Assembly: GCF_000017505.1 (NCBI RefSeq)
Contig: NC_009675.1
Span: forward strand, 4,964,501 to 5,028,500
DNA length: 64,000 bases
Direction: 5' to 3'
From: Anaeromyxobacter sp. Fw109-5
GTDB lineage: Bacteria; Myxococcota; Myxococcia; Myxococcales; Anaeromyxobacteraceae
Shown: positions 1 to 64,000 of the stretch, piece by piece
Layout of the letters: each line of letters opens with the position of its first letter
Numbering within the stretch: the first letter of the stretch is position 1
The notes under the pieces: model-generated
Told to the model about the DNA's origin: nothing
Seen by the model: the letters and a program-made list of their open reading frames with translations, nothing else
Databases searched by the model: none
Made by a program: the position numbers and the translations under genes

Positions 1-1
1 C

Positions 2-1153
2 TTCTCGGGCATGCTCTCCGTCCGCAACCGCGGCATGAGCATCCCCGAGGTCGTCGGGCGCGAGCTCGGCGCCGGGCTCAAGCAGTTCATGCGGGGGTTC
101 TCGATCCTGGTGCTGCTGCTCGTCGGCGTCGTCTTCGTGCTCGGCCCGGCGAAGCTGCTCACGACGCTCTCCGGTATGCCGACGCCGTACTGGGTCGCCC
201 TCATCTTCGCGTACTACTTCCTCGCCACGATCCTGCCCATCGACCAGATCATCGGCCGCCTCTACCCCATCTTCGGCGCGGTGCTCCTGTTCATGGCCAT
301 CGGCCTCACGGCGGCGCTGTTCGCCCAGGGCTACGACGTGCTGCCGAACGTCACGCTCGAGAACCTGCACCCGACGAAGCTGCCGCTCTGGCCGCTCATG
401 TTCATCACGATCGCGTGCGGAGCGATCAGCGGCTTCCACTCCACGCAGTCGCCGCTCATGGCGCGCTGCATCTCCAACGAGAAGCAGGGCCGCGCGGTGT
501 TCTACGGCGCCATGGTCGGCGAGGGTATCGTCGCGCTGATCTGGGCGACGCTGGGGATGTCGTTCTACCAGAGCCCCGAGGCGCTCAACGCGGTCATCGC
601 GAGCGGCGGCCCGGGCGCGGTCGTGAACGAGGTCTCCCTCACCCTGCTGGGCAAGTTCGGCGGCGCGCTCGCGATCATCGGCGTCGTGGTCCTGCCCATC
701 ACCTCGGGTGACACGGCGTTCCGCGCCGCCCGGCTCATCGTCGCCGACTTCCTGAAGTACCCGCAGAAGCTGAAGCTCGCTCGCCTCTACCTCGCGGTGC
801 CGCTGTTCGCCGTCGGGTACCTGATCTCGCTCACGAAGTTCGACGTGCTGTGGCGCTACTTCGGCTGGGCGAACCAGACCCTCGCCACGCTCGTCCTCTG
901 GACCGGCGCCGTGTACATGGTGAAGCGGCGGAAGGCGCACTGGATCGCGACGGTCCCGGCCGCGTTCATGACGACCGTCTCCGTCGCCTACCTGGCGAAC
1001 GCCAAGATCGGGTTCAACCTGCCGATCCCGGTCGCGACCGGCGCCGGCGTCGCCGCGTCGATCGCCGCGCTGATCGCCTTCTTCGCGCTGTTCAGGCCGA
1101 GCCGGGTGCAGGCGCTGGCCGCCGAGCTCGAGGAGCTGGATCGGGCGGCCTGA
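2..1153 (+). CDS. cstA: CstA-family carbon starvation / peptide transporter, 3' part only
   Basis: Inner-membrane transporter of the CstA family, which takes up peptides (and pyruvate in some bacteria) during carbon starvation. The window opens inside the gene: the frame is already open at base 2, and about 383 C-terminal residues are present of a family length near 600-700. Many hydrophobic helices are visible. The stretch LPITSGDTAFRAARLI (about residues 225-240 of the visible part) is a family hallmark, as is GFHSTQSPLMARC near residue 145. The tail ends after a short charged helix. The next gene is convergent, and a strong hairpin lies just past the stop. Family assignment is secure; the substrate is not shown by the sequence. 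Confidence 0.93.
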   Translation, partial: FSGMLSVRNRGMSIPEVVGRELGAGLKQFMRGFSILVLLLVGVVFVLGPAKLLTTLSGMPTPYWVALIFAYYFLATILPIDQIIGRLYPIFGAVLLFMAIGLTAALFAQGYDVLPNVTLENLHPTKLPLWPLMFITIACGAISGFHSTQSPLMARCISNEKQGRAVFYGAMVGEGIVALIWATLGMSFYQSPEALNAVIASGGPGAVVNEVSLTLLGKFGGALAIIGVVVLPITSGDTAFRAARLIVADFLKYPQKLKLARLYLAVPLFAVGYLISLTKFDVLWRYFGWANQTLATLVLWTGAVYMVKRRKAHWIATVPAAFMTTVSVAYLANAKIGFNLPIPVATGAGVAASIAALIAFFALFRPSRVQALAAELEELDRAA

Positions 1154-1168
1154 CGCGGGTCGCGCCCC

Positions 1169-1189
1169 GGCCTCGCCACCGGCGAGGCC
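1169..1189. terminator. Hairpin between convergent genes
   Basis: A perfect 9-bp stem, GGCCTCGCC and GGCGAGGCC, with loop ACC lies 16 bases after the cstA stop and before the stop of the convergent lipoprotein gene. There is no T-tract, so this is a GC-rich hairpin that could end transcription from either side rather than a textbook intrinsic terminator. Confidence 0.55.
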
Positions 1190-1244
1190 ATGGCGGCGGC
1201 CGGGGCCGCGCCGCGAGCGGGCGCGGGCCCCGGCCGATCCCTCC

Positions 1245-2390
1245 CTACGGCAGCGCGAGATCCGCGGTGGCGGTGGCGCCCGCCGGGACGGTGGCGCTCA
1301 CGGATGCACTCGTCGTGAGCGTCTCGTTCCCGTCCCTGTCCACCGTCCGGCGGGTCGCGAGGACGTTGTACGCGCCGGCCGGTACGCTCGGGACGGAGTA
1401 GCTCTCGGAACCGCTCGCCACGGTGCCCGCGGCGGTGCGCACGATGAGCGTCGTGGGCGTGCCGCCCGCGTCGAGGCTCTGGCGCACCTGCACCTCGTCG
1501 GCCTGCGACTCGTTCGCGGTCGGCGAGATGGCGCCGGAGATCGTCCCCACCTCCGAGGTCACGTCGAACGCCGCGTCCCAGGCGACGACGGCGGACGCCT
1601 CGGAGACGGTGATCGCGCCGCTCGCACGCGGGAGATAGACCGCCGGCCCCACCACCGGCTGGCTGACGACGTGGTAGGTCCCGCCCGCGTCGAGCAGGTC
1701 GAGGACGTACGAGCCGTCCGCGCCGGTGATCGCGGCGCGCACGATCGTGGGCTCACCGGCCACCGACGTCTGGGCCGTGACGAGCACGCCGGCGAGGCCG
1801 GCGCCGCTCGCGCGATCGCTGAGCTTCCCGGCGATCGCCCCGGTCGCGAGGACGTCGACGCCGCGCACCGTGGGGCGCAGGATGTACTTCTCCGAGGCGC
1901 CGGTCTCGTGGACGAAGACCGAGCGGTGCGCGTCGAGGTCGACGAGCACGTCGCGGGTGGTGTTCGACTCCACCTCGAAGTTCACGGTGAGCTTCACGCC
2001 GGAGCGCTGGCCCGAGGGGACCGTGAGATCGTGGACGGTCCCGTCCGCGAGCGTGACCGTGTTCTGCGGGCCCAGCACGAGCCGCAGCTGGGTGTACTTC
2101 CCCGCGGGGATGGTCGCGCCGTCCACCAGCGTGGCGCTCACGCCGCCGGTGAGGGTGAGGAGGTCCACCTGGACGTTGGGCGTGCCGAGCACGATCCAGC
2201 CCCCGTCCCCGCCGCCGTCGCGGTGGATCTCCACCCGGCGGACGTCGAGGTGGAGCGCCTGGTAGTCGCCAGGCGCGTCGACCAGGCGGACTCGGACCTG
2301 GCCCTGCTCGTCACTCGAGCCGCAGGCGGAGAGCGCGCCCACGAGCGCGGCCGCGACACCGAGCTTCCAGAACTTTCGAGACGACGTCAT
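1245..2390 (-). CDS. DUF4382 lipoprotein with carboxypeptidase-regulatory-like domain
   Basis: Predicted outer-membrane or periplasmic lipoprotein of 381 residues. A lysine/arginine-positive start and hydrophobic stretch lead to the lipobox LSAC (Cys23). Residues about 30-165 match the DUF4382 pattern (RVRLVDAPGDYQALHLDVRRV near the start of the domain). Residues about 175-260 form a carboxypeptidase-regulatory-like beta sandwich (GAIAGKL, GADGSYVL). A second Ig-like stretch rich in Ser, Thr and Val fills the C-terminus. The ATG at 2390 is chosen because it immediately precedes the signal peptide. It is convergent with cstA. The domains point to surface or polysaccharide/protein binding; no enzyme motif is seen and the real role is unknown. 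Confidence 0.85.
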   Translation of the reverse strand: MTSSRKFWKLGVAAALVGALSACGSSDEQGQVRVRLVDAPGDYQALHLDVRRVEIHRDGGGDGGWIVLGTPNVQVDLLTLTGGVSATLVDGATIPAGKYTQLRLVLGPQNTVTLADGTVHDLTVPSGQRSGVKLTVNFEVESNTTRDVLVDLDAHRSVFVHETGASEKYILRPTVRGVDVLATGAIAGKLSDRASGAGLAGVLVTAQTSVAGEPTIVRAAITGADGSYVLDLLDAGGTYHVVSQPVVGPAVYLPRASGAITVSEASAVVAWDAAFDVTSEVGTISGAISPTANESQADEVQVRQSLDAGGTPTTLIVRTAAGTVASGSESYSVPSVPAGAYNVLATRRTVDRDGNETLTTSASVSATVPAGATATADLALP

Positions 2391-2638
2391 CGGTCGTGTG
2401 CCTCCAGGTTGTGGGTGAGGGTGCGCGCGAACTGGCGCTCGCCCGCTCGAAGGTAGGAACAGGCGACGACGGGAAGAACCTCGTGTCCCTCTTGGGCGGG
2501 ACAAGCTCCCGCGCGGGCCTGATCGGAGCACGCACCGACCCCCCGCCCGGCGGCCGAGCGGGCTTCTCGCCTCCCAGCGAGACTCTGCTCGTCGGCACGC
2601 TCCGCCCCGTGCGAGCGCGCCGTGCGCTCCCGCCGGAG

Positions 2639-3259
2639 TCAGCCCCGCGTGGCGGCTCTCGCCCCTCGAAACACGAGGTAGAGGCCCACCGCCTGGATGA
2701 CGTGGTAGAGCGCGTTGTGGTCGAAGTACCGCGGGTGCAGCGCCACGCCCCCCTGCTGCACCGCCGCCGCCACGAAGGTGAGCCCCATCCCCCACGCGCC
2801 GGCGATCGCGCCTCGGACGCCTCGCCGAGCCACCCGCACGAAGGCGACGAGGAGGACGATCGCCGCCGGCAGGTAGAACGCGATCGCCACCAGGAACCGC
2901 CGGTCGACGCCGACCACCACCGCGGCGTACCCGGCGAACGCCACCGCCACCCCTGCCGTCACCGCGCGCGCGGTGCGCCGGCCGAGCACGAGCCGCGCCG
3001 CCGCCCCCCAGCCGGCCACCGCGGCGAGGCCGACCGCGAGGAGCGTCGCGGTCCAGACCATCCGTCCCGGCGTCGAGGCCTTGTCCGCCACGAAGCCGTG
3101 CTCGGCGGCGCCCAGCCCCGCCGCCGCGGACAGCACCGCGAAGAAGGCCGCGAACCATCTGCTCGCCGGGGCTCCAGCGTCGCGCACCAGCAGCATCGCG
3201 AGCACCGCGCACTCGATGGCGAGACCGAGGTCGGTGAGAGTGACGTCCGGCTCGAGCAC
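2639..3259 (-). CDS. Multi-pass membrane protein of unknown function
   Basis: A 206-residue protein with about six or seven hydrophobic helices covering nearly the whole length. The GTG start at 3259 is chosen because GGAGGT lies seven bases upstream; the frame stays open further upstream but that part is Arg/Ser rich and looks non-coding. Histidines occur near helix ends (AEHGF near residue 46 and LHPRYFDHNALYHVIQ near 170-185). The last of these resembles a motif seen in DUF6962-type membrane proteins. It is transcribed alone, between the lipoprotein gene and a MaoC gene with about 220 bases on each side. I do not recognise a specific activity. Confidence 0.75.
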   Translation of the reverse strand: MLEPDVTLTDLGLAIECAVLAMLLVRDAGAPASRWFAAFFAVLSAAAGLGAAEHGFVADKASTPGRMVWTATLLAVGLAAVAGWGAAARLVLGRRTARAVTAGVAVAFAGYAAVVVGVDRRFLVAIAFYLPAAIVLLVAFVRVARRGVRGAIAGAWGMGLTFVAAAVQQGGVALHPRYFDHNALYHVIQAVGLYLVFRGARAATRG

Positions 3260-3482
3260 GGTGCGACCTCCGGCCCCGTTCCGCCGGGCGCGCCGGGTCA
3301 CCGTACCATCTCGGGCGCGGTTGACCTCACGTGTGCGAGCGGCGCGAGCGGCGTATCGAGACGCTCCCGAGGACGACCTGCGCCTGCTCCTCGACGGATC
3401 GTGAGTCACGTCGTCCGGCGGGCGGTACGGCGCTCGGCGCGCGCGAGCGTCTCGCTCTGAAGCGCCTTCCGAGGTGCGTCGG

Positions 3483-3914
3483 TCACACCGGCACGGTGTA
3501 GCAGAGCGCCGTTCCCTCCAGCGCCACCACCCCGTCGCCTCGGGTCACCGTGGTCTTGAGCTCGGTGATGGGCTTGTCCTCCCGCACCTTCACCACCTCG
3601 ACCGCGCCTGTGATGGTGTCACCGGGTCGCGCCGGCGCCTTGAAGCTCCAGTCCACGTGCAGGAACACCGTGCCCGGGCCGGGCAGGTCCTCGGCCACCA
3701 CCGCGTTCAGGATCGCGCTCGTCACCCCGCCCTGCACGATGATCTCGCCGAAGCGCGAGGCGCGCGCGGCGGCCTCGTCGTAGTGGAGCGGGTTGCGATC
3801 TCCGCTCAGGTCGGTGAAGCGGCGGATGTCCTCCGCCTCGACCCGCCGGCTGCGCTCGGCTCGCTGCCCCACGCGCGGCGTCCCCTTCGGCCACACTGCG
3901 TTCCCCGTCGACAT
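3483..3914 (-). CDS. MaoC-like (R)-specific hydratase / dehydratase domain protein
   Basis: A 143-residue single hot-dog-fold protein of the MaoC type. Family members hydrate trans-2-enoyl-CoA or similar thioesters in the cytoplasm. The signature GDRNPLHYDE (about residues 43-52) carries the catalytic Asp and His of the D-x4-H motif, followed by the expected Gly-rich hydratase core (IIVQGGVTSA). The ATG at 3914 has GGAGGAG just upstream. It is the last gene of a leftward run with the FAD oxidoreductase (29-base gap), flavin monooxygenase and osmC, so it may act on an acyl thioester in a shared oxidative pathway. The exact substrate cannot be told from the sequence. Confidence 0.88.
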   Translation of the reverse strand: MSTGNAVWPKGTPRVGQRAERSRRVEAEDIRRFTDLSGDRNPLHYDEAAARASRFGEIIVQGGVTSAILNAVVAEDLPGPGTVFLHVDWSFKAPARPGDTITGAVEVVKVREDKPITELKTTVTRGDGVVALEGTALCYTVPV

Positions 3915-3943
3915 GTGCTCCTCCTCTCCCGATCCCCTCGAGT

Positions 3944-5167
3944 TCACCTGACCAGCTCCGGCACCGACGCGACGCCCGCGCGCCGCGAGGTCGCGACCTC
4001 GGGCGCCGGCAGCTCGTCGAGCGTGCCGATCAGCTCCACCTCGGTCGCCATCTCGCGCGCGAACCGCTTGTGCAGCTCCTTCGCCTCGTCGAGGTCCCAC
4101 TCGTACGAGGCGATGCGATCGGTGGCCTCGAACAGCCCCACCGACACCGCGTCGCGCGCCGCCTGGTAGCCGGCGAGCGCGTCGTCGGTGCCGCGCACCA
4201 CCGCGCGCGCGAGCAGCTCGGCGTCCCGCAGCGCGTCGGTGATCCCGTGCGCGGTGATGGGATCCTTGAAGTAGCCGGCGTCGCCGACGAGCGCCCAGCC
4301 CGGTCCCCACGCGCGGCGCATGAACCCCGGCGTCCCGGGGAACGGCTGGAGCTTCCCGTCGAGCCGGGCGCCCGCGAGCGCCGCCGCGAGGTCGGGCGCC
4401 GCCTCGGTCAGGACCTGCCGGTACAGCGCGTCGACGCCGCCGGGGAGCGCCTCCAGGAGCCGCGGCGGCGGGACCGCGACGAAGACGCAGGTGCGATCGT
4501 CGCTCGTCGGGATCGCGCCGACGCTCACGCCAGGCCGGTAGTGCCAGTGGTAGCCCTCCACCTCGAGGCCGGACCAGTAGCCGTAGACGACGCCGCTGGC
4601 GTGCCGCCCTTCGCGCTCGGTCGGCGCGCCCACGAGCCGGGCGACCCTCGAGCGCAGGCCGTCGGCGCCGATCACGATCGGCGCCGCCACGCGGGCGCGG
4701 CTCCCGTCGATCCCCTCGAGCTCGGCGCCCACGACGCGCCCGGACTCGCCGCGGACGAGCCCGGCGAGCGCGGTGCCGTGGACCACCTGCGCCCCAGCGG
4801 CACGCGCCGCCTCCACGAGGATGGGATCGAGGAGGGTCCGGCGCGGGGCGTAGAGCGCGTCCACCCCGTCACGCGGCTTGATCGCGACCGCGAGCGCCTC
4901 GTCCGCGTAGTGGAACGTGGCGGCGCGGATCGCTGGCGTCCCGGTGGCCTCCAGCCGGTCGACGAGCCCCCAGCGCGCGAGCTGGAGCACGCCGCCGCGC
5001 ATGAGGGCGTGGGTCGAGATCGTGTCGCTCCCCTCGCGGTCGCGGTCCACCGCGAGGACGCGCAGCCCGGCGCGGGCGAGCAGCATCGCCGTCGAGGCGC
5101 CGGCGCAGCGCGCTCCGATCACGAGGGCGTCGTACTCGGACCGCAAGGGGGTGGAGCTGGAGCTCAT
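3944..5167 (-). CDS. FAD-dependent oxidoreductase / monooxygenase, geranylgeranyl-reductase-like
   Basis: A 407-residue cytoplasmic flavoprotein of the PHBH/geranylgeranyl-reductase superfamily. The N-terminal Rossmann motif is YDALVIGARCAGASTAMLLA, the variant GARCAG form typical of this group. A GADGLRSRVARL motif is near residue 180 and the second FAD motif GDAGYFKDPITAHGITDAL is near residue 285. The start at 5167 is preferred because GGAGGA precedes it. An alternative ATG at 5188 would overlap the upstream stop by four bases (ATGA), so the two genes are translationally close either way. It lies between a flavin monooxygenase and a MaoC hydratase in one operon. Hydroxylation or reduction of a hydrophobic substrate is likely; the substrate is unknown. 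Confidence 0.87.
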   Translation of the reverse strand: MSSSSTPLRSEYDALVIGARCAGASTAMLLARAGLRVLAVDRDREGSDTISTHALMRGGVLQLARWGLVDRLEATGTPAIRAATFHYADEALAVAIKPRDGVDALYAPRRTLLDPILVEAARAAGAQVVHGTALAGLVRGESGRVVGAELEGIDGSRARVAAPIVIGADGLRSRVARLVGAPTEREGRHASGVVYGYWSGLEVEGYHWHYRPGVSVGAIPTSDDRTCVFVAVPPPRLLEALPGGVDALYRQVLTEAAPDLAAALAGARLDGKLQPFPGTPGFMRRAWGPGWALVGDAGYFKDPITAHGITDALRDAELLARAVVRGTDDALAGYQAARDAVSVGLFEATDRIASYEWDLDEAKELHKRFAREMATEVELIGTLDELPAPEVATSRRAGVASVPELVR

Positions 5168-5184
5168 GGTCGTTCCTCCGCGGC

Positions 5185-6423
5185 TCATGCCGCCCGCCTG
5201 TCGAGGCGCGCGGCGAGGTGGTCGACGACGGCGGCGGCGTCCGCTCCGACGCCGTCGAGGAAGCTCGACTTGCGCCGCCGAAGGAACTGCAGCCCGAGCA
5301 CGTAGAGCCCGGGCGATGGGGTGATCCCGCCCGCGTGGCGGATCTCGCCGCGCGCGTCGAGCACGGGCACGCGGAGCCACGGGTAGCTGCGGCGGTAGCC
5401 GGTGGCCCACAGCACGGTCCGTATCCCCTCCGCGCGCAGCGCGAGGGAGCCGGGGGCTCGCGGGGGCGCGACGGGGCGCAGCGGCTCCGCCGGCGGCACC
5501 GCCTCGCCCAGGCTGACGTTGGCGACGTGATCGTCGATCCGCCCGAGGAGCCGCACGAGACGCCGCTCGGCGGAGGCGATCGTCTCGGCGAGGTCCCCGG
5601 AGAGGAGCACGCGGCCGCCCTCGATCCCGGTGACCCGCCCCACGAGCCGCACGCCCGCGTCGCGGAGCACGCCCAGGTCGAGCGTCCGATGGTCCGGGCG
5701 GCCCACGAGCTGGAGCGAGGGCTGGCGCCGCGCCACCTCGAGGTCGCCGACGGCGTCCGTCCCCTCGTCGAGGAACCCGGTGGCGTCGAGCCAGGCCATC
5801 ACGTCGCGCCCGCGGTAGCGTCGAGGCAGCCGGACGTGCCGACCCACCGCGAGCGTCACCGGCCGGCCGGAGCGGTGGAGCTCGTCCGCGAGCTGGAGGC
5901 CGGTCGCGGACGCGCCGACCACGAGCACGCCGCCGGGCGGCAGGGCGTCGGCGTTCCGGTACCGCGTGGGGACGAGCTGGACGACGTCGCCGGGGAGCTC
6001 CGAGGCGAGCGCCGGGACGTGCGGCGTGTCGCAGTGACCCGTCGCGACGATGACGCTCCCGGCCCGCCACGCGCCGGCATCCGTGGTGACGCGGTAGCCG
6101 TCGTCCTCGCGCTCCAGCGCGCGGACCGTGACGCCCTCCTCGACCGGCGCCACGAACGAGCGCGCGTACGCCTCGAGGTAGCCGATCACCTCGCGCCGCG
6201 ACATGAACCCGTCCGGATCCGGCCCGCGGTACGAGAAGCCCGGGAGCCGCGACTGCCAGCGGGGCGTGAGCAGCCGCAGCGACTCCCACCGCTCCGAGCG
6301 CCAGCGCTCGGCGACCCGGCCGCGCTCCAGCACCACGTGAGCCACCCCGCGCGCCTGGAGGCAGCGGCTCGCCGCGAGCCCGGCCTGCCCCCCTCCGATG
6401 ACGACCACGTCCGTGCGCCTCAT
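5185..6423 (-). CDS. NAD(P)/FAD-binding flavin monooxygenase (FMO / YUCCA-like)
   Basis: A 412-residue two-dinucleotide-binding-domain flavoprotein. The FAD motif VVVIGGGQAGLAASRCL is at residues 5-21. GPDPDGFMSRREVIGYLEAYA resembles the region before the active site in FMO-like enzymes. The NADPH motif VLVVGASATGLQLADEL is near residue 165, and the ATG motif (VLWATGYR) is near residue 345. These are the hallmarks of class B flavin monooxygenases, which oxygenate N, S or carbonyl substrates. Its start follows the osmC stop by 73 bases, and its stop meets the next gene's region of starts. It belongs to the osmC-led operon with a sigma-54-like promoter. It could instead be a putative thioredoxin-reductase-like oxidoreductase, but the FMO pattern fits better. 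Confidence 0.88.
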   Translation of the reverse strand: MRRTDVVVIGGGQAGLAASRCLQARGVAHVVLERGRVAERWRSERWESLRLLTPRWQSRLPGFSYRGPDPDGFMSRREVIGYLEAYARSFVAPVEEGVTVRALEREDDGYRVTTDAGAWRAGSVIVATGHCDTPHVPALASELPGDVVQLVPTRYRNADALPPGGVLVVGASATGLQLADELHRSGRPVTLAVGRHVRLPRRYRGRDVMAWLDATGFLDEGTDAVGDLEVARRQPSLQLVGRPDHRTLDLGVLRDAGVRLVGRVTGIEGGRVLLSGDLAETIASAERRLVRLLGRIDDHVANVSLGEAVPPAEPLRPVAPPRAPGSLALRAEGIRTVLWATGYRRSYPWLRVPVLDARGEIRHAGGITPSPGLYVLGLQFLRRRKSSFLDGVGADAAAVVDHLAARLDRRAA

Positions 6424-6496
6424 GACCGCTCTCCCCGCGTGGCGAGCGGCCGCCGGCCCGCGCCCGTGCGCCCGGCCGGCGGCCCCGAGCCGCGCG

Positions 6497-7105
6497 TCAC
6501 GCCTCGTTCACCGAGACCTCGACCGGAACGCCGTTCGTCAGCACGTCGTAGACCGCGGAGCGGGCCCTCGACTGCGCCACGATCTCCCGGAGCTTCTCCT
6601 CCGGCGCGTCGCCCTTGATCTTGAAGCTCACGCGGAGCTGCCGGTAACCGTTCCGGACCTCGTTCGAGATCCCGAGGATGCCGCGCAGGTCGATGTCGCC
6701 CTCCACCGTCGACTCGACCTCGTAGAGCGTCACGCCGCGCGCGGCGGCGACGTTCCCGATGCCGGCGGTGAGGCAGGCCGCGATCGCGTGGAGCAGGAAC
6801 TCGACCGGCGTCGGTCCCTGGTCGCGCCCGACGAGGACCGCCGGGTGATCGGCGTCGAGCTCGAACGCGCGCGCGTGCTGGTGCTCGCCGCCCGCCCCGT
6901 GGAACCCCTCGATGCGGGTCCGGCTGTGCGTGCCCTGCTGCCAGCGGTTCGTCGCCCGGAACTGGAACTGCGCGAGCTCCGGCTGCGCCTTCACCGCGCC
7001 GATGGTCGCGAACAGCGTGGGGGTGTCGACGCCGTTCATCGGCGTGGGCGTGCGGCTCGGCTTGCTCGGCCTGGTGTCGGTCTGCATCGTCGCGCTGGTC
7101 TCCAT
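6497..7105 (-). CDS. OsmC/Ohr-family protein
   Basis: A 202-residue OsmC-family protein. Members reduce organic hydroperoxides with cysteine chemistry, though many paralogues have lost this. The typical [17 protein letters not shown] entry and the helix [20 protein letters not shown] (about residues 103-122) carry the first conserved Cys. The second Cys, normally in a CPxS-like motif, is replaced in [15 protein letters not shown] near residue 180. Peroxidase activity by the usual two-Cys route is therefore doubtful. The N-terminus has about 30 extra polar residues; a start at 7087 is also possible. It is first in an operon of four and is preceded by a sigma-54-like promoter. Confidence 0.86.
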
Positions 7106-7168
7106 CGTCGTCTCCGTCGCCCTGGGGACCGGTCATCGGTCCCGCGTCGGTGGGCGACGGCGGCTATC

Positions 7169-7183
7169 GCAGTCGGCGTGCCA
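7169..7183 (-). promoter_or_regulatory. Sigma-54 (-24/-12) promoter for the osmC operon
   Basis: On the minus strand the sequence reads TGGCACG-CCGAC-TGC. The -24 heptamer is perfect and GG and GC are ten bases apart as sigma-54 requires. Transcription would start near 7157, about 52 bases before the osmC ATG. The divergent gene encodes a sigma-54 activator with an intact GAFTGA loop, which supports the call. Confidence 0.75.
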
Positions 7184-7247
7184 GCCGGACGCGCGCGGGA
7201 GATCGCTGCGGACACGGACTCTCCCTGCGCCGCTCCCCGCCAGGGAC

Positions 7248-7283
7248 GCGACGAGAGCTCGTCGCGGGACGAGGACTCGTCGC
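7248..7283. promoter_or_regulatory. Two abutting 18-bp palindromes, likely activator (UAS) sites
   Basis: Bases 7248-7265 read GCGACGAG-AG-CTCGTCGC, a perfect 8-bp inverted repeat. Bases 7266-7283 read GGGACGAG-GA-CTCGTCGC, the same repeat with one mismatch, with no base between the two. Their centres lie about 100 and 118 bases upstream of the predicted osmC start point, which is typical for an enhancer bound by a Fis-type sigma-54 activator. The activator gene begins 88 bases to the right, so the sites may also control it. Confidence 0.7.
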
Positions 7284-7371
7284 TCCGCTCGACCCGGGGA
7301 TCGCCGGAGTGCGCGCCGCCGCGCGCTCGCTATGTTCCGCTCGCGCGAGAGGCACGGCAGCGGAGCGAGAC

Positions 7372-9354
<1,983 letters not shown>

Positions 9355-9430
9355 ACGTCTCCGTCCCGGAGCCGGCCGGCGAGGGGACGAGCCCGCGAGC
9401 CGTCGGTCCGCGCGATCGCGGCTACCGCGG

Positions 9431-10276
9431 CTAGTGATACGTCTCCGGCCGATCCAGCTCGAGCGCCTCGACCGCGAAGCGCGCGTACGGCCGCGTACGG
9501 CCGCCGACGTGCCAGCTCGCCTCGAGGAGGACCGGCACGCGCAGGCCGTCGACCTCGTGGTACTCGCTGCACTCCGCGGTCCACGGGGTGAGCACCGGCT
9601 GGCCGTCGACCTGGCGATGGCGAGCGGCGGTGATGCGCGACGGCAGCCCGTTCGCGTCGAAGTGGAACGTCGCGGCGACCTCCCTCCCCCGGACGCGCAG
9701 GATGGCTCGCGCGCTCGTGTCGTCCACCGGCGTCCAGCGGACGTAGCGCGCGTCGAGCAGGGCGGTCGGGAACCACACCATCTCGCCGAGCAGCCGCTGG
9801 AGGGCGGCCTCGTCGATCTCGCGCCCGCGGGCGGCCGCGAGCCTGAAGCTCGAGGCGAGCAGGACGCGCAGCTCGCCCTCGCCCGACACGGACCGGTCGC
9901 GCGCGTCGATCCACAGCCCGGGCCCGGTGCGGACGCGGCCCCACCAGACGAAGCCGGGGGGATCGCTCGCGAAGTACTCCTCGCCGCGGATCGCGAGCCA
10001 GGGCCTGTCGAGGCGCGGGCGGAACGTCCCCCCGTGGCGGAGCCGGGCGGCGCGGACGGGCGTGTGCCGCGCGGCTCCCGAAGCTTCCGCGTAGCGGCGC
10101 ACCGGCGGCGGCAGCGCCTCGAGCCCGGCGCGTCGCTGCGGCCCGCCGCTCTCCGAGCTCCACAGCTGGCGCGCCTCCCCGGCGACCCGCCGCTGGAAGC
10201 GCCTCGCCTGCACCGCGATCGCCAGCCCCACGCCTCCCGCGGCCAGCGCGGCGATCCCCATCGACCTGCGGATCAT
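9431..10276 (-). CDS. DUF6544-type conserved protein
   Basis: A 281-residue protein with one N-terminal hydrophobic segment (about residues 5-22), so probably membrane-anchored or secreted. The body matches the DUF6544 style: RLRHGGTFRPRLDRPWLAIRGEEYF, then WWGRVRTGPGLWIDARDRSVSGEGELRV, with a conserved aromatic end (RPYARFAVEAL). Repeated beta-strands suggest a lipocalin-like or SRPBCC-adjacent fold, but this is a guess. The ATG at 10276 begins MIRRSMG. It lies 134 bases downstream of an amino-acid permease on the same strand. The function is unknown. Confidence 0.75.
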   Translation of the reverse strand: MIRRSMGIAALAAGGVGLAIAVQARRFQRRVAGEARQLWSSESGGPQRRAGLEALPPPVRRYAEASGAARHTPVRAARLRHGGTFRPRLDRPWLAIRGEEYFASDPPGFVWWGRVRTGPGLWIDARDRSVSGEGELRVLLASSFRLAAARGREIDEAALQRLLGEMVWFPTALLDARYVRWTPVDDTSARAILRVRGREVAATFHFDANGLPSRITAARHRQVDGQPVLTPWTAECSEYHEVDGLRVPVLLEASWHVGGRTRPYARFAVEALELDRPETYH

Positions 10277-10410
10277 GGCGAGCCCCCCTCCTCGCGGCGC
10301 ATGGTCCCCGATCGCCCGGTCCACCGCACGGTGGCCTTCGGGAGTGGTCCGTCGCGCGGAACCTGCCCGGAGCGCGGCACCTCCCGCCCGGAGGGAGACG
10401 CCCCGACTCG

Positions 10411-11784
10411 TCAGGGCCGCCCGGCGCGCCCGCGGATCACCTGCCAGGCGTACACCGGCAGCCCCAGCAGGAGCAGCACGAACCCCCAGAGCACCGTCTC
10501 GGGCCCGGAGCCGGCGACGGCCACCACCGAGAAGGCGAAGGCGAGGGAGGCCAGCGCGATCGGTCCCGCGATCCGCCCGCGCGGCTCGCCCCGGCTGGCG
10601 AGGAGGATCACGAGCGCCACCGCCGAGAACGCGTACGGCAGCAGCGTCGAGAGCGTGGCGAGGAGCACGACGAACGAGAACACGGCGACTGCGCTCCGCG
10701 TGCCGACGGCGTTCTCCGCGACGAGCAGGGTCACGAGGACGGCGGACACGGCGATCGCGAACGTCGGCGCGCCGAACCCGTTCTGACGCGCGAAGGCGCG
10801 AGGGAAGAGGCCGTCGCGCGCCGCCGCCATGGGGACCTGCCCCATGAGCAGCGTGTAGCCGTTCAGCGTCCCCAGGCACGAGGCGACCGCGCCGAGCGTG
10901 ACGAGCATCCCCGCCCACGATCCCCACAGGGCCGTCGCGGCGGTCGCGAATGGCGCGCCGTCCCGGGCGAGCGCCTCGCGCGGGACCACGCCCAGCACCA
11001 CCACGGTCCCGGCCACGTAGACGATCGAGGCGAGGACGGTGCCGAGCACGGTCGCCCGCGGGATCGTCACGGAAGGTCGATCGACGTCGTCGCCGGGCAC
11101 GGTGGCCGACTCGAGCCCCAGGAACGCCCACAGCGTGAGCGCCATGGTCGCGGCGAGCGCGTGCGGCCAGGGCTGTCCGCTCGGGTTCACGGGGAGGAAA
11201 TGCGCCCCGCGTATGGCGGGCAGACCGAGCAGGCCGACCGCCAGGAGCGGCAGGAGCTTCAGCCCGGTCATGACGAGCTGGAAGCGGCCGGCGCTGGCGA
11301 CGCCGCGCCAGTTGACGCCCACCGTGAGCCACGTGAGCGCGACCGCCAGCCCGCCCTGCGCGAGGGGCCTCCCCGCGAGCCCGGGGACGATGGCCCCGAG
11401 GTAGCTCACCGCGGCGACCGCGATGGCGGCGTTCCCCGCCCACAGGCCGATCCAGTACCCCCAGGCGATCCAGTAGGCGGCGAAGTCGCCGAACGCCGCG
11501 CGCACGTACACGTACGGCCCTCCCGCCGCACCGCCCACGAGGCGCGCGAGGCGCGCGAACACGAGCGCGAGGAGGAGCGCGCCGACGGAGGTCCCGATCC
11601 AGCCGCCGATGGACAGCGCGCCGAACGGCGCGAGCGCCGCGGGGAGGAGGAAGATCCCCGAGCCGATCATGTTCCCGACCACGAGCGCGGTGCAGGTGAG
11701 GACGCCGATCTTGCGGCGCGGCGGCGCGCCGGCGGGCGGAGGCGAGGCGGCGGAGCGGTGCGGCGTGGCCATCGGGCCGCGCAT
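10411..11784 (-). CDS. APC-family amino acid permease, AdiC/PotE-like
   Basis: A 457-residue inner-membrane transporter with about 12 helices. The first helix contains VVGNMIGSGIFLLPAALAPFG, the unwound substrate-binding segment of APC antiporters. WGYWIGLWAGNAAIAVAAVSY and LWAFLGLESATVPGDDV also fit the basic amino acid/polyamine antiporter group, which often exchanges arginine or ornithine for its decarboxylation product. The first 25 residues are polar; a start at 11772 (MATPHR) is possible. The aminotransferase gene ends 46 bases upstream on the same strand, so the two are probably cotranscribed and may import and transaminate the same amino acid. Confidence 0.9.
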   Translation of the reverse strand: MRGPMATPHRSAASPPPAGAPPRRKIGVLTCTALVVGNMIGSGIFLLPAALAPFGALSIGGWIGTSVGALLLALVFARLARLVGGAAGGPYVYVRAAFGDFAAYWIAWGYWIGLWAGNAAIAVAAVSYLGAIVPGLAGRPLAQGGLAVALTWLTVGVNWRGVASAGRFQLVMTGLKLLPLLAVGLLGLPAIRGAHFLPVNPSGQPWPHALAATMALTLWAFLGLESATVPGDDVDRPSVTIPRATVLGTVLASIVYVAGTVVVLGVVPREALARDGAPFATAATALWGSWAGMLVTLGAVASCLGTLNGYTLLMGQVPMAAARDGLFPRAFARQNGFGAPTFAIAVSAVLVTLLVAENAVGTRSAVAVFSFVVLLATLSTLLPYAFSAVALVILLASRGEPRGRIAGPIALASLAFAFSVVAVAGSGPETVLWGFVLLLLGLPVYAWQVIRGRAGRP

Positions 11785-11830
11785 CCTAGCGCGTCCGGGC
11801 GCTCGTGAGGCCGGTGCGCCTCCTCTCCGC

Positions 11831-13012
11831 TCAGGGAGGCGTCGCGGGCGAGCGCCTCACCACCGACCCGAGCCGCGCCAGCGCGTCGGAGAGCGCGTCG
11901 GGGGCCACCGCGGTGAAGCACAGCCGCACCCAGCTCTCGAAGCCCCGGCCGCACGCGGGCCCCGGCGTGAGGAGCACGCCCGCGTCGAGGCAACGCTCGA
12001 GGAAGCCGTCGAGCCGCTCTCCCGGCGCGAACGAGGGCGCCGCGTCGAAGAACAGGAACGTGCCCGCCTCCGGCGGCGAGCCGCCCACGGCGGCGGCCGC
12101 GGCGCGCCCGGCGGCGGCGTAGGAGGCACGCGTCTCCTCCAGCCAGGCGTCGCCCGACTCGAGCGCCCGCGCGGCCGCGAGCTGCATCGGGCGTGCGGCG
12201 CAGTAGCTCTCGTGGAACTGGACGGCGCGCACCGCTCGCATCGCCTCGGCCGGGCCGTGGGTGTAGCCGATCCGCGCGCCGGCCAGCGCGTGACTCTTCG
12301 AGAGCGTGTGCGTGACGACGACGCGCCCGGCGAGCTCCGGCCGGCGCCACAGCGGCCGGTGCAGGCCCTCGTACACCAGCTCCTCGTACGCCTCGTCGGC
12401 GATCACCCACAGATCGTGGCGGCGCGCCACCGTCGAGATCGCGTCCGCGGCCGCCTCCGGGAGGAGCCGGCCCGAGGGGTTGTTCGGCGCGTTCACGTAG
12501 ATCGCCGCCGTCCGCGGCCCGACGGCCTGCTCGAGCGCGGCCTCGGCGTCGAAGGCGCGGTCGTCGAGCCGCGTGAAGAAGGGGACCTCGACCGGAGTGC
12601 AGCCGCGGGAGATGGCGATGCCGCGGATGAGCGGCCAGAACGGCGACGGGAGGACGAGCTCGTCGCCCGGAGCGAGGAGCGCGTGCAGGACGACGGCGAG
12701 CCCGGTGGTCGCGCCGGGCATGACCTGCAGGCAGGCCGGATCGATCTCGGCGCCGTGGCGCGATGCGAGCCGGCGCCGGATCGCCTCGAGCAGCCCGGGC
12801 TCGCCCTGCACCGGCGCGTAGCCGTGGAGGCGCGGGGTGTCGGCGGAGCGCTGCGCCTCGGCGCGGGCGGCGGGGAGCGGCTCGCGCCAGGTGTCCCCGA
12901 CGTGGAGCGGGTAGATCGGACCGGGCCGCGAGCGGGCGCGCTCCACGAGCGCGCTGTAGACGTCGTGCGTCAGGCCGGCGGCGGTCGGGGCGACGCGGGG
13001 ATGGCGCGGCAT
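11831..13012 (-). CDS. PLP-dependent class I/II aminotransferase
   Basis: A 393-residue fold-type-I aminotransferase. Visible family marks are the NAPNNPSG motif near residue 175, DEAYEELVYEG near 205 and the Schiff-base lysine in SKSHALAGARIGY near 240. An Arg for substrate carboxylate binding is likely in VRLCFTAV near 365. The start at 13012 has GAGGAG a few bases upstream. The frame continues upstream but only as Arg/Pro-rich noise. It transfers amino groups between an amino acid and a 2-oxo acid in the cytoplasm; whether it uses aspartate, aromatic or branched substrates is not clear. A permease follows closely, suggesting catabolic use of imported amino acids. Confidence 0.9.
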   Translation of the reverse strand: MPRHPRVAPTAAGLTHDVYSALVERARSRPGPIYPLHVGDTWREPLPAARAEAQRSADTPRLHGYAPVQGEPGLLEAIRRRLASRHGAEIDPACLQVMPGATTGLAVVLHALLAPGDELVLPSPFWPLIRGIAISRGCTPVEVPFFTRLDDRAFDAEAALEQAVGPRTAAIYVNAPNNPSGRLLPEAAADAISTVARRHDLWVIADEAYEELVYEGLHRPLWRRPELAGRVVVTHTLSKSHALAGARIGYTHGPAEAMRAVRAVQFHESYCAARPMQLAAARALESGDAWLEETRASYAAAGRAAAAAVGGSPPEAGTFLFFDAAPSFAPGERLDGFLERCLDAGVLLTPGPACGRGFESWVRLCFTAVAPDALSDALARLGSVVRRSPATPP

Positions 13013-13038
13013 CGGGCTCCTCGGGCGGGGGTCCCTAC

Positions 13039-13048
13039 CCATACAACG
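13039..13048 (-). promoter_or_regulatory. CGTTGTATGG element, candidate -10 region of the aminotransferase operon
   Basis: The minus strand reads CGTTGTATGG 27 bases before the aminotransferase ATG. The same ten bases occur just before the EAL gene at 26803-26812, also on the minus strand. It could be a -10-like element. No clear -35 match was seen. Confidence 0.3.
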
Positions 13049-13159
13049 GCCGCACGTCCGGGGCAGGCCCGTGCGCCCGGGGCCCGCTAGCCACTGCTCT
13101 GCCCCGAGCGTCCCTCCCGGCTTGCACGCCCCGGGGCTCCGGCCGATCATCCGCCGCGC

Positions 13160-13408
13160 ATGGGAATGGGCCGCCTCGAGCTCCTCGTCGTCCTCCTCGC
13201 CGCGCTCGCGGCCGTCGGCGTCGCGTGGTGGGCGAGGAGCGGCCGCTGGCGCCAGCGCCGGCTGCTCCCCATCACCCTCGCCGTGCTCGCGGCGCACGTG
13301 CTGCTCGCGCGTCGCCTGGGCTGGGGCGAGCTGCTCGTGGTGGCGGTGATCCTGGTCCCGCTCCTCCTGCTGCCGGTGGGGCTGGCCGGCGGGGACCGCT
13401 CGCGCTGA
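13160..13408 (+). CDS. Small two- or three-helix membrane protein
   Basis: An 82-residue protein made of hydrophobic helices (about residues 6-24, 36-50 and 54-74) joined by Arg-rich turns such as RSGRWRQRR. It starts MGMGRLELL. There is no clear ribosome site. It lies 147 bases from the divergent aminotransferase start and is convergent with the collagen-like gene. Coding is suggested by the regular helix/loop pattern and positive-inside charge rather than by homology. The function is unknown. Confidence 0.55.
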   Translation: MGMGRLELLVVLLAALAAVGVAWWARSGRWRQRRLLPITLAVLAAHVLLARRLGWGELLVVAVILVPLLLLPVGLAGGDRSR

Positions 13409-13492
13409 AAGGCGAGCGAGTGCGGGCCGACGCGAGCGCGCCCGGCGCCGCCGTGGGCGGGCCGGGCGCGCATCAGGACTGGCCTCGGACTG

Positions 13493-14299
13493 CTACTGGG
13501 CGTAGGCGCAGATCACCCAGACGCTCCCCGCGTACTGCTGCCCGTTGCGCTTGAACTCGCCGATCCAGGTCCGGCCGTCGACGTCCGGATAGGAGCCCTG
13601 CAGCACGCCGGGCAGCACCGCCCGCGCTCCGCCGCTGATGGCCTTCTTGCCGCTCGGGCACACGGCGGTGACCGCCTGTACGCCGGTGCCGGCCGTGATC
13701 GTCCTGGCATCGGTGAGCCGCTCGAACCCGGACACGCCGCTCGGGCCTTCCGGCCCCGCCTCGCCCGGCGGGCCCGCGGGGCCCATGGGACCGATCTGAC
13801 CGGGCTGCCCCGGCTCGCCCTGCGGGCCCGTCATTCCGCTCGGCCCGATCGGCCCGATCGGCCCCTGGGGCCCGGTCTCGCCGCGCTCACCCTGCGGTCC
13901 GGCGGGACCGGCTTCGCCGCGTGGTCCCTGCGGGCCGGCAGCACCGGCAGGCCCAGCGGGACCGGGAGGACCGGCGGGACCCTGCGCCCCCTCGGCGCCG
14001 ATCGTCACGTCCATCGACGCGCTCGCGTTTCCCGGCGCGCGAACGACCACGACCCGGTACGTCCCCGCCTGCAGGTCGTCCGGCAGCGCAGCGACGATGT
14101 CCGTCGGCGAGTGGCTCTGCACGGTGAGGACGGCCTTGCCGACGACGACCGTGGCGGGCTGGGAGCCGAAGCCCTGGCCGTGGACGAACAGCACGCCGCC
14201 GGCGAGATCGGCGTCGGCGCGGGTGATCTCGATCTTGCCCTGCTGCGCGAGCGCGGCTTGCGCGAAGAGCGCGAGCGCGAGAGCCGTGAACGTCTTCAT
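13493..14299 (-). CDS. Secreted collagen-like protein with N-terminal IPT/TIG-type domain
   Basis: A 268-residue exported protein. Residues 1-18 form a signal peptide ending ALA-Q. Residues about 20-105 look like an IPT/TIG immunoglobulin fold ([24 protein letters not shown] as two strands and a turn). Residues about 107-195 are uninterrupted Gly-X-Y triplets rich in Pro, Gln and Glu ([19 protein letters not shown] and similar), able to form a collagen triple helix. The last 75 residues are a compact domain with two Cys ([14 protein letters not shown] and VWVICAYA), probably disulfide-linked, perhaps a trimerisation or binding head. The start at 14299 is fixed by the signal peptide. Likely an extracellular fibre or adhesin; no catalytic motif is seen. 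Confidence 0.85.
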
Positions 14300-14792
14300 G
14301 GTGAACCCCTCTCCGGCGCCAATCACCACCGGTGACTGACACTTTGGGATGATCGCGAGAGGCTCCGCCACGTCCCCGTTGGGCTTGTAAACGCTGCGCC
14401 TTCACGCAGCCACCTCGCGCACCTGCGGCGCGAACGAGCGCGCGCATGCGCGCCCACACCGGCATTCACCCTTCGTCAACAGGAGTCCCCGGCGCGTGCC
14501 CGGGCGCGAACCCGCCGAGAAGTCCGATCAATCTCGACCCCCTCGGCCCCCGGGCGCGGGGGTGACCACGCAGCAGACGATCCGGGCGCGGCCGAGGACG
14601 CGCGTGAGTCGAGGGCGACCTCGCTCGCCAGTCATCCCGGTCTCGTCGACCCCGCGACCATTGGCCGCTGCGATCGGGACGAGCCGCGCTCGACCTCGAC
14701 CTCGACGACCCCGACCCCGATCCCGACCGCCGTCCCGACCTCGGCGCGAAGTCGAGGGACGACCTCGGCTATGTTCCTCTCAGGAGGTGTGG
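14300..14792. other. Intergenic region with small palindromes and GACC-type repeats
   Basis: This 493-base divergent gap holds no convincing gene. Near the collagen-like gene is TCACC-ACC-GGTGA (14323-14335), a possible operator. A hairpin GCTGCG-CCTTCA-CGCAGC lies at 14393-14410. Bases about 14690-14760 are a degenerate run of GACCTC/GACCCC hexamers like the larger array at 43030. TATGTT at 14770-14775, followed by GGAGGT, leads into the small gene at 14793. Confidence 0.5.
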
Positions 14793-14996
14793 ATGGCGGG
14801 ACAGGGCTCCACCGGAAACGTGATCGCGGCGCTGGCGAGCTTCTTCATCCCCGGGCTCGGACAGCTCATCCAGGGCCGGCCGCTCCTCGCGCTGGTGATG
14901 TTCGTGCTCGCGGGCCTGCTCTGGCTCGTGCTCCTCGGCTGGATCGTCCACCTGTGGTCGATCATCGACGCGGCCCGCTTCAGGCCGCGCCGCTGA
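14793..14996 (+). CDS. Small two-helix membrane protein, TM2/DUF5683-like
   Basis: A 67-residue protein with two hydrophobic helices separated by a short polar turn. FFIPGLGQLIQGRPLLAL is the pattern of small TM2-like proteins that have a glycine/proline turn before helix two, and WSIIDAARF near the end is also typical of them. The ATG at 14793 is preceded by GGAGGT at ideal spacing, while the frame further upstream reads as Arg/Pro-rich noise. It is convergent with the 85-residue gene at 15015. The role is unknown; relatives are often found near stress or envelope genes. Confidence 0.75.
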   Translation: MAGQGSTGNVIAALASFFIPGLGQLIQGRPLLALVMFVLAGLLWLVLLGWIVHLWSIIDAARFRPRR

Positions 14997-15014
14997 TCCC
15001 TCGCGCGGCTCCGG

Positions 15015-15272
15015 TCACGCCTCGGCGGGCGCGCCGCCCACGGTGCGCAGCGCGCCGCGGAACTGCTGGATGAGGCGCATCACCTCGTCGGCCAGATCGA
15101 CCGACTGCCCCCGGTCGTCCGCCTGGCGGAGGATCACGGCCACCCGGTCGAGCGCCTCGGCGAGCTCCTCCAGCGCCGGCGGCACCCGGATGATGCGCCC
15201 CGCCTCGCGGAACCGCACGAGCTCGAGCTCGATGATCTGGGCGAGGAGGCGGGGCTCGCGGATCTGGATCAT
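15015..15272 (-). CDS. Small helical protein of unknown function
   Basis: An 85-residue, mostly helical soluble protein beginning MIQIREPRLL. Leu, Glu and Arg are spaced as in amphipathic helices (LAQIIELELVRFREAG and LEELAEALDRVAVIL). No signal peptide, metal motif or enzyme motif is visible. It is divergent from the large histidine kinase gene, 152 bases away. The start at 15272 is chosen because upstream residues in the frame are Pro/Arg-rich and unlike coding. I do not recognise the family. Confidence 0.6.
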   Translation of the reverse strand: MIQIREPRLLAQIIELELVRFREAGRIIRVPPALEELAEALDRVAVILRQADDRGQSVDLADEVMRLIQQFRGALRTVGGAPAEA

Positions 15273-15424
15273 GTCGAGAGAAAGCTGGCAGCGGCGCCCG
15301 GCCCCGCAACCGGTCGCTTCGGGGGCCTGCGACGGGGCGTGACGACCGCCTTCGGTGCAGCCCGGCGACCGGGAGCCCGCTCGAGGGGGACAGCCCCTTC
15401 CGTGCACGGAATGCGTCCCCGAGC

Positions 15425-18352
15425 GTGCCGGTTTTCCTGTCGATGGGGGTCATCCCGCTCTGGCGATCGCTCACCGGGCGCGTGGTCCTGGTGGTGCTCG
15501 CGTGGCTCGTCCCGTTCGTGGCGATCTCGGTCGGCGCGGGAGTGGTCGTGTACCGGGACCGCATCGCCGCAGAGCGAGGCGCCAACCTGGAGCTCGCTCG
15601 CGCCGCATCGAGCGCGTTCGAGGGCTTCGTGCGCGACGTGCTGCGGCAGGAGCAGTTCGTCGGCGACGCGATCGCGACGCGCCGCCTCGAGCCGGACCTC
15701 GTGACCTTCCTGCTGACCCGCGCCGACGCGGAGTACGACTCCATCCGGGACTTCTCGTGGCTCGATCCGGAAGGACGGGTCCTCGCCTCCAGCGACGCCC
15801 GCCTGCTCGGGCAGTCCATCGCCGACCGCGAGTACCACCGTCGCATCCTGCAGGGCGCCGAGTTCGCCGTGAGCGACGCGATCGCCACGGGACCGGACGG
15901 CGGGCGGACCGTCGCGATCGCCCGCGCCGTCCGCGACGAGGGCGAGCTCACGGGAGTCGTGCTCGCCACGGTGGACGCGTCGCGCCTCGGCGAGCTCGCC
16001 CTCACCTTCGAGCGGCTCGGACGCGCCGGCATCGCCCTCGCCGATCGCACCGGCGCGATCGTCTACCGCCGCACCGGCGCGGGGGGCCCCGCCGGCGGAG
16101 CGCCGGACGTCGGCGCGGTGGCGCGGGCGCTTCGCGGCGAGGAGGTCGCCCGCGCGGGGCGGGGCACCGACGCGATCACCGCGGCCGTCCCGGTCGAGCT
16201 CGTCGGGTGGGCGGCCATCGCGAGCCGCTCGTACTCCGACGCCGCGGGCTCCTTCCGGCAGGCGATGGCGCGCGCCGCCGCGGCGAGCGCCGCCGCGGCC
16301 GCGCTCGCCGTGCTCGTCTCGTTCGTCGTGACCCGCCGCATCGCCCGCGCGCTCCAGCGGCTCCAGAGCCGCGTGCAGGCGCTCGGGCGCGGCGAGACGG
16401 CCGGCGCGCCGTTGCAGGGCCCCGCCGAGATCGTCCGGCTGGGGAGCGCCTTCGACGAGATGGCCGGCAAGCTCGTCGCGGCGAACGCCTCCCTCGAGCT
16501 GCACGAGCGGCTGTTCGAGACCTCCCCGGATCCGATGGTCGTCCTCGACCGCGCGCTGCGCCTGCGCGCCGTGAACCCCGCCTACGCCGCGATGCGCGGT
16601 CTCTCCACGGGCGATCTGCTCGGGCGCCCGCTCGTCGAGGTGGTCGGGGTGGACGCCTTCGAGGCCATGGCGCCGCGCGCCGAGCGCGCCTTCGCCGGCG
16701 AGTCCGTCCAGTACGAGCTCTGGACCGACCTGCCCGCCGGTCGGCGCTGCCTCGAGGCGATCTATCACCCGGTGCGGGAGCGCGAGAGGCTCGAGCACGT
16801 CGGCGTGCGCTTCCGCGACGTCACCGGCCGCCGGCACGCGGAGGCCGCGGCCTCGCAGTCGCTGTCGTTCGCCGAGGCGGAGCGCCGCCGGTTCGAGGCG
16901 GTGTTCCGGGAGGCGCCGGCCGGCATCGTCATCTTCGACGGGCGCGACCTGCGCGCCAAGTGGTCCAACCGGACCTTCCTGTCGTTCCTGGACGCGCCCT
17001 TCGCCCAGCTCGGCATCGCGGGCCTGCGCATCGACGAGTTCGTGCCGCACGCCCGCGAGGCGGGCCTCGTGGACGTGGTCCGCCGCGTGGGCGCCACGGG
17101 CATCCCGGCCGACACGCCCGAGTACCGGCACGAGGGCTTCGCCCGAGGCGCCGCGTGGTGGCGCTGGTCGGTGCGCGCGATCCCGGGCGAGGTCGGCAGC
17201 GACGTCCTCCTCCTCGTGACGGAGGTCACCGAGCAGGTCGAGGCGCGCAAGGTCGCCGAGGACGAGCGGCTCCGGCTGGAGACGATCCTCCGGACGTTCC
17301 CCGTGGGCGTCATCCTCACCGGCCCCGAGGGCCGCGCCGGCATCGTGAACGATCACGCCCGCCAGATCTGGGGCGGCGACGGCGCCCTCGACGCGTACCG
17401 GGGCGCGTGGGCGGCCACCGGCATCCCGCTCGCCCCGGAAGACTGGGCGCTCCAGCGCGCGCTGCGCCGCGGCGAGGTCTCGACGGGCGAGCTCATCGAC
17501 ATCGAGCGCTTCGACGGCGGGCGCGCCACGATCCTGAACAACGCGGCGCCGATCCGCGACGCCTTCGGCCGGATCACCGGGGCGGTCGCCGCCTTCCAGG
17601 ACGTCACCGACACGCGGCGCGCCCAGCGCGAGGCGGAGGACGCGGTCCACCATCGCGACGAGGTGCTCGCCATCGTCTCGCACGACCTGCGCACCCCGCT
17701 CAGCGCGATCATCATGGGCGCGCGCGTGCTCGGGGGCGGCGCCGCGGAGGACCCGGAGCGCGTGCGCGCCACGGCGACGCGCATCGCGAGCTCCGGCGAG
17801 CGGATGAACCGGCTCATCGGCGACCTGCTCGACCTCGCCAGCCTCGAGCGTGGCCGGCTCTCCATGCGACGGTCGGCGCACGCCCCCTCGACGCTCGCGC
17901 GCGAGGCGGCGGACGTGATCCGCCCGGCGGCGGAGGCCAAGGGGCTGGACGTGCGCTGGCGCGCCGCCGACGACCTGCCGCTCGTCCCGTGCGACCACGA
18001 CAGGATCCTGCAGGTCCTCGGCAACCTCACCTCGAACGCGGTGAAGGCCACGGCCTCTGGGCACGTGGCGATCGGCGCGAGCGCGCGCGGCGACCAGGTG
18101 CTCTTCGAGGTCCAGGACACCGGGCCGGGCATCCCGTCGGAGGAGCTGCCGCACGTGTTCGACCGGTTCCGCCGCGGCCGCTCGGCGGCCTACGCCGGGA
18201 CGGGCCTGGGCCTCGCCATCGCCCGCGCCCTCGTGGAGGCGCACGGGGGACGGATCTGGGCCGAGAGCACGCCCGGGCTGGGAACCGTCGTGCGCTTCTC
18301 CCTGCCGGTCGTCGAATCCCCGGCGTCGGAGCGCGCCGCCGGCGCCGCGTGA
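15425..18352 (+). CDS. Membrane sensor histidine kinase: dCACHE, HAMP, three PAS, HisKA, HATPase
   Basis: A 975-residue sensor kinase. TM1 (about 19-42) and TM2 (about 285-305) flank a 240-residue periplasmic double-CACHE-like domain (ADAEYDSIRDFSWLDPEGRV near 100). A HAMP segment follows, then PAS domains at about 366-480, 490-600 and 610-735. The dimerisation domain has the phospho-accepting His in IVSHDLRTPLS (near 757). The ATPase domain has all boxes intact: NLTSNAVK, DTGPGIP and GTGLGLA. A GTG start at 15425 or ATG at 15443 is possible. The receiver partner is not adjacent in the same direction; the nearby pair at 18376-20929 is convergent. The ligand is unknown; CACHE domains often bind small organic acids or amino acids. 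Confidence 0.92.
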   Translation: MPVFLSMGVIPLWRSLTGRVVLVVLAWLVPFVAISVGAGVVVYRDRIAAERGANLELARAASSAFEGFVRDVLRQEQFVGDAIATRRLEPDLVTFLLTRADAEYDSIRDFSWLDPEGRVLASSDARLLGQSIADREYHRRILQGAEFAVSDAIATGPDGGRTVAIARAVRDEGELTGVVLATVDASRLGELALTFERLGRAGIALADRTGAIVYRRTGAGGPAGGAPDVGAVARALRGEEVARAGRGTDAITAAVPVELVGWAAIASRSYSDAAGSFRQAMARAAAASAAAAALAVLVSFVVTRRIARALQRLQSRVQALGRGETAGAPLQGPAEIVRLGSAFDEMAGKLVAANASLELHERLFETSPDPMVVLDRALRLRAVNPAYAAMRGLSTGDLLGRPLVEVVGVDAFEAMAPRAERAFAGESVQYELWTDLPAGRRCLEAIYHPVRERERLEHVGVRFRDVTGRRHAEAAASQSLSFAEAERRRFEAVFREAPAGIVIFDGRDLRAKWSNRTFLSFLDAPFAQLGIAGLRIDEFVPHAREAGLVDVVRRVGATGIPADTPEYRHEGFARGAAWWRWSVRAIPGEVGSDVLLLVTEVTEQVEARKVAEDERLRLETILRTFPVGVILTGPEGRAGIVNDHARQIWGGDGALDAYRGAWAATGIPLAPEDWALQRALRRGEVSTGELIDIERFDGGRATILNNAAPIRDAFGRITGAVAAFQDVTDTRRAQREAEDAVHHRDEVLAIVSHDLRTPLSAIIMGARVLGGGAAEDPERVRATATRIASSGERMNRLIGDLLDLASLERGRLSMRRSAHAPSTLAREAADVIRPAAEAKGLDVRWRAADDLPLVPCDHDRILQVLGNLTSNAVKATASGHVAIGASARGDQVLFEVQDTGPGIPSEELPHVFDRFRRGRSAAYAGTGLGLAIARALVEAHGGRIWAESTPGLGTVVRFSLPVVESPASERAAGAA

Positions 18353-18375
18353 CGGCGCCCGTCGACTCCGGCGCA

Positions 18376-20400
18376 CTACCGCGTCCCTGCGACCTCGCGC
18401 GCCGACCGCGACTGCCACGGCGCGGCGGCGGGCAGCGTGAACGTGAAGCGGCTCCCTTGACCCGAGCGGCTCTCCGCCCAGATGCGGCCGCCGTGCGCCT
18501 CCACGATTCCCCGCGCGACCGCGAGCCCCAGGCTGGCGCCGCGCGCGCTCGCTCCGCGGCCGCGCCGGTACCGATCGAAGAAGTGGGCGAGCTCCTCCTC
18601 GGGGATGGCGCGCCCGCTGTCCTCGATCTCGAACGCCACGGCGCGTCCGCTCTCCACGGCGCGGGCACGCACGGTCACGTGGCCGCCCTCCGTCGCCTGG
18701 AGCGCGTCCGCGAGCAGGTTGCCGAGCACCTGGAGGACGCGGTCGCGATCGGCGTCGACGTCCGGCAGGGTCTCCGCCGCCTCGACGACCAGCGTCACGC
18801 CTCCCCGAGCCGCCGCCTCCCGCTGCGCCTCCACCGCGGCGCGCACGAGCGCGGCCGTGTGCTCGGGCCGGCGGACGACCACGAGCCGCCCCGCCTCCAA
18901 CCCGGCGAGGTCCAGCAGGTCCGCGACGAGCCGCGACATCGCCTCGGCGGCGCGCTCCACGGCGACGGCGCTGCGCCGGATCCGCTCGCCGGTGGGCCCC
19001 TCCGGAGTGTCCGCGCGGATGGCCCGCGCGGCGGCGAACGCCGCGCCCAGCGGGGCTCGGAGGTCGTGCGAGAGGATCGCGAGGACCTCGTCCCGCTCGC
19101 GTCCGGCCCGCTGCGCCTCGAGATAGAGGCTCGCGTCGTGGAGCGCCTGCGCCGCGCGCCTCGCCAGGTCGCGCGCGATGCCGAGCTCGCGCGAGCCGAA
19201 GTCGCGATCCGGCGTCGAGACGGCGAGCGTCAGCGCCCCGAGGGTGCGCCGCCCAGCCGTGAGGGGCACGACCACCCAGGCGCGGAGCCCCTCCGCTCGC
19301 AGGGCCTCGCGGTGCTCCGGCTCCGGCGCGAGCGCCGCGAGCGCGGCGGCGTCGCCCTCGGAGGCCACCTCCGGCTGGCCGGTGCGGAGGGCTCGCCAGA
19401 CCGGCGAGGTGTCCGGATCGGGCGGGAAGCGGAGGCGCAGCTCCCGGAGCGCGTGCTCGCGGCGGGGATCCGGGTGGGCGAGCGCGACGAGCCGGAGCTG
19501 GCGGTCGCCCTCGAGGGTCTCGATGACGCACCAGTCCGCGACGCGCGGGACGGCGAGCCGAGCGAGCCGCTCGAGCATCTCCTCCGGGTGAATCGACTCG
19601 GCGAGCACCGCCCCGGCCTCGAGCGAGAACCGCTCTGCCTCCTCCGCCCGGCGCCGCTCGGTGATGTCCCGCATCACGTGCGCGAAGCCGGTGAGCCGTC
19701 CGTCCGCGTCGCGCAGGGCGGTCAGGACCACGGTCGCGTAGAAGCGGGTGCCGTCCTTGCGGACGCGCCAGCCCTCCTCCTCGGCACGCGCGTCGCGCGT
19801 GGCGCGCCACAGGAGCTGCTCCGGCCGCCCGGCGTCGCGCTCCTCGGGGGGGTGGAAGCGCCCGAAGCTCTGCCCGAAGATCTCGGCCTCGGGCCAGCCG
19901 GTGAGCCGCTCGGCGGTGGCGTTCCAGCCGGTGACCGCGCCGCTCGGATCGAGGAGCAGGATCGCGTGCGCGTGGAGCCCCTCCGTCATGAGGCGCAGCC
20001 GCTCCTCGGCGGCGCGCGCGTCCGAGAGCCCGCCCTGCGCCCGCCGTTGGGCCGCCCGGAAGGCTCCGACGACGACGGCGACGACGCAGGCGCTGGCGAG
20101 GTAGCCGGCCAGCCCGAGCGCGTCCGCGCGGTCGGCGATCCATAGGCTCTGCCTCGGCGCGAGGAACAGCCACGCGTGGCCGGCCGCGCTCGCGACGCCG
20201 GCGAGCAGGCCGGCGCCGGTGCCCCCCACCCCCGCGGCGAGGGCGACCGCGGCGAGCGCGAAGCTGTAGCGCGGCCCTCCGAGCATTTCCGCGAGCAGGT
20301 GCGTCGCCGCCAGCGCGGCCGCCGCGAGCGCGATGGCCGCGGCGAACGCCCACGGGCGCCGCCCGTCGATGCGACCCGGATCGGTTGGGGAATGGGTCAT
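18376..20400 (-). CDS. Histidine-kinase-like protein with degenerate ATP-binding boxes
   Basis: A 674-residue membrane protein. Four N-terminal helices (about 15-115) resemble the DUF4118 module of KdpD. They are followed by a PAS domain (about 125-255), a GAF domain (about 265-425) and HisKA with the phospho-site His in AILSHDLRAPLG. The ATPase domain departs from consensus: the N-box reads NLLADALQAT (Asn to Asp), G1 reads DSGRAIP instead of DxGxGIP, and G2 reads GASLGLA instead of GTGLGLA. Nucleotide binding may be weak or lost. The ATG at 20400 starts MTHSPTDPG. A receiver gene ends 73 bases upstream on the same strand and is probably cotranscribed. The gene is convergent with an intact kinase 24 bases away. 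Confidence 0.88.
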   Translation of the reverse strand: MTHSPTDPGRIDGRRPWAFAAAIALAAAALAATHLLAEMLGGPRYSFALAAVALAAGVGGTGAGLLAGVASAAGHAWLFLAPRQSLWIADRADALGLAGYLASACVVAVVVGAFRAAQRRAQGGLSDARAAEERLRLMTEGLHAHAILLLDPSGAVTGWNATAERLTGWPEAEIFGQSFGRFHPPEERDAGRPEQLLWRATRDARAEEEGWRVRKDGTRFYATVVLTALRDADGRLTGFAHVMRDITERRRAEEAERFSLEAGAVLAESIHPEEMLERLARLAVPRVADWCVIETLEGDRQLRLVALAHPDPRREHALRELRLRFPPDPDTSPVWRALRTGQPEVASEGDAAALAALAPEPEHREALRAEGLRAWVVVPLTAGRRTLGALTLAVSTPDRDFGSRELGIARDLARRAAQALHDASLYLEAQRAGRERDEVLAILSHDLRAPLGAAFAAARAIRADTPEGPTGERIRRSAVAVERAAEAMSRLVADLLDLAGLEAGRLVVVRRPEHTAALVRAAVEAQREAAARGGVTLVVEAAETLPDVDADRDRVLQVLGNLLADALQATEGGHVTVRARAVESGRAVAFEIEDSGRAIPEEELAHFFDRYRRGRGASARGASLGLAVARGIVEAHGGRIWAESRSGQGSRFTFTLPAAAPWQSRSAREVAGTR

Positions 20401-20473
20401 GGCGTGCGGAAGCGGACCTTCGCCCGGCAGAAGCTGCGATCTCACGCGCGGTGTGGGGAACCCCCGCCGCCCT

Positions 20474-20929
20474 TCAGCCCGCTTGCGGCGGAGGGGGGTG
20501 CCCGGTCGAGCGGTCCATGAGCCGCCGCAACGTCTCGGTGAGGACCGCGCCGTCCACCGGATGGACGAGATAGGCATCCGCCCCGACGGCGAGGCCGTAG
20601 CGCTGATCCTCCGGGAGCGGGTGGCTCGCGGAGAGATGGATGATCGGCACGCTGGCGGAGCGCGGATCTCCGCGCAGGTGCCGGCACAGCTGGAAGCCGG
20701 TGATGTCCGGGAGCTTCACGTCGAGGACGATCGCGTCCGGACGGTCCTCGAGCCGTGCCAGCGCCTCGCGCCCGGTCGCGGCCCCCACCACGTCGAAGCC
20801 CCCGCGGGTGAGGAGCCGCGCGACGAGATACCGCGTCGCCTCGTCGTCCTCCACGTGGAGGACGAGCGGGCGCGCCCTGGCGGGGTCGCGCGCCTCCGGA
20901 GTGGTCGATGGGGGCTGCACCGCCTGCAC
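20474..20929 (-). CDS. Single-domain response regulator with an altered switch lysine
   Basis: A 151-residue CheY-like receiver with about 20 extra N-terminal residues and no output domain. The acidic pair (HVEDDEAT), the phospho-accepting Asp in IVLDVKLPDITG and the Ser in IIHLSAS are present. The invariant Lys, normally in a KP motif, is His here (AYLVHPVDG). That Lys couples phosphorylation to the conformational switch, so signalling may differ from normal. It precedes the degenerate kinase gene by 73 bases and likely forms a unit with it. It uses a GTG start at 20929; a later start is possible. Confidence 0.85.
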   Translation of the reverse strand: MQAVQPPSTTPEARDPARARPLVLHVEDDEATRYLVARLLTRGGFDVVGAATGREALARLEDRPDAIVLDVKLPDITGFQLCRHLRGDPRSASVPIIHLSASHPLPEDQRYGLAVGADAYLVHPVDGAVLTETLRRLMDRSTGHPPPPQAG

Positions 20930-21116
20930 TTAAGGCTCCGGAACGCTCGGGGACAAGCAGCGAGTGCGGAAGTGTCGAAGGGCCTCTCGGCTTCTTCGGG
21001 GCTAGACGCCCGCGGCTTGCTCTCGATCAAGCCATGGTTCCCCCGAGATGGGGAAGATGCCGATGTATGCTAGCCTGCTCCATGAGCGCTCGTTTCTGCA
21101 CGTTGAGCGCGGACCT

Positions 21117-21133
21117 CCCCTGATCGAAAGGGG
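21117..21133 (+). promoter_or_regulatory. Hairpin covering the ribosome-binding site of the FN3 lipoprotein
   Basis: CCCCT (21117-21121) can pair with AGGGG (21129-21133) across a 7-base loop. The right arm is part of the purine-rich ribosome site AAAGGGGG, seven bases before the ATG at 21141. The fold could dampen translation initiation. TATGCT at 21065-21070 may be the -10 of this gene. Confidence 0.4.
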
Positions 21134-21140
21134 GACACGT

Positions 21141-23105
21141 ATGACGAACACGCACGCCCGCTCTGCCGCCTTCCTTGCCGCCGTCCTCGCCGTGGCCTCG
21201 GTCGCCTGCGAGAGAGCTCGGGAAGGCGCTCCGGCGCCGGCTCCCGCGCCGGTGGCGCCGGTCGCCGAGGTTCACGTCGAGGCAACACCGACCGGCGACG
21301 GCGCGCTGGACGTGGAGGCGATGCGCCGGGCGGCGGAGGGCGCGGGGCTCACCGCGACGGCTCCGGCCCTGCCCGGAGCCTCCGGGGGACCCGAAGCCAT
21401 CGCCTCGCCGGCGAGCGCCTCCGCCGCCGCCCTCGCGCCGGCGGCAAACGCTCCTCCCGTGCCGCGCGCCTTCTCGGCCAGCGCCCTGTCGCCCACGCGC
21501 GTCTCGCTGGAGTGGTTGCCCGCCGAGCGCGGCGCGGGCGTGACCGCGTACCGCATCCTGCGCGACGGCAGCGCCGCCGGCCTGGTCGCGGAGACCGCCT
21601 TCACCGATGACGGCCTCCGGCCGGGCTCGCGCCACTGCTATGCGATCTTCGCGCTCGACGGGGCGGGGAACCGCTCGGCCTCCACCAGGACCGTGTGCGT
21701 GGACATGCCGGACCGGAGCCCGCCGACCGCGCCCCCCGCGCTGCGCGCCGAGGCCCGGGACGAGCGCCACGTGCTCGTGAGCTGGCAGGCGTCGCGCGAC
21801 GACGTCGGCGTGCGCGGCTACGAGGTGCTGCGGGGCGACGCGGTCGTGGGGCGGGTCTCCGACAACGCGTTCACGGAGCTCGGCCTCGCCCCCGCGCAGA
21901 CCTACTGCTACAGCGTCCGCGCGGTCGACGGAGCCGGGAACGTGTCCGCCGCCGCCGGCCCGGCCTGCGCGACGACCCCCGATCTCACGCCGCCGTCGGC
22001 CCCGACCGCCCTCGCGGCCGACGCCCGCGGCGAGCGCGCCGTGCGCGTGCGCTGGGGTCCCTCCGTGGACGACGCCGGCGTCGCCGGTTACGAGCTCCTG
22101 CGCGAGGGCAAGGTGGTCGCGTCGACGGAGGAGCTCGCCGCGATCGAGGAGGGCCTCCGCCCCACGGGCCGGTACTGCTACACGGTCCGCGCGCGCGACG
22201 CCGCGGGGAACCGCTCCGAGGAGGGCGGCCCCGCCTGCGCGACGACGCCGGACCTCACCGCTCCCACGGTCCCCTCGGAGGTGGCGGTCACCGCGACGTC
22301 GGACACGCGCGTGGAGCTGCGCTGGACGGCCTCGACGGACGAGATCGGGGTCCAGCGCTACGAGGTGCTGCGCGAGCGGAACTCGCTCGGCTTCGTGGAG
22401 GCGACCACCCACGCCGAGGCGGGGCTCAGACCGGGGCGCGAGTACTGCTACGTCGTCCGCGCGCATGATGCGGCCGGGAACGTGTCCGCGGCGTCGAAGC
22501 GCGCGTGCGCGACCACCCCGGACCTGACGCCGCCGTCGGCGCCGCCCCGTCTCGCCGTCGCCCCGAACTCGCCGTCCAACATCGTGCTCGCCTGGGACGC
22601 CGCGACGGACGACGTGGCGGTGACGCGCTACGAGATCCAGCGCGGCGGCGAGGTGGTCGCGCGGGTCGACGCCCCCTCCACCGACTGGCTCGACCGCGGG
22701 CTCCCGCCCGCGTCCGACGCCTGCTACGCCGTCGTGGCGCTCGACGCCGCCGGCCACCGCTCGCCGCCCCAGGGGATCGCCTGCGCGAGGACCGCGGACG
22801 CGGGCGTGCCGGCCGCCCCGAGGCTGCTGCGGGCGGCTCCGGAGACGGTCACCTCGGTCGCGCTCACGTGGGAGCCCTCCTCCGAGCCCGGCGTCGTCTA
22901 CTCCGTCTACTGGGACAAGGGCGGCCGCATCGGCTCGACGGGGAAGACGTCCTTCAGCGCCCTGGTGAAGGGTGGCGAGCGGCGCTGCTTCCGCGTGGCC
23001 GCGGTGGATGTCGAGGGGCGCGAGTCCCCCCGGACGTTCGACGCCTGCGCCACCCCGCGCAAGGAGATGCCTCGCGAGACCCTCTCGCGCGCCGACGGGC
23101 CGTGA
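21141..23105 (+). CDS. Lipoprotein with six fibronectin type III domains
   Basis: A 654-residue predicted lipoprotein. The signal peptide ends in a lipobox-like VASVAC. An Ala/Pro-rich linker of about 60 residues follows, then six FN3 repeats of about 93 residues, most opened by a linker such as TPDLTPPSAP. Each repeat has the YEVLR/YEILR strand and a CYxVRAxDAAGNxS strand. Nearly every one has a Cys in this strand and a second Cys in the following ACATTPD, so one disulfide per domain is likely. The start at 21141 is set by the signal peptide and ribosome site. It is monocistronic and divergent from the receiver gene at 20929. Probably a surface binding or spacer protein; no enzymatic domain is present. 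Confidence 0.87.
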   Translation: MTNTHARSAAFLAAVLAVASVACERAREGAPAPAPAPVAPVAEVHVEATPTGDGALDVEAMRRAAEGAGLTATAPALPGASGGPEAIASPASASAAALAPAANAPPVPRAFSASALSPTRVSLEWLPAERGAGVTAYRILRDGSAAGLVAETAFTDDGLRPGSRHCYAIFALDGAGNRSASTRTVCVDMPDRSPPTAPPALRAEARDERHVLVSWQASRDDVGVRGYEVLRGDAVVGRVSDNAFTELGLAPAQTYCYSVRAVDGAGNVSAAAGPACATTPDLTPPSAPTALAADARGERAVRVRWGPSVDDAGVAGYELLREGKVVASTEELAAIEEGLRPTGRYCYTVRARDAAGNRSEEGGPACATTPDLTAPTVPSEVAVTATSDTRVELRWTASTDEIGVQRYEVLRERNSLGFVEATTHAEAGLRPGREYCYVVRAHDAAGNVSAASKRACATTPDLTPPSAPPRLAVAPNSPSNIVLAWDAATDDVAVTRYEIQRGGEVVARVDAPSTDWLDRGLPPASDACYAVVALDAAGHRSPPQGIACARTADAGVPAAPRLLRAAPETVTSVALTWEPSSEPGVVYSVYWDKGGRIGSTGKTSFSALVKGGERRCFRVAAVDVEGRESPRTFDACATPRKEMPRETLSRADGP

Positions 23106-23226
23106 GAGGGCTGTCCAGAACGCTGGCCCCGTCGCCGCGCGAACGATCCGCGGCGCATCGCTGAGTGCTCGCGTCTCGCTCGCCTGGCTGGGGCTCGGTC
23201 CCCGGCATCCTGAACAACCCTGTGAG

Positions 23227-23709
23227 CTACACGACGAGCGCGAGCACCACGATGCCGACGAGCACGAAGGCGAGCGCGATCTTCAGGACGTTGCCGAGGA
23301 CGAACCCGACGAACGCGCCCGCGCCCGCGCGCCCGGCGGCGCGCAGGTCGGGGGTGCGCGTGAGCTCGAACAGCACCGCCCCCACGATCGGACCGAGCAC
23401 CACCCCCACCGGCCCGAGGAAGAGGCCGACGAGGAGCCCCACGCTCGCGCCCAGGATGGAGCGCGGCGACGCGCCGAACGCCTTCGCGCCGAGCGCGGCC
23501 GCGGCGAGGTCCACGAGCCACATGGCGAGCCCGAGCACCGCCGCGATCGCGACGGTGCCCCAGCCCACGCGCGTGAAGCCCTCCGCCCAGGCGACCAGCA
23601 CGACGCCCGCGACCAGCAGCAACGATCCGGGCAGCACGGGCAGCACGAGCCCTGCGATGCCGGCCACGATCGCCGCCGCGCCGAGCGCGTAGAGCAGGAC
23701 GGTCGTCAC
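23227..23709 (-). CDS. DUF456 family membrane protein
   Basis: A 160-residue inner-membrane protein with about five hydrophobic helices and the Gly/Pro-rich DUF456 pattern: GLVLPVLPGSLLLVAGVVLVAWAEG near the start, then GASVGLLVGLFLGPVGVVLGPIVGA. GTG at 23709 is the likely start. It is convergent with the FN3 lipoprotein and divergent from the TonB-dependent receptor gene, 157 bases away. The function of the family is not known. Confidence 0.85.
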   Translation of the reverse strand: MTTVLLYALGAAAIVAGIAGLVLPVLPGSLLLVAGVVLVAWAEGFTRVGWGTVAIAAVLGLAMWLVDLAAAALGAKAFGASPRSILGASVGLLVGLFLGPVGVVLGPIVGAVLFELTRTPDLRAAGRAGAGAFVGFVLGNVLKIALAFVLVGIVVLALVV

Positions 23710-23866
23710 GCGCGGCGTTCATGGCGCCTCTTCACCTCCGGCGTCGAGGCCCCATGCGGACCGGTCCGCGCAGCCGAGTTGCCCGGCCGAGGTCGCCGGC
23801 GCAGGCTTCGGCCAACGTGTCGCGCGCTCCGGCCACCCTGCCCGCCTCCCGCGAGGCGCTCGCGCC

Positions 23867-26029
23867 GTGAGGGCCGGGTTCGCGCTCCGGCGCGCGCTCG
23901 TCGCGCTCGCCCTGTCGACCGGGGTCGGGGTGGCGCAGCCAGGCGCGGCCGGCCGCGGCGACGAGGCCGGCGATCGCGACCGGACGGCCGCTCATCCCGA
24001 GCGTGGCGCCGTCGCGAACGCCGCGGACTCGAGGGACGACGAGCCACCCCCCGACGTGGGCGAGACCGTCGTGAGCGCGACCCGGCTCCCGCGCCCGGTG
24101 GCGGACCTCCCCACCACCGTGCTCGTGGTGCGCTCCGACGAGCTGGATCGCAGCGCCGCCACCACCGTCGACGCGACGCTCCGCACGCTGCCCTCCTTCG
24201 CGACGCTGCGCCGCTCCACCAGCCTCGTCGCCGACCCGTCGTCGCAGGGGTTGAACCTGCGCGGCGTCGCTCCTTCCGCGGTCGCGCGCGCCCTCCTCCT
24301 CGACGACGGCGTGCCGGTGAACGATCCCTTCGGCGGCTGGATCTCGTGGCGCGCGGTACCCCGGCTCGGCCTGGAGCGCGTCGAGGTCGCGCCGGGCGGA
24401 GCGTCCGCCCTCTACGGCAGCTTCGCGCTCGGCGGCGTGGTGGCGCTCGTGCCGCGCGCCATCGAGGGCGCGGCCGCGCGCGCCGAGGCCTACGGCGGCA
24501 GCCTCGGCACGCGGGGCGCCGCGGTGTGGGCGGCCGATCGGGCCGCCGCGCTCGGCGGATCGCTCGAGGCCGAGCACGCGGCCACCGACGGTTACGTCGT
24601 GGTCGCCCCGTGGGATCGAGGCGCGGTGGACGGACGCGCCTCCGCGCGACACACGACGGTGTCCGCGCGCGTGCTCGCCGAGCGCGCGACGGGCGCGCGG
24701 CTGACGCTCGGCGGGACGTTCTTCGACGAGGAGCAGGACGGCGGGACGCGCTACACGCAGGCGGCGCAGCGGACCGCGACCGCGCGCCTCGGCCTCGCCG
24801 CGCGGGTCGGCGAGGTCCGCCTCGACGCGGCGCTCTACGGCGGAGCGAGGAGGTTCACGCAGGACCGCGCCCGCTTCTCCGCGGACCGCGGCAGCGAGGC
24901 GCTCGCGGCGTCGCAGGAGGTGCCGTCGAACGACGTGGGCGGCTGGGCCGTCGCCGCGCTGCCGCCGCTCGGCGCGCACGTCGTCTCGGCCGGCCTCGAC
25001 CTGCGCCGCGTCTCCGGCACGAGCCGCGAGCGGCTCTACCCTCCGGACCCCGCGCCCTCGAGCCCGGTCGCGCGAGAGGCGTCCGGGCGGCAGTGGACGG
25101 GCGGGCTGTTCGCGCAGGACGCGTGGTCGCCGTCGGCGGCCCTGGAGCTCGCCGGAGCGGCCCGGGTCGACCTGTGGCGCGATGAAGAAGGGCGCAGCGG
25201 GGTGACGCGCGCCGACGGAGCGCTCGAGGAGGTCCACCACGCGGCGCGCACCCGCGCCGTCTTCTCGCCCCGCCTCGCCGCCCGCTGGTCCCCGTCCAGC
25301 GCCATCACCGTGCGCGCCTCCGCCTACCGCGCGTTCCGCGCGCCCACGCTGAACGAGCTGTACCGCCCGTTCCAGGTCGGGACGGTGCTCACCGCGTCGA
25401 ACCCGGCGCTCGGCCCCGAGACGCTCGCCGGGGGCGAGGCGGGTCCGGAGGTGCGCCTCGCCGGCGGCCTCTCGCTTCGCGCCACCGGGTACTGGAACGC
25501 GCTCCTCGATCCCCTGACCATCGTGACCCTGGACGCCCCGCTGCCGGACGGCTCGACGCGGCGACGCGTGAACCTGGGGCGCGCGCGGGTCCGGGGGCTC
25601 GAGACCGAGGTCGCCTGGCACCCCTCGGGCCCGCTCGCGCTCTCCGCCGCGTGGACCCTCGCGGATTCCCGCGTCACCTCGGCGCCCGGCTACCCCGAGC
25701 TGGTGGGCAAGGCGCTCGTGCACGCTCCGGCACACCGGGTCTCCGGGCGCGCGGTCCTCGCGGGCGGGCGGATCGGGAGCGCCGCGCTGGAGGTGCGCTG
25801 GCTCGGGCGCGCGTTCGAGGACGACCGGAACACCCTCGAGCTCCCGGGGTTCGCGACGCTGGACGCCTTCGCGTCCCGGCCGCTCGTCGGGGGGCTGGAG
25901 CTGTTCGCCGCGATCGAGAACGCGCTCGACCGGCGCTACCTGGTGGGGCGAGCGGGGGTGGACACGATCGGCGCGCCGCGCGCGATCCGGGCGGGGCTGA
26001 GGTTCGCCGCCGGCGCCTCGGGACGCTGA
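23867..26029 (+). CDS. TonB-dependent outer-membrane receptor (BtuB/CirA-like)
   Basis: A 720-residue outer-membrane beta-barrel transporter. A signal peptide (LVALALSTGVGVAQ) is followed by an acidic linker, a TonB-box-like ETVVSATR near residue 66 and the plug domain with the hallmarks LNLRGVAPSAVARALLLDDG and VEVAPGGASALYGSFALGG. The barrel occupies the remaining 500 residues. Near its end is a conserved region, AIENALDRRYLVGRAGVDTIGAPRAIRAG. Such proteins take up iron chelates, cobalamin, nickel, copper chelates or sugars. The ligand is not evident, and no cobalamin riboswitch could be recognised upstream. GTG at 23867 is the start that keeps the signal peptide. A TonB-like gene lies 4 kb away. 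Confidence 0.9.
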   Translation: MRAGFALRRALVALALSTGVGVAQPGAAGRGDEAGDRDRTAAHPERGAVANAADSRDDEPPPDVGETVVSATRLPRPVADLPTTVLVVRSDELDRSAATTVDATLRTLPSFATLRRSTSLVADPSSQGLNLRGVAPSAVARALLLDDGVPVNDPFGGWISWRAVPRLGLERVEVAPGGASALYGSFALGGVVALVPRAIEGAAARAEAYGGSLGTRGAAVWAADRAAALGGSLEAEHAATDGYVVVAPWDRGAVDGRASARHTTVSARVLAERATGARLTLGGTFFDEEQDGGTRYTQAAQRTATARLGLAARVGEVRLDAALYGGARRFTQDRARFSADRGSEALAASQEVPSNDVGGWAVAALPPLGAHVVSAGLDLRRVSGTSRERLYPPDPAPSSPVAREASGRQWTGGLFAQDAWSPSAALELAGAARVDLWRDEEGRSGVTRADGALEEVHHAARTRAVFSPRLAARWSPSSAITVRASAYRAFRAPTLNELYRPFQVGTVLTASNPALGPETLAGGEAGPEVRLAGGLSLRATGYWNALLDPLTIVTLDAPLPDGSTRRRVNLGRARVRGLETEVAWHPSGPLALSAAWTLADSRVTSAPGYPELVGKALVHAPAHRVSGRAVLAGGRIGSAALEVRWLGRAFEDDRNTLELPGFATLDAFASRPLVGGLELFAAIENALDRRYLVGRAGVDTIGAPRAIRAGLRFAAGASGR

Positions 26030-26042
26030 GGGTCGTCGCGCG

Positions 26043-26798
26043 TCAGTGGTGGACCGGCATGACGCGCCGGAACCCCTCGCGGAAGAGGTCCCCTTGGGCG
26101 AGGTCGATCCCGAGCTCGCGGACCACCTGGAAGTCCGCCGCGGTCTCGACGCCCTCTGCCACGACCGGCTTGCCCGTCCGGGAGGCGAAGGACAGCACCC
26201 CGTCGAGCAGCGCCCGGCGCGCGGGATCGCCGACGCTGCGCAGCACGCTCCGGTCGAGCTTGAGGACGCGGGCGAGGTGCAGCTCCTCGGCGCTGACGAG
26301 GACGTTCGCGCCGCCGAGGTCATCGAGGGCTGCGGTGATCCCGGCGCGGGCGAGCTCCCGCAGCATGCTCGCGCCGCGGCCGATCGTGCTCGCGTGGACG
26401 TTCTCGACGGCCTCGACCACCACCTCGACCCGCGACGCGGCGAACACCTCGCGGAAGCTGGCGCTCGCGCGCCCCCAGGTGTCCGGGGAGACGTTCAGGA
26501 ACACGCGCGGGCCGGGCGCCTGCTCCACCTGGAGGCGCTTCAGGGAGAGCTCGGTCCGCAACAGCAGCTCCGGAAAGGCCCGCAGCCGCTCGAACACGAC
26601 CGCCGGCGGCACCGTCACTCCGTCCCGGCGGTGAAAGCGCGCGAGGGCCTCGTAGCCGTGGAGCCGGCCGGTGGTGACCTCGACGATGGGCTCGTACTGG
26701 ACGCCGAAGCGGCCGGCCCTGACCACGTCCAGGCCGTCGGGGCGGGGCTGCCAGGAAGGTGGGGCGCGGAGCGCCGCGGCCGTGTTCAGGTCTCGCAC
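26043..26798 (-). CDS. EAL-domain protein (c-di-GMP phosphodiesterase-like)
   Basis: A 251-residue protein consisting almost only of an EAL domain, with no membrane segment or sensor. The name motif is EALAR (near 49) rather than EALLR. FLNVSP, the Glu in VVVEAVEN, the Asp pair in ALDDLGGAN (canonical DDFGTG), LKLDRS and VVAEGVETAAD are present. The catalytic metal residues are mostly there, but the loop-6 sequence and the final QGDLF (normally QGY) diverge, so it may be a weak phosphodiesterase or a c-di-GMP binder. GTG at 26798 is the start, five bases after the CATACAACG element, so the message may be almost leaderless. It is convergent with the TonB receptor. Confidence 0.85.
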   Translation of the reverse strand: MRDLNTAAALRAPPSWQPRPDGLDVVRAGRFGVQYEPIVEVTTGRLHGYEALARFHRRDGVTVPPAVVFERLRAFPELLLRTELSLKRLQVEQAPGPRVFLNVSPDTWGRASASFREVFAASRVEVVVEAVENVHASTIGRGASMLRELARAGITAALDDLGGANVLVSAEELHLARVLKLDRSVLRSVGDPARRALLDGVLSFASRTGKPVVAEGVETAADFQVVRELGIDLAQGDLFREGFRRVMPVHH

Positions 26799-26943
26799 TC
26801 ATCCATACAACGCACGCCGCCGGCCCGAATTCTCCTCCCCCGGATTTTCCGGGCGCCACCGGCCCGCGCGATCGCCCGCTCCTTCGCTGGGCGCCCGACC
26901 TTCCGAGCGCATACGACGGCGAGCCGTCGCGAGCGTCCGCGCG

Positions 26944-28335
26944 CTACGCGGGCTTGAAGTCCTCCGAGCGGAGGCCATGCTTGCGCAGCAGGCGGTGAAG
27001 GCTCTCCCGCTCGAGCCCCGCCCGCTCGGCGGCGCGGGTGACGTTCCCCTCGAACTCGGTGAGCAGCGCCACCAGGTACTCGCGCGTCACGCGGTCCCGG
27101 GCGCCGGCCACGGCGTCGCGGTACGGCAGCGCCGCGAGCGCCTCGGCGGGCGCGGCGCCCGCGGGGGGCGCGGCGACCTCCGGCGGGAGGTCCGCCAGGC
27201 CGATCCGCTCGCCCCCCGCCACGGCGACCGCTCGCTCGATCGTGTTCTCCAGCTCGCGCACGTTCCCCGGCCAGGCGTAGCCGGCGAGGCGCACGAGCAC
27301 CTCCGGCTCGAAGCCGCGGAGCTCGCGGCGCAGCGCTCGGGCGTGCTTGTCGAGGAAGTGGGCGGCGAGGAGCGGCACGTCCTCGGCGCGGTCGCGCAGC
27401 GGCGGGAGCGTCACGGCGATGACGTTCAGCCGGTAGAAGAGGTCCTCGCGGAAGCGACCGGCCCGGACCTCCTCGCGCAGGTCGCGGTGGGTGGCCGCCA
27501 CGATGCGGACGTCGATCTTCACCGGGGTGCTCTCGCCCACCCTGCGGATCTCCTTCTCCTGCAGGGCGCGGTTCAGCTTCACCTGCGCCGACAGCGGCAG
27601 CTCGCCCACCTCGTCGAGGAACACGGTCCCGCCGCGCGCCTCCTCGAAGAGCCCGGGCTTCGCGACGGCGGCCCCGGTGAACGCCCCGCGCGCGTGCCCG
27701 AACAGCTCGCTCTCGATGAGCTCGCCCGGCAGCGCGCCGCAGTTCACCGGCATGAACCGCCGCTCGCGGCGGCCGGAGTGGTAGTGGATGGCGCGCGCCG
27801 CGAGCTCCTTGCCGGTCCCGGTCTCCCCCAGCACGAGCACGGTCGCGTCCACGTGGGCCGCCTTGTCGAGCAGCGCGTACACCTCGCGCATGCGGGGGCT
27901 GCGGCCCACGAGGTTGTGGAACGCGTCCGGGTCACCGGGCGCCGCGGCGAGGCGAGCGGCGTCGACGAGCCGCTTGTGCTCGGCTGCCCGGGCGACCACC
28001 GCCAGGGCCGCGTCGGGGTCGAACGGCTTCTCGAGGTAGTCGAACGCGCCCTGCTTCATGGCACGCACCGCGTCGGCGACGGTCGCGTACCCCGTCACCA
28101 TCACCACCTCGGTGGTGGGCGCGCGCGCCTTCACGGCGGCCAGCAGCTCGAAGCCGTCGGCGCCCGGCATGCGGATGTCGGTGACCACCACGTCGTAGGC
28201 GCGGCTCGCCACGAGCGCGAGCGCGCTCGCCCCGTCCTGGGCCGTCTCCACGTCGTAGCCGTCCGCGAGGATCTTCGCGAACAGCTTGCGCATGTTCTCC
28301 TTGTCGTCGGCGACCAGGACCCGCACCGGCTCCAT
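26944..28335 (-). CDS. NtrC-type sigma-54 response regulator
   Basis: A 463-residue response regulator. The receiver (1-120) has Asp in VVVTDIRMPGADG, Thr in MVTGYA and Lys in YLEKPFD, all intact. The AAA+ domain (about 140-375) has Walker A GETGTGKE, the sigma-54 loop GAFTGA and Walker B TVFLDEVGEL. A Fis-type helix-turn-helix (NVTRAAERAGLERESLHRLLRKHG) ends the protein. Its ATG directly follows the stop of the kinase gene (TAGATG), so translation is coupled. The organisation is that of ZraSR-type sensors, which respond to metals or envelope stress in other bacteria. It lies next to a copper block whose promoters look sigma-54 dependent, which makes it the best candidate regulator; that link is inference. 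Confidence 0.92.
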   Translation of the reverse strand: MEPVRVLVADDKENMRKLFAKILADGYDVETAQDGASALALVASRAYDVVVTDIRMPGADGFELLAAVKARAPTTEVVMVTGYATVADAVRAMKQGAFDYLEKPFDPDAALAVVARAAEHKRLVDAARLAAAPGDPDAFHNLVGRSPRMREVYALLDKAAHVDATVLVLGETGTGKELAARAIHYHSGRRERRFMPVNCGALPGELIESELFGHARGAFTGAAVAKPGLFEEARGGTVFLDEVGELPLSAQVKLNRALQEKEIRRVGESTPVKIDVRIVAATHRDLREEVRAGRFREDLFYRLNVIAVTLPPLRDRAEDVPLLAAHFLDKHARALRRELRGFEPEVLVRLAGYAWPGNVRELENTIERAVAVAGGERIGLADLPPEVAAPPAGAAPAEALAALPYRDAVAGARDRVTREYLVALLTEFEGNVTRAAERAGLERESLHRLLRKHGLRSEDFKPA

Positions 28336-29781
28336 CTACGCCTCCCCCCGCGCGGGCAGCCTGAGCGCGAAGCGCGCGCCGCCGTGCTCCGCGGGATCCG
28401 CGGCGAGGTCGCCCCCGTGCGCCCGCGCGATGGCGCGCGAGACCGCCAGGCCGAGCCCGGTGCCGCGCGGCTTGGTGGTGAAGAACGGCTCGAACAGTCG
28501 CCCCCGCGTCGCCGCGTCGATCCCGGGCCCGGAGTCCTCCACCGCGACCTCGGCCGTCCCATCCAGCGCCCCGACCCGCACCGCCACGCGCCCGCCCGGC
28601 CCGGCCGCCTCGGCGGCGTTCCGTACCAGGTTCACGAGCACCTGGCGCAGCTTGTCCGGGTGGCCGGGCGCCGTGGCGCCGCCGTCGACGTGGACCGCCA
28701 CGCCATCGAGGAGGCGCGCCTCGCGCAGCCGCGCCACCACGTCGTCCGCGAGGGCGCGCAGGTCCACCGCCTGCGCCGCGGCCGGCAGCGGCCGCGAGAG
28801 GTCGAGCAGGCCCTCCACGATCTCCTTGGCGCGCAGGGTCTCCTCCTCGATGACGGCGAGGTCCTCGGCCGCAGCGGGCTCGGCCTTCTTCCGGAGCAGC
28901 TTGGCGTATCCGAGGATGACGCCGAGCGGGTTGTTGATCTCGTGCGCCACTCCCGCGGCGAGGCGGCCGATCCCGGCGAGCTTCTCCGTCTCGACGAGCC
29001 GCTCCTGGTGGTCGCGCAGCGCGGCCGTCGTCGCGTTCCACTGGCGGGCGAGCGCCTCCAGCTCCGGCGCGCCGTGCACCTCGATCCGGGCGTCGAGCTC
29101 CCCCGCCGCGATGCGCGCCGCGCCGGCCTGGAGCTGGGCCACGGGCGCCGCGATGGAACGGCCGATCACGATCGAGACGATCACCGCCACCACGGGCGCC
29201 GCCACGAGCAGCCCGACGAGGAAGGCCAGCGTGCGGCGCTGGACCCCTTCCGCGTCGCGGCGGAACGCCCGGATCTTCGACTCGAACCGCTCGACCAGCG
29301 CCTGGGTGAGGTCCTGGATCCGGGTCACGACCAGCTGCGCCCGATCGTGCTCGAGCTTGACGCTCCCCTGCTCGCCTGCGAGGACCGCCGGGACGATCCG
29401 CTCCCGGAAGATGGCGTCCAGCGTCCTGCTCTCCGCCTCGATCCGATCCACGAGGGCGCGCTCCTCCGGCTCCTCCGCCGCCTGGCGGAGGGCCCGCGTG
29501 AGCCGCAGCACCGTCTCGCGCGCCCCGTCATAGAACCCGAGGTGCGAGGCGTCGCCGATGATGATGGTGTGCGCCTGGTGGGCGTACTGGTCGCGGACGG
29601 CGCTCGCGAGCTCGAGCGAGAGGCGCACGCCTTCCTCGCGGGGCTTCATCTCGGCGAGCCCGCGGTGGATGCGGACGGAGCCCGCGATGGCGACCGCCGA
29701 CGCCGCCGCGAACAGGAGCACGAGCGCCCCGAAGCCGAGCGCGAGCCGGCGCGCCGTTCCCGATCCGTATCCGTGTCGCAT
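28336..29781 (-). CDS. Membrane sensor histidine kinase, partner of the NtrC-type regulator
   Basis: A 481-residue kinase. TM1 (about 12-34) and TM2 (about 180-205) enclose a helical periplasmic bundle of about 145 residues, similar to a four-helix-bundle sensor. It contains several His (YAHQAHT and ASHLGF) that might bind metal. HAMP (about 205-255), HisKA with GVAHEINNPLGVIL and an intact HATPase (NLVRNAAEAA, DSGPGID, GTGLGLA) follow. The HEINNP form is typical of kinases paired with NtrC regulators. The ATG at 29781 gives MRHGYGSG before TM1. The gene is first in the kinase/regulator operon. The signal is not proven; copper or envelope stress is suggested by context only. Confidence 0.9.
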   Translation of the reverse strand: MRHGYGSGTARRLALGFGALVLLFAAASAVAIAGSVRIHRGLAEMKPREEGVRLSLELASAVRDQYAHQAHTIIIGDASHLGFYDGARETVLRLTRALRQAAEEPEERALVDRIEAESRTLDAIFRERIVPAVLAGEQGSVKLEHDRAQLVVTRIQDLTQALVERFESKIRAFRRDAEGVQRRTLAFLVGLLVAAPVVAVIVSIVIGRSIAAPVAQLQAGAARIAAGELDARIEVHGAPELEALARQWNATTAALRDHQERLVETEKLAGIGRLAAGVAHEINNPLGVILGYAKLLRKKAEPAAAEDLAVIEEETLRAKEIVEGLLDLSRPLPAAAQAVDLRALADDVVARLREARLLDGVAVHVDGGATAPGHPDKLRQVLVNLVRNAAEAAGPGGRVAVRVGALDGTAEVAVEDSGPGIDAATRGRLFEPFFTTKPRGTGLGLAVSRAIARAHGGDLAADPAEHGGARFALRLPARGEA

Positions 29782-29993
29782 CTTACCTGCGGGGCCGCCC
29801 GGTGCCCGCCGGCGGGTCGCGCACGCTCGCACGCCCGGCGGTGGGTCGACGGACACCGCTGCCCCACACAGTGTAGCGGGCAAAGGCTCGGCGCGCCCGC
29901 GGTGACGCCATCCGTCCGCGCGCCCCGAGCTCCGGGTTCGCTGAGGGTGACGAGGCGGCGACGACCTCGCCACCTCGCCCGGTGGGAGGGGCG

Positions 29994-30719
29994 GTGATCG
30001 CGCGGGAGCCGATCGGAGCGCGGAGGCTCGGCTTCACCGGCGGGGCGGTGGCGGTGCACGCGCTCGTGGTGTGGGTGACCCTGCGCCCGGCCTCCCCGAG
30101 ACCGCCGGTCCCGGTGGACGTGCTGCTCGTCCGCCCGGCCGCCACGCGCGAGCTGCTCCAGCCACCTGCGGCGGTCTCCTCGAGAGCGCAGCGACCCGCC
30201 GGCCCGGTCCCCTCGGCGCTCAGGAGCCCTGCGGATCCCCGCCGCCTCATCCCGCCCAGCGCGCCCGTCTCGGCGACCGCCCCGCCCCTGGAGGCAGCCG
30301 ACCCCGCGGACCTCCCCCCCCTCACCGCAGGGGACGTCGCCTTCTCGGGCGCGGGCGGCGATCCGTACAGCCGCTTCCCGCGTGGCGGCGGGGGTCGGGA
30401 GGGAGGCATCGCCCCGGCCGGCGTCCAGGCGTCCGAGTGGCTCGTCCTCCACCAGCGGGAGATCGTGCGGCGCATCCAGGAGCGCGCCTCGCGGCGTCCC
30501 TACCCCGCGCTCGCCGCCGCGATGGGCTGGACCGGCGTCGTGCGCGTGGCCTTCACCCTCCGGACGGACGGCACGGTGGCGGATCTCCGGGTGGTGAAGA
30601 CGAGCGGCCGGAAGGCGCTCGACGAGTGCGCCCTCGACGACGTCCGGGCGTCGGTGCCGTTCCCGCGCCCCTCGGAGGAACAAGCCGTCGAGGTGCCGAT
30701 CGTGTACGTCCTCACCTGA
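29994..30719 (+). CDS. TonB-family energy-transducer-like protein
   Basis: A 241-residue protein with one N-terminal membrane helix (about 12-30) followed by a Pro/Ala-rich periplasmic linker of about 110 residues. The C-terminal TonB_C-like domain has GWTGVVRVAFTLRTDGTVADLRVVKTSG, with the usual conserved core of the fold, then ALDECALDDVR. GTG at 29994 is chosen because GGGAGG lies just upstream; GTG at 29982 is also in frame. No ExbB or ExbD gene is nearby, so it would have to use components encoded elsewhere. It may energise the TonB-dependent receptor at 23867 or serve a copper-related transporter; neither is shown by the sequence. Confidence 0.82.
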   Translation: MIAREPIGARRLGFTGGAVAVHALVVWVTLRPASPRPPVPVDVLLVRPAATRELLQPPAAVSSRAQRPAGPVPSALRSPADPRRLIPPSAPVSATAPPLEAADPADLPPLTAGDVAFSGAGGDPYSRFPRGGGGREGGIAPAGVQASEWLVLHQREIVRRIQERASRRPYPALAAAMGWTGVVRVAFTLRTDGTVADLRVVKTSGRKALDECALDDVRASVPFPRPSEEQAVEVPIVYVLT

Positions 30720-30754
30720 TGGCCCCGCCGCGGCCGCGCGCGACGGCCCGGGGC

Positions 30755-31120
30755 TCACCCGTGATGAGCGCACCCGTGAGCGCACCCGCACGCGACCCGC
30801 TCCTGCGCGTCGCTCGCCTGCGGCGCTCGCGCGGGCGTCCGCTGCACGTCTGCCGTCGGGTACGTCGTGTCGTCCGCGCTCGCGAGAGCGACGGCGCGCG
30901 AGGCGGAGAGGAGCTCCTTGTGGATGGTGGTGTGAGCTGCGGGGTAGCTCGTGTCGTCGTAAGTCAGCTGCGGCGACGCCTCGACCGTGACGGTTCCGCT
31001 CCACGTGGAAGCAGGCTCCGGGTAAGCCGTGTCGTCGTGGTCGATGCCCGCGGCGTACGCGCGCCCCGAGGCGAGGGCGAGCGTGGCGACGAGGGCGAGG
31101 GCGAGGCGAGAGGAGGTCAT
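30755..31120 (-). CDS. Small secreted protein with DDTxYP repeats and a Cys/His tail
   Basis: A 121-residue exported protein with a signal peptide of about 24 residues (ALASGRAYA-A). The mature part has three similar hexapeptides at regular spacing: DDTAYP (29-34), DDTSYP (55-60) and DDTTYP (83-88). The C-terminus is Cys/His rich (CGCAHGCAHHG, with Cys111, Cys113 and Cys117) and could bind Cu or Zn. AAGGA precedes the ATG at 31120. It is divergent from the cupredoxin gene, and both have sigma-54-like promoters with matching palindromes. It is convergent with the TonB-like gene, 35 bases apart. I do not recognise the family; a periplasmic copper-binding or sensing peptide is a reasonable guess. 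Confidence 0.75.
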   Translation of the reverse strand: MTSSRLALALVATLALASGRAYAAGIDHDDTAYPEPASTWSGTVTVEASPQLTYDDTSYPAAHTTIHKELLSASRAVALASADDTTYPTADVQRTPARAPQASDAQERVACGCAHGCAHHG

Positions 31121-31196
31121 GCGATACGTCCTTGTGCCGGTCGAGGATGGGAGCCTCGCCTCCGACCGGAGCGAAGCGAAGCTGCAAGTCGCCACT

Positions 31197-31211
31197 GCAG
31201 CCCTCGCGCCA
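31197..31211 (-). promoter_or_regulatory. Sigma-54-like promoter of the DDTxYP peptide gene
   Basis: The minus strand reads TGGCGCG-AGGGC-TGC (then A). This is a -24/-12 element with one mismatch in the -24 heptamer and GG-N10-GC spacing. The start would be near 31185, giving a leader of about 65 bases. Confidence 0.55.
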
Positions 31212-31275
31212 CCCACGCCGCCACGGGTTTGCAGGCTTTCCACGCGACGGGGCCGCTCGCGACGATCGCCACGCC

Positions 31276-31292
31276 GTGACCCGTCCCATCAC
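31276..31292. promoter_or_regulatory. GTGAC-N7-ATCAC palindrome, likely activator site
   Basis: Sequence GTGACCCGTCCCATCAC: a GTGA-N9-TCAC inverted repeat. It is centred about 99 bases upstream of the predicted leftward start at 31185. Its partner at 31365 has the same arms and spacing. Confidence 0.55.
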
Positions 31293-31364
31293 AGCGTGAC
31301 CATCCCAGCCTCGCGGGCGCTCCCGGACCGCGCTCGACGAGGGGCGGCGCGAGGCGGGGCGAGC

Positions 31365-31381
31365 GTGACCGGCGGCGTCAC
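31365..31381. promoter_or_regulatory. GTGAC-N7-GTCAC palindrome, likely activator site
   Basis: Sequence GTGACCGGCGGCGTCAC: a perfect 5-bp inverted repeat with 7-base spacer. It is centred about 107 bases upstream of the predicted cupredoxin start at 31480. It matches the palindromes at 31276 and, with one change, 41706. Confidence 0.6.
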
Positions 31382-31453
31382 AGTGTGTCCCCCCTGGGCC
31401 TCGCGCGGCGGTCCGATCACGCGACGGACGCTCGATTCGACGCCCGGCGAGCC

Positions 31454-31468
31454 CGGCACGGGTCCTGC
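31454..31468 (+). promoter_or_regulatory. Sigma-54-like promoter of the cupredoxin gene
   Basis: CGGCACG-GGTCC-TGC followed by TA. The -24 element matches 6 of 7 and the spacing is exact. The start near 31480 leaves a 46-base leader that includes the ribosome site GGAGAG before 31526. Confidence 0.6.
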
Positions 31469-31525
31469 TATGGATCTCCAGCGAAACGCGCCCGCGTCCG
31501 GGCGCATACGACTGGAGAGACCGAG

Positions 31526-31960
31526 ATGAACACCAAGCCCTTCCTCCTGCCGATCGCCGCGACGCTCGCCGTCCTGGCGGCGCCGGCGCTCGCGCAGCAC
31601 GGAGGACACGATCACGGCACGATGCACGGCTCCGGCCACGGCGCCGCGCACGCGAACCCGGCTGCCGGCATCGCCGAGGGGACCGTGAAGAACGGCGTCC
31701 GCACGGTGGAGATGGCGGTGACCGACGACGGCTTCGAGCCGTCCAAGGTGAAGGTGAAGAAGGGCGAGAAGGTCCGCTTCGTCGTGACGCGGAAGACGGA
31801 CAGCACCTGCGCGAAGGAGATCGTGATCAAGGATCACGGCATCAACGCGCCGCTGCCGCTCGGCAAGCCGGTCACCGTGGAGTTCACGCCCACGAAGTCG
31901 GGCGAGATCCGCTACGCCTGCGGCATGGACCACATCAGCGGCGTGGTCTTCATCCCGTAG
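31526..31960 (+). CDS. Periplasmic cupredoxin-domain copper protein
   Basis: A 144-residue exported protein. The signal peptide ends LAAPALA-Q. A His/Met-rich segment follows at once (QHGGHDHGTMHGSGHGAAH), a typical copper-scavenging tail. Residues about 55-144 form a cupredoxin fold (DDGFEPSKVKVKKGEKVRFV). Likely ligands are a Cys in DSTCAKE, a His in IKDHGI and the C-terminal CGMDHISG. GGAGAG precedes the ATG at 31526. The protein probably binds or delivers copper in the periplasm to the CusCBA-type pump encoded next. A 15-bp hairpin separates it from cusC. The His/Met arrangement suggests Cu(I)/Cu(II) handling; electron transfer is also possible. Confidence 0.87.
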   Translation: MNTKPFLLPIAATLAVLAAPALAQHGGHDHGTMHGSGHGAAHANPAAGIAEGTVKNGVRTVEMAVTDDGFEPSKVKVKKGEKVRFVVTRKTDSTCAKEIVIKDHGINAPLPLGKPVTVEFTPTKSGEIRYACGMDHISGVVFIP

Positions 31961-31978
31961 TCGTCGTCCAGCACGCCC

Positions 31979-32015
31979 GCCGCCCGGCGCCGGATCACCA
32001 CCGGCACCGGGCGGC
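31979..32015 (+). terminator. Strong hairpin after the cupredoxin gene
   Basis: Arms 31979-31993 and 32001-32015 pair over 15 bases with one mismatch around the loop ATCACCA. It begins 18 bases after the stop codon. There is no T-run. It may terminate or attenuate transcription into the efflux genes. Confidence 0.6.
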
Positions 32016-32087
32016 GCCGCTTCTCCCCTCGCCGGCGTGGACGCCGCGCCGCTCGACGTCCGGCAGGCGTTCGCGACCGCACCGGAG

Positions 32088-32102
32088 TGGCACGCAGGGT
32101 GC
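32088..32102 (+). promoter_or_regulatory. Sigma-54-like promoter of the cusCBA-type operon
   Basis: TGGCACG-CAGGG-TGC followed by TTT. The -24 heptamer is perfect and the GG-N10-GC spacing exact. The predicted start near 32114 is only about six bases before the ATG at 32120, so the transcript would be nearly leaderless. No GTRAC-N7-NTCAC palindrome was found in the 150 bases upstream. Confidence 0.6.
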
Positions 32103-32119
32103 TTTAGGGGCTCTCGACC

Positions 32120-33553
32120 ATGCGCCGATACGTTGGAAACTCGCTCGCCCGCGCGCTCGTTCTGCTGCTCCTCGCGCCGCCCGTGGCTGCGAGCGCTCAG
32201 GAGACAGGCGGCTCGCTGCCCGCGCTCCCCACGGATCCCGTGCTCGCGCGGCTCATCGAGGAGAGCTTCGACGCGCGCCCCGAGCTCCGCCGGGCGGACG
32301 CCGCGCTGCGCGCCGAGCGCGAGCGCGTCCCGCAGGCGGGCGCCCTGCCGGATCCGGTCCTGTCGCTGGGAATCCAGAACGACGGGTTCGGCGAGATCAT
32401 GATCGGGAAGATGGAGACCAGCTTCTACCAGGTCATGCTGAGCCAGGGGCTCCCCTGGCCCGGGAAGCGGGGCCTTCGCACGGACGTGGCGCGCCTCGCC
32501 GCGGACGAGGCGGGCGCGACGCTCACCCGGGCACGCCTGGGCACGGAGGCGGACGTCCGGCGCGCGTACCTGGATCTGCTGCTCGCGCGCGACCGGCTCG
32601 AGCTGCTGCAGCGGCTGGAGGGGATCTGGCGGACGTCGGCGGGCGTCGCGCGCGCGCGCTACGAGGCTGGCGAGGGCGCCCAGTCCGACGTGCTCCGCGC
32701 CCAGCTCGAGCTGAACCGCCTCCGGCAGCGCCGCTGGGGGCTCGAAGCGCAGGAGAGGACGGCGGTCCAGACCATCAACCGTCTCCGCGGGCGCCCGGTG
32801 GACGAGGCGATCGCCACCACGATGAGCGTGCGGGATCTCCCGATGCCCGCGCTCTCCTCCCCTGACGCCGCGCTGGCGGACGCGCTCGCGCGCAGCCCGG
32901 AGCTCGCCCAGGCGCGGCTCGGGACGGAGCGGGGGACGAAGTCCGTCTCCCTCGCCCGCCGCGAGCGCTTCCCCGACCTCAACGTGAACGCGGGCGTCAT
33001 GCCGCGCGGCGGGCTCGACCCCATGTGGCAGGCGGGCATCTCGATCAGCCTCCCCGTGTGGTCCTATCGCAAGCAGAACCGGGCGGTCGCCGAGAGCCGG
33101 GCGCGCGCCGAGTCGAGCGAGGCGTCGGCCGAGGCGGTGGAGCAGGTGCTCCGGCTGCGCGTCGCCGAGCGTCGCTCGGCCTACGAGGCGGTCGCCGAGA
33201 CCGCCCGGCTCTTCCGCGAGGGGCTCCTCGTGCAGTCGCGCGCGACCGCCGACAGCACCCTCGCGCAGTACCGCGTCGGCAGGGTGACCTTCGCGTCCGT
33301 GCTCGAGGCCAACGCGGGGTACATCGCCGACGAGGATGGGTTCCTCGCGGCCGTGGTGGACGCGCAGCGGCTCGCCATCTCCGCCGCCGAGGTGAGCCTC
33401 GATCCCGTCGGCCTCCCGGGGGCTGGCGGAGCGATGACGTCGGGGGGCATGCCCGGAGCAGGCGCCTCGGGCGGCGGCCTCTCGAGCGGCGCCCCCGGCG
33501 CCGCGGCCGCGGCCGAGGCAGGGCCCTCCGCGTCGATGACGTCCGGGATGTGA
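32120..33553 (+). CDS. cusC: Outer-membrane efflux protein, CusC/TolC family
   Basis: A 477-residue outer-membrane channel of the TolC family. The signal peptide ends VAASA-Q. Two outer-membrane-efflux repeats give long amphipathic helices (RRADAALRAERERVPQAG and LRAQLELNRLRQRRWGLEAQ). The VMLSQGLPWPGKRGL strand is typical of heavy-metal CusC/CzcC proteins. The C-terminal 60 residues are a flexible Gly/Ser/Met-rich tail (AMTSGGMPGAGASGGG and similar), possibly metal-binding, which is longer than usual. It is the first gene of a three-gene operon with the adaptor (14-base gap) and the RND pump. No good ribosome site is visible. Confidence 0.9.
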   Translation: MRRYVGNSLARALVLLLLAPPVAASAQETGGSLPALPTDPVLARLIEESFDARPELRRADAALRAERERVPQAGALPDPVLSLGIQNDGFGEIMIGKMETSFYQVMLSQGLPWPGKRGLRTDVARLAADEAGATLTRARLGTEADVRRAYLDLLLARDRLELLQRLEGIWRTSAGVARARYEAGEGAQSDVLRAQLELNRLRQRRWGLEAQERTAVQTINRLRGRPVDEAIATTMSVRDLPMPALSSPDAALADALARSPELAQARLGTERGTKSVSLARRERFPDLNVNAGVMPRGGLDPMWQAGISISLPVWSYRKQNRAVAESRARAESSEASAEAVEQVLRLRVAERRSAYEAVAETARLFREGLLVQSRATADSTLAQYRVGRVTFASVLEANAGYIADEDGFLAAVVDAQRLAISAAEVSLDPVGLPGAGGAMTSGGMPGAGASGGGLSSGAPGAAAAAEAGPSASMTSGM

Positions 33554-33566
33554 GACAGGGGAAACG

Positions 33567-35081
33567 ATGAACACCGAGAACGGCAACACGAGCGCTCCTT
33601 CCCGCCCCCGTCGCAGCTTCGGCACGCGCGCGCTGGTCCTCGCGATGGTCGCGTCGGCGGCGCTGGCCGGCGGCGGGAGCTGGCTGCTCGCCTCGCGCGG
33701 AGGCGATCCTCACGCGCACGAGGGCGGCGCGGCCGCGAAGGAGCAGTGGCAGTGCCCGATGCACCCGAGCGTCGTGCAGGATCACCCGGGCGACTGCCCG
33801 ATCTGCGGCATGAAGCTCGTGGAGGTGGCCGCGGCGACCGGGCCGGCGCCCCAGGGCGCCTCGCCGGCGGAGGGGAAGGCGCAGTGGCAGTGCCCGATGC
33901 ACCCGAGCATCGTGCAGGACCACCCGGGCGACTGCCCGATCTGCGGCATGAAGCTCGTGGAGGTGAAGGGCGCGGACGAGGCCTCCGGCGGTGGAACGCC
34001 GCCGCCCGGGGGACTCTCGGCCGTGACGATCGACCCCGCGCGACAGCAGCTCATCGGCCTCAAGGTGGCGCACGCCGAGAAGGGCACGGTCGGGGGCTCC
34101 TGGCGCACGAGCGGCCGGGTCGCCATCGACGAGACGCGCGTGCACCACGTGAACGTGAAGTTCTCCGGGTTCATGGAGCACGTCCACGGGGACTTCATCG
34201 GGCGGCTCGTGAAGAAGGGGGAGCCGCTCTTCTCGATCTACAGCCCCGAGCTGCTCGCCGCGCAGGAGGAGTACCTCCTCGCCCTGCGGACGCAGAAGAC
34301 GCTGGCCGAGGCGGGAGGCATGGACGCGGACGGGGACGCGCTCGTGGCGGCGGCGCGCCGCAAGCTCGAGCTGTGGGACGTCCCGCGGTCCGAGATCGCG
34401 CGGCTCGAGCGCACGGGCCGCCCCACGCGCACCATCACGTTCTACTCGCCGGCGACGGGCGTCCTCACGAAGAAGGACGTCGTCCCGGGGATGCGCGTCA
34501 ACGCCGGAGACATGCCGTTCGAGATCGTGGACCTCTCGCGCGTGTGGGTGCTCGCGGACGCGTACGAGAGCGACCTCCGCCACGTGAAGATCGGGGGGCC
34601 CGCCACGCTGGCGCTCAAGGCGTTCCCGAACCGCTCCTTCGAAGGCCGGGTGGCGTTCATCGACCCGCTCCTCGACCCGAAGACCCGCACCGCGAAGGTG
34701 CGCGTGGAGGTCCCGAACCCGAAGGGCGAGCTGAAGCCCGAGATGTTCGGCGAGGTGGTGTTCAAGGGGACGAGCCGCGAGGGCGTGCGGATCCCGGCCG
34801 ACGCGGTGATCAACTCCGGGACGCAGAGCGTCGTGTTCGTCGCGCTGGGGGGCGGCAAGTTCGAGCCGCGCGAGGTGCAGCTCGGCGACGGCGACTCCGA
34901 GTTCGTCGAGGTGGTGTCGGGGGTCGCGGCCGGCGAGGGGGTCGTGACGCGCGCGAACTTCCTCATCGACTCGGAGTCGCGGCTGCGGGCCTCGCTCGCC
35001 GCGCTCGCCTCGGGCTCGCCGGCGCCGGCGAAGGCGCCCGCGGAAGCCGGCGCGGACCCGCACGCAGGGCACGGGCGGTAG
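33567..35081 (+). CDS. cusB: Periplasmic adaptor of heavy-metal RND efflux, CusB-like, with two metal-binding modules
   Basis: A 504-residue membrane-fusion protein. A single N-terminal anchor helix (about 17-40) is followed by HAHEGG. Two nearly identical heavy-metal-binding modules follow (residues 60-87 and 106-133), each with QCPMHPS and DCPICGMKL, so four Cys and two His are repeated in tandem. The adaptor body has the barrel-sandwich and alpha-hairpin region (LLAAQEEYLLALRTQKTLAEAGG near 230) and beta-barrel strands (AYESDLRHVKIGGPATLALKAFP). A short C-terminal tail ends DPHAGHGR. It joins CusC to CusA and can hand copper to the pump. The duplication is unusual; most relatives carry one module. 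Confidence 0.92.
   Translation: MNTENGNTSAPSRPRRSFGTRALVLAMVASAALAGGGSWLLASRGGDPHAHEGGAAAKEQWQCPMHPSVVQDHPGDCPICGMKLVEVAAATGPAPQGASPAEGKAQWQCPMHPSIVQDHPGDCPICGMKLVEVKGADEASGGGTPPPGGLSAVTIDPARQQLIGLKVAHAEKGTVGGSWRTSGRVAIDETRVHHVNVKFSGFMEHVHGDFIGRLVKKGEPLFSIYSPELLAAQEEYLLALRTQKTLAEAGGMDADGDALVAAARRKLELWDVPRSEIARLERTGRPTRTITFYSPATGVLTKKDVVPGMRVNAGDMPFEIVDLSRVWVLADAYESDLRHVKIGGPATLALKAFPNRSFEGRVAFIDPLLDPKTRTAKVRVEVPNPKGELKPEMFGEVVFKGTSREGVRIPADAVINSGTQSVVFVALGGGKFEPREVQLGDGDSEFVEVVSGVAAGEGVVTRANFLIDSESRLRASLAALASGSPAPAKAPAEAGADPHAGHGR
33744..33965 (+). repeat. Tandem 84-base duplication encoding the metal-binding module
   Basis: Bases 33744-33827 and 33882-33965 are identical except for two positions (a G to A that changes Val to Ile and a silent T to C). 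They are separated by a 54-base Ala/Pro linker. Near identity at the DNA level implies a recent duplication or gene conversion. Confidence 0.9.
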
Positions 35082-35084
35082 CGG

Positions 35085-38000
35085 ATGATCAAGGCCATCA
35101 TCAGGTTCTCCGCGGAGAACAAGTACCTCGTCGTCGCGGCCACGCTCGTGGCCCTGCTCGGCTCCGCCTGGGCGATGCGGCACATCCCGCTCGACGCGGT
35201 CCCCGACCTCTCCGACACCCAGGTGATCGTCTACTCGAAGTGGGACCGGAGCCCCGACATCGTCGAGGACCAGGTCACCTACCCGATCACCACCGCGCTC
35301 CTCGGGGCGCCGAAGGTGAAGGCGATCCGGGGCTTCTCCGACTTCGGCTTCAGCTACGTGTACGTGATCTTCGAGGACGGCACGGACATGTACTGGGCGC
35401 GCACGCGCGTGCTCGAGTACCTCTCGAAGATCACCCCGCAGCTGCCGCAGGGCGTGACGACCGAGCTCGGCCCGGACGCGACGAGCGTGGGCTGGGTCTA
35501 CCAGTACGCGCTCGTCGATCGGACCGGACGCCACTCGTCGGACGAGCTCCGGTCCTTCCAGGACTGGTTCCTGCGCTACGCGGTGCAGAGCGTCCCGGGC
35601 GTGTCCGAGGTCGCGACCGTCGGCGGGCAGGTGCGCCAGTACCAGATCACCGTCAACCCCAACGCCCTCGCGACCTACAAGCTGCCGCTCGACGCGGTCG
35701 TGAACGCCGTCCGCACCGGGAACAACGACGTCGGCGGGCGGCTCGTCGAGTTCAGCGGCCGCGAGTACATGGTCCGCGGGCGCGGCTACGTGAAGAGCAT
35801 CGCGGACCTCGAGAACCTCGTCCTGCGCTCGGAGGGCGGCACGCCCGTCCTCGTGAAGGACGTCGCCACCGTCGCCCTCGGCCCCGAGATGCGCCGCGGC
35901 GTGGCCGACCTGGACGGCGAGGGCGACGTCGTGGGCGGCATCGTCGTGATGCGCCACGGCGAGAACGCGCTGAACGTCATCGAGCGGATCGAGGCCAAGC
36001 TCGAGGAGGTGAAGCCGTCGCTGCCGGAGGGCGTCGAGCTCGTCACGACCTACGACCGGTCGGAGCTCATCGAGGAGGCGATCTCCACGGTGAAGCACAA
36101 GCTGGTCGAGGAGATCATCGTCGTCTCGATCATCATCCTCGTCTTCCTGTGGCACATCCCCTCCGCGATCATCCCGATCATCACCATCCCGGTGTCGGTC
36201 GCGCTCTCGTTCATCCCCATGTACTTCATGGGGATCAACGCGAACCTCATGTCGCTCGCCGGCATCGCCATCTCCATCGGCGTGCTCGTGGACGGCGCCA
36301 TCGTCGAGGTGGAGAACGCCTACAACAAGATCCATCACTGGCTGAAGGACGGGAGGAAGGGCGACTTCCACCACGTCCGGCTGGAGGCGCTGCTCGAGGT
36401 CGGGCCGGGGGTGTTCTTCTCGCTGCTCGTGATCGCCGTGGCGTTCATGCCGGTGTTCACGCTCGTCGACCAGGAGGGGCGCCTGTTCCGCCCCCTCGCC
36501 TTCTCGAAGAACCTCGCGATGGCGATCGCGGCCTTCCTGGCGATCACGCTCGACCCCGCGATGCGCATGATGTTCGCGCGGATCGACGACTTCACCTTCA
36601 AGCCGCGCTGGCTCGCCTGGCTCGCGAACAAGGCGCTCGTCGGCACCTACTACTCCGAGGAGGCCCACCCGATCTCGAGGGCGCTCCACAGGGTGTACGA
36701 GCCGCCCTGCCGGTTCGTCCTGCGCCACCCCAGGGCCACCATCCTCGCGAGCGTGCTCCTCGTCGTGACCACCATCCCCGTGTACCTGTCGCTCGGCTCC
36801 GAGTTCATGCCGCAGCTGCGCGAGGGGACGATCCTCTACATGCCCTCGGCGGTCGAGCCCGGCATGTCCGTGGCGGAGGCCCAGCAGGCGCTCCAGGTGC
36901 AGGACAAGCTGCTGAAGACGTTCCCGGAGGTGGAGCGCGTGTTCGGGAAGGCCGGCCGCGCCAACACCTCCACCGACCCGGCGCCCTTCACGATGATGGA
37001 GACCACGCTCATCCTGAAGCCGCAGTCGGAGTGGCGCGAGAAGCCGCGCTGGTACTCGTCCTGGGCGCCGGACTGGCTGAAGGCCGTGCTGCGGCCGATC
37101 TGGAACGACCGGATCAGCCACGAGGAGCTCGAGAACGAGATGGACGCGGCGCTGCAGCTGCCCGGGATCTCGAACGCCTGGACGATGCCCATCAAGGGCC
37201 GGCTCGACATGCTCTCCACGGGGATCCGCACACCCATCGGGATCAAGATCAGCGGCGCCGACCTGAAGACCATCGAGCAGATCGCGAAGGAGACCGAGGC
37301 CGTCGTGAAGAAGGTGCCCGGCACGCGGAGCGTCTACGCGGAGCGCGTCGCGGGCGGCTACTTCCTCGACTTCGTCCTCAAGCGCGAGCAGCTCGCCCGC
37401 TACGGGCTCACGGTGGACGACGCGAACATGATGGTCATGACCGCGGTGGGCGGGGACAACCAGTCCACCACCGTCGAGGGGCGCGAGCGCTATGGCATCA
37501 ACGTCCGCTACGCGCGCGACTACCGCGAGGACCTGTCGGCCCTGCGCCGCGTGCTCCTGCCGCTGCCGAGCGGCCAGGGCCAGATCCCGATGGAGGAGAT
37601 CGCGGACGTCGTGCTCGCGCAGGGCCCGGCCATGATCCGGAACGAGAACGGGCTGCTCTCCGGGTACGTCTACGTGGACTTCGACACCTCGAAGATCGAC
37701 GTCGGGGGCTACGTCGACGAGGCGAAGAAGGCGGTCGCGGCCGGCGTGGACCTGCCCACCGGGTACAACATGAGCTGGAGCGGTCAGTACGAGAACATGC
37801 TGCGGGTGAAGGAGCGGCTGAAGCTCATCATCCCCATCACGCTCGTGCTCATCTTCGGCCTGCTCTACATGAACACGAAGTCGTCGTTCAAGGCGGCGCT
37901 GGTGATGGCGGCCGTCCCGTTCTCGGCGGTCGGTGCGGTCTGGCTCCTCTGGGCGCTCGACTACAACGTCTCGATCGCGGTGTGGGTCGGGATCATCGCG

Positions 38001-38363
38001 CTCATGGGGCTCGACGCGGAGACCGGCGTCTTCATGCTCCTGTTCCTCGACCTCTCGCACGACGAGTACAAGGCGAAGGGGCTCCTCCGCACCCGCGGCG
38101 ATCTCGTCGAGGCCATCGTCCACGGCGCCGTGAAGCGCGTCCGCCCGAAGGCGATGACGGTCTTCGCCGCCATGCTGGGCCTGTTGCCCATCATGTGGTC
38201 CATCGGAACGGGCGCGGACGTCATGAAGCGCATCGCCGCCCCGATGATCGGCGGGCTCGTGACCTCGTTCGTGATGGAGCTGCTCGTGTATCCTCCCGTT
38301 TACTACCTGTGGAAGAAGAAGGAAGTGAGCGACGAGGACACGATGACGGCCATCGCCGCCTGA
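35085..38363 (+). CDS. cusA: Heavy-metal RND efflux pump, CusA-like
   Basis: A 1092-residue inner-membrane RND transporter of the heavy-metal (HME) family, Cu/Ag type. IPLDAVPDLSDTQVIVYSKW near residue 27 is the HME hallmark. About 12 membrane helices and two large periplasmic loops are visible. The proton-relay region carries VLVDGAIVEVENAYNK near 405 and the family's acidic residues near IMGLDAETGVFMLLFLDL (about 975). Met residues of the copper path occur in EFMPQLREGTILYMPS and in PAPFTMMETT. The start at 35085 lies three bases after the cusB stop. It exports periplasmic or cytosolic copper/silver through CusB and CusC. Confidence 0.94.
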   Translation: MIKAIIRFSAENKYLVVAATLVALLGSAWAMRHIPLDAVPDLSDTQVIVYSKWDRSPDIVEDQVTYPITTALLGAPKVKAIRGFSDFGFSYVYVIFEDGTDMYWARTRVLEYLSKITPQLPQGVTTELGPDATSVGWVYQYALVDRTGRHSSDELRSFQDWFLRYAVQSVPGVSEVATVGGQVRQYQITVNPNALATYKLPLDAVVNAVRTGNNDVGGRLVEFSGREYMVRGRGYVKSIADLENLVLRSEGGTPVLVKDVATVALGPEMRRGVADLDGEGDVVGGIVVMRHGENALNVIERIEAKLEEVKPSLPEGVELVTTYDRSELIEEAISTVKHKLVEEIIVVSIIILVFLWHIPSAIIPIITIPVSVALSFIPMYFMGINANLMSLAGIAISIGVLVDGAIVEVENAYNKIHHWLKDGRKGDFHHVRLEALLEVGPGVFFSLLVIAVAFMPVFTLVDQEGRLFRPLAFSKNLAMAIAAFLAITLDPAMRMMFARIDDFTFKPRWLAWLANKALVGTYYSEEAHPISRALHRVYEPPCRFVLRHPRATILASVLLVVTTIPVYLSLGSEFMPQLREGTILYMPSAVEPGMSVAEAQQALQVQDKLLKTFPEVERVFGKAGRANTSTDPAPFTMMETTLILKPQSEWREKPRWYSSWAPDWLKAVLRPIWNDRISHEELENEMDAALQLPGISNAWTMPIKGRLDMLSTGIRTPIGIKISGADLKTIEQIAKETEAVVKKVPGTRSVYAERVAGGYFLDFVLKREQLARYGLTVDDANMMVMTAVGGDNQSTTVEGRERYGINVRYARDYREDLSALRRVLLPLPSGQGQIPMEEIADVVLAQGPAMIRNENGLLSGYVYVDFDTSKIDVGGYVDEAKKAVAAGVDLPTGYNMSWSGQYENMLRVKERLKLIIPITLVLIFGLLYMNTKSSFKAALVMAAVPFSAVGAVWLLWALDYNVSIAVWVGIIALMGLDAETGVFMLLFLDLSHDEYKAKGLLRTRGDLVEAIVHGAVKRVRPKAMTVFAAMLGLLPIMWSIGTGADVMKRIAAPMIGGLVTSFVMELLVYPPVYYLWKKKEVSDEDTMTAIAA

Positions 38364-38411
38364 CCTGCGAGATGCGCGAGGGCCGCACCCGGTCCGCGCG
38401 GGGCGGGCCGG

Positions 38412-38897
38412 GTGCGGATCAGCGCGCTGACTGGAGGGACGAGCCTGGACTCGCTCACGTCGCCGACCGGTAGCCTCGCCGTCGCGATCTCCGCCCTGCT
38501 CCTCGTCCTGGGGTTCCGGCTCGCGCGGCCGTCGCGCGCGCGCGAGTGGCTCGCCGTCGCCGCCTACGCGGGGGCGCTCGCGAGCCAGACCGCCGCCGCG
38601 CTCGGCCTCCTCGGCCCGCCGAGCGAACCCGGCCCCGGGCTCCGCGTGGCGGGCGGGGTCCTGCTCGTCGCCGGCGTCCTGCTCGCGGGGGCGCCCGCAA
38701 GGGCTCGCAGGCGGGCCGCGGTCGGGGCCGCGCCGGGATCGCGCCCTCGCAGGATCGATCCGGCGTATGCGGGGCTCGCCCTCGTCCTCGTAGGGCAGCT
38801 GCTGCGCAGCCCGACCCGGCCTGCGGCCGCCGTGTCCGTCGCCATCGCGGTGCTGCTCGCCGGCTGGGTGGCATTGACGACGCCGCGTGCCACCTAG
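38412..38897 (+). CDS. Small membrane protein downstream of the copper pump
   Basis: A 161-residue protein with about four hydrophobic helices (around 22-36, 45-62, 75-92 and 117-155) joined by short Arg/Pro loops. It follows cusA by 48 bases and could belong to the same transcript. It is convergent with the CopB gene, 44 bases apart. The start (GTG at 38412) is uncertain, since the first 15 residues are not typical and no ribosome site is clear. There are no Cys, His or Met clusters to suggest copper binding. The function is unknown. Confidence 0.55.
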   Translation: MRISALTGGTSLDSLTSPTGSLAVAISALLLVLGFRLARPSRAREWLAVAAYAGALASQTAAALGLLGPPSEPGPGLRVAGGVLLVAGVLLAGAPARARRRAAVGAAPGSRPRRIDPAYAGLALVLVGQLLRSPTRPAAAVSVAIAVLLAGWVALTTPRAT

Positions 38898-38941
38898 GGC
38901 CGGATCCCGGCGCCGGCCCGGACCGTCGCGCGCGCCGGACG

Positions 38942-39691
38942 TCAGTACCAGACGCGCACGCCGCCGACGAAGGAGACGTTCGAGACGTCCTCTCCGGCGT
39001 CGCGCGCGAGATCCGCGGTGTCGCCGAAGGCCTGGTGCCAGGCGACGCCGACGTACGGCGCGAGCTCGCGCCGGAGCTCGTAGCGGACCCGGGCGCCCAG
39101 CTCGAGGTCGCTGAGGCCGGAGCCGACGCCGAACTGCGGCACGTCCTGCACCGCGAGGTGCACCTCGAGGCGAGGCTGCAGGATGGTTCGCTGCGTGAGC
39201 AGCAGCTCGTACTCCGCCTCGAGCTCGGCGGAGACGTCGCCGTCGTGGCTGACGTAGAGCGTCGGCGCGAGCTCGAACCAGTACGGCGCGAGCCCCTCGA
39301 CCCCGAGCGCGAGCTGCGCGCGCGTGGCGGACCCGCCGCCCCAGCGGTGATCCACCCGGACGCCCGCGAGCGCGTCCCAGTACGGCGAGATGAGCCGCCC
39401 GTAGAGCGCCTCCGCCTGGAGCTCTCCCGACGCGCGCTCCGTCTCCGGGTCGGCCTCCGCGCGGATCCAGACCCGGTTCAGGTCGCCCCCCGCCCAGCCG
39501 GTCGCGTCCACGACGACCGGCGTCCCTTCGCGGTTCGGCGCGAGCTCCAGCTGATCGACGAGCGCGAGCCAGTGGAGCTGCGAGTCCATCACCTGCGCGC
39601 CGGCCGGGGATGCGAGCGCCGCGAGGAACGGCAGGACGATCCAGCGGGCGCGCCGGGCGAGGGAGCGGCGGGGCCGATCATCCATGATCAT
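38942..39691 (-). CDS. copB: Copper resistance protein B (outer-membrane, CopB/PcoB-like)
   Basis: A 249-residue exported protein. The signal peptide ends LASPAGA-Q. The rest matches the CopB C-terminal barrel domain: LELAPNREGTPVVVDATGWAGGDLNRVW, then LYGRLISPYWDALAGVRVDHRWG and YFVSH-like and RYELRRELAPYVGVAWHQAFG strands. The Met/His-rich N-terminal part found in Pseudomonas CopB is missing, so this is the short form. Its start overlaps the last 14 bases of the multicopper oxidase gene, which indicates translational coupling. A start at 39685 is also possible. Outer-membrane location and copper sequestration or export are inferred from the family. Confidence 0.9.
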   Translation of the reverse strand: MIMDDRPRRSLARRARWIVLPFLAALASPAGAQVMDSQLHWLALVDQLELAPNREGTPVVVDATGWAGGDLNRVWIRAEADPETERASGELQAEALYGRLISPYWDALAGVRVDHRWGGGSATRAQLALGVEGLAPYWFELAPTLYVSHDGDVSAELEAEYELLLTQRTILQPRLEVHLAVQDVPQFGVGSGLSDLELGARVRYELRRELAPYVGVAWHQAFGDTADLARDAGEDVSNVSFVGGVRVWY

Positions 39692-41570
39692 GGCCGGGCT
39701 CCTCCGCGCCGCGCTCCTCCCGCCGCGCGGGCTCCGTCGCTCCGCGCTCGGAGACCTGGACCACGCGGAACATGCCCGCCTCCATGTGGTAGAGGACGTG
39801 GCAGTGGAACGCCCACGGGCCGGGGGCGTCGGCCGTGAACAACAGCGACATGCGCTCCGCTGGCTTGACGTTCACGGTGTGTACGCGCGGGATCCGCTCG
39901 CCGTGCCCATTCTCGAGCTCCATCCACATCCCGTGCAGGTGCATGGGGTGGTTCATCATCGTGTCGTTCACGAGCGTGAGCCGGATGCGCTCGCCGGGGC
40001 GCACCCGGATCGGCTCGGCGTCCGAGTACTTCACGCCGTCGATCGACCACATGAACCGCTCCATGTTGCCGGTGAGGTGGAGCTCGATCTCCCGGTCGGG
40101 CGCCCTGAAGTCGGGTCGTGGCTCGCGCGCGCGGAGCGCCGCGTAGGTGAGGACGGCGCGGCCGTCGTCGCCGAGCCCGATGCCCGGCTCCTCGAGCCGG
40201 CTGCGAGTCATCATCGGGATCGCGGCGTTGCCGGGGCCGTGGGAATCGGGCCCGTGCGGCCTCGGCTCCGGGAGCGCGCCCGGCGGCCTCGGCCCCGCGG
40301 ACGCCGCGGCGGCGTGCCCCGCGTGCGCGGCGCCACCTGCTCGCTCTCCCCCGTGTCCGCGGCCGCCCTCCTGCATCCCCTCCATGCCGCCCATCGCGCC
40401 GTGGGCCATGCCCATGTCGGCCATGGTCAGCAGCGCGCGCCTCCGGCGCTCCGGCGTGGGGGGGCGCAACCCGGCGCGCGGCGCCAGCGTCGCCTGGGCG
40501 AACCCGCTCCGGTCGAGCGCCTCGGCGAAGATCGCGTAGGCGCGGTCCTCGCTCGGCTCCACCAGCACCGCGTACGTCTCGGCGATGGCGATCCGGATCT
40601 CCTCGGTGTCGACCGGCTCGACCCACTGGCCGCTCACCTCGACGACCTTCATCGCGAGGCCGGGGACCCGGACGTCGAAGAACGTGCTCGCCGAGGCGTT
40701 GATGAACCGGAGCAGGACGCGCTCGCCGGGCCGGAACGAGGCGGTCCAGCCGCCGTCCGGAGCGATCCCGTTCACGAGGTACGTGTACGTCGCCCCGGTG
40801 ACGTCCGCGAGGTCCGTCGGGTTCATGTTCATGCGGCCCCACTCGGCCCGATCGCGGAGGGTCGCCCCGAGGCCCTTCCTGCCGAGGTCGCGGAAGAAGT
40901 CGCCGACCGTGCGCTTCTGGAAGTTGTAGTAGTCGGGCTGCTTCTTGAGCTTCGCGAAGATCCGGTGCGGGTCCTCGAACGTCCAGTCCGAGAGCAGCAC
41001 CACGTGCTCGCGATCCCAGGTGAACGGCGATCCCCTCCGCGGCTCGATGACGAGCGGCCCGTAGTGGCCGAGCTGCTCCTGGAACGCGGAGTGAGCGTGA
41101 TACCAGTACGTGCCGTACTGCCGAACGGGAAAGCGGTACACGAACGTCTCGCCCGGCCGGATCCCGGGGAAGTTCACCTGGGGAACGCCGTCCATCGCGT
41201 TCGGGACGAGGACGCCGTGCCAGTGGATCGAGGTGTCCTCGTCGAGCGTGTTGAGGACGCGGATCACCGCCTCGCGCCCCTCCTGGAAGCGCAGGAGCGG
41301 CGCGGGGAGCACGCCGTTCAGGGTGACCGCCTCGCCACGCCGTCCGCCGATCTCGACGCGCGTGCGCTCGACGCGGAGGTCGATGGGACCGGCGCTCGCG
41401 TCGAGCACCGGGGGCGCTCCCGTGGCTCCCGCGGGCCGGGCCCGCGCCTCGCGGCCCGGCGCGAGGCCGAGGCTCACCGCGGCCCCGGCCTGGGCGACGC
41501 ACTGGACGAAGCGCCGCCGCGTGATCCCGCCGCGCGGGTTCGACTCGTGCGCTCCGGGAGCCTCGCTCAT
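39678..41570 (-). CDS. copA: CopA/PcoA-type periplasmic multicopper oxidase
   Basis: A 630-residue Tat-exported multicopper oxidase. The N-terminus has the twin-arginine stretch TRRRFVQCVAQAG. The four copper-ligand motifs are HWHG (about 137), YHAHSAF (about 180), NHPMHLHGMW (about 560) and HCHVLYHMEAGMF near the end. These supply the type 1, 2 and 3 sites. A Met/His-rich insertion (MADMGMAHGAMGGMEGM, about 375-395) and a following Gly/His/Pro-rich linker resemble the copper-binding repeats of PcoA. The ATG at 41570 is chosen because GGAGAGG precedes it; 41585 is an alternative. It oxidises Cu(I) and protects the periplasm. copB overlaps its end. A sigma-54-like element and palindrome lie upstream. 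Confidence 0.93.
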   Translation of the reverse strand: MSEAPGAHESNPRGGITRRRFVQCVAQAGAAVSLGLAPGREARARPAGATGAPPVLDASAGPIDLRVERTRVEIGGRRGEAVTLNGVLPAPLLRFQEGREAVIRVLNTLDEDTSIHWHGVLVPNAMDGVPQVNFPGIRPGETFVYRFPVRQYGTYWYHAHSAFQEQLGHYGPLVIEPRRGSPFTWDREHVVLLSDWTFEDPHRIFAKLKKQPDYYNFQKRTVGDFFRDLGRKGLGATLRDRAEWGRMNMNPTDLADVTGATYTYLVNGIAPDGGWTASFRPGERVLLRFINASASTFFDVRVPGLAMKVVEVSGQWVEPVDTEEIRIAIAETYAVLVEPSEDRAYAIFAEALDRSGFAQATLAPRAGLRPPTPERRRRALLTMADMGMAHGAMGGMEGMQEGGRGHGGERAGGAAHAGHAAAASAGPRPPGALPEPRPHGPDSHGPGNAAIPMMTRSRLEEPGIGLGDDGRAVLTYAALRAREPRPDFRAPDREIELHLTGNMERFMWSIDGVKYSDAEPIRVRPGERIRLTLVNDTMMNHPMHLHGMWMELENGHGERIPRVHTVNVKPAERMSLLFTADAPGPWAFHCHVLYHMEAGMFRVVQVSERGATEPARREERGAEEPGHDHG

Positions 41571-41611
41571 ACGTCCTCTCCGCATCGCCGCTTCGGAATG
41601 ATGGTGATCTC

Positions 41612-41626
41612 GCACGGCGCGTGCCG
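41612..41626 (-). promoter_or_regulatory. Sigma-54-like promoter of the copAB operon
   Basis: The minus strand reads CGGCACG-CGCCG-TGC. It has one mismatch in the -24 heptamer and exact GG-N10-GC spacing. The start near 41600 gives a 30-base leader containing GGAGAGG. The stretch is itself partly palindromic (GCACG-GCG-CGTGC), so an operator is an alternative reading. Confidence 0.5.
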
Positions 41627-41705
41627 TCCGAACGGGCCCGATCAGAAGCCGCACGCGTACGGGGGGACCCGCGAGCGGGATTCAGAGGAGGTGGGTGGCC
41701 GGGGC

Positions 41706-41722
41706 GTAACTCGAGCCCTCAC
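41706..41722. promoter_or_regulatory. GTAAC-N7-CTCAC palindrome upstream of copA
   Basis: Sequence GTAACTCGAGCCCTCAC: the third copy of the GTRAC-N7-NTCAC pattern, with one arm base changed. It is centred about 114 bases upstream of the predicted copA start, like the two sites near 31.3 kb. Confidence 0.5.
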
Positions 41723-41784
41723 GGCGGAGCGGGGAGCGGTCGCGACGGTTGCGCGGCCGCCCCGCCGCGGGAAAGGATGCGCCG

Positions 41785-43029
41785 ATGCGACCCGCGAGCG
41801 AGGAGCGGCTCCACGAGATCCCCTGGGGCGCGCTCGCCGGACGAGCCGCGGCGCTCGACGGGGCGCTCGCGGAGATCCTCGCGGGGGCGCCGGCCGAGCG
41901 GATCGTGGATCGCGTCCTCCGCGCCGACCGCGGCCTCTCCCGCGAGGCCCGCCGCGCGCTCGCGGAGGCGCTCTTCGGCGTGGGGCTCTGGCGCCGCCGG
42001 CTCTATGCGCAGCTCGGCGACGGCGCCGCGCCGGCTCGCCTGCTCCTCGCGGCGCTGCTGCGCGATCTCGCCGGTCGCGACGACGCGGAGACCCTCGCGG
42101 AGCTCCCTCCCGGCGCGCTCCCGCCCCCGCGACCGCCGCCCGGCGCGCTCGCCGATCGCGCCTCGCTCCCGGACTGGCTCGCCGGCGAGCTCGTCGCCGC
42201 GGCCGGCGAGGAGGCGGGGGCGCTCGCGGACGCCCTGAACCTCCCCGGCCCGCTCTGCCTGCGGGTGAACCTCCTCCGCGCGACGCCCGCGGTGGCCGCC
42301 GCGCGGCTCGCCGGCGAGGGAGTCGCGACGCGCCCCGGCCTCCTCGCGCCGGGCTGCCTCGTCGTCGCCTCGTCCCGGCCCAACGTCTACGGGCTCGGCG
42401 CGCACCGCGAGGGGCTCGTGGAGGTGCAGGACGAGGGGAGCCAGCTCCTCGGCGCGCTCGTGGGCGCGCGACCAGGGGAGTCGGTCCTCGACGCCTGCGC
42501 CGGCGCCGGAGGGAAGACGCTCCTGCTCGCGGCCGAGGTGGGCCCCGCGGGCCGCGTCCACGCCGTCGACCCGGACCTCGCCCGGCTCGAGCGGCTCAGG
42601 GTGCGGGCAGCGCGCGCGGGCGCCGCCGGGATCGTGGCCTTGGACGGGGCGGCGCCGGCGGGCGGGCTCCGCGTGGACCGCGCCCTCGTCGACGCGCCGT
42701 GCTCGGAGCTCGGGGCGCTTCGCCGCGGGCCGGACCTGCGCTGGCGGCTCGACCCGGCCGCGTTCGCCGCCCTCCCGCCGCTCCAGCTCGAGATCCTCGA
42801 GCGGGCCGCGGCCTGCGTGAAGCCCGGAGGACGGCTGGTCTACGCGACCTGCACGTTCCGGCGAGCGGAGGACGAGGAGGTGGCGATCGCGTTCGAGCGG
42901 GCACACCCGGAGTGGACCCGGATCGTACCGAGCGTCGGTGCGTCGACGGTGACGGGCGACGGGTTCGTGCGCACGTGGCCGCACCGGCACGGAACGGACG
43001 GATTCTTCGGGGCGGTGTGGAAGCGATGA
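41785..43029 (+). CDS. RsmB/NOP2-Sun-family RNA (cytosine-C5) methyltransferase
   Basis: A 414-residue protein. An N-terminal NusB-like helical domain (about 1-120) is followed by a PUA-like stretch and a SAM-dependent methyltransferase domain. The SAM motif is VLDACAGAGGKTLLLAAEVG (near 235). The two catalytic cysteines are in VDAPCSELGALRRGPDLRWR (near 305) and in YATCTFRRAEDEEV (near 352), where TC is the nucleophile. It probably methylates a cytosine of rRNA or tRNA. AAGGA precedes the ATG at 41785. It is divergent from copA. The gene ends in a hexanucleotide repeat array, so its stop lies at the edge of unusual DNA. Confidence 0.9.
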   Translation: MRPASEERLHEIPWGALAGRAAALDGALAEILAGAPAERIVDRVLRADRGLSREARRALAEALFGVGLWRRRLYAQLGDGAAPARLLLAALLRDLAGRDDAETLAELPPGALPPPRPPPGALADRASLPDWLAGELVAAAGEEAGALADALNLPGPLCLRVNLLRATPAVAAARLAGEGVATRPGLLAPGCLVVASSRPNVYGLGAHREGLVEVQDEGSQLLGALVGARPGESVLDACAGAGGKTLLLAAEVGPAGRVHAVDPDLARLERLRVRAARAGAAGIVALDGAAPAGGLRVDRALVDAPCSELGALRRGPDLRWRLDPAAFAALPPLQLEILERAAACVKPGGRLVYATCTFRRAEDEEVAIAFERAHPEWTRIVPSVGASTVTGDGFVRTWPHRHGTDGFFGAVWKR

Positions 43030-43267
<238 letters not shown>

Positions 43268-44974
43268 CTACAGCTCGGTCTTCATCACCGCGCCCGCCGA
43301 CGCGTTCGACACGAGCAGCGCGTAGCGCTTGAGCCAGGAGGAGCGGATCTCCTTGCGCTTCGGGCGGAAGCCCTCGCGCCGCCGGGCGAGCTCGGCGTCG
43401 GGCACGTCCACGGTGAGGGCGCGCGCCTCGACGTCGATCGTCACCGCGTCGCCGTCCTGCACCAGCGCGAGCGGGCCGCCCTCGGCGGCCTCCGGGGAGA
43501 CGTGGCCGACGCACGCGCCGCGCGTCGCTCCGGAGAAGCGGCCATCGGTGGCGAGCGCGACCTGCTCGCCGAGCCCCATGCCCATGATGAGCGAGGTCGG
43601 CGCGAGCATCTCCTGCATGCCCGGCCCGCCCCTCGGCCCCTCGTAGCGGATGACGACGAAGTGCCCGGGCTTCACCTTTCCGCCCATGATCCCGGCGATC
43701 GCCTCCTCCTGCGAGTCGAAGCAGATCGCCCGGCCGGTGAACTTCCGCATCGAGGGCTGGATGCCGGCGGTCTTCACCACCGCGCCCTCCGGCGCCAGGT
43801 TGCCGAACAGCACGGCGAGCCCCCCGACCGCGGAGTAGGCCTCCTCCAGCGGGTGGATGACGCTGCGATCCTTGATCTCGGCGCCGCGGATCCGCTCGCC
43901 GACCGTCTCGCCGGTCACGGTGAGCGCGTCCTCGCGGACCACGCCCCCGCGCCGCGCCACCTCGTGCAGCACGGCGGGGACCCCGCCCGCGCGGTGGACG
44001 TCCTCGATGTGCACGGTCGAGAGCGACGGCGCGATCTTGGCGATGTGGCCGACCTTGGCCGCCACCGCCTCGATCTGGCGGAGGCCGAACTCGACCCCCG
44101 CCTCGCGCGCGATGGCGAGCATGTGCAGCACCGTGTTGGACGAGCCGCCCATGGCCATGTCGACGACCATCGCGTTGTGGATCGCGTCGGCGTTCACGAT
44201 CCGCCGGAGGCGGAAGCGCTCGTCGCCGGCGATCTCGACGGCGCGGCGCGCGGCGCGACGGAGCAGCGCCTCGCGCTCGGGGGTGAGCGCGAGCGCCGTG
44301 CCGTTGCCGGGCAGCGCGACCCCCATCGCCTCGCAGAGCACGTTCATCGAGTTGGCGGTGAACATCCCCGAGCACGAGCCGCCCGAGGGGCACGCCTTGC
44401 ACTCGATCTCGTACAGCTCGGCGTCGCTCATCTGGCCGAGCGCGCGCTTGCCGACCGCCTCGAACGCGGTGGTGAGGTCGATCGCGGTGCCGTCGGCCAT
44501 GCGCCCCGCCTTCATCGGCCCGCCCGAGCAGAACACGGTGGGGACGTCCACGCGCAGCGCGCCCATCAGCATGCCCGGCACGATCTTGTCGCAGTTCGGG
44601 ATGCAGAGGAGCGCGTCGAGGCTGTGCGCGTTCATCATCGTCTCGATCGAGTCGGCGATGAGCTCGCGCGACGGCAGGCTGTAGAGCATGCCGGCGTGGC
44701 CCATGGCGATCCCGTCGTCGACGCCGATGGTGTTGAACTCGAAGGGGACGCCGCCCGCCTTGCGGATCTCGTCCTTCGCGATCCGGCCGTACTCCTGGAG
44801 GAAGAAGTGGCCGGGGATGATGTCGACGTGGCTGTTCGCGATCCCGATGAACGGCTTGTCGAAGTCGGCGTCGGTGAGGCCGGTCGCGCGGAGCAGGCTG
44901 CGATGGGGCGCCCGCTCGAACCCCTTCTTGATGGTGTCGCTTCTCACACCCACCTTGTCTCCACTCGGGGGCAT
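43268..44974 (-). CDS. ilvD: Dihydroxy-acid dehydratase
   Basis: A 568-residue cytoplasmic Fe-S enzyme that dehydrates 2,3-dihydroxy-3-methylbutanoate and -pentanoate in valine, isoleucine and CoA-precursor synthesis. The family sequence [21 protein letters not shown] opens the protein. Cluster ligands are in [12 protein letters not shown] and in [19 protein letters not shown], and the signature [16 protein letters not shown] is near residue 490. The length fits the shorter bacterial type. Starts at 44947 (GTG, with GGAGACAAGGTGG upstream, giving the usual VRSDTIKKG) or 44983 (TTG) are alternatives. No other ilv gene is nearby. It is divergent from a Nudix gene. Confidence 0.93.
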
Positions 44975-45045
44975 GCTTGTCAACCGCGCCGTACCGGCGA
45001 ATCGCGTCGCGGCGGAGGCCCGCTCGGCCGGCTAGAGGATCGGAC

Positions 45046-45720
45046 GTGGCCCCCCGCGCACCGACCTTCGAGGAGGCGATCGCCCGCGTGCGCGCCGCGC
45101 TCGGCGCGCGGCCGGCGCGTGGGCTCGAGGTCCCTGGCTTCCGCCGCGCCGGCGTCCTCGTCCCGATCCTGGCGCGCGCCTCCGGGCCGACCCTGCTCTT
45201 CACCCGCCGCACCGACACCCTCCCGCACCACAAGGGAGAGATCTCCTTCCCTGGAGGCGGCTGCGCTCCGCTCGAGTCGGCGCCGGCCGCGGCGCTCCGC
45301 GAGGCGAACGAGGAGGTGGGCCTCGCGCCCCGCGCCGTCGAGGTCATCGGCGCGCTCGACGACGTGCCGAGCATCGCGCGCTACGTCGTGACGCCGGTGG
45401 TCGCCGCCGTCGCCGCTCCGCCGCCGAGCTTCGTGCCCGCGGCGGGAGAGGTGTCGGAGCCGTTCGAGCTGCCGCTCGCGCGCCTGCTCGATCCGGCGAA
45501 CCGGCGCGCGTCGCTCTGGGACCCGGCCCGCCTGCCGCCGGAGGCGGCCGCGGCCCTCCTCGAGGTGCAGCTCCCGTTCGAGGAGGTGGACGCCGCGACC
45601 GGGCGTTGGCGCGTGTGGTCCTTCCACGTCGATCCTGCGCGGATCGTGTGGGGGCTCACCGCGCGAGTGCTCGCCGAGCTCCTGGATCGCGCGTTCGGGG
45701 CAGAGCCCCTGCGGCGGTGA
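45046..45720 (+). CDS. Nudix hydrolase, CoA pyrophosphatase type
   Basis: A 224-residue Nudix protein. The Nudix box G-x5-E-x7-REANEEVGL is complete (near residue 66-88). The region just before it, LPHHKGEISFPGGG, matches the NuCoA signature of enzymes that split CoA or acyl-CoA into phosphopantetheine and 3',5'-ADP. GTG at 45046 has GAGGAT upstream, and the ATG-less frame further upstream is unsupported. It is divergent from ilvD with 71 bases between, so the two could share a promoter region. Substrate preference is family inference. Confidence 0.88.
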   Translation: MAPRAPTFEEAIARVRAALGARPARGLEVPGFRRAGVLVPILARASGPTLLFTRRTDTLPHHKGEISFPGGGCAPLESAPAAALREANEEVGLAPRAVEVIGALDDVPSIARYVVTPVVAAVAAPPPSFVPAAGEVSEPFELPLARLLDPANRRASLWDPARLPPEAAAALLEVQLPFEEVDAATGRWRVWSFHVDPARIVWGLTARVLAELLDRAFGAEPLRR

Positions 45721-45766
45721 GGCCCGCCGTCGCCGCGTCGAGGTCCGGCGATTAGGTTCCGATGCA

Positions 45767-47329
45767 GTGCGCCGACGAATCGCCCCGTCAGTGGCCCTCG
45801 CTCTCGCCGGCGCGCTCGCCTGCCGCGGAGGGTCCGGCGGCGGCGGCGGCGACGGCGGGCCGGCGGCCGTGACGGCGTGCGGCGCCGCCACCGACTGCGG
45901 CGGGGCGCTCGTCTGCGTCGATGGGAGCTGCGTCGACCGCGCGCCGCCCGCGCCGAGCTGCACGCCGCCCTCGCGGCCGTCGATCTCGCTCGGGCCGCCG
46001 ATGACCGCCTCCGAGCCGGTGACGTGCACGACCCCGGTCCGCTCCTCCGTCCACCCCGGGACCCAGCTGCTCGGCGAGCTCCGGGTCGGCCAGGAGGCGG
46101 AGTTCCAGGTGCCGGAGGGGAGCTGGAGCGTCACCATCGTGTCGCAGGAGGTCGCGGCCTCGGCCCCCGACGAGATCCAGCTGGACGGGTTCCCCATCCC
46201 GAACTCGGTGGTGCCGGCGGAGGTCCGCGCGCCCGACGGACGCGTCTACTACGACGAGCTCGCCTCGGTGCCCGAGGACGGAGACGGCTACCCCGACTTC
46301 ACGCGCCTGCTCGGCTACTACGGCGGCTTCACTCCGACCTCAGGGGCGCTGACGATCCCCAACACCACCCCGGGCCTCGACCTGGCGCGGAGCGCGGGCG
46401 GGCTGCCGGCGGGTACCTGGCGGCTCACGGTGAACGACTACGCCTACGAGTGCCAGTCGATGTCCGGGTGCACGGGCGGTGGAGGCTCGGGGCGCTACGA
46501 CGTCCGCGTCATCACCCGGCCCGGTCCGATCGCGTCCACCGGCACGCTCGATCTCGACGTCTACGTGGCCTCGCTCGAGCTGACCGCGGCGCAGGCGGCG
46601 CGCGACCCGAACATGGACCGCCTCTTCCAGCGCGTGGCGTCGGCGCTCGGGAACGCGGGCCTCTGCCTCGGCCGCGTGGTGCTCCACGATCTGCCCGAGT
46701 GGGCGCGCCAGAGGTACGCCTCGGTGAACATCGACTCGACCGGCCCCTGCGATCCGCTCTCGCAGCTCTTCACGCTGGCCGAGGCGCAGACCCCGTCCAT
46801 CCACCTCTTCCTGGTGGACGAGCTCACCGTGACCGAGGGTGACACCCAGTTCCAGATCGTCGGCATCGACGGGTCGATCCCGGGGCCGTCGGGCGTACCG
46901 GGCACCGTGAACGGCGGGGCCGTGGTGACGCTCGGAGACCTCGGCCAGGGCCGCTGCGGCAGCGCGCCCGACGTGGCCGGCTGCGGCACGGATCGCCTCG
47001 CGTACATCGTGGCGCACGAGGCGTCCCACTGGCTCGGCCTGTACCACACGACCGAACGCTCGGGGACCCTCTTCGATCCGCTCGCCGACACCGCCACCTG
47101 CGCGTGCGCCGCGTGCGCGCCGCCGTCGGAGCGGGCGCGCTGCGCGGACCGGAACACGGATCCCTCGCAGGAGCCCACGCCGATGATCGGCTCCTACTGC
47201 GCCGACGACGCCCGCACGTGCGCTGGCGCCTCCAACCTCATGTTCTGGCTGCTCGACGACGCCCGCTCGAACGGCTCCCTCACGCCGGAGCAGGCCGAGG
47301 TCATGCGGCTCAACCCCGCCGTCCGCTGA
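45767..47329 (+). CDS. Secreted lipoprotein metalloprotease-like protein (metzincin motif)
   Basis: A 520-residue exported protein with a lipobox-like GALAC near residue 19, then a Gly-rich linker and a Cys-rich segment (TACGAATDCGGALVCVDGSCVD). A proprotein-convertase-like or Ig-like beta region follows (VPEGSWSVTIVSQEVAAS). The zinc motif HEASHWLGLYH near residue 423 is HExxHxxGxxH, the metzincin pattern, followed by FDPLADT and an NLMFW Met-turn candidate. Several Cys near the end (CACAACAPP) may form disulfides. It lies just upstream of a HEAT-repeat gene (nine bases) and a Sel1-type gene, probably one transcript. Protease activity is likely, but the substrate is unknown. Confidence 0.8.
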   Translation: MRRRIAPSVALALAGALACRGGSGGGGGDGGPAAVTACGAATDCGGALVCVDGSCVDRAPPAPSCTPPSRPSISLGPPMTASEPVTCTTPVRSSVHPGTQLLGELRVGQEAEFQVPEGSWSVTIVSQEVAASAPDEIQLDGFPIPNSVVPAEVRAPDGRVYYDELASVPEDGDGYPDFTRLLGYYGGFTPTSGALTIPNTTPGLDLARSAGGLPAGTWRLTVNDYAYECQSMSGCTGGGGSGRYDVRVITRPGPIASTGTLDLDVYVASLELTAAQAARDPNMDRLFQRVASALGNAGLCLGRVVLHDLPEWARQRYASVNIDSTGPCDPLSQLFTLAEAQTPSIHLFLVDELTVTEGDTQFQIVGIDGSIPGPSGVPGTVNGGAVVTLGDLGQGRCGSAPDVAGCGTDRLAYIVAHEASHWLGLYHTTERSGTLFDPLADTATCACAACAPPSERARCADRNTDPSQEPTPMIGSYCADDARTCAGASNLMFWLLDDARSNGSLTPEQAEVMRLNPAVR

Positions 47330-47338
47330 GGACGCCCG

Positions 47339-47926
47339 ATGATCGCTCCCCTCGCCCTCGCGCTCGCCCTCCTCGCGCCGCCCGACGCGACCCCGCCCGG
47401 CGCCGCGAGCCCGGACGCGCCGATCTGCGCGCCGCAGGAGAGCGGCGCCTGCGACCCGGCGGTGCGCGCGAAGACGCTCGCCCTGCTCGGCGCGATGGAT
47501 CGGCCGGTCCGCCCGGAGACCTGGCGCGCGCTCGGCCCCGGGGCGGAGCCGGTGCTCGCGGAGGTCGCCGCGTCGGACGGGCTGCCGTCGCGGCGCGCCC
47601 TCGCGCTCGAGGGGCTCGCCGCGCTCGGCGGCGCGCGGGCGGAGGCGCTGCACCGCTCGGTCGCGCGGGACGAGCACGAGCCGCGCGCGGTCCGCCGCGC
47701 CGCGGTCCGGGGACTCGGACGGCTCGTCCCCGCCGAGCGGCTCGACGCCACGCTTCGCCCGCTCCTCGAGCGCGACCCCGATCGCGCGGTGCGCGCCGGC
47801 GCCGCCGAGGTCCTGTCGCGCCGGTCGCCGGCGGCCTCCTGCGCCGCGATCCGCGCCCAGGCGCGCCGCGAGGGGAGTTCCGGCCGCTCCCTGTTCTCCC
47901 GCGCCCTCGCCGCCTGCGAGCGGTAG
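47339..47926 (+). CDS. Exported HEAT-repeat protein
   Basis: A 195-residue protein with an N-terminal hydrophobic signal of about 14 residues (LALALALLAPP). The rest is two to four HEAT-like helical repeats rich in Ala, Arg and Leu (LALEGLAALGGARAEAL, AVRRAAVRGLGRLV, RAVRAGAAEVLSRRS). Cys30, Cys38, Cys169 and Cys193 could form two disulfides. It follows the metalloprotease gene by nine bases and precedes the Sel1-type gene by 47. It probably serves as a protein-binding scaffold in the envelope. No enzymatic residues are seen. Confidence 0.75.
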   Translation: MIAPLALALALLAPPDATPPGAASPDAPICAPQESGACDPAVRAKTLALLGAMDRPVRPETWRALGPGAEPVLAEVAASDGLPSRRALALEGLAALGGARAEALHRSVARDEHEPRAVRRAAVRGLGRLVPAERLDATLRPLLERDPDRAVRAGAAEVLSRRSPAASCAAIRAQARREGSSGRSLFSRALAACER

Positions 47927-47973
47927 ACGCTCCGCGGCGGGCGCGGCCGGCGCCTGCTATCCTCTGCCGCCCC

Positions 47974-48828
47974 GTGCTCGCCCTCCTCGCCGCGCTCGCG
48001 CTGTCGCAGGTCCCGGCCCCTGCGCCCTCCGCCTGCGCGCTGTACCACGGCATGTGGGCGAACGCGCCGGCTCCGCCCGGCGGCGAGCGCGGCTGCGCCG
48101 GGGCGTTGCAGGAGGCGTGCGACTCGGGCCGGCGACTCGCCTGTCACGGCCTGGCGCTCGTGCTCGAGGCCGGCGCCACCGGCGAGCCCGAGCCGGAGCG
48201 CGCGCTCGCGCTGCACGCGCGCGCCTGCGCGGCCGGGGTGGCCGCCGCCTGCGAGAGCGCGGCGGACCTCCGCGCCCGGCGCGGCGATCGCGCGGGGGTG
48301 CGGGCGGCGCTCGAGGAGGGCTGCGCGATCGGCTCCGGCCGGGCCTGCGCGCGCCTCGCGACGGAGGCGGAGGCGACCGACCGCGCGCGGCTCGCGGAGC
48401 GGGCGTGCGATCTCGGCGCGGCGGATGGCTGCCTCGCGCTCGCCCGCGAGGCGCCCGCCCAAAGTCGCGGCGAGCTCCTCTCGCGGGCGTGCCGCCTCGG
48501 CGAAGACGAGGCCTGCGTGGCGAGCGCGCTGCCGCGCCTCGAGGAGCGCTGCCTGGCCCGCGAGGCGGAGGCGTGCCTCGAGGCCGGGCGCGTGGCGCAG
48601 GAGGGCCGCGCCCTCCCGGCGGACGGGGCGCGCGCCGCCGAGCGCTACGGGCGAGCCTGCGAGCTCGGGCTCGCCGCGGGGTGCGTCCGGCTCGGCGTCC
48701 TGTACCGCTTCGCCGCGGGCGTTCCCCACGACGAGGCTCTCGCGGGAGGGCTGTTCGAGCGCGCGTGCGCCGCCGGCGACGAAGAGGGCTGCCGGCTGCG
48801 CGAGGATCCCGTGCGGCTCGACGACTGA
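47974..48828 (+). CDS. Exported Sel1-like repeat protein, Cys-rich
   Basis: A 284-residue secreted protein starting at GTG 47974 with a short signal (LALLAALALSQVPA). Sel1-like helical repeats are visible through the pattern A-C-x5-C-x2-L: RACAAGVAAACESAADLRA, ACDLGAADGCLALA, ACRLGEDEACVASA and ACELGLAAGCVRLGVLY. Paired Cys in each repeat probably make intramolecular disulfides, as in helicobacter Cys-rich proteins. It is the third gene in the protease/HEAT/Sel1 run. A binding or scaffold role is inferred. TATCCT near 47958 could be an internal promoter -10. Confidence 0.78.
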   Translation: MLALLAALALSQVPAPAPSACALYHGMWANAPAPPGGERGCAGALQEACDSGRRLACHGLALVLEAGATGEPEPERALALHARACAAGVAAACESAADLRARRGDRAGVRAALEEGCAIGSGRACARLATEAEATDRARLAERACDLGAADGCLALAREAPAQSRGELLSRACRLGEDEACVASALPRLEERCLAREAEACLEAGRVAQEGRALPADGARAAERYGRACELGLAAGCVRLGVLYRFAAGVPHDEALAGGLFERACAAGDEEGCRLREDPVRLDD

Positions 48829-48930
48829 GCGGACGCGCGGGCGCGCGGACCTCAACGGCCTTGCCCGCTCGCGTCGATTGGGCTCGCTCCCGGTTCGTAC
48901 ACAGGCTCACCGCGAGCGGCACTTCTTCAT

Positions 48931-48975
48931 CCGCTCGCCCTGACCTCTCGACAGGCTCGGGGGAAGGGCGAGCGG
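48931..48975. repeat. REP-like palindrome
   Basis: CCGCTCGCCCT (48931-48941) and AGGGCGAGCGG (48965-48975) form an 11-bp perfect inverted repeat. The 23-base spacer contains CTCGACAGGCTCGG. This resembles the common dispersed palindromes built on CTCGACAGGCTC and lies between the Sel1-type gene and a convergent receiver gene. Confidence 0.6.
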
Positions 48976-49009
48976 GATGGCTCGACCCGAGTGATCGCGG
49001 CCCTCGTCC

Positions 49010-49423
49010 TCAGGCAGAGATCCAGCCCGGGGGCGCTCCGCCGCCGGGCCGCGGCGCGTGGTGGGCGGCGCGGATGGCGGCGAGCAGCGCGTCCTCCTCC
49101 ACCGGCTTCGGCACGAAGGCGTCCGCTCCGGCCGCGAACAGCTCGCGACGCGCGGCCGAACGCCCGGACATGGCCACCACGGCCACCGAGGCGAGGCGGA
49201 GGTCCGGCGAGCCGCGCAGGGCGACGACGAGCTCCGCGCCGCGCATCCCCGGCATGGCATCGTCCACCACGACCACGTCGGGCGGATCCGCGTGCGCGAG
49301 CGCGAGCGCCATCTCACCCGACTCCGCCTCGACGGGATCGTAGCCCGCGTCCTCGACGATGAGCCGGAGGAGCTTCCGCACGAGGTCGTTGTCGTCGACG
49401 AGGAGGATGCGGAAGGGTGTCAT
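49010..49423 (-). CDS. Single-domain response regulator
   Basis: A 137-residue CheY-like receiver without output domain. All key residues are present: DDND (near 10), phospho-Asp in VVVVDDAMPGMRG, Ser in AMSGRS and Lys in FVPKPVEE. The C-terminal tail APRPGGGAPPGWISA is short and polar. The ATG at 49423 begins MTPFRILLVDD. No kinase gene is adjacent. The 65-residue membrane protein gene lies 134 bases upstream on the same strand. It may relay phosphate for a hybrid or orphan kinase elsewhere. Confidence 0.88.
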   Translation of the reverse strand: MTPFRILLVDDNDLVRKLLRLIVEDAGYDPVEAESGEMALALAHADPPDVVVVDDAMPGMRGAELVVALRGSPDLRLASVAVVAMSGRSAARRELFAAGADAFVPKPVEEDALLAAIRAAHHAPRPGGGAPPGWISA

Positions 49424-49557
49424 GCGCCCGCCGAGGCAAGCTAGTGAAGCTAGTGACGGCGGCGCCACGGGAGAAGCGGGCGCGCGCGGGACGCGTGGTT
49501 CGCTCCGTGGAGGTACCGGGAAACGCGAAGCGGGATCGCGGGACTTCGCGCGGGACG

Positions 49558-49755
49558 CTACGGGTGCTGACCGGCGTCGTCCTGCGGCTGGAACGCGGCC
49601 CACATGTCACGAGCGTCGCGGACCTGCTCCATGATGGCGATGCCGATGGCGCAGGCGAGGAACACGGCCAGCGCGAGCATCCACGGATGGAACTCGAGCA
49701 GGTCCCTCGGGCTGAGCGGCGCCCGTCCCTGCTCGTTGTCCTTCCGATCCTTCAT
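49558..49755 (-). CDS. Small single-helix membrane protein
   Basis: A 65-residue protein with a charged N-terminus (MKDRKDNEQG), a conserved-looking LLEFHPWMLALAVFLACAIG entering one membrane helix (about 25-42) and an acidic tail. The frame extends to 49791 but the ATG at 49755 fits best. It is divergent from the M64 peptidase gene. No function can be assigned. Confidence 0.6.
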   Translation of the reverse strand: MKDRKDNEQGRAPLSPRDLLEFHPWMLALAVFLACAIGIAIMEQVRDARDMWAAFQPQDDAGQHP

Positions 49756-49935
49756 GGTTCGTAAGTAGACCGCGCCTGCTGCGGGTTGCAACCCCTTCGG
49801 CGTGGTGCGTCCAGGCGTTCAGGCGCTCGCAAATGGGGCGCGTCGATATCGTCGGGCGGCGCGGCGAGGTCCCTGGGGCGTCCGGGTTCGCACACACCCG
49901 CGCCGTCGGCGGGCCTCGTACTACACTGCCGCGCC

Positions 49936-51318
49936 ATGGTCGCCACCCTGCTCGTCGCCGCGCTCCTCGCCGGGGCGCCTCCCCGCACGCTCCGCGTCGA
50001 CTACTTCCACACCGGGACCTCCTCCGAGGAGCGGTTCAGCCTCGATCGCGTCGTGCTGGAGCCGCTGCCGTTCCCCGGACGTCCCGACCGCCTCCTCGAC
50101 GACACCAACCTCGGTAAATACTTCTTCGAGGTCCGCGATCTCGCGACGCAGCGGGTCGTCTACTCGCGCGGGTTCGCGTCGATCTTCGGGGAGTGGGAGC
50201 TCACCGAGGAGGCGCGCAAGACGAACCGGACGTTCTCGGAGTCCGTACGCTTCCCCGCCCCGTCCGCCCCCGTCCAGCTCGTGGTGAAGAAGCGCGACGC
50301 CGAGCGCGCGTTCCGGGAGGTGTGGTCGCTGGTGCTCGATCCGGGCGACCGCTTCGTCGACGACGCCCGTCCGCCCTCCCCCGGTCCGGTGATCGCGCTG
50401 CAGGACTCGGGCGACCCGACGGCCAAGCTCGACCTCCTCCTCGTCGGCGACGGCTACACCGCGAAGGACCGCCCGAAGTTCGAGCAGGACGCGCGCCGGC
50501 TCCTCGGGACCCTCTTCGAGCACGAGCCGTTCCGGTCCCGCCGCCGCGACTTCAACGTGTGGGGCCTCTGCCCTCCCACGGAGGAGGGCGGCGTCTCGCG
50601 CCCGCTCACCGGGATCCACCGCCGCTCGCGCGTGGGCGCCACCTACGACGCGTTCGGCTCCGAGCGCTACGTCCTCTCCTTCGAGAACCGCTCGCTGCGC
50701 GACGTGGCCTCGTTCGCCCCGTACGACGCGGTGGCGATCCTCGTGAACGCGGAGACCTACGGCGGCGGCGGCATCTTCAACCTCTACGCCACCGTGGCCG
50801 CCGACAACCGCTGGGCGGGCTACGTCTTCGTCCACGAGCTCGGCCACTCCCTCGCGGCGCTCGCGGACGAGTACTTCACCTCGGAGACCGCGTACCTCTC
50901 GAGCGAGGCCCGGCCCGAGCCGTGGGAGCCGAACGTGACGGCGAACCCCCGGGCGGCGAAGTGGAAGGACCTCCTCACGGCCGGGGTGCCGCTCCCGACC
51001 CCGTGGCCGAAGGACGAGTTCACCCGCCGCGCGAAGGAGTTCCAGGAGCGGCGCAAGGCCATCCGCGCCCGCAACGGGCCCGAGTGGGAGATGGACGCGC
51101 TGTTCCTCGCGCAGCAGAAGGAGGAGACGGCGCTCCTCTCGGCGGCGCCTCACGCCGCGCACGTGGGCGCGTTCGAGGGCGCGAACTACGAGGCGAGCGG
51201 CTACTACCGGCCCCAGCTCGACTGCGTCATGTTCACCCGCGATCCGGTGCCGTTCTGCGCGGTGTGCCGGCGGGCGCTGTCGAGGGTGATCGACCTGTAC
51301 GCGGCGCCGGCGCGCTAG
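49936..51318 (+). CDS. Secreted M64-family (IgA-type) metallopeptidase
   Basis: A 460-residue exported peptidase. A short signal (VATLLVAALLAGAP) is followed by an N-terminal beta domain (about 20-150). The peptidase domain begins at LDLLLVGDGYTAKDRPKFEQDA (near 173). The zinc site is VFVHELGHSLAALADEYF (near 295), an HExxH with the downstream Asp/Glu typical of family M64. LDCVMFTRDPVPFCAVCRRAL near the end contributes three Cys and the region usual at the end of M64 proteins. It is monocistronic. Its last 86 bases overlap the convergent NnrS gene. M64 enzymes cut immunoglobulin A in gut bacteria; here the target is unknown. Confidence 0.9.
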   Translation: MVATLLVAALLAGAPPRTLRVDYFHTGTSSEERFSLDRVVLEPLPFPGRPDRLLDDTNLGKYFFEVRDLATQRVVYSRGFASIFGEWELTEEARKTNRTFSESVRFPAPSAPVQLVVKKRDAERAFREVWSLVLDPGDRFVDDARPPSPGPVIALQDSGDPTAKLDLLLVGDGYTAKDRPKFEQDARRLLGTLFEHEPFRSRRRDFNVWGLCPPTEEGGVSRPLTGIHRRSRVGATYDAFGSERYVLSFENRSLRDVASFAPYDAVAILVNAETYGGGGIFNLYATVAADNRWAGYVFVHELGHSLAALADEYFTSETAYLSSEARPEPWEPNVTANPRAAKWKDLLTAGVPLPTPWPKDEFTRRAKEFQERRKAIRARNGPEWEMDALFLAQQKEETALLSAAPHAAHVGAFEGANYEASGYYRPQLDCVMFTRDPVPFCAVCRRALSRVIDLYAAPAR

Positions 51319-52495
51319 GAGCACGAGGGAAGAGGGCGGGGAGGACCAGCGCGGCCCACGAGGCCAGCGCGCCGAGGAACAGCACCGCCGCGACGGCGAG
51401 CCAGAGCTGCAGGCGCGCGCGGTCGATCCCGGCGAGCAGCCGCGCCGCCGTGGCGGCCAGGACGAGGAGGCCGACGGCGCGCACCGGCGCGGGCGAGCCG
51501 GCGAGCCGCTCGGGGCGGCCGCCGTGCGTCACCGCCACGTGGATCGACACTGCGAGCGTCATGAGGGCGAACCCGCCGACGAAGGTGAGGTGGAGCGCCG
51601 CGCCGCGGAGCTTCGGGAAGATCGCGGCGAGCAGGTAACCTGCGAGCAGCAGCCACGCCGAGAGCCAGACGAGGCCGCGGTGCAGCCCCGGCGCGCTGGG
51701 GGCGCGGTGGATGCGCGCCACGCCGAGGAGCACCGCGCCCGCCACGGCGGCGCGCAGCGCGAGGCCCTCCAGCGCGGAGCGGAAGATCTCGAGCGGGAAG
51801 CTCGCCAGGAACGCGAGGGCGAGCGCGCCGTGCCGGAGCGCGGCCCGGCGGTTGGCGCCCGGCTCGAGCGCGTCCGGCGGAGCCTCCCCGCGCGTCAGCT
51901 GCGGCAGCAGGATCCCGCCCACGCCGAGCACGAGGCCGGTCACGAGCCCCTGCACGAGCATCCCGCGCCCGAGCGCCCATACCTGGGGTCCCGGCCAGGG
52001 ACCGAGCCGCGGGGCGATCGCGCTCGCGATCGCCCCGCCGGCGCCGAGGAGCAGCGCCGCCGGGACCCATGCGAAGACCGCCGGGACGCGGCGCAGGGCG
52101 CGCTCGCTCGCGAGCCGGCGCGCGGCGAAGCCGGCGAGGACCGCGATCCCGGCGAGCCAGGCCGCGTGACCCGCGGCGCTCCGCCCCACGAGGTGCAGCA
52201 GCACCGCGGCCACGGGGGCGCCAGCCGCGAGCGCCATCTGCCAGGCCGCCGGCGCGCGCGTGCCCGTCCGGCGCGGGACGAAGGTGAACAGGAACCCCGT
52301 CGCGAAGGCCGTCATGAACCCCTGGATCAGCGCGAGCGAGTGGGCGAGCCCGCTCTCCCCGACCGCCCCGGACATGGCCTGCCGGAGGACGTCTCCGACG
52401 CCGATCGCCCCGAGCGCGGCTCCCAGCGGGAAGAAGAGGCGATACGGCTCCCGCCGCCAGGGCGGGGCCTCGAGGTGGCGAGCCGTGACGCTCAC
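51233..52495 (-). CDS. NnrS family membrane protein
   Basis: A 420-residue inner-membrane protein with about 12 helices. The N-terminus EPYRLFFPLGAALGAIGVGDVLRQ and QGFMTAFATGFLFTFVPRRTG match the NnrS family, haem/copper-containing proteins that relieve nitric oxide stress. Conserved His residues occur in helices (LHLVGRSAAGHAAW, LHLTFVGGFALM, SIHVAVTHGG). GTG at 52495 starts MSVTARHLEA; GTG at 52531 is possible. The last 25 residues are encoded antisense to the M64 gene and are low complexity. It is divergent from an acyl-CoA dehydrogenase, 101 bases away. No nitrite or NO reductase gene is present in the window. Confidence 0.88.
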   Translation of the reverse strand: MSVTARHLEAPPWRREPYRLFFPLGAALGAIGVGDVLRQAMSGAVGESGLAHSLALIQGFMTAFATGFLFTFVPRRTGTRAPAAWQMALAAGAPVAAVLLHLVGRSAAGHAAWLAGIAVLAGFAARRLASERALRRVPAVFAWVPAALLLGAGGAIASAIAPRLGPWPGPQVWALGRGMLVQGLVTGLVLGVGGILLPQLTRGEAPPDALEPGANRRAALRHGALALAFLASFPLEIFRSALEGLALRAAVAGAVLLGVARIHRAPSAPGLHRGLVWLSAWLLLAGYLLAAIFPKLRGAALHLTFVGGFALMTLAVSIHVAVTHGGRPERLAGSPAPVRAVGLLVLAATAARLLAGIDRARLQLWLAVAAVLFLGALASWAALVLPALFPRAPSAPAPRTGRSPSTAPAGTPRRTAPDRG

Positions 52496-52596
52496 CCCGC
52501 AAACGGTGTGAGCGGCGACGCCGAGCGGCACCCGTGTCTCGCGTTGGATTACGCGGCGCGTTATGATTCGTGAGTCAACCGCCGGAGGCCCCCGCC

Positions 52597-54336
52597 ATGG
52601 ACAAGAAGACCGCGAGCTTCATGCGCTCGCTCTGCATGGGCGACATCGAAGAGGAGCTGTTGCTTCCGTTCCCGGAGCCCAAGGCCGGCGAGAAGCAGAC
52701 CCTCGCGGCGGTGCTCCAGACCCTGAAGTCCATGCTCGGCTCGCGCGAGCGCGACTTCCGCGCCTGGGATCGCGCCGGCGAGATGCCGAGGGCGTTCGTG
52801 GACGAGCTCAAGGAGGCGGGCCTCTTCAGCCTCGTCATCCCGGAGACGCACGGAGGGCTCGGGCTCGGCGCGACCGCCTACTCGCGCGTGATCCAGGAGC
52901 TCGCCCGCTACGACGCGTCGGTGGCGGTGACGGTCGGCGCGCACAGCTCGATCGGCATGCGCGGGCTCCTCCTCTTCGGCACCGAGGAGCAGAAGGCCCG
53001 CTTCCTGCCGAAGCTCGCGACCGGGGAGCTGATCGCCGCCTTCTGCCTCACCGAGCCCGGCGCGGGCTCCGACGCGGCGAGCATCAAGACCACCGCGGTG
53101 CGGGACGGCGACGACTGGGTGCTGAACGGCGAGAAGCTCTGGATCACGAACGGCGGCATCGCCGACTTCTTCACGGTCTTCGCGCGCACCTCCCTGGACG
53201 GGCGCGGCAACATCACCGCCTTCATCGTGACGCGCGACCTGAAGGGCGTCTCGACGGGACCGCACGAGGACAAGATGGGGATCCGCGCCTCGTCCACCAC
53301 CACCGTGGTGCTCGAGGACGTCCGCGTGCCCGCCGCCAACGTGCTCGGGGAGGTCGGCAAGGGCTTCAAGCTCGCCATGAAGATCCTGAACGCCGGCCGC
53401 ACGGGGCTGGGCGGCGGATCGGTGGGCGGCATGAAGCGGCTCATCGAGCTCTCCGTGCGCCAGGCGCGCGAGCGCGTCCAGTTCGGCCAGCCCATCGCGA
53501 GCTTCGAGTCCATCCAGCAGAAGATCGGCCAGATGGTGGTGGACTGCTACGCCTCCGAGAGCGTCGTGAACCTCGTCGCCGGCCTCGTGGACCGCGGCTT
53601 CGAGGACTACGCGGTCGAGGCGGCGATCTCCAAGGTGCTCTCGAGCGAGGCGCTGTGGCGGACCGCGGACGAGGCGCTCCAGATCGCGGCGGGCCAGGGG
53701 TACATGCGCGAGATGCCGTACGAGCTGGCGCTGCGCGACAGCCGGATCAACCGGATCTTCGAGGGCACGAACGAGATCCTGCGGCTGTTCATCGCGCTCA
53801 CCGCGATGAACGACGTGGCGGAGGAGCTGAAGGACCTCTCGGTCTCGATGCGCGGCGTGTTCGCCGATCCCATCAAGGGGTTCGGGGTGCTCTCCGACTA
53901 CGCCAAGCGGCGCGCCCAGCTCGCCACCGGCCTGCGGCGCGAGAAGGGCCGCTGGTCGCTGCTCCACCCCAGCCTCGCCGAGGAGGCGCAGCTCTTCGAG
54001 CACTCCGCGACGGCGCTCGCCGTGGCCGCCGATCGCATCCTGCGCAAGCACGGGAAGCGGATCATCGGCGAGCAGCTCGCGACCCGCCGGCTCGCCGACA
54101 TCATGGTGGACCTGTTCGCGCTCGCGGCGATGCTCGCCCGCGTCTCCACCGGCATCGAGGACCGCGGAGAGGCGTCGGTGGAGATGGAGCGCCAGATCGT
54201 CCGCACCTTCGCGTGGCAGGCGAAGCGGCGCGTGGACCAGAACCTCGCCGGCATCGACGACAACGAGGACCCCACCGTCAAGCAGCTCGCGAAGCACGTC
54301 CTCGAGACTGGCAAGTACGTCTGGGACAACCTCTAG
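52597..54336 (+). CDS. Acyl-CoA dehydrogenase, long (VLCAD/ACAD9-like) form
   Basis: A 579-residue FAD enzyme of fatty-acid beta-oxidation. The core has AFCLTEPGAGSDAASIKTTA (FAD/substrate loop), WITNGGIADFFTVFA and DKMGIRASSTTTVV. The C-terminal half of the core has the catalytic Glu in INRIFEGTNEILRLFI (near 393). Residues about 440-579 form the extra helical domain of very-long-chain enzymes (HSATALAVAADRILRKHG and similar), which links to a membrane or partner flavoprotein. The ATG at 52597 has GGAGG upstream; GTG at 52570 is also in frame. It is monocistronic and is followed by a strong terminator hairpin. Confidence 0.93.
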   Translation: MDKKTASFMRSLCMGDIEEELLLPFPEPKAGEKQTLAAVLQTLKSMLGSRERDFRAWDRAGEMPRAFVDELKEAGLFSLVIPETHGGLGLGATAYSRVIQELARYDASVAVTVGAHSSIGMRGLLLFGTEEQKARFLPKLATGELIAAFCLTEPGAGSDAASIKTTAVRDGDDWVLNGEKLWITNGGIADFFTVFARTSLDGRGNITAFIVTRDLKGVSTGPHEDKMGIRASSTTTVVLEDVRVPAANVLGEVGKGFKLAMKILNAGRTGLGGGSVGGMKRLIELSVRQARERVQFGQPIASFESIQQKIGQMVVDCYASESVVNLVAGLVDRGFEDYAVEAAISKVLSSEALWRTADEALQIAAGQGYMREMPYELALRDSRINRIFEGTNEILRLFIALTAMNDVAEELKDLSVSMRGVFADPIKGFGVLSDYAKRRAQLATGLRREKGRWSLLHPSLAEEAQLFEHSATALAVAADRILRKHGKRIIGEQLATRRLADIMVDLFALAAMLARVSTGIEDRGEASVEMERQIVRTFAWQAKRRVDQNLAGIDDNEDPTVKQLAKHVLETGKYVWDNL

Positions 54337-54346
54337 CCGCGGCGCG

Positions 54347-54374
54347 GCGGCCTGCCCCCCTGCGGGCAGGCCGC
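54347..54374. terminator. Bidirectional hairpin between convergent genes
   Basis: GCGGCCTGCCC (54347-54357) pairs perfectly with GGGCAGGCCGC (54364-54374) around a 6-base loop. It is followed by TCCCCCTT. It lies 10 bases after the acyl-CoA dehydrogenase stop and 26 bases before the stop of the convergent gene. Confidence 0.75.
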
Positions 54375-54400
54375 GTCCCCCTTAGCCGGGCCGGGCGGCG

Positions 54401-55096
54401 TCACGCCGCGTGCAGGAAGGTCGCGACGACCCTCTCCCAGCCCTCCTCCCCGAGCGTGGAGGGGGTGGGCGGGGGGAGCTCCCCGCCGTCCGCGGCCACC
54501 AGCCCCAGCTCATGCTCGACGTAGCGGTCGAGCCGAGCGCGCTCGCGGCGCAGCCAGCCGCCTCCCTCCCGGTCCTGGGGGAAGGTCATGTACCCGCCGT
54601 CGGCGGGCGCGATGGTGAACAGCCAGCCGCGCCCGTATGGCTCGAGCTTCACGAGCGAGGGGTCCCGGCGCACCGCCCCGTTCCTCGCCACCACCACACC
54701 ATCCACCGGCGCGCCGATGCGGATCGAGCGGCCGCCGGCGTGGACCACCGCCACCGGCTCCCCGCGGCGCACCTGCGTGCCCGGGCGCGGCAGGTCGACG
54801 GCGCTCGTCGACGGGATGAGCCGCTGGGCGAAGTCGTCCAGCCCCACCCGCAGCCCGCCGGCCGCCGACGCGAGCCAGGTGTGGTTGGGGGCGTAGTAGG
54901 CGCCGCGACGGAACGCGAGCCCGCCCACCTCGCCCACGGCGGCCTCGCGGCGGCGCTGGAGCGCGCGCCACGCCAGCGCGAGGACCAGCGCCGGGACGGC
55001 GAGCGCGGCGAGCCCGGCCACGAACACCGCCGAGCGACCCGCGACACCGAGGAGGAATGAGCCGAGCGTCTCGAGGAATGACACCAGCGTCGTCAT
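54401..55096 (-). CDS. Membrane-anchored GcvH-like protein lacking the lipoyl lysine
   Basis: A 231-residue protein. Two N-terminal hydrophobic segments (about 5-20 and 25-45) anchor it. The next part resembles the glycine-cleavage H protein fold: the opener AYYAPNHTWLASAAGGLRVGLDDFAQRLI, then the hammerhead DLPRPGTQVRRGEPVAVVHAGG and IGAPVDGVVVARNGAVRRDPSLV. At the position of the lipoylated Lys in true GcvH, Gly is found, so lipoylation and glycine cleavage are excluded. The C-terminal 60 residues are helical and charged. Such GcvH-like membrane proteins occur near redox genes in deltaproteobacteria; the role is unknown. It is convergent with the acyl-CoA dehydrogenase. Confidence 0.8.
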   Translation of the reverse strand: MTTLVSFLETLGSFLLGVAGRSAVFVAGLAALAVPALVLALAWRALQRRREAAVGEVGGLAFRRGAYYAPNHTWLASAAGGLRVGLDDFAQRLIPSTSAVDLPRPGTQVRRGEPVAVVHAGGRSIRIGAPVDGVVVARNGAVRRDPSLVKLEPYGRGWLFTIAPADGGYMTFPQDREGGGWLRRERARLDRYVEHELGLVAADGGELPPPTPSTLGEEGWERVVATFLHAA

Positions 55097-55482
55097 GATG
55101 CGCTCCCTTCGTGGTCGGAACCCGATCCGATCCCCCGGAGTCGCAAGGCGCGGGCCAGCGAGCGCGCGGGCGTGGAGGCGCGGATTTACTCGCGCGGCGC
55201 GGGGGCGCGGCGGAGCGCCGCGTAACGGATCTCAGCGGCGGCTCCCCCGCGGGCGGGGGGAAGCGCCGCGAATACGGGCGCGTGGGCGCTTGCGTTGAAT
55301 CGGTCAACGGGTGGTGAATTCCTCGCTGACCCTCCGCGCGGGCGAGCGCCCCCGCGGTGCAACGCAGGACCCTCGCGGTGGGCCCCCACGAAGCGTGCCC
55401 GCCTCCCCCACAGGCGCGCACCCGGAGGCTTGCGGACGCGGCACTCCGCGCGAACGTTGTCGTGCCGGAGGGCTCTCCCGCC
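55097..55482. other. Intergenic region, 386 bases, with one palindrome
   Basis: Divergent gap between the GcvH-like gene and the small secreted protein gene. It is very GC-rich with short hairpins (for example CGCGGCGG and GCCGCG around 55205). The one striking element is GTTGA-ATCGG-TCAAC at 55294-55308, an inverted repeat in a locally AT-richer patch that could be an operator or promoter for the rightward gene. No gene-like frame stands out. Confidence 0.45.
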
Positions 55483-56061
55483 ATGTCGCGCTCGCTCCTC
55501 GTCGCCGCCGCGCTCGCCGCGCTCCCCGTCATCTCTCCAGCCGAACCGCCCCGAGCGGAGGGAGCCATCGACGCCGGAGAAGCGCGCGTGGAGGTGCTCG
55601 GCCGCCGCTACGCGGCCGGTGACACGATCGAGCTCCCGGAGGGTTATCTGAGGGTGGAGGAGGACGGACCGGAGGACGAGGAGATCGGCTCCTTCTCGGT
55701 GGTGCCCGCCGCTGCCCTGGCCCGAGCACCGGACGCGCTCCCCGGACGGGCGGAGGAGGCCCTGACGGGAGCCGAGGGGGAGGCGCCGGTGACGCGAGAG
55801 GAAGAGCGCGAGGCGCCGCGGGCCGCCGCCGCCGACTGCAGCGCCGAGCGCGCCGCGTACCTCGCCGAGATCTGGAAGCAGTCGGGGATCGAGCTGTCCG
55901 ATCCGCAGGGATTCCTCGAGGGAATGGGGCGGACCGAGCAGGGATCCGATCTCACCCTCGCGTGGTTCGCGCTCAACACGGATGCGTTCAGGACCCTCGC
56001 GTGGTCGTCCGATGCGAGGGCGAAGGCAGCGGAGCTGGCGAGGTGTGCGAGGGGGAGGTGA
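55483..56061 (+). CDS. Exported acidic protein of unknown function
   Basis: A 192-residue protein. The signal peptide (LLVAAALAALPVISPAEP) is followed by a small beta region (ARVEVLGRRYAAGDTIELPEGYLRVEE). A very acidic, low-complexity linker with repeated Glu (EEALTGAEGEAPVTREEE) comes next. The C-terminal helical domain has two Cys (ADCSAERAAYL and ELARCARG) that could pair. The ATG at 55483 sits 11 bases after GGAGGG. It is convergent with the YiiX-like gene. I do not recognise the family. Confidence 0.7.
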   Translation: MSRSLLVAAALAALPVISPAEPPRAEGAIDAGEARVEVLGRRYAAGDTIELPEGYLRVEEDGPEDEEIGSFSVVPAAALARAPDALPGRAEEALTGAEGEAPVTREEEREAPRAAAADCSAERAAYLAEIWKQSGIELSDPQGFLEGMGRTEQGSDLTLAWFALNTDAFRTLAWSSDARAKAAELARCARGR

Positions 56062-56144
56062 GGACGGCCTCCGGCTACACCCGGGCCGGCCCTCCCTGAG
56101 CGCGCGGCGCGGCGTCAGCCGCGGCGAAGTCGAAGCGCGTCCTC

Positions 56145-56190
56145 GCGGTCGCGGTCGCGGTCGGATTGGCGATCGCGGTCACGCGACCGC
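56145..56190. repeat. Short GCGGTC repeat and hairpin between convergent genes
   Basis: GCGGTC is repeated three times at 56145-56162 and again near 56174. GCGACCGC at 56183-56190 can pair with the GCGGTCGC copies, so the transcript could fold as a terminator. The hexamer is the same unit as in the array at 43030, in the opposite orientation. Confidence 0.55.
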
Positions 56191-56212
56191 AGCGTCTCCA
56201 CCCGGCCGCCCC

Positions 56213-57043
56213 TCACGCCGCCGCGGTCGTCCCCAACCCCCGCTCGATTCCCTCTCGCGGCTCCGCGGGACGCAACGCCCCCAGCCTCGCCGCGTCCACC
56301 GAGTGGCTCGCACAGACGAGCTCGAGCGGCGCCCGGACGAACGCGTCCGGGACGATCCCGACGCCGGAGATCCCCAGGATCCGGTGCCGCCGCGGCTGGA
56401 CGCCCAGGAACGGCGCGAGGCAGCGGGTGGCGCGGTGGACGAGCTCGGTGCACGAGAGCCGCCGCAGGTCGCGGAAGTCGAGGTCGAAGTCGTATTCGAC
56501 CCCCACCTGCGCGAGCGCCTCGCGCCGCACCACCGGCCACGCCTCCTCGAACGCGACGTCGCCGCCGGCGACGAGCCGGTCGCGGAGCGCGCGCTCTTGC
56601 TCGCCGAGCGCGCGGGGATCGTCCGGCGGTGCGCCCGGCCGGGCCCGGAGCTGGGCCGGGAAGCGCAGCACCGCCAGCCGATCGCAGCGGCAGAAGTCGA
56701 GCACGTCCTCGGTGACGACGCCCTCGGCGATCGCGTGGATCACCGTCTGCTCGCCCACGGCGAAGCCCTCGCGGTGCTCGGGCGGCGCGGCGGCCCGATC
56801 GACCTCGCCGGTGCGCCCGAGGAACAGGCCCACGTGGCTGAACAGCCCGGGGATGAGCTTCCCATCGAGGTAGGCGTCGAAGCCGCGCACGAGCACGTCG
56901 CCCGGGCGCACCCGCTCGATCACCGCGCGCATGTCTCGCCCCTTCACGCGGTACGAGCCGGGGTCGTAGACGATCCACATCGGCCAGCGGAACACCTTCA
57001 CGTCGCCGAGCACGGCGAGGAGCGCATCGCGCACGCGTCCCAT
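56213..57043 (-). CDS. YiiX-type permuted NlpC/P60 cysteine peptidase-like protein
   Basis: A 276-residue protein with the circularly permuted papain-like fold of YiiX/YebB proteins. The His side is RPGDVLVRGFDAYLDGKLIPG followed by LFSHVGLFLG (near 75). The catalytic Cys is in RRLSCTELVHRATRC (near 208). The region between holds GEQTVIHAIAEGVVTEDVLDF, a usual core strand. No signal peptide is clear at MGRVRDALLAVLG. GGAGGT precedes the ATG at 57043. Relatives act on lipids or peptide bonds in the envelope. It is convergent with the acidic exported protein. The substrate is unknown. Confidence 0.85.
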   Translation of the reverse strand: MGRVRDALLAVLGDVKVFRWPMWIVYDPGSYRVKGRDMRAVIERVRPGDVLVRGFDAYLDGKLIPGLFSHVGLFLGRTGEVDRAAAPPEHREGFAVGEQTVIHAIAEGVVTEDVLDFCRCDRLAVLRFPAQLRARPGAPPDDPRALGEQERALRDRLVAGGDVAFEEAWPVVRREALAQVGVEYDFDLDFRDLRRLSCTELVHRATRCLAPFLGVQPRRHRILGISGVGIVPDAFVRAPLELVCASHSVDAARLGALRPAEPREGIERGLGTTAAA

Positions 57044-57107
57044 CGAGACCTCCGCAGGGGGTGCGAGATGAAACCACACCGACCGTGAGTACGGAAGTCC
57101 GCGCGCT

Positions 57108-58013
57108 TCACTCACCGCGCTCGAGGGCCGCGACCTCGTCGCGCCGGGCCGCCTCGGTGGCCTCGGCCGCCTCCGCGCGGGCGCGCGCGACGTCCGCGCG
57201 CCGCGCCGCCGCCTCGGCCGCGCTCCTCGCCGCGCGCGCCGCCCGCTGCGCCTGCGCGAGCCGCCGCCGCGCCGCGGTGAGCTCCTGCGCCCGCTGGCGC
57301 TGTGCGCGCGCCTCGCGTGCGCGGGCCGCCGCCGCCTCGCGCTCCGCGCGGCGGTCCTCGGCCGCGGGCCTCCGCCGCGCGCCGCCACCTCCCTCCCCGC
57401 CCCGCCGCTCTCCCTCGCCCGCCTTTCCTCCCGCACCCGCGCCCCGCGCGCGGCGCGCCGGCTCGAGCCGCTCCGCGACGACGCCGAGACCGCTGAGATC
57501 CCCGCCCGCCACCTCCGGCTCGCGTGAGAACGCCCCCTCGCGGAGAGACGCCCGCGCGTCGCCCGGCGCGGCCGCCGCCACCCTCAGCAGCAGCTCGACG
57601 CGCGCCAGCGCGCCCGGGCTCGCCGGGCGTCCCTCCTCCGAGAGCACCTCGCCCGCCCTCCCCCGCAGCGCGCGCGCCGCCTTCCGGAGCGCCAGCTCCG
57701 CCTCGCGCAGCTCCTCCGCGCCCTGGCCGGCGAGCGCGCGCCGCTGCCCTGTGCGGAGCCGGTCTCCGGCGGCGAGGAGCGCCTCGACCTCCTCCCGGCG
57801 CTCGCGGGCGAGGCGGTTCAGGACCCACGCCAGGCCGACCGGGCGCCGGAGCTTCCGGATCGCGGCCGCGCCCGCTGCGTCGCCCCGCTCCGCCAGGGCG
57901 CGCGCGAGAGCGTCGCGCTCGCTCGTGAACCGCGCCGGGGGCGTGGCGAGGAGCCGCCCGGCCTCGTCGCCCCCCGCCGGAGCCTCCCCCTCGCCGGCGC
58001 GGCGGCGCGCCAC
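57108..58013 (-). CDS. Ala/Arg-rich coiled-coil protein
   Basis: A 301-residue soluble protein. The first 180 residues are helical and contain RFTSERDALARALAERGD and IRKLRRPVGLAWVLNRLARERREEVEALLAAGDRLR, patterns shared by a family of conserved actinobacterial and myxobacterial proteins of unknown function. The rest (about 190-300) is a basic low-complexity linker followed by a long heptad helix rich in Ala, Arg and Glu. GTG at 58013 is the start. It follows the encapsulin stop by two bases in the same direction, so it may be part of that operon, but no link to iron storage is visible. Confidence 0.65.
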   Translation of the reverse strand: MARRRAGEGEAPAGGDEAGRLLATPPARFTSERDALARALAERGDAAGAAAIRKLRRPVGLAWVLNRLARERREEVEALLAAGDRLRTGQRRALAGQGAEELREAELALRKAARALRGRAGEVLSEEGRPASPGALARVELLLRVAAAAPGDARASLREGAFSREPEVAGGDLSGLGVVAERLEPARRARGAGAGGKAGEGERRGGEGGGGARRRPAAEDRRAEREAAAARAREARAQRQRAQELTAARRRLAQAQRAARAARSAAEAAARRADVARARAEAAEATEAARRDEVAALERGE

Positions 58014-58015
58014 GG

Positions 58016-58828
58016 CTAGCGCCCGCGCAGGACCGCGACGGAGCCGGGGACGCCGGGCATGAGGGTCACCGACTCCACGAGCGAGATCTGGTGGAAGATC
58101 CCCTCCCGGCCGTCGTAGGCCGCGGCGAGCTCCTGGCCGACGAGGATGCGCGGGCCGGAGGGGGTCCGCATCACGATGACCGCGCCGTCCTGGATCGCGG
58201 GCGCCTTGACGATGCCTCCGGCGAAGGCCGGCTGCAGCTGCTGATGCGGCGTGAGGGCGGTGCCCGGGTACGGGCGCAGCAGCTGGTAGAACCGGCCGGG
58301 CGAGACGGCCAACGCGTACGGCCCGTGCCGCCCCGCCTCGTCGAGCTTCGCGAGCGCTCCGAGGAGATCGTCCGCCACGCGCGCCGGATCGCTCCAGTCG
58401 CCGGCGGGCAGCTCCACCGCGCCCTCGTGGCCGAGGAGCCCGCTCACGCCCGCGCGCGGGAGCCCCTCGAACACGATCCGGTCCTCCGCGCGCGCGATCT
58501 GCCGGGCGGCCTCCGACGCCTCGGAGAGGACGAGCGGCTCGCCGCAGGCGGCGTCCGCCTCGAGCGCCCGCGCGCCGAGCGCGAAGGTGCGGTGGATCAC
58601 CGGGAGCGGGCGCACCCTGGGGACGTGCACGTGCGCTCCCTCCGGCTCCTCGCCCAGCGGCAGATCCTCCGCCACGCCGGCGCGGGCGCCGAACCCGAGC
58701 GGCCCCACCACCTCGAGGAGCCGGCGCCCGGCGCGCACCTCGTCGGCGGCGCTCCGCGCCACGGCGTCGATGCGATCCCAGACCTCCTGCGCGAACGGCG
58801 CCCCCTCCCGATCGAGCCAGGTCGTCAT
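58016..58828 (-). CDS. Encapsulin shell protein (family 1, linocin M18-like)
   Basis: A 270-residue HK97-fold shell protein that self-assembles into a protein nanocompartment. It opens with LDREGAPFAQEVWDRIDAVA. GRRLLEVVGPLGFG, IHRTFALGARALE and AARQIARAEDRIVFEG are family 1 hallmarks, and the protein ends LVESVTLMPGVPGSVAVL. The length is normal. Its ATG overlaps the TGA of the ferritin gene (ATGA), so the two are coupled. The compartment would hold the encapsulated ferritin encoded upstream and store iron away from the cytoplasm. No separate promoter is seen. Confidence 0.92.
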   Translation of the reverse strand: MTTWLDREGAPFAQEVWDRIDAVARSAADEVRAGRRLLEVVGPLGFGARAGVAEDLPLGEEPEGAHVHVPRVRPLPVIHRTFALGARALEADAACGEPLVLSEASEAARQIARAEDRIVFEGLPRAGVSGLLGHEGAVELPAGDWSDPARVADDLLGALAKLDEAGRHGPYALAVSPGRFYQLLRPYPGTALTPHQQLQPAFAGGIVKAPAIQDGAVIVMRTPSGPRILVGQELAAAYDGREGIFHQISLVESVTLMPGVPGSVAVLRGR

Positions 58829-59337
58829 CGCTTCCCCTTCTCGCCGCGGCGCTCGACGTCCGCCTCGCCCGCCGCCTCCTCCTCTTCCTCCCCGGAGACG
58901 ATCGGACCCGAATGCCCGGTGTGCATCCGCAGCATCCGGGCGAAGGCGACGTCCCTTCGCCGGATCCACTCGAGGATCATCGACGCGTGCTCCTTCTCCT
59001 CGTCCCGGTTGTGCTCGAGGATGTGCCGCAGCTCGGGATCCTCGGTCGCGTCGATCCGCTGCTGGTACCAGTCGATCGCCTCGAGCTCCTCCTGGAGCGA
59101 GACGAGCGCCCGGTGAAGGTCCTTCGTCCGCGCGGACAAGAGCTCCTCGCGCTCGTGCCACCCCTGCGATGCGCCGGCCATGCTGGACGAGTGCGCAGCC
59201 GGGGCGTCCGCGCCAAGCCCCGGGCCGTCCGCCGCCGCGTCCGAGGGCGCACTGTGCGTGACTTTCGCGCCCTCGCGCCCCACGTTTCCCGGCCACCCCC
59301 CCTCGCGGGAAGCGAGTTCCTTGGCGAGCGGTTCCAT
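58825..59337 (-). CDS. Encapsulated ferritin (EncFtn) cargo of the encapsulin
   Basis: A ferritin-like protein that oxidises Fe(II) inside encapsulin. The conserved core is WHEREELLSARTKDLHRALVSL, then EELEAIDWYQQRIDATEDPEL and HNRDEEKEHASMILEWIRR. It supplies the ferroxidase Glu, Glu and His of the EncFtn dimer interface. Two starts are possible. The ATG at 59337 has GGAGGT upstream but adds about 52 unmatched residues. The ATG at 59181 (MAGASQGWHE) fits family length but lacks a ribosome site. The C-terminus is acidic then basic (GEEEEEAAGEADVERRGEKGK) and lacks the usual cargo-loading peptide with a GSL core. The stop overlaps the encapsulin start. Confidence 0.9.
   Translation of the reverse strand: MEPLAKELASREGGWPGNVGREGAKVTHSAPSDAAADGPGLGADAPAAHSSSMAGASQGWHEREELLSARTKDLHRALVSLQEELEAIDWYQQRIDATEDPELRHILEHNRDEEKEHASMILEWIRRRDVAFARMLRMHTGHSGPIVSGEEEEEAAGEADVERRGEKGKR
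59243..59274. repeat. Inverted repeat at the 5' end of the ferritin gene
   Basis: GAGGGCGC (59243-59250) and GCGCCCTC (59267-59274) are perfect inverted repeats with a 16-base spacer. If the ferritin starts at 59181, this lies in the divergent promoter region and may be an operator. If it starts at 59337, it is inside the coding part. Confidence 0.45.
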
Positions 59338-59351
59338 GGCATGAGACCTCC

Positions 59352-59975
59352 GTGGAGAGCCCCGCCGACTTCCTCGCCCGCTGGCAGTACGCCGGCCTGT
59401 TCGCGGTGATCCTCGTGGAGGAGGCCGGCGTCCCGCTGCCGCTGCCGGGCGACCTGTTCATCGCCGCGATGGGGTTCCTCGCCCACGCCGGCCGCGCCTC
59501 CTTCGCGCCGACCGCCGCGGTCGTCACCCTCGCCACCGTGCTGGGCGCGGGGCTGCTGTACCTCCTCTCGCGCCACGCAGGGCGCCCCCTCGTCGTGCGC
59601 GTCGCGCGCCGGCTCGGGTACACGCCCGATCGCGAGGCCCGCCTCGAGGGGTGGCTCGCCCGGCGAGGCGCCCGCGCCGTGGTGGTCGGCCGGCTCGTCC
59701 CCGGGCTCCGCATCGTGATGACCGTCGTCGCCGGCGCGCTGCGGCTCCGCCAGGCGACCTTCGCGCTCGGCACCCTCGTGGCGGGGCTCATCTGGGCGAC
59801 CCTCTACTTCTGGATCGGCTGGGCCGCCGCGGCCGGTTACGAGCGGGTCGCCGGCTCGGGCGCGCTGGCCGCCACCTGGCCCACCGCCCTGGCGCTCGCG
59901 GCGGGGGGCGCCGCGCTCTTCGCGTGGCGGAGGCGCGGCCCGCGTTCGCCTCGGGCGACGTCCCCCGAGGCTTGA
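59352..59975 (+). CDS. DedA/VTT-family membrane protein
   Basis: A 207-residue inner-membrane protein of the DedA (SNARE-associated/VTT) family, thought to move lipids such as undecaprenyl phosphate across the membrane. The marks are FAVILVEEAGVPLPLPGDLFIAAMGFLA near residue 17 and ARRGARAVVVGRLVPGLRIVMTVVAGALRL near 105, with the conserved R-x3-P-G-x-R region. There are about five or six helices. GTG at 59352 has no ribosome site. It is divergent from the ferritin gene; the two outermost start codons are only 14 bases apart. Confidence 0.88.
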   Translation: MESPADFLARWQYAGLFAVILVEEAGVPLPLPGDLFIAAMGFLAHAGRASFAPTAAVVTLATVLGAGLLYLLSRHAGRPLVVRVARRLGYTPDREARLEGWLARRGARAVVVGRLVPGLRIVMTVVAGALRLRQATFALGTLVAGLIWATLYFWIGWAAAAGYERVAGSGALAATWPTALALAAGGAALFAWRRRGPRSPRATSPEA

Positions 59976-60094
59976 GCCGCGGCCGGCTCGCCCCCCTCGA
60001 GCGGCGCGACGTCGAGCGTCGCCCCCCGGCTTGCGCGATCGCGCCCCCCGTCGGTCGTGCCCTCGCCGCAGGTGATGGTGCTCCCTACGTTCCA

Positions 60095-60478
60095 GTGGTG
60101 GACGAAGGCACCGTCATCCGCAGGATCCTGCTCGTCGAGGACGACGCGGGTATGCGTGAAGCCATCCGGGCGCTGCTCGAGCGAGCGGGCTTCTCGGTGG
60201 CGATCGCGCGGGACGGCGCCGAGGCGTGGGAGCTGCTCTCGCGCGGGCCGCGCCCCGTGGCGATCCTCGCCGATCTCTACACGCCGCGCATGACGGGGCA
60301 CGACCTCGTCGCGCGCATCCGCCGCACGCCCCGGCTCGCGCGCGTACCCATCATCGCCATGACGAGCGAGCGGGCGTCGAAGACGCGGCCCGCGGCGGAG
60401 GCTTTTTTGGAGAAGCCGTTCTCGCGCGAGCAGCTCGAGTGGGCGTTGCAGCGCGTCGGAGCGGCGGGGCTCGCCTGA
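60095..60478 (+). CDS. Single-domain response regulator
   Basis: A 127-residue CheY-like receiver. LLVEDDAGM, phospho-Asp in AILADLYTPRMTG, Thr in IAMTSE and Lys in AFLEKPFS are all present. GTG at 60095 or 60098 is the start; the frame upstream is inside the DedA tail region and unsupported. No output domain and no adjacent kinase. It lies 119 bases after DedA and is convergent with the exporter gene, six bases apart. The AEAFLEKPF stretch is encoded by an unusual TTTTTT-containing run for this GC-rich DNA. Confidence 0.85.
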   Translation: MVDEGTVIRRILLVEDDAGMREAIRALLERAGFSVAIARDGAEAWELLSRGPRPVAILADLYTPRMTGHDLVARIRRTPRLARVPIIAMTSERASKTRPAAEAFLEKPFSREQLEWALQRVGAAGLA

Positions 60479-60484
60479 GCCCTC

Positions 60485-63022
60485 TCAGCGCACCGCCCTC
60501 AGCTCCACGTCGCCCTCCTCGCGCTCCGCGGGACCGCCGTTCGCGCCCGGGCCCTCCCGCCGGCGCTGCTCCCTCCAGCGGAGCACGCTGGGGAGCGCGA
60601 GGAGCGCCGTCGCGAGGCAGGCGAGCTCGCCGATGACGGCGAGCAGGCCGAACGAGAAGAGCGCCTGGTTGCGAGCCACGAGCAGGGACGCGTAGCCGAT
60701 GACCGTCGTCACGGAGCAGAGCGCCACGGCGCCGCCGGTCGTCCGCAGGGTGTCCGAGATGGAGCGCGCGTGGTCGAGGCGGCGCCGCTGGAACACGTTC
60801 GTGGCGTAGTCCACGCCGATGCCGAAGGTGATCGGCAGGGCGATGAAGTTCAACATGTTGAGCCGCAGCTCGAACGCGCCCGCGAGGCCCGCGAACCAGA
60901 GCACGCCGAGACCGAGCGCGGCGAGCACCCAGCCCGCGTCGGCGAGGGACCGCACCGACCGCTTGCCCGCGCCGAAGGCGACGAGCACCAGCACGACGAC
61001 CCCCGCGAGCGAGAGGAGCGTGGCCCGCGGCCCGTCCGCCTGGATCGCGTAGAGCACGTCCGAGAAGACCATGAGCGAGCTCGCGATCGGAGCGTCGGCC
61101 GGCAGGTCGAGCCCGCGGAGCTCCTCGGTGAAGCGCAGCACGTCCCGGCCGTTCCACACGTCGATCCTCCCCGACGGGTAGACGAGCACCGGCGTCCCCA
61201 CCCGCCCGTCCGTCTCGGTGAGCTGTCGGCGGAGCTCCTCGGGCAGGTCCGCCGCCGCGAACGGCCGCAGGTCCTCGGGCGGGAGCACGGCCTCGACTGC
61301 CATCCGCCGGTCGGGCGGCAGGAACGACAGGTTCTCCCGCGTGGCGAGCGCGCGGATCTCGCGGACGATCGGGAGCTTCTCCTCCTGCCCGGCGGGCACG
61401 AACGCCTCGACCGAGACCACCGAGCCGATGGTGCTCCCCGGGGTGGCGCGGCGGTGCGCCTCGATGCGGCGCGCCAGCTCGCGCGCCTGCGCCTCGTCCC
61501 GGGCGAGCAGCGCGGTCGGGGTGAGGTGCTCGCCGAAGAGATCGTCCACGCGCGCGTCCCACCAGCCCGGGCCCCCCGGAGCGAGGGCGGAGACGTCGCG
61601 CAGGTTCCGGAAGTCGTACTCGAGCGCGTCGTCCGCGAAGTGCGCGACGGCCCCGACCGACGCGACCGACACGGCGAGCGCGACCACCGTCGTGAGGCGT
61701 GGAAACCGCTCGACGACGTGCGAGAGCGCGAGGGTGAAGAGCGGTCGCGAGGGACGCTGCCCCTCGCGGGGAATGGGCGAGCGCCGCTCCCAGGCGAGCA
61801 CGAGCGGCGGCGTCATGACGTACGAGAACAGCCACGAGAGCGCCATGCCCAGCCCGCCGATCAGGCCGAACTGGTTGAAGCCGCGGAAGTCGGTGGAGAG
61901 GAGGGAGGCGTAGGCGACGCCCGCGGCGAGCGCGGCGGTGAGCGTCGCGAGCCAGGTCGCGCCGACGGCCGTCTGCATGGCCGGGATGGGCCCCGCCCCG
62001 CGCCGCCGCTCCTCGAGGTAGCGCGCGAAGAGGATGAGCCCGACGTTGATCCCGTTGCCGACGACGATCGAGCCGAGGAAGGCGGTGTTGGAGTTGAGGT
62101 GCCCCACCACCAGCTCGGCGATCCCGAACGTCGCGAACGTGCCGGCGAGCAGCGGGATGCCGACGAGCGGCACCGACTTCCACGTACGGTTGTAGATCGC
62201 GACGGAGGCGGCGACGGAGAGGATGACGAGGATCGTCGCCCAGACGAGGTCCTCCGCGAGCGCGTCGTGCTCCATCACCGTGGAGGTGACGTAGCCGCCG
62301 TAGGCCACCTCCAGCGTGGGCGCGTACTTCTTCGGGTCGAGCGCCTTCACCGTCTCGCGGACGACCCGGTCGAGCGCGGCCACCTTGCCGTAGTCGCCGG
62401 GGGTCGAGCCCAGCCGGACGATCATGGCGAGGATCGTCATCTTCTCGCCGGGCTTGCCGGGGACCGGAACGTCACCCATCGTGTAACCATCGCGGAAGCG
62501 CCCGATCAGCTCCTTGCGCTCTCCCCCCAGGCGCGCGATGAGCCCCTCGACGTCCGGCGCGGCGCCGTTCGCGGCGCCCGCCTCGTTCGCGCGCTCCCAG
62601 GCGATCCGCGCGGCGAGCGCGTCTCGCAGCTCCTCCAGCTCGGCCTTCTCCGGGAAGAGCAGCAGCCGCGGCCGGTAGAAGTCGACGATCTCGCCGACCC
62701 GGTACTCCACCCAGCGGACGAGCTCCTCGGGCGCCTCGTCCAGCTTCTCGGCGAGATCGTCCGCGAAGAGCTGCATCGTCAGGGGATCGGCGCCGGACAG
62801 GATCACGGTCTGCTCGGCGAACCCGCCCACCCGAGCGGTCACGTGCTCGAGGTCCACCGCGCTCTTGCTCGACTCGGGCAGGAGCTCGGCGAGGTCCGGG
62901 CGCAGGTCGGTGTAGAGCCGCACCGTCCCGACCGACCCCGCGACCGCGACGGCGGCGCAGGCGGCGAGGATGGCGGTGCGGTGGCGGTCCGCGAAGCGGA
63001 CCCAGCGCTCGGACGGTCGCAT
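60485..63022 (-). CDS. MMPL/RND-superfamily exporter (HpnN-like)
   Basis: An 845-residue inner-membrane protein with two repeats of six helices and two periplasmic domains. It belongs to the MMPL/RND group that exports lipids; HpnN carries hopanoids in other bacteria. The first repeat has LYTDLRPDLAELLPESSKSAVDLEHV and a helix-4 region VVGNGINVGLILFARYLEERR. The second has IALPITFGIGVDYATNVFQRR. The canonical Asp of the G-x-D motif is present only in the second half; the first has Asn. The C-terminal 40 residues are charged. The ATG at 63022 precedes RHRTAILAACAAVAV. An AT-richer patch at 63075-63110 may hold its promoter. Confidence 0.88.
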   Translation of the reverse strand: MRPSERWVRFADRHRTAILAACAAVAVAGSVGTVRLYTDLRPDLAELLPESSKSAVDLEHVTARVGGFAEQTVILSGADPLTMQLFADDLAEKLDEAPEELVRWVEYRVGEIVDFYRPRLLLFPEKAELEELRDALAARIAWERANEAGAANGAAPDVEGLIARLGGERKELIGRFRDGYTMGDVPVPGKPGEKMTILAMIVRLGSTPGDYGKVAALDRVVRETVKALDPKKYAPTLEVAYGGYVTSTVMEHDALAEDLVWATILVILSVAASVAIYNRTWKSVPLVGIPLLAGTFATFGIAELVVGHLNSNTAFLGSIVVGNGINVGLILFARYLEERRRGAGPIPAMQTAVGATWLATLTAALAAGVAYASLLSTDFRGFNQFGLIGGLGMALSWLFSYVMTPPLVLAWERRSPIPREGQRPSRPLFTLALSHVVERFPRLTTVVALAVSVASVGAVAHFADDALEYDFRNLRDVSALAPGGPGWWDARVDDLFGEHLTPTALLARDEAQARELARRIEAHRRATPGSTIGSVVSVEAFVPAGQEEKLPIVREIRALATRENLSFLPPDRRMAVEAVLPPEDLRPFAAADLPEELRRQLTETDGRVGTPVLVYPSGRIDVWNGRDVLRFTEELRGLDLPADAPIASSLMVFSDVLYAIQADGPRATLLSLAGVVVLVLVAFGAGKRSVRSLADAGWVLAALGLGVLWFAGLAGAFELRLNMLNFIALPITFGIGVDYATNVFQRRRLDHARSISDTLRTTGGAVALCSVTTVIGYASLLVARNQALFSFGLLAVIGELACLATALLALPSVLRWREQRRREGPGANGGPAEREEGDVELRAVR

Positions 63023-63144
63023 GGTCGGTTGGGTTCCCTCTCCCCCGGCGTCGAGGAATCGGCGCGCCAGGGGGCAGCGTCTTTTACCGCATTTCACCCC
63101 CCTTTGATTCCGGAAGGCCCCTCGGGATTCACGCGGCCGGCCGC

Positions 63145-63819
63145 TCACCCGTGCGAATCGCCGCCTTCCTCCGCCCGGAGGGTCGCGAGCCTCGCCTCCC
63201 CACGCTCCAGCACGAGGTAGGAGAGCGCCGCCGGGGAGAGCCCACCGGCGTTGGCGTAGGGATCGCCTGCGGCGAGGTGCGCCACGTGCACGTGGCCGAA
63301 CACCCCCAGGTCGCAGCCCTCGCGCGCGACGAGCGCGAGGCAGCGCCGCCGGAAGGCCGCCAGCATGCGCTCGCCGGCGAGACCCCACGCCGCCGCCTCC
63401 ACCGCGCGCGCAGCGCCGCGGACGGCGGCGAGGCGGCCGAAGCGGCGGGAGATGGCGTCACCGAGCTGCCCTGCAGGCGAGCGGCCGATCGGATCGACGA
63501 GGTGCCCGTGCGTCACCAGCACCCGCCCCGCGCCCGGGACGGTGAGGACGAGCTGGGGCGGACCCGCCGCGGGATCGTGGTTGCCCGCCGTGCGGGCGAG
63601 CCGTCCCGCCCGGACGAGCGCGGCCATCGCCTCCCCGACCTCGGGGTGCGCCGCCTCCGCCCGCGCCTCGCCGGCGAACAGCGCGTCGTGCACGTCTCCG
63701 TTCAGGATGACCTGCACGCCGGCCTCGAGCGCCCGCGCCAGGAACGCGCGCGCGAGCCGGCCGTGGACGGCAGGGCTCTCGGGCGAGAGGTGCCAGTCGC
63801 TCGCGATCCAGATCGTCAC
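63145..63819 (-). CDS. Calcineurin-like metallophosphoesterase
   Basis: A 224-residue cytoplasmic or peripheral phosphoesterase. All metal motifs are visible: SDWHLS (near 7), NGDVHD (near 40), AGNHDP (near 78), THGHLVD (near 103) and FGHVHVAHLA (near 175). The compact size and VQVILNGDVHDALF resemble UDP-2,3-diacylglucosamine hydrolase-type enzymes of lipid A synthesis, but the match is not specific. GTG at 63819 overlaps the stop of the preceding gene (GTGA), so the two are coupled. It is upstream of the exporter on the same strand with 122 bases between. Confidence 0.87.
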   Translation of the reverse strand: MTIWIASDWHLSPESPAVHGRLARAFLARALEAGVQVILNGDVHDALFAGEARAEAAHPEVGEAMAALVRAGRLARTAGNHDPAAGPPQLVLTVPGAGRVLVTHGHLVDPIGRSPAGQLGDAISRRFGRLAAVRGAARAVEAAAWGLAGERMLAAFRRRCLALVAREGCDLGVFGHVHVAHLAAGDPYANAGGLSPAALSYLVLERGEARLATLRAEEGGDSHG

Positions 63820-64000
63820 GGCGCCTGCGCCCTCCCCAGGCGCGAGCGGAGCTCGTCGTAGAGCGCCTGCGTGCGCTCGCGCGCGAGGGCATGGATGGAG
63901 CCCACGAGCGCCATGTCGCGGCCGCGACCCGGCGCGCGCTCCACCGCGATGCGGTCGCCGAGCGCAGCGTGGAGCCGGACCGGGAGCGGGAGCGGCGACC
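63816..64000 (-). CDS. Partial protein, C-terminal end only
   Basis: Only the last 61 residues lie in the window. They read PLPVRLHAALGDRI, then VERAPGRGRDMALVGSIHALARE and TQALYDELRSRLGRA. The beta strand followed by a long helix is like the C-terminal end of PlsC-type acyltransferases, but this cannot be settled from the fragment. The TGA overlaps the GTG of the metallophosphoesterase gene, so the two are translationally coupled. Confidence 0.6.
   Translation of the reverse strand, partial: SPLPLPVRLHAALGDRIAVERAPGRGRDMALVGSIHALARERTQALYDELRSRLGRAQAP

Follow-up and report, generated by a model that had tools for sequence, protein, structure and literature searches.

Palindromic dyads as probable enhancer sites of a sigma-54 promoter between osmC and a divergent GAF-PAS activator in Anaeromyxobacter

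In Anaeromyxobacter sp. Fw109-5, osmC and a divergent gene for a GAF-PAS sigma-54 activator (EBP) are separated by a 266-bp gap that contains both a -24/-12 element and a pair of palindromic dyads. On the strength of the sequence comparisons below, the dyads are very probably enhancer (UAS) sites from which the EBP would activate sigma-54 polymerase at the osmC promoter.

Results

The osmC operon and its products

The window is the whole 64,000-nucleotide stretch of DNA that we analyzed, and the features discussed here are collected in Table 1. The operon that the earlier note described, with OsmC, a pair of flavoproteins, and MaoC, is borne out, except that MaoC was found in only some of the Anaeromyxobacter copies searched. 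The cysteine C111 of OsmC is invariant across eight homologues. Classical OsmC/Ohr peroxidases have a peroxidatic and a resolving Cys, but C111 is the only cysteine here, and therefore a classical two-cysteine peroxidase is unlikely. The only solved relative of the window OsmC is PDB 2opl (phmmer E value of 3e-47), a structural-genomics entry without a function. The one-cysteine subfamily (the window protein and those of L040, L041, and L105) is related to 2opl and, below the cut-off, to the NCBIfam entry "OsmC-related (seleno)protein." The FMO-type flavoprotein scores 365 bits against the MSMEG_0569 flavoprotein family, whose cut-off is 498. The earlier note had suggested an oxidative catabolic or detoxification route; our guess is that the operon may handle a reactive or xenobiotic small molecule, in detoxification. 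Elsewhere in the window, positions 13493 to 14371 encode a collagen-like GXX-repeat protein.

Table 1. Positions of the genes, promoter element, and dyads in the window
Feature	Positions	Strand	Basis or remark
MaoC-like hydratase, variable operon member	3486..3938	minus	domain search
FAD-dependent monooxygenase (FAD_binding_3)	3947..5221	minus	start codon inside frame, near 5197
FAD/NAD(P) oxidoreductase (FMO/Pyr_redox_3)	5188..6423	minus	MSMEG_0569-like, under family cut-off
OsmC-family protein, 202 aa, single Cys C111	6500..7105	minus	Pfam OsmC 9e-20
Sigma-54 -24/-12 element TGGCACGCCGACTGC	7169..7183	minus	sequence
Proximal putative enhancer dyad GCGACGAGAGCTCGTCGC	7248..7265	no strand	centre 73 bp upstream of -24; sequence, PWM
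Middle putative enhancer dyad GGGACGAGGACTCGTCGC	7266..7283	no strand	centre 91 bp upstream of -24; sequence, PWM
Possible degenerate third (distal) dyad CGACCCGGGGATCG	7288..7301	no strand	by-eye reading against orthologue geometry; weak
GAF-PAS-AAA+-HTH_8 sigma-54 activator (EBP), 660 aa	7372..9354	plus	domain search, motifs, predicted structure

A sigma-54 promoter ahead of osmC

The -24 half of TGGCACGCCGACTGC is exact, and the -12 half is CTGCG versus TTGCW. The GG of -24 and the GC of -12 are correctly spaced, as in EBP-activated sigma-54 promoters, and the genome encodes RpoN (sigma-54). The predicted osmC transcription start lies near 7158. With the ATG at 7105, this would give a leader of about 53 nt, which matches the 52 bases previously put between promoter and gene. 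The pattern TGGCACGN5TGC occurs 13 times on both strands of the 5,277,990-bp single-contig genome (5.28 Mb), so that about 7e-4 copies are expected per 266-bp gap; a control pattern, the motif read backwards, is commoner. The element is retained at four orthologous promoters and is gone at L038, an EBP-less paralogue. Together, TGGCACGCCGACTGC and its conservation in orthologues uphold the earlier proposal of a sigma-54 promoter ahead of osmC. A scan of positions 6500 to 8000 for sigma-70-like promoters and terminators found none.

An inverted repeat, GGGACCG-N5-CGGTCCC (7116 to 7137, minus strand), lies in the predicted 5' UTR of osmC. A hairpin of this GACCG/CGGTC type, with a loop of 4 to 6 nt, is kept in four orthologues. 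Because it is also kept at L038, it is independent of the EBP, and the varying loop length favors an RNA hairpin over an operator.

Two abutting dyads upstream of the promoter

The proximal dyad, GCGACGAG-AG-CTCGTCGC, is perfect, with 8/8 arm pairs. The middle dyad, GGGACGAG-GA-CTCGTCGC, has 7/8 arm pairs and a single mismatched one. Twin abutting 18-bp palindromes had been reported before, and both are indeed present at a spacing of 18; however, owing to the mismatched pair, the left arm of the middle dyad is not GCGACGAG as had been thought. The distal candidate sits where orthologues have a site about 113 to 116 bp upstream of -24, and the position weight matrix (PWM) described below did not recover it. 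The imperfect second dyad and the degenerate third site count against the enhancer reading.

The activator

The EBP carries Walker A, GAFTGA, and DEIGE motifs and an HTH whose recognition helix, STLxSR[MV]KAL, is conserved. An AAA+ domain with Walker A and GAFTGA, an HTH, and a genomic sigma-54, all present here, are what an EBP-activated sigma-54 promoter calls for. The sensor is predicted to be GAF plus PAS (pLDDT of 80.6), domain types that make signal sensing likely and suggest a ligand. The protein scores below four curated equivalog cut-offs (NifA, 374 of 529 bits; NorR, 354 of 476; FHL activator, 341 of 830; DhaR, 208 of 551). Upstream of its gene, CTCGCTATGTTCCG (7328 to 7341) is conserved in several Anaeromyxobacter, and the TATGTT within it may be the -10 of an EBP promoter.

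Three known activators were compared with the EBP. NorR, the EBP of norVW, is alike in its GAF sensor, its AAA+ domain with GAFTGA, its HTH, and a sigma-54 target adjoining its gene; the window EBP differs in having an additional second, PAS-like domain. norVW has three enhancer sites. DhaR also has a GAF+PAS sensor, and DhaR(N) is the best PDB fold match to the predicted EBP sensor, but global superposition is poor (TM of about 0.27) and DhaR, unlike the window EBP in this comparison, senses partner proteins. FhlA is likewise a GAF-type, ligand-responsive EBP, although it governs the formate regulon. Its operator is CATTTCGTACGAAATG (PMC4987338) and includes the half-site ATTTCG, which is also present in window-type dyads; however, the FhlA half-sites are oppositely oriented, whereas the window-type dyad is of the CGAAAT-ATTTCG type. 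The NorR operator is listed as GT(N)7AC (PMC4987338) and does not match TCRYGARATYTCRYGA, the operator consensus of the window EBP group. That consensus therefore has the family operator sequence of neither NorR nor FhlA.

Conservation within Anaeromyxobacter

The osmC operon is found in five of nine Anaeromyxobacter genomes. The EBP is in the same five, and both are absent from the other four. At all five EBP-osmC loci (the window and four others), the divergent gap contains the -24/-12 element and the dyads. A. oryzae has a second osmC-FAD monooxygenase copy (L038/L122) that neither EBP nor FMO adjoins, and the region upstream of it lacks both promoter and dyads. This paralogue serves as the natural control. 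The earlier note had named loss of the palindromes where the genes are kept as a finding that would refute its proposal. We found that the dyads are kept wherever the EBP adjoins the operon (5/5) and are lost at the EBP-less osmC paralogue.

Arrays beside EBP orthologues in two phyla

EBP orthologues were found in 8 of 195 Myxococcota genomes and 17 of 198 Nitrospirota genomes searched. Outside the genus, the sensor orthologues (three Myxococcota and 17 Nitrospirota) are 48 to 68% identical. No close sensor match came up among the 398 Pseudomonadota sampled, nor among 29 further genomes located via OsmC-homologue loci, empty results that are weak evidence, and a plasmid search gave distant matches only.

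Beside the EBP gene, nearly all EBP-orthologue loci have an array of TCRYGARATYTCRYGA-like palindromes together with a -24/-12 element. At most of them, the dyad centres lie 111 to 116, 89 to 94, and 72 to 77 bp upstream of -24, with spacings of 22 and 17. The typical centres are at about 114, 92, and 75 bp, and the window retains those at 91 and 73 bp. Upstream sites that are conserved in orthologues are what is expected of an EBP-activated sigma-54 promoter, and the window dyads fit this. In G151 and G152, the two most distant Myxococcota, which belong to another family, the pair spacing is 18, as in the window, and the centres are at 81/63 and 78/60 bp, closer to -24 by about one turn of the helix. 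Among the Nitrospirota, the array is absent at L175 and shifted at L176. The -24 elements of L162, L143, and L144 are weaker. These exceptions, too, count against the enhancer reading.

In Nitrospirota and in G151 and G152, the array follows the 3' end of the EBP gene and precedes the next (target) gene. This placement indicates that the array serves the target promoter and not that of the EBP itself. It bears on an improbable alternative, in which the dyads are autoregulatory operators for the EBP's own divergent promoter and control of osmC is incidental. In the window, the dyads fall 89 to 124 bp ahead of the EBP start codon, and several orthologues keep a -10-like element, TATGTT (7330 to 7335), as autoregulation would have it. 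However, the Nitrospirota, G151, and G152 arrays are about 2 kb from the EBP start and beside the target -24/-12, and an array that tracks the target promoter makes it unlikely that autoregulation is the role that has been conserved. In Anaeromyxobacter, autoregulation may occur as a side effect.

A little less probable still is that the dyads bind a different regulator, such as a repressor encoded elsewhere, and that the EBP works independently of them. Being generic operator shapes, palindromes would suit such a protein. However, the arrays co-occur with EBP orthologues in two phyla at a fixed distance from -24, and the dyads are gone at the EBP-less paralogue. The same conservation with the EBP supports the earlier assignment of the palindromes to the divergent GAF-PAS activator as its enhancer sites.

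Specificity of the dyads

When this gap was resampled with a first-order Markov model, 1.3% of the resamplings contained two such dyads 16 to 24 bp apart, and pairs exactly 18 apart arose at about 0.001 per resampling. On their own, the palindromes are therefore only modest evidence, and even with the count of the promoter pattern they would be no more than suggestive. In a simple test of arm complementarity, the excess over controls was only moderate. What makes the dyads convincing is their conservation in orthologous promoters. That the palindromes and the -24/-12 element arose by chance because the gap is rich in GC is thus a very remote prospect: paired dyads are to be expected now and then in GC-rich DNA (about 2 expected and 3 observed per 64 kb at spacings of 16 to 24 bp), but the conservation of sequence and geometry across genera and phyla refutes this explanation.

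EM on Nitrospirota, G151, and G152 only, with Anaeromyxobacter left out, yielded a symmetric PWM. The full 16-bp PWM, which is dominated by the AT-richer outer positions of Nitrospira sites, ranked the window dyads only 99 and 463. Its 12-bp symmetric core, picked after that result was seen, ranked the proximal dyad 2 and the middle dyad 27 of 63,989, and with it the dyad pair at spacing 18 ranked 1 of 63,971 positions. Genome-wide, copies of the dyad pair (spacing of 17 or 18, 0 to 1 mismatch) coincide with one of the 13 TGGCACGN5TGC sites only at osmC; weaker regulon members, with 2 or more mismatches, may exist elsewhere in the genome.

Target genes

In Anaeromyxobacter, the targets are osmC-FMO-FAD monooxygenase, with or without MaoC. 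In Nitrospira, they are a membrane protein of about 152 aa without a Pfam match and an OsmC that belongs to the window protein's subfamily (within about 2 kb at 11 of 17 loci); others are SnoaL-like, metallo-hydrolase, and methyltransferase genes, and at L167 RND efflux genes. A berberine-bridge FAD oxidase is the target at G023, and an AurF-like oxygenase (a weak match) at G151 and G152. We infer redox chemistry and efflux acting on small molecules as the common theme.

At L164 (Nitrospira), a TPR-protein gene (about 8866 to 10760, EBP-sense orientation) lies between the promoter and the start of a second copy of the membrane-protein gene. That start has the same N-terminal peptide, RHPLTTRSSMMATI, and the arrangement looks like a duplication or an insertion at the promoter.

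Clusters of osmC-FMO-FAD monooxygenase are common without this EBP in Acidobacteria, Actinobacteria, and other Myxococcota, which speaks against novelty of the enzymes. At L049, L054, L067, and L085, in other taxa, the cluster adjoins genes for large regulators of the BTAD or LuxR type that carry AAA domains, suggesting regulator exchange.

Discussion

We suggest that the GAF-PAS sensor domains of the EBP receive a signal, possibly a ligand, and that the signalled EBP would then assemble on the tandem dyads. With looping of the intervening DNA, its GAFTGA-bearing AAA+ ring would remodel the sigma-54 RNA polymerase waiting at TGGCACG-N5-TGC, and this remodelling would switch on osmC-FMO-FAD monooxygenase-MaoC.

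EBP-activated sigma-54 promoters are of a known kind. What stands out here is that the geometry is nearly fixed and that the targets have been exchanged. A search of an open literature library found no description of the operator or the operon. We put at about even the chance that the GAF-PAS EBP, together with as many as three dyads at a constant distance from a sigma-54 promoter, makes up an apparently undescribed cassette common to Myxococcota and Nitrospirota. Its driven genes (OsmC, flavin monooxygenases, an AurF-like oxygenase, and an RND pump) would have been exchanged, which would point to a single shared signal, toxic or redox.

For an uncharacterized activator group in two phyla, including the nitrifying Nitrospira, the analysis supplies an operator, a promoter, and a regulator that can be tested directly. 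It also leads to the prediction that a widespread operon of OsmC and flavoproteins has come under regulators that differ from lineage to lineage. The distance from enhancer to -24, nearly constant from one phylum to the other, offers natural data on the rigidity of enhancer geometry, and the common regulator could help to find the common signal.
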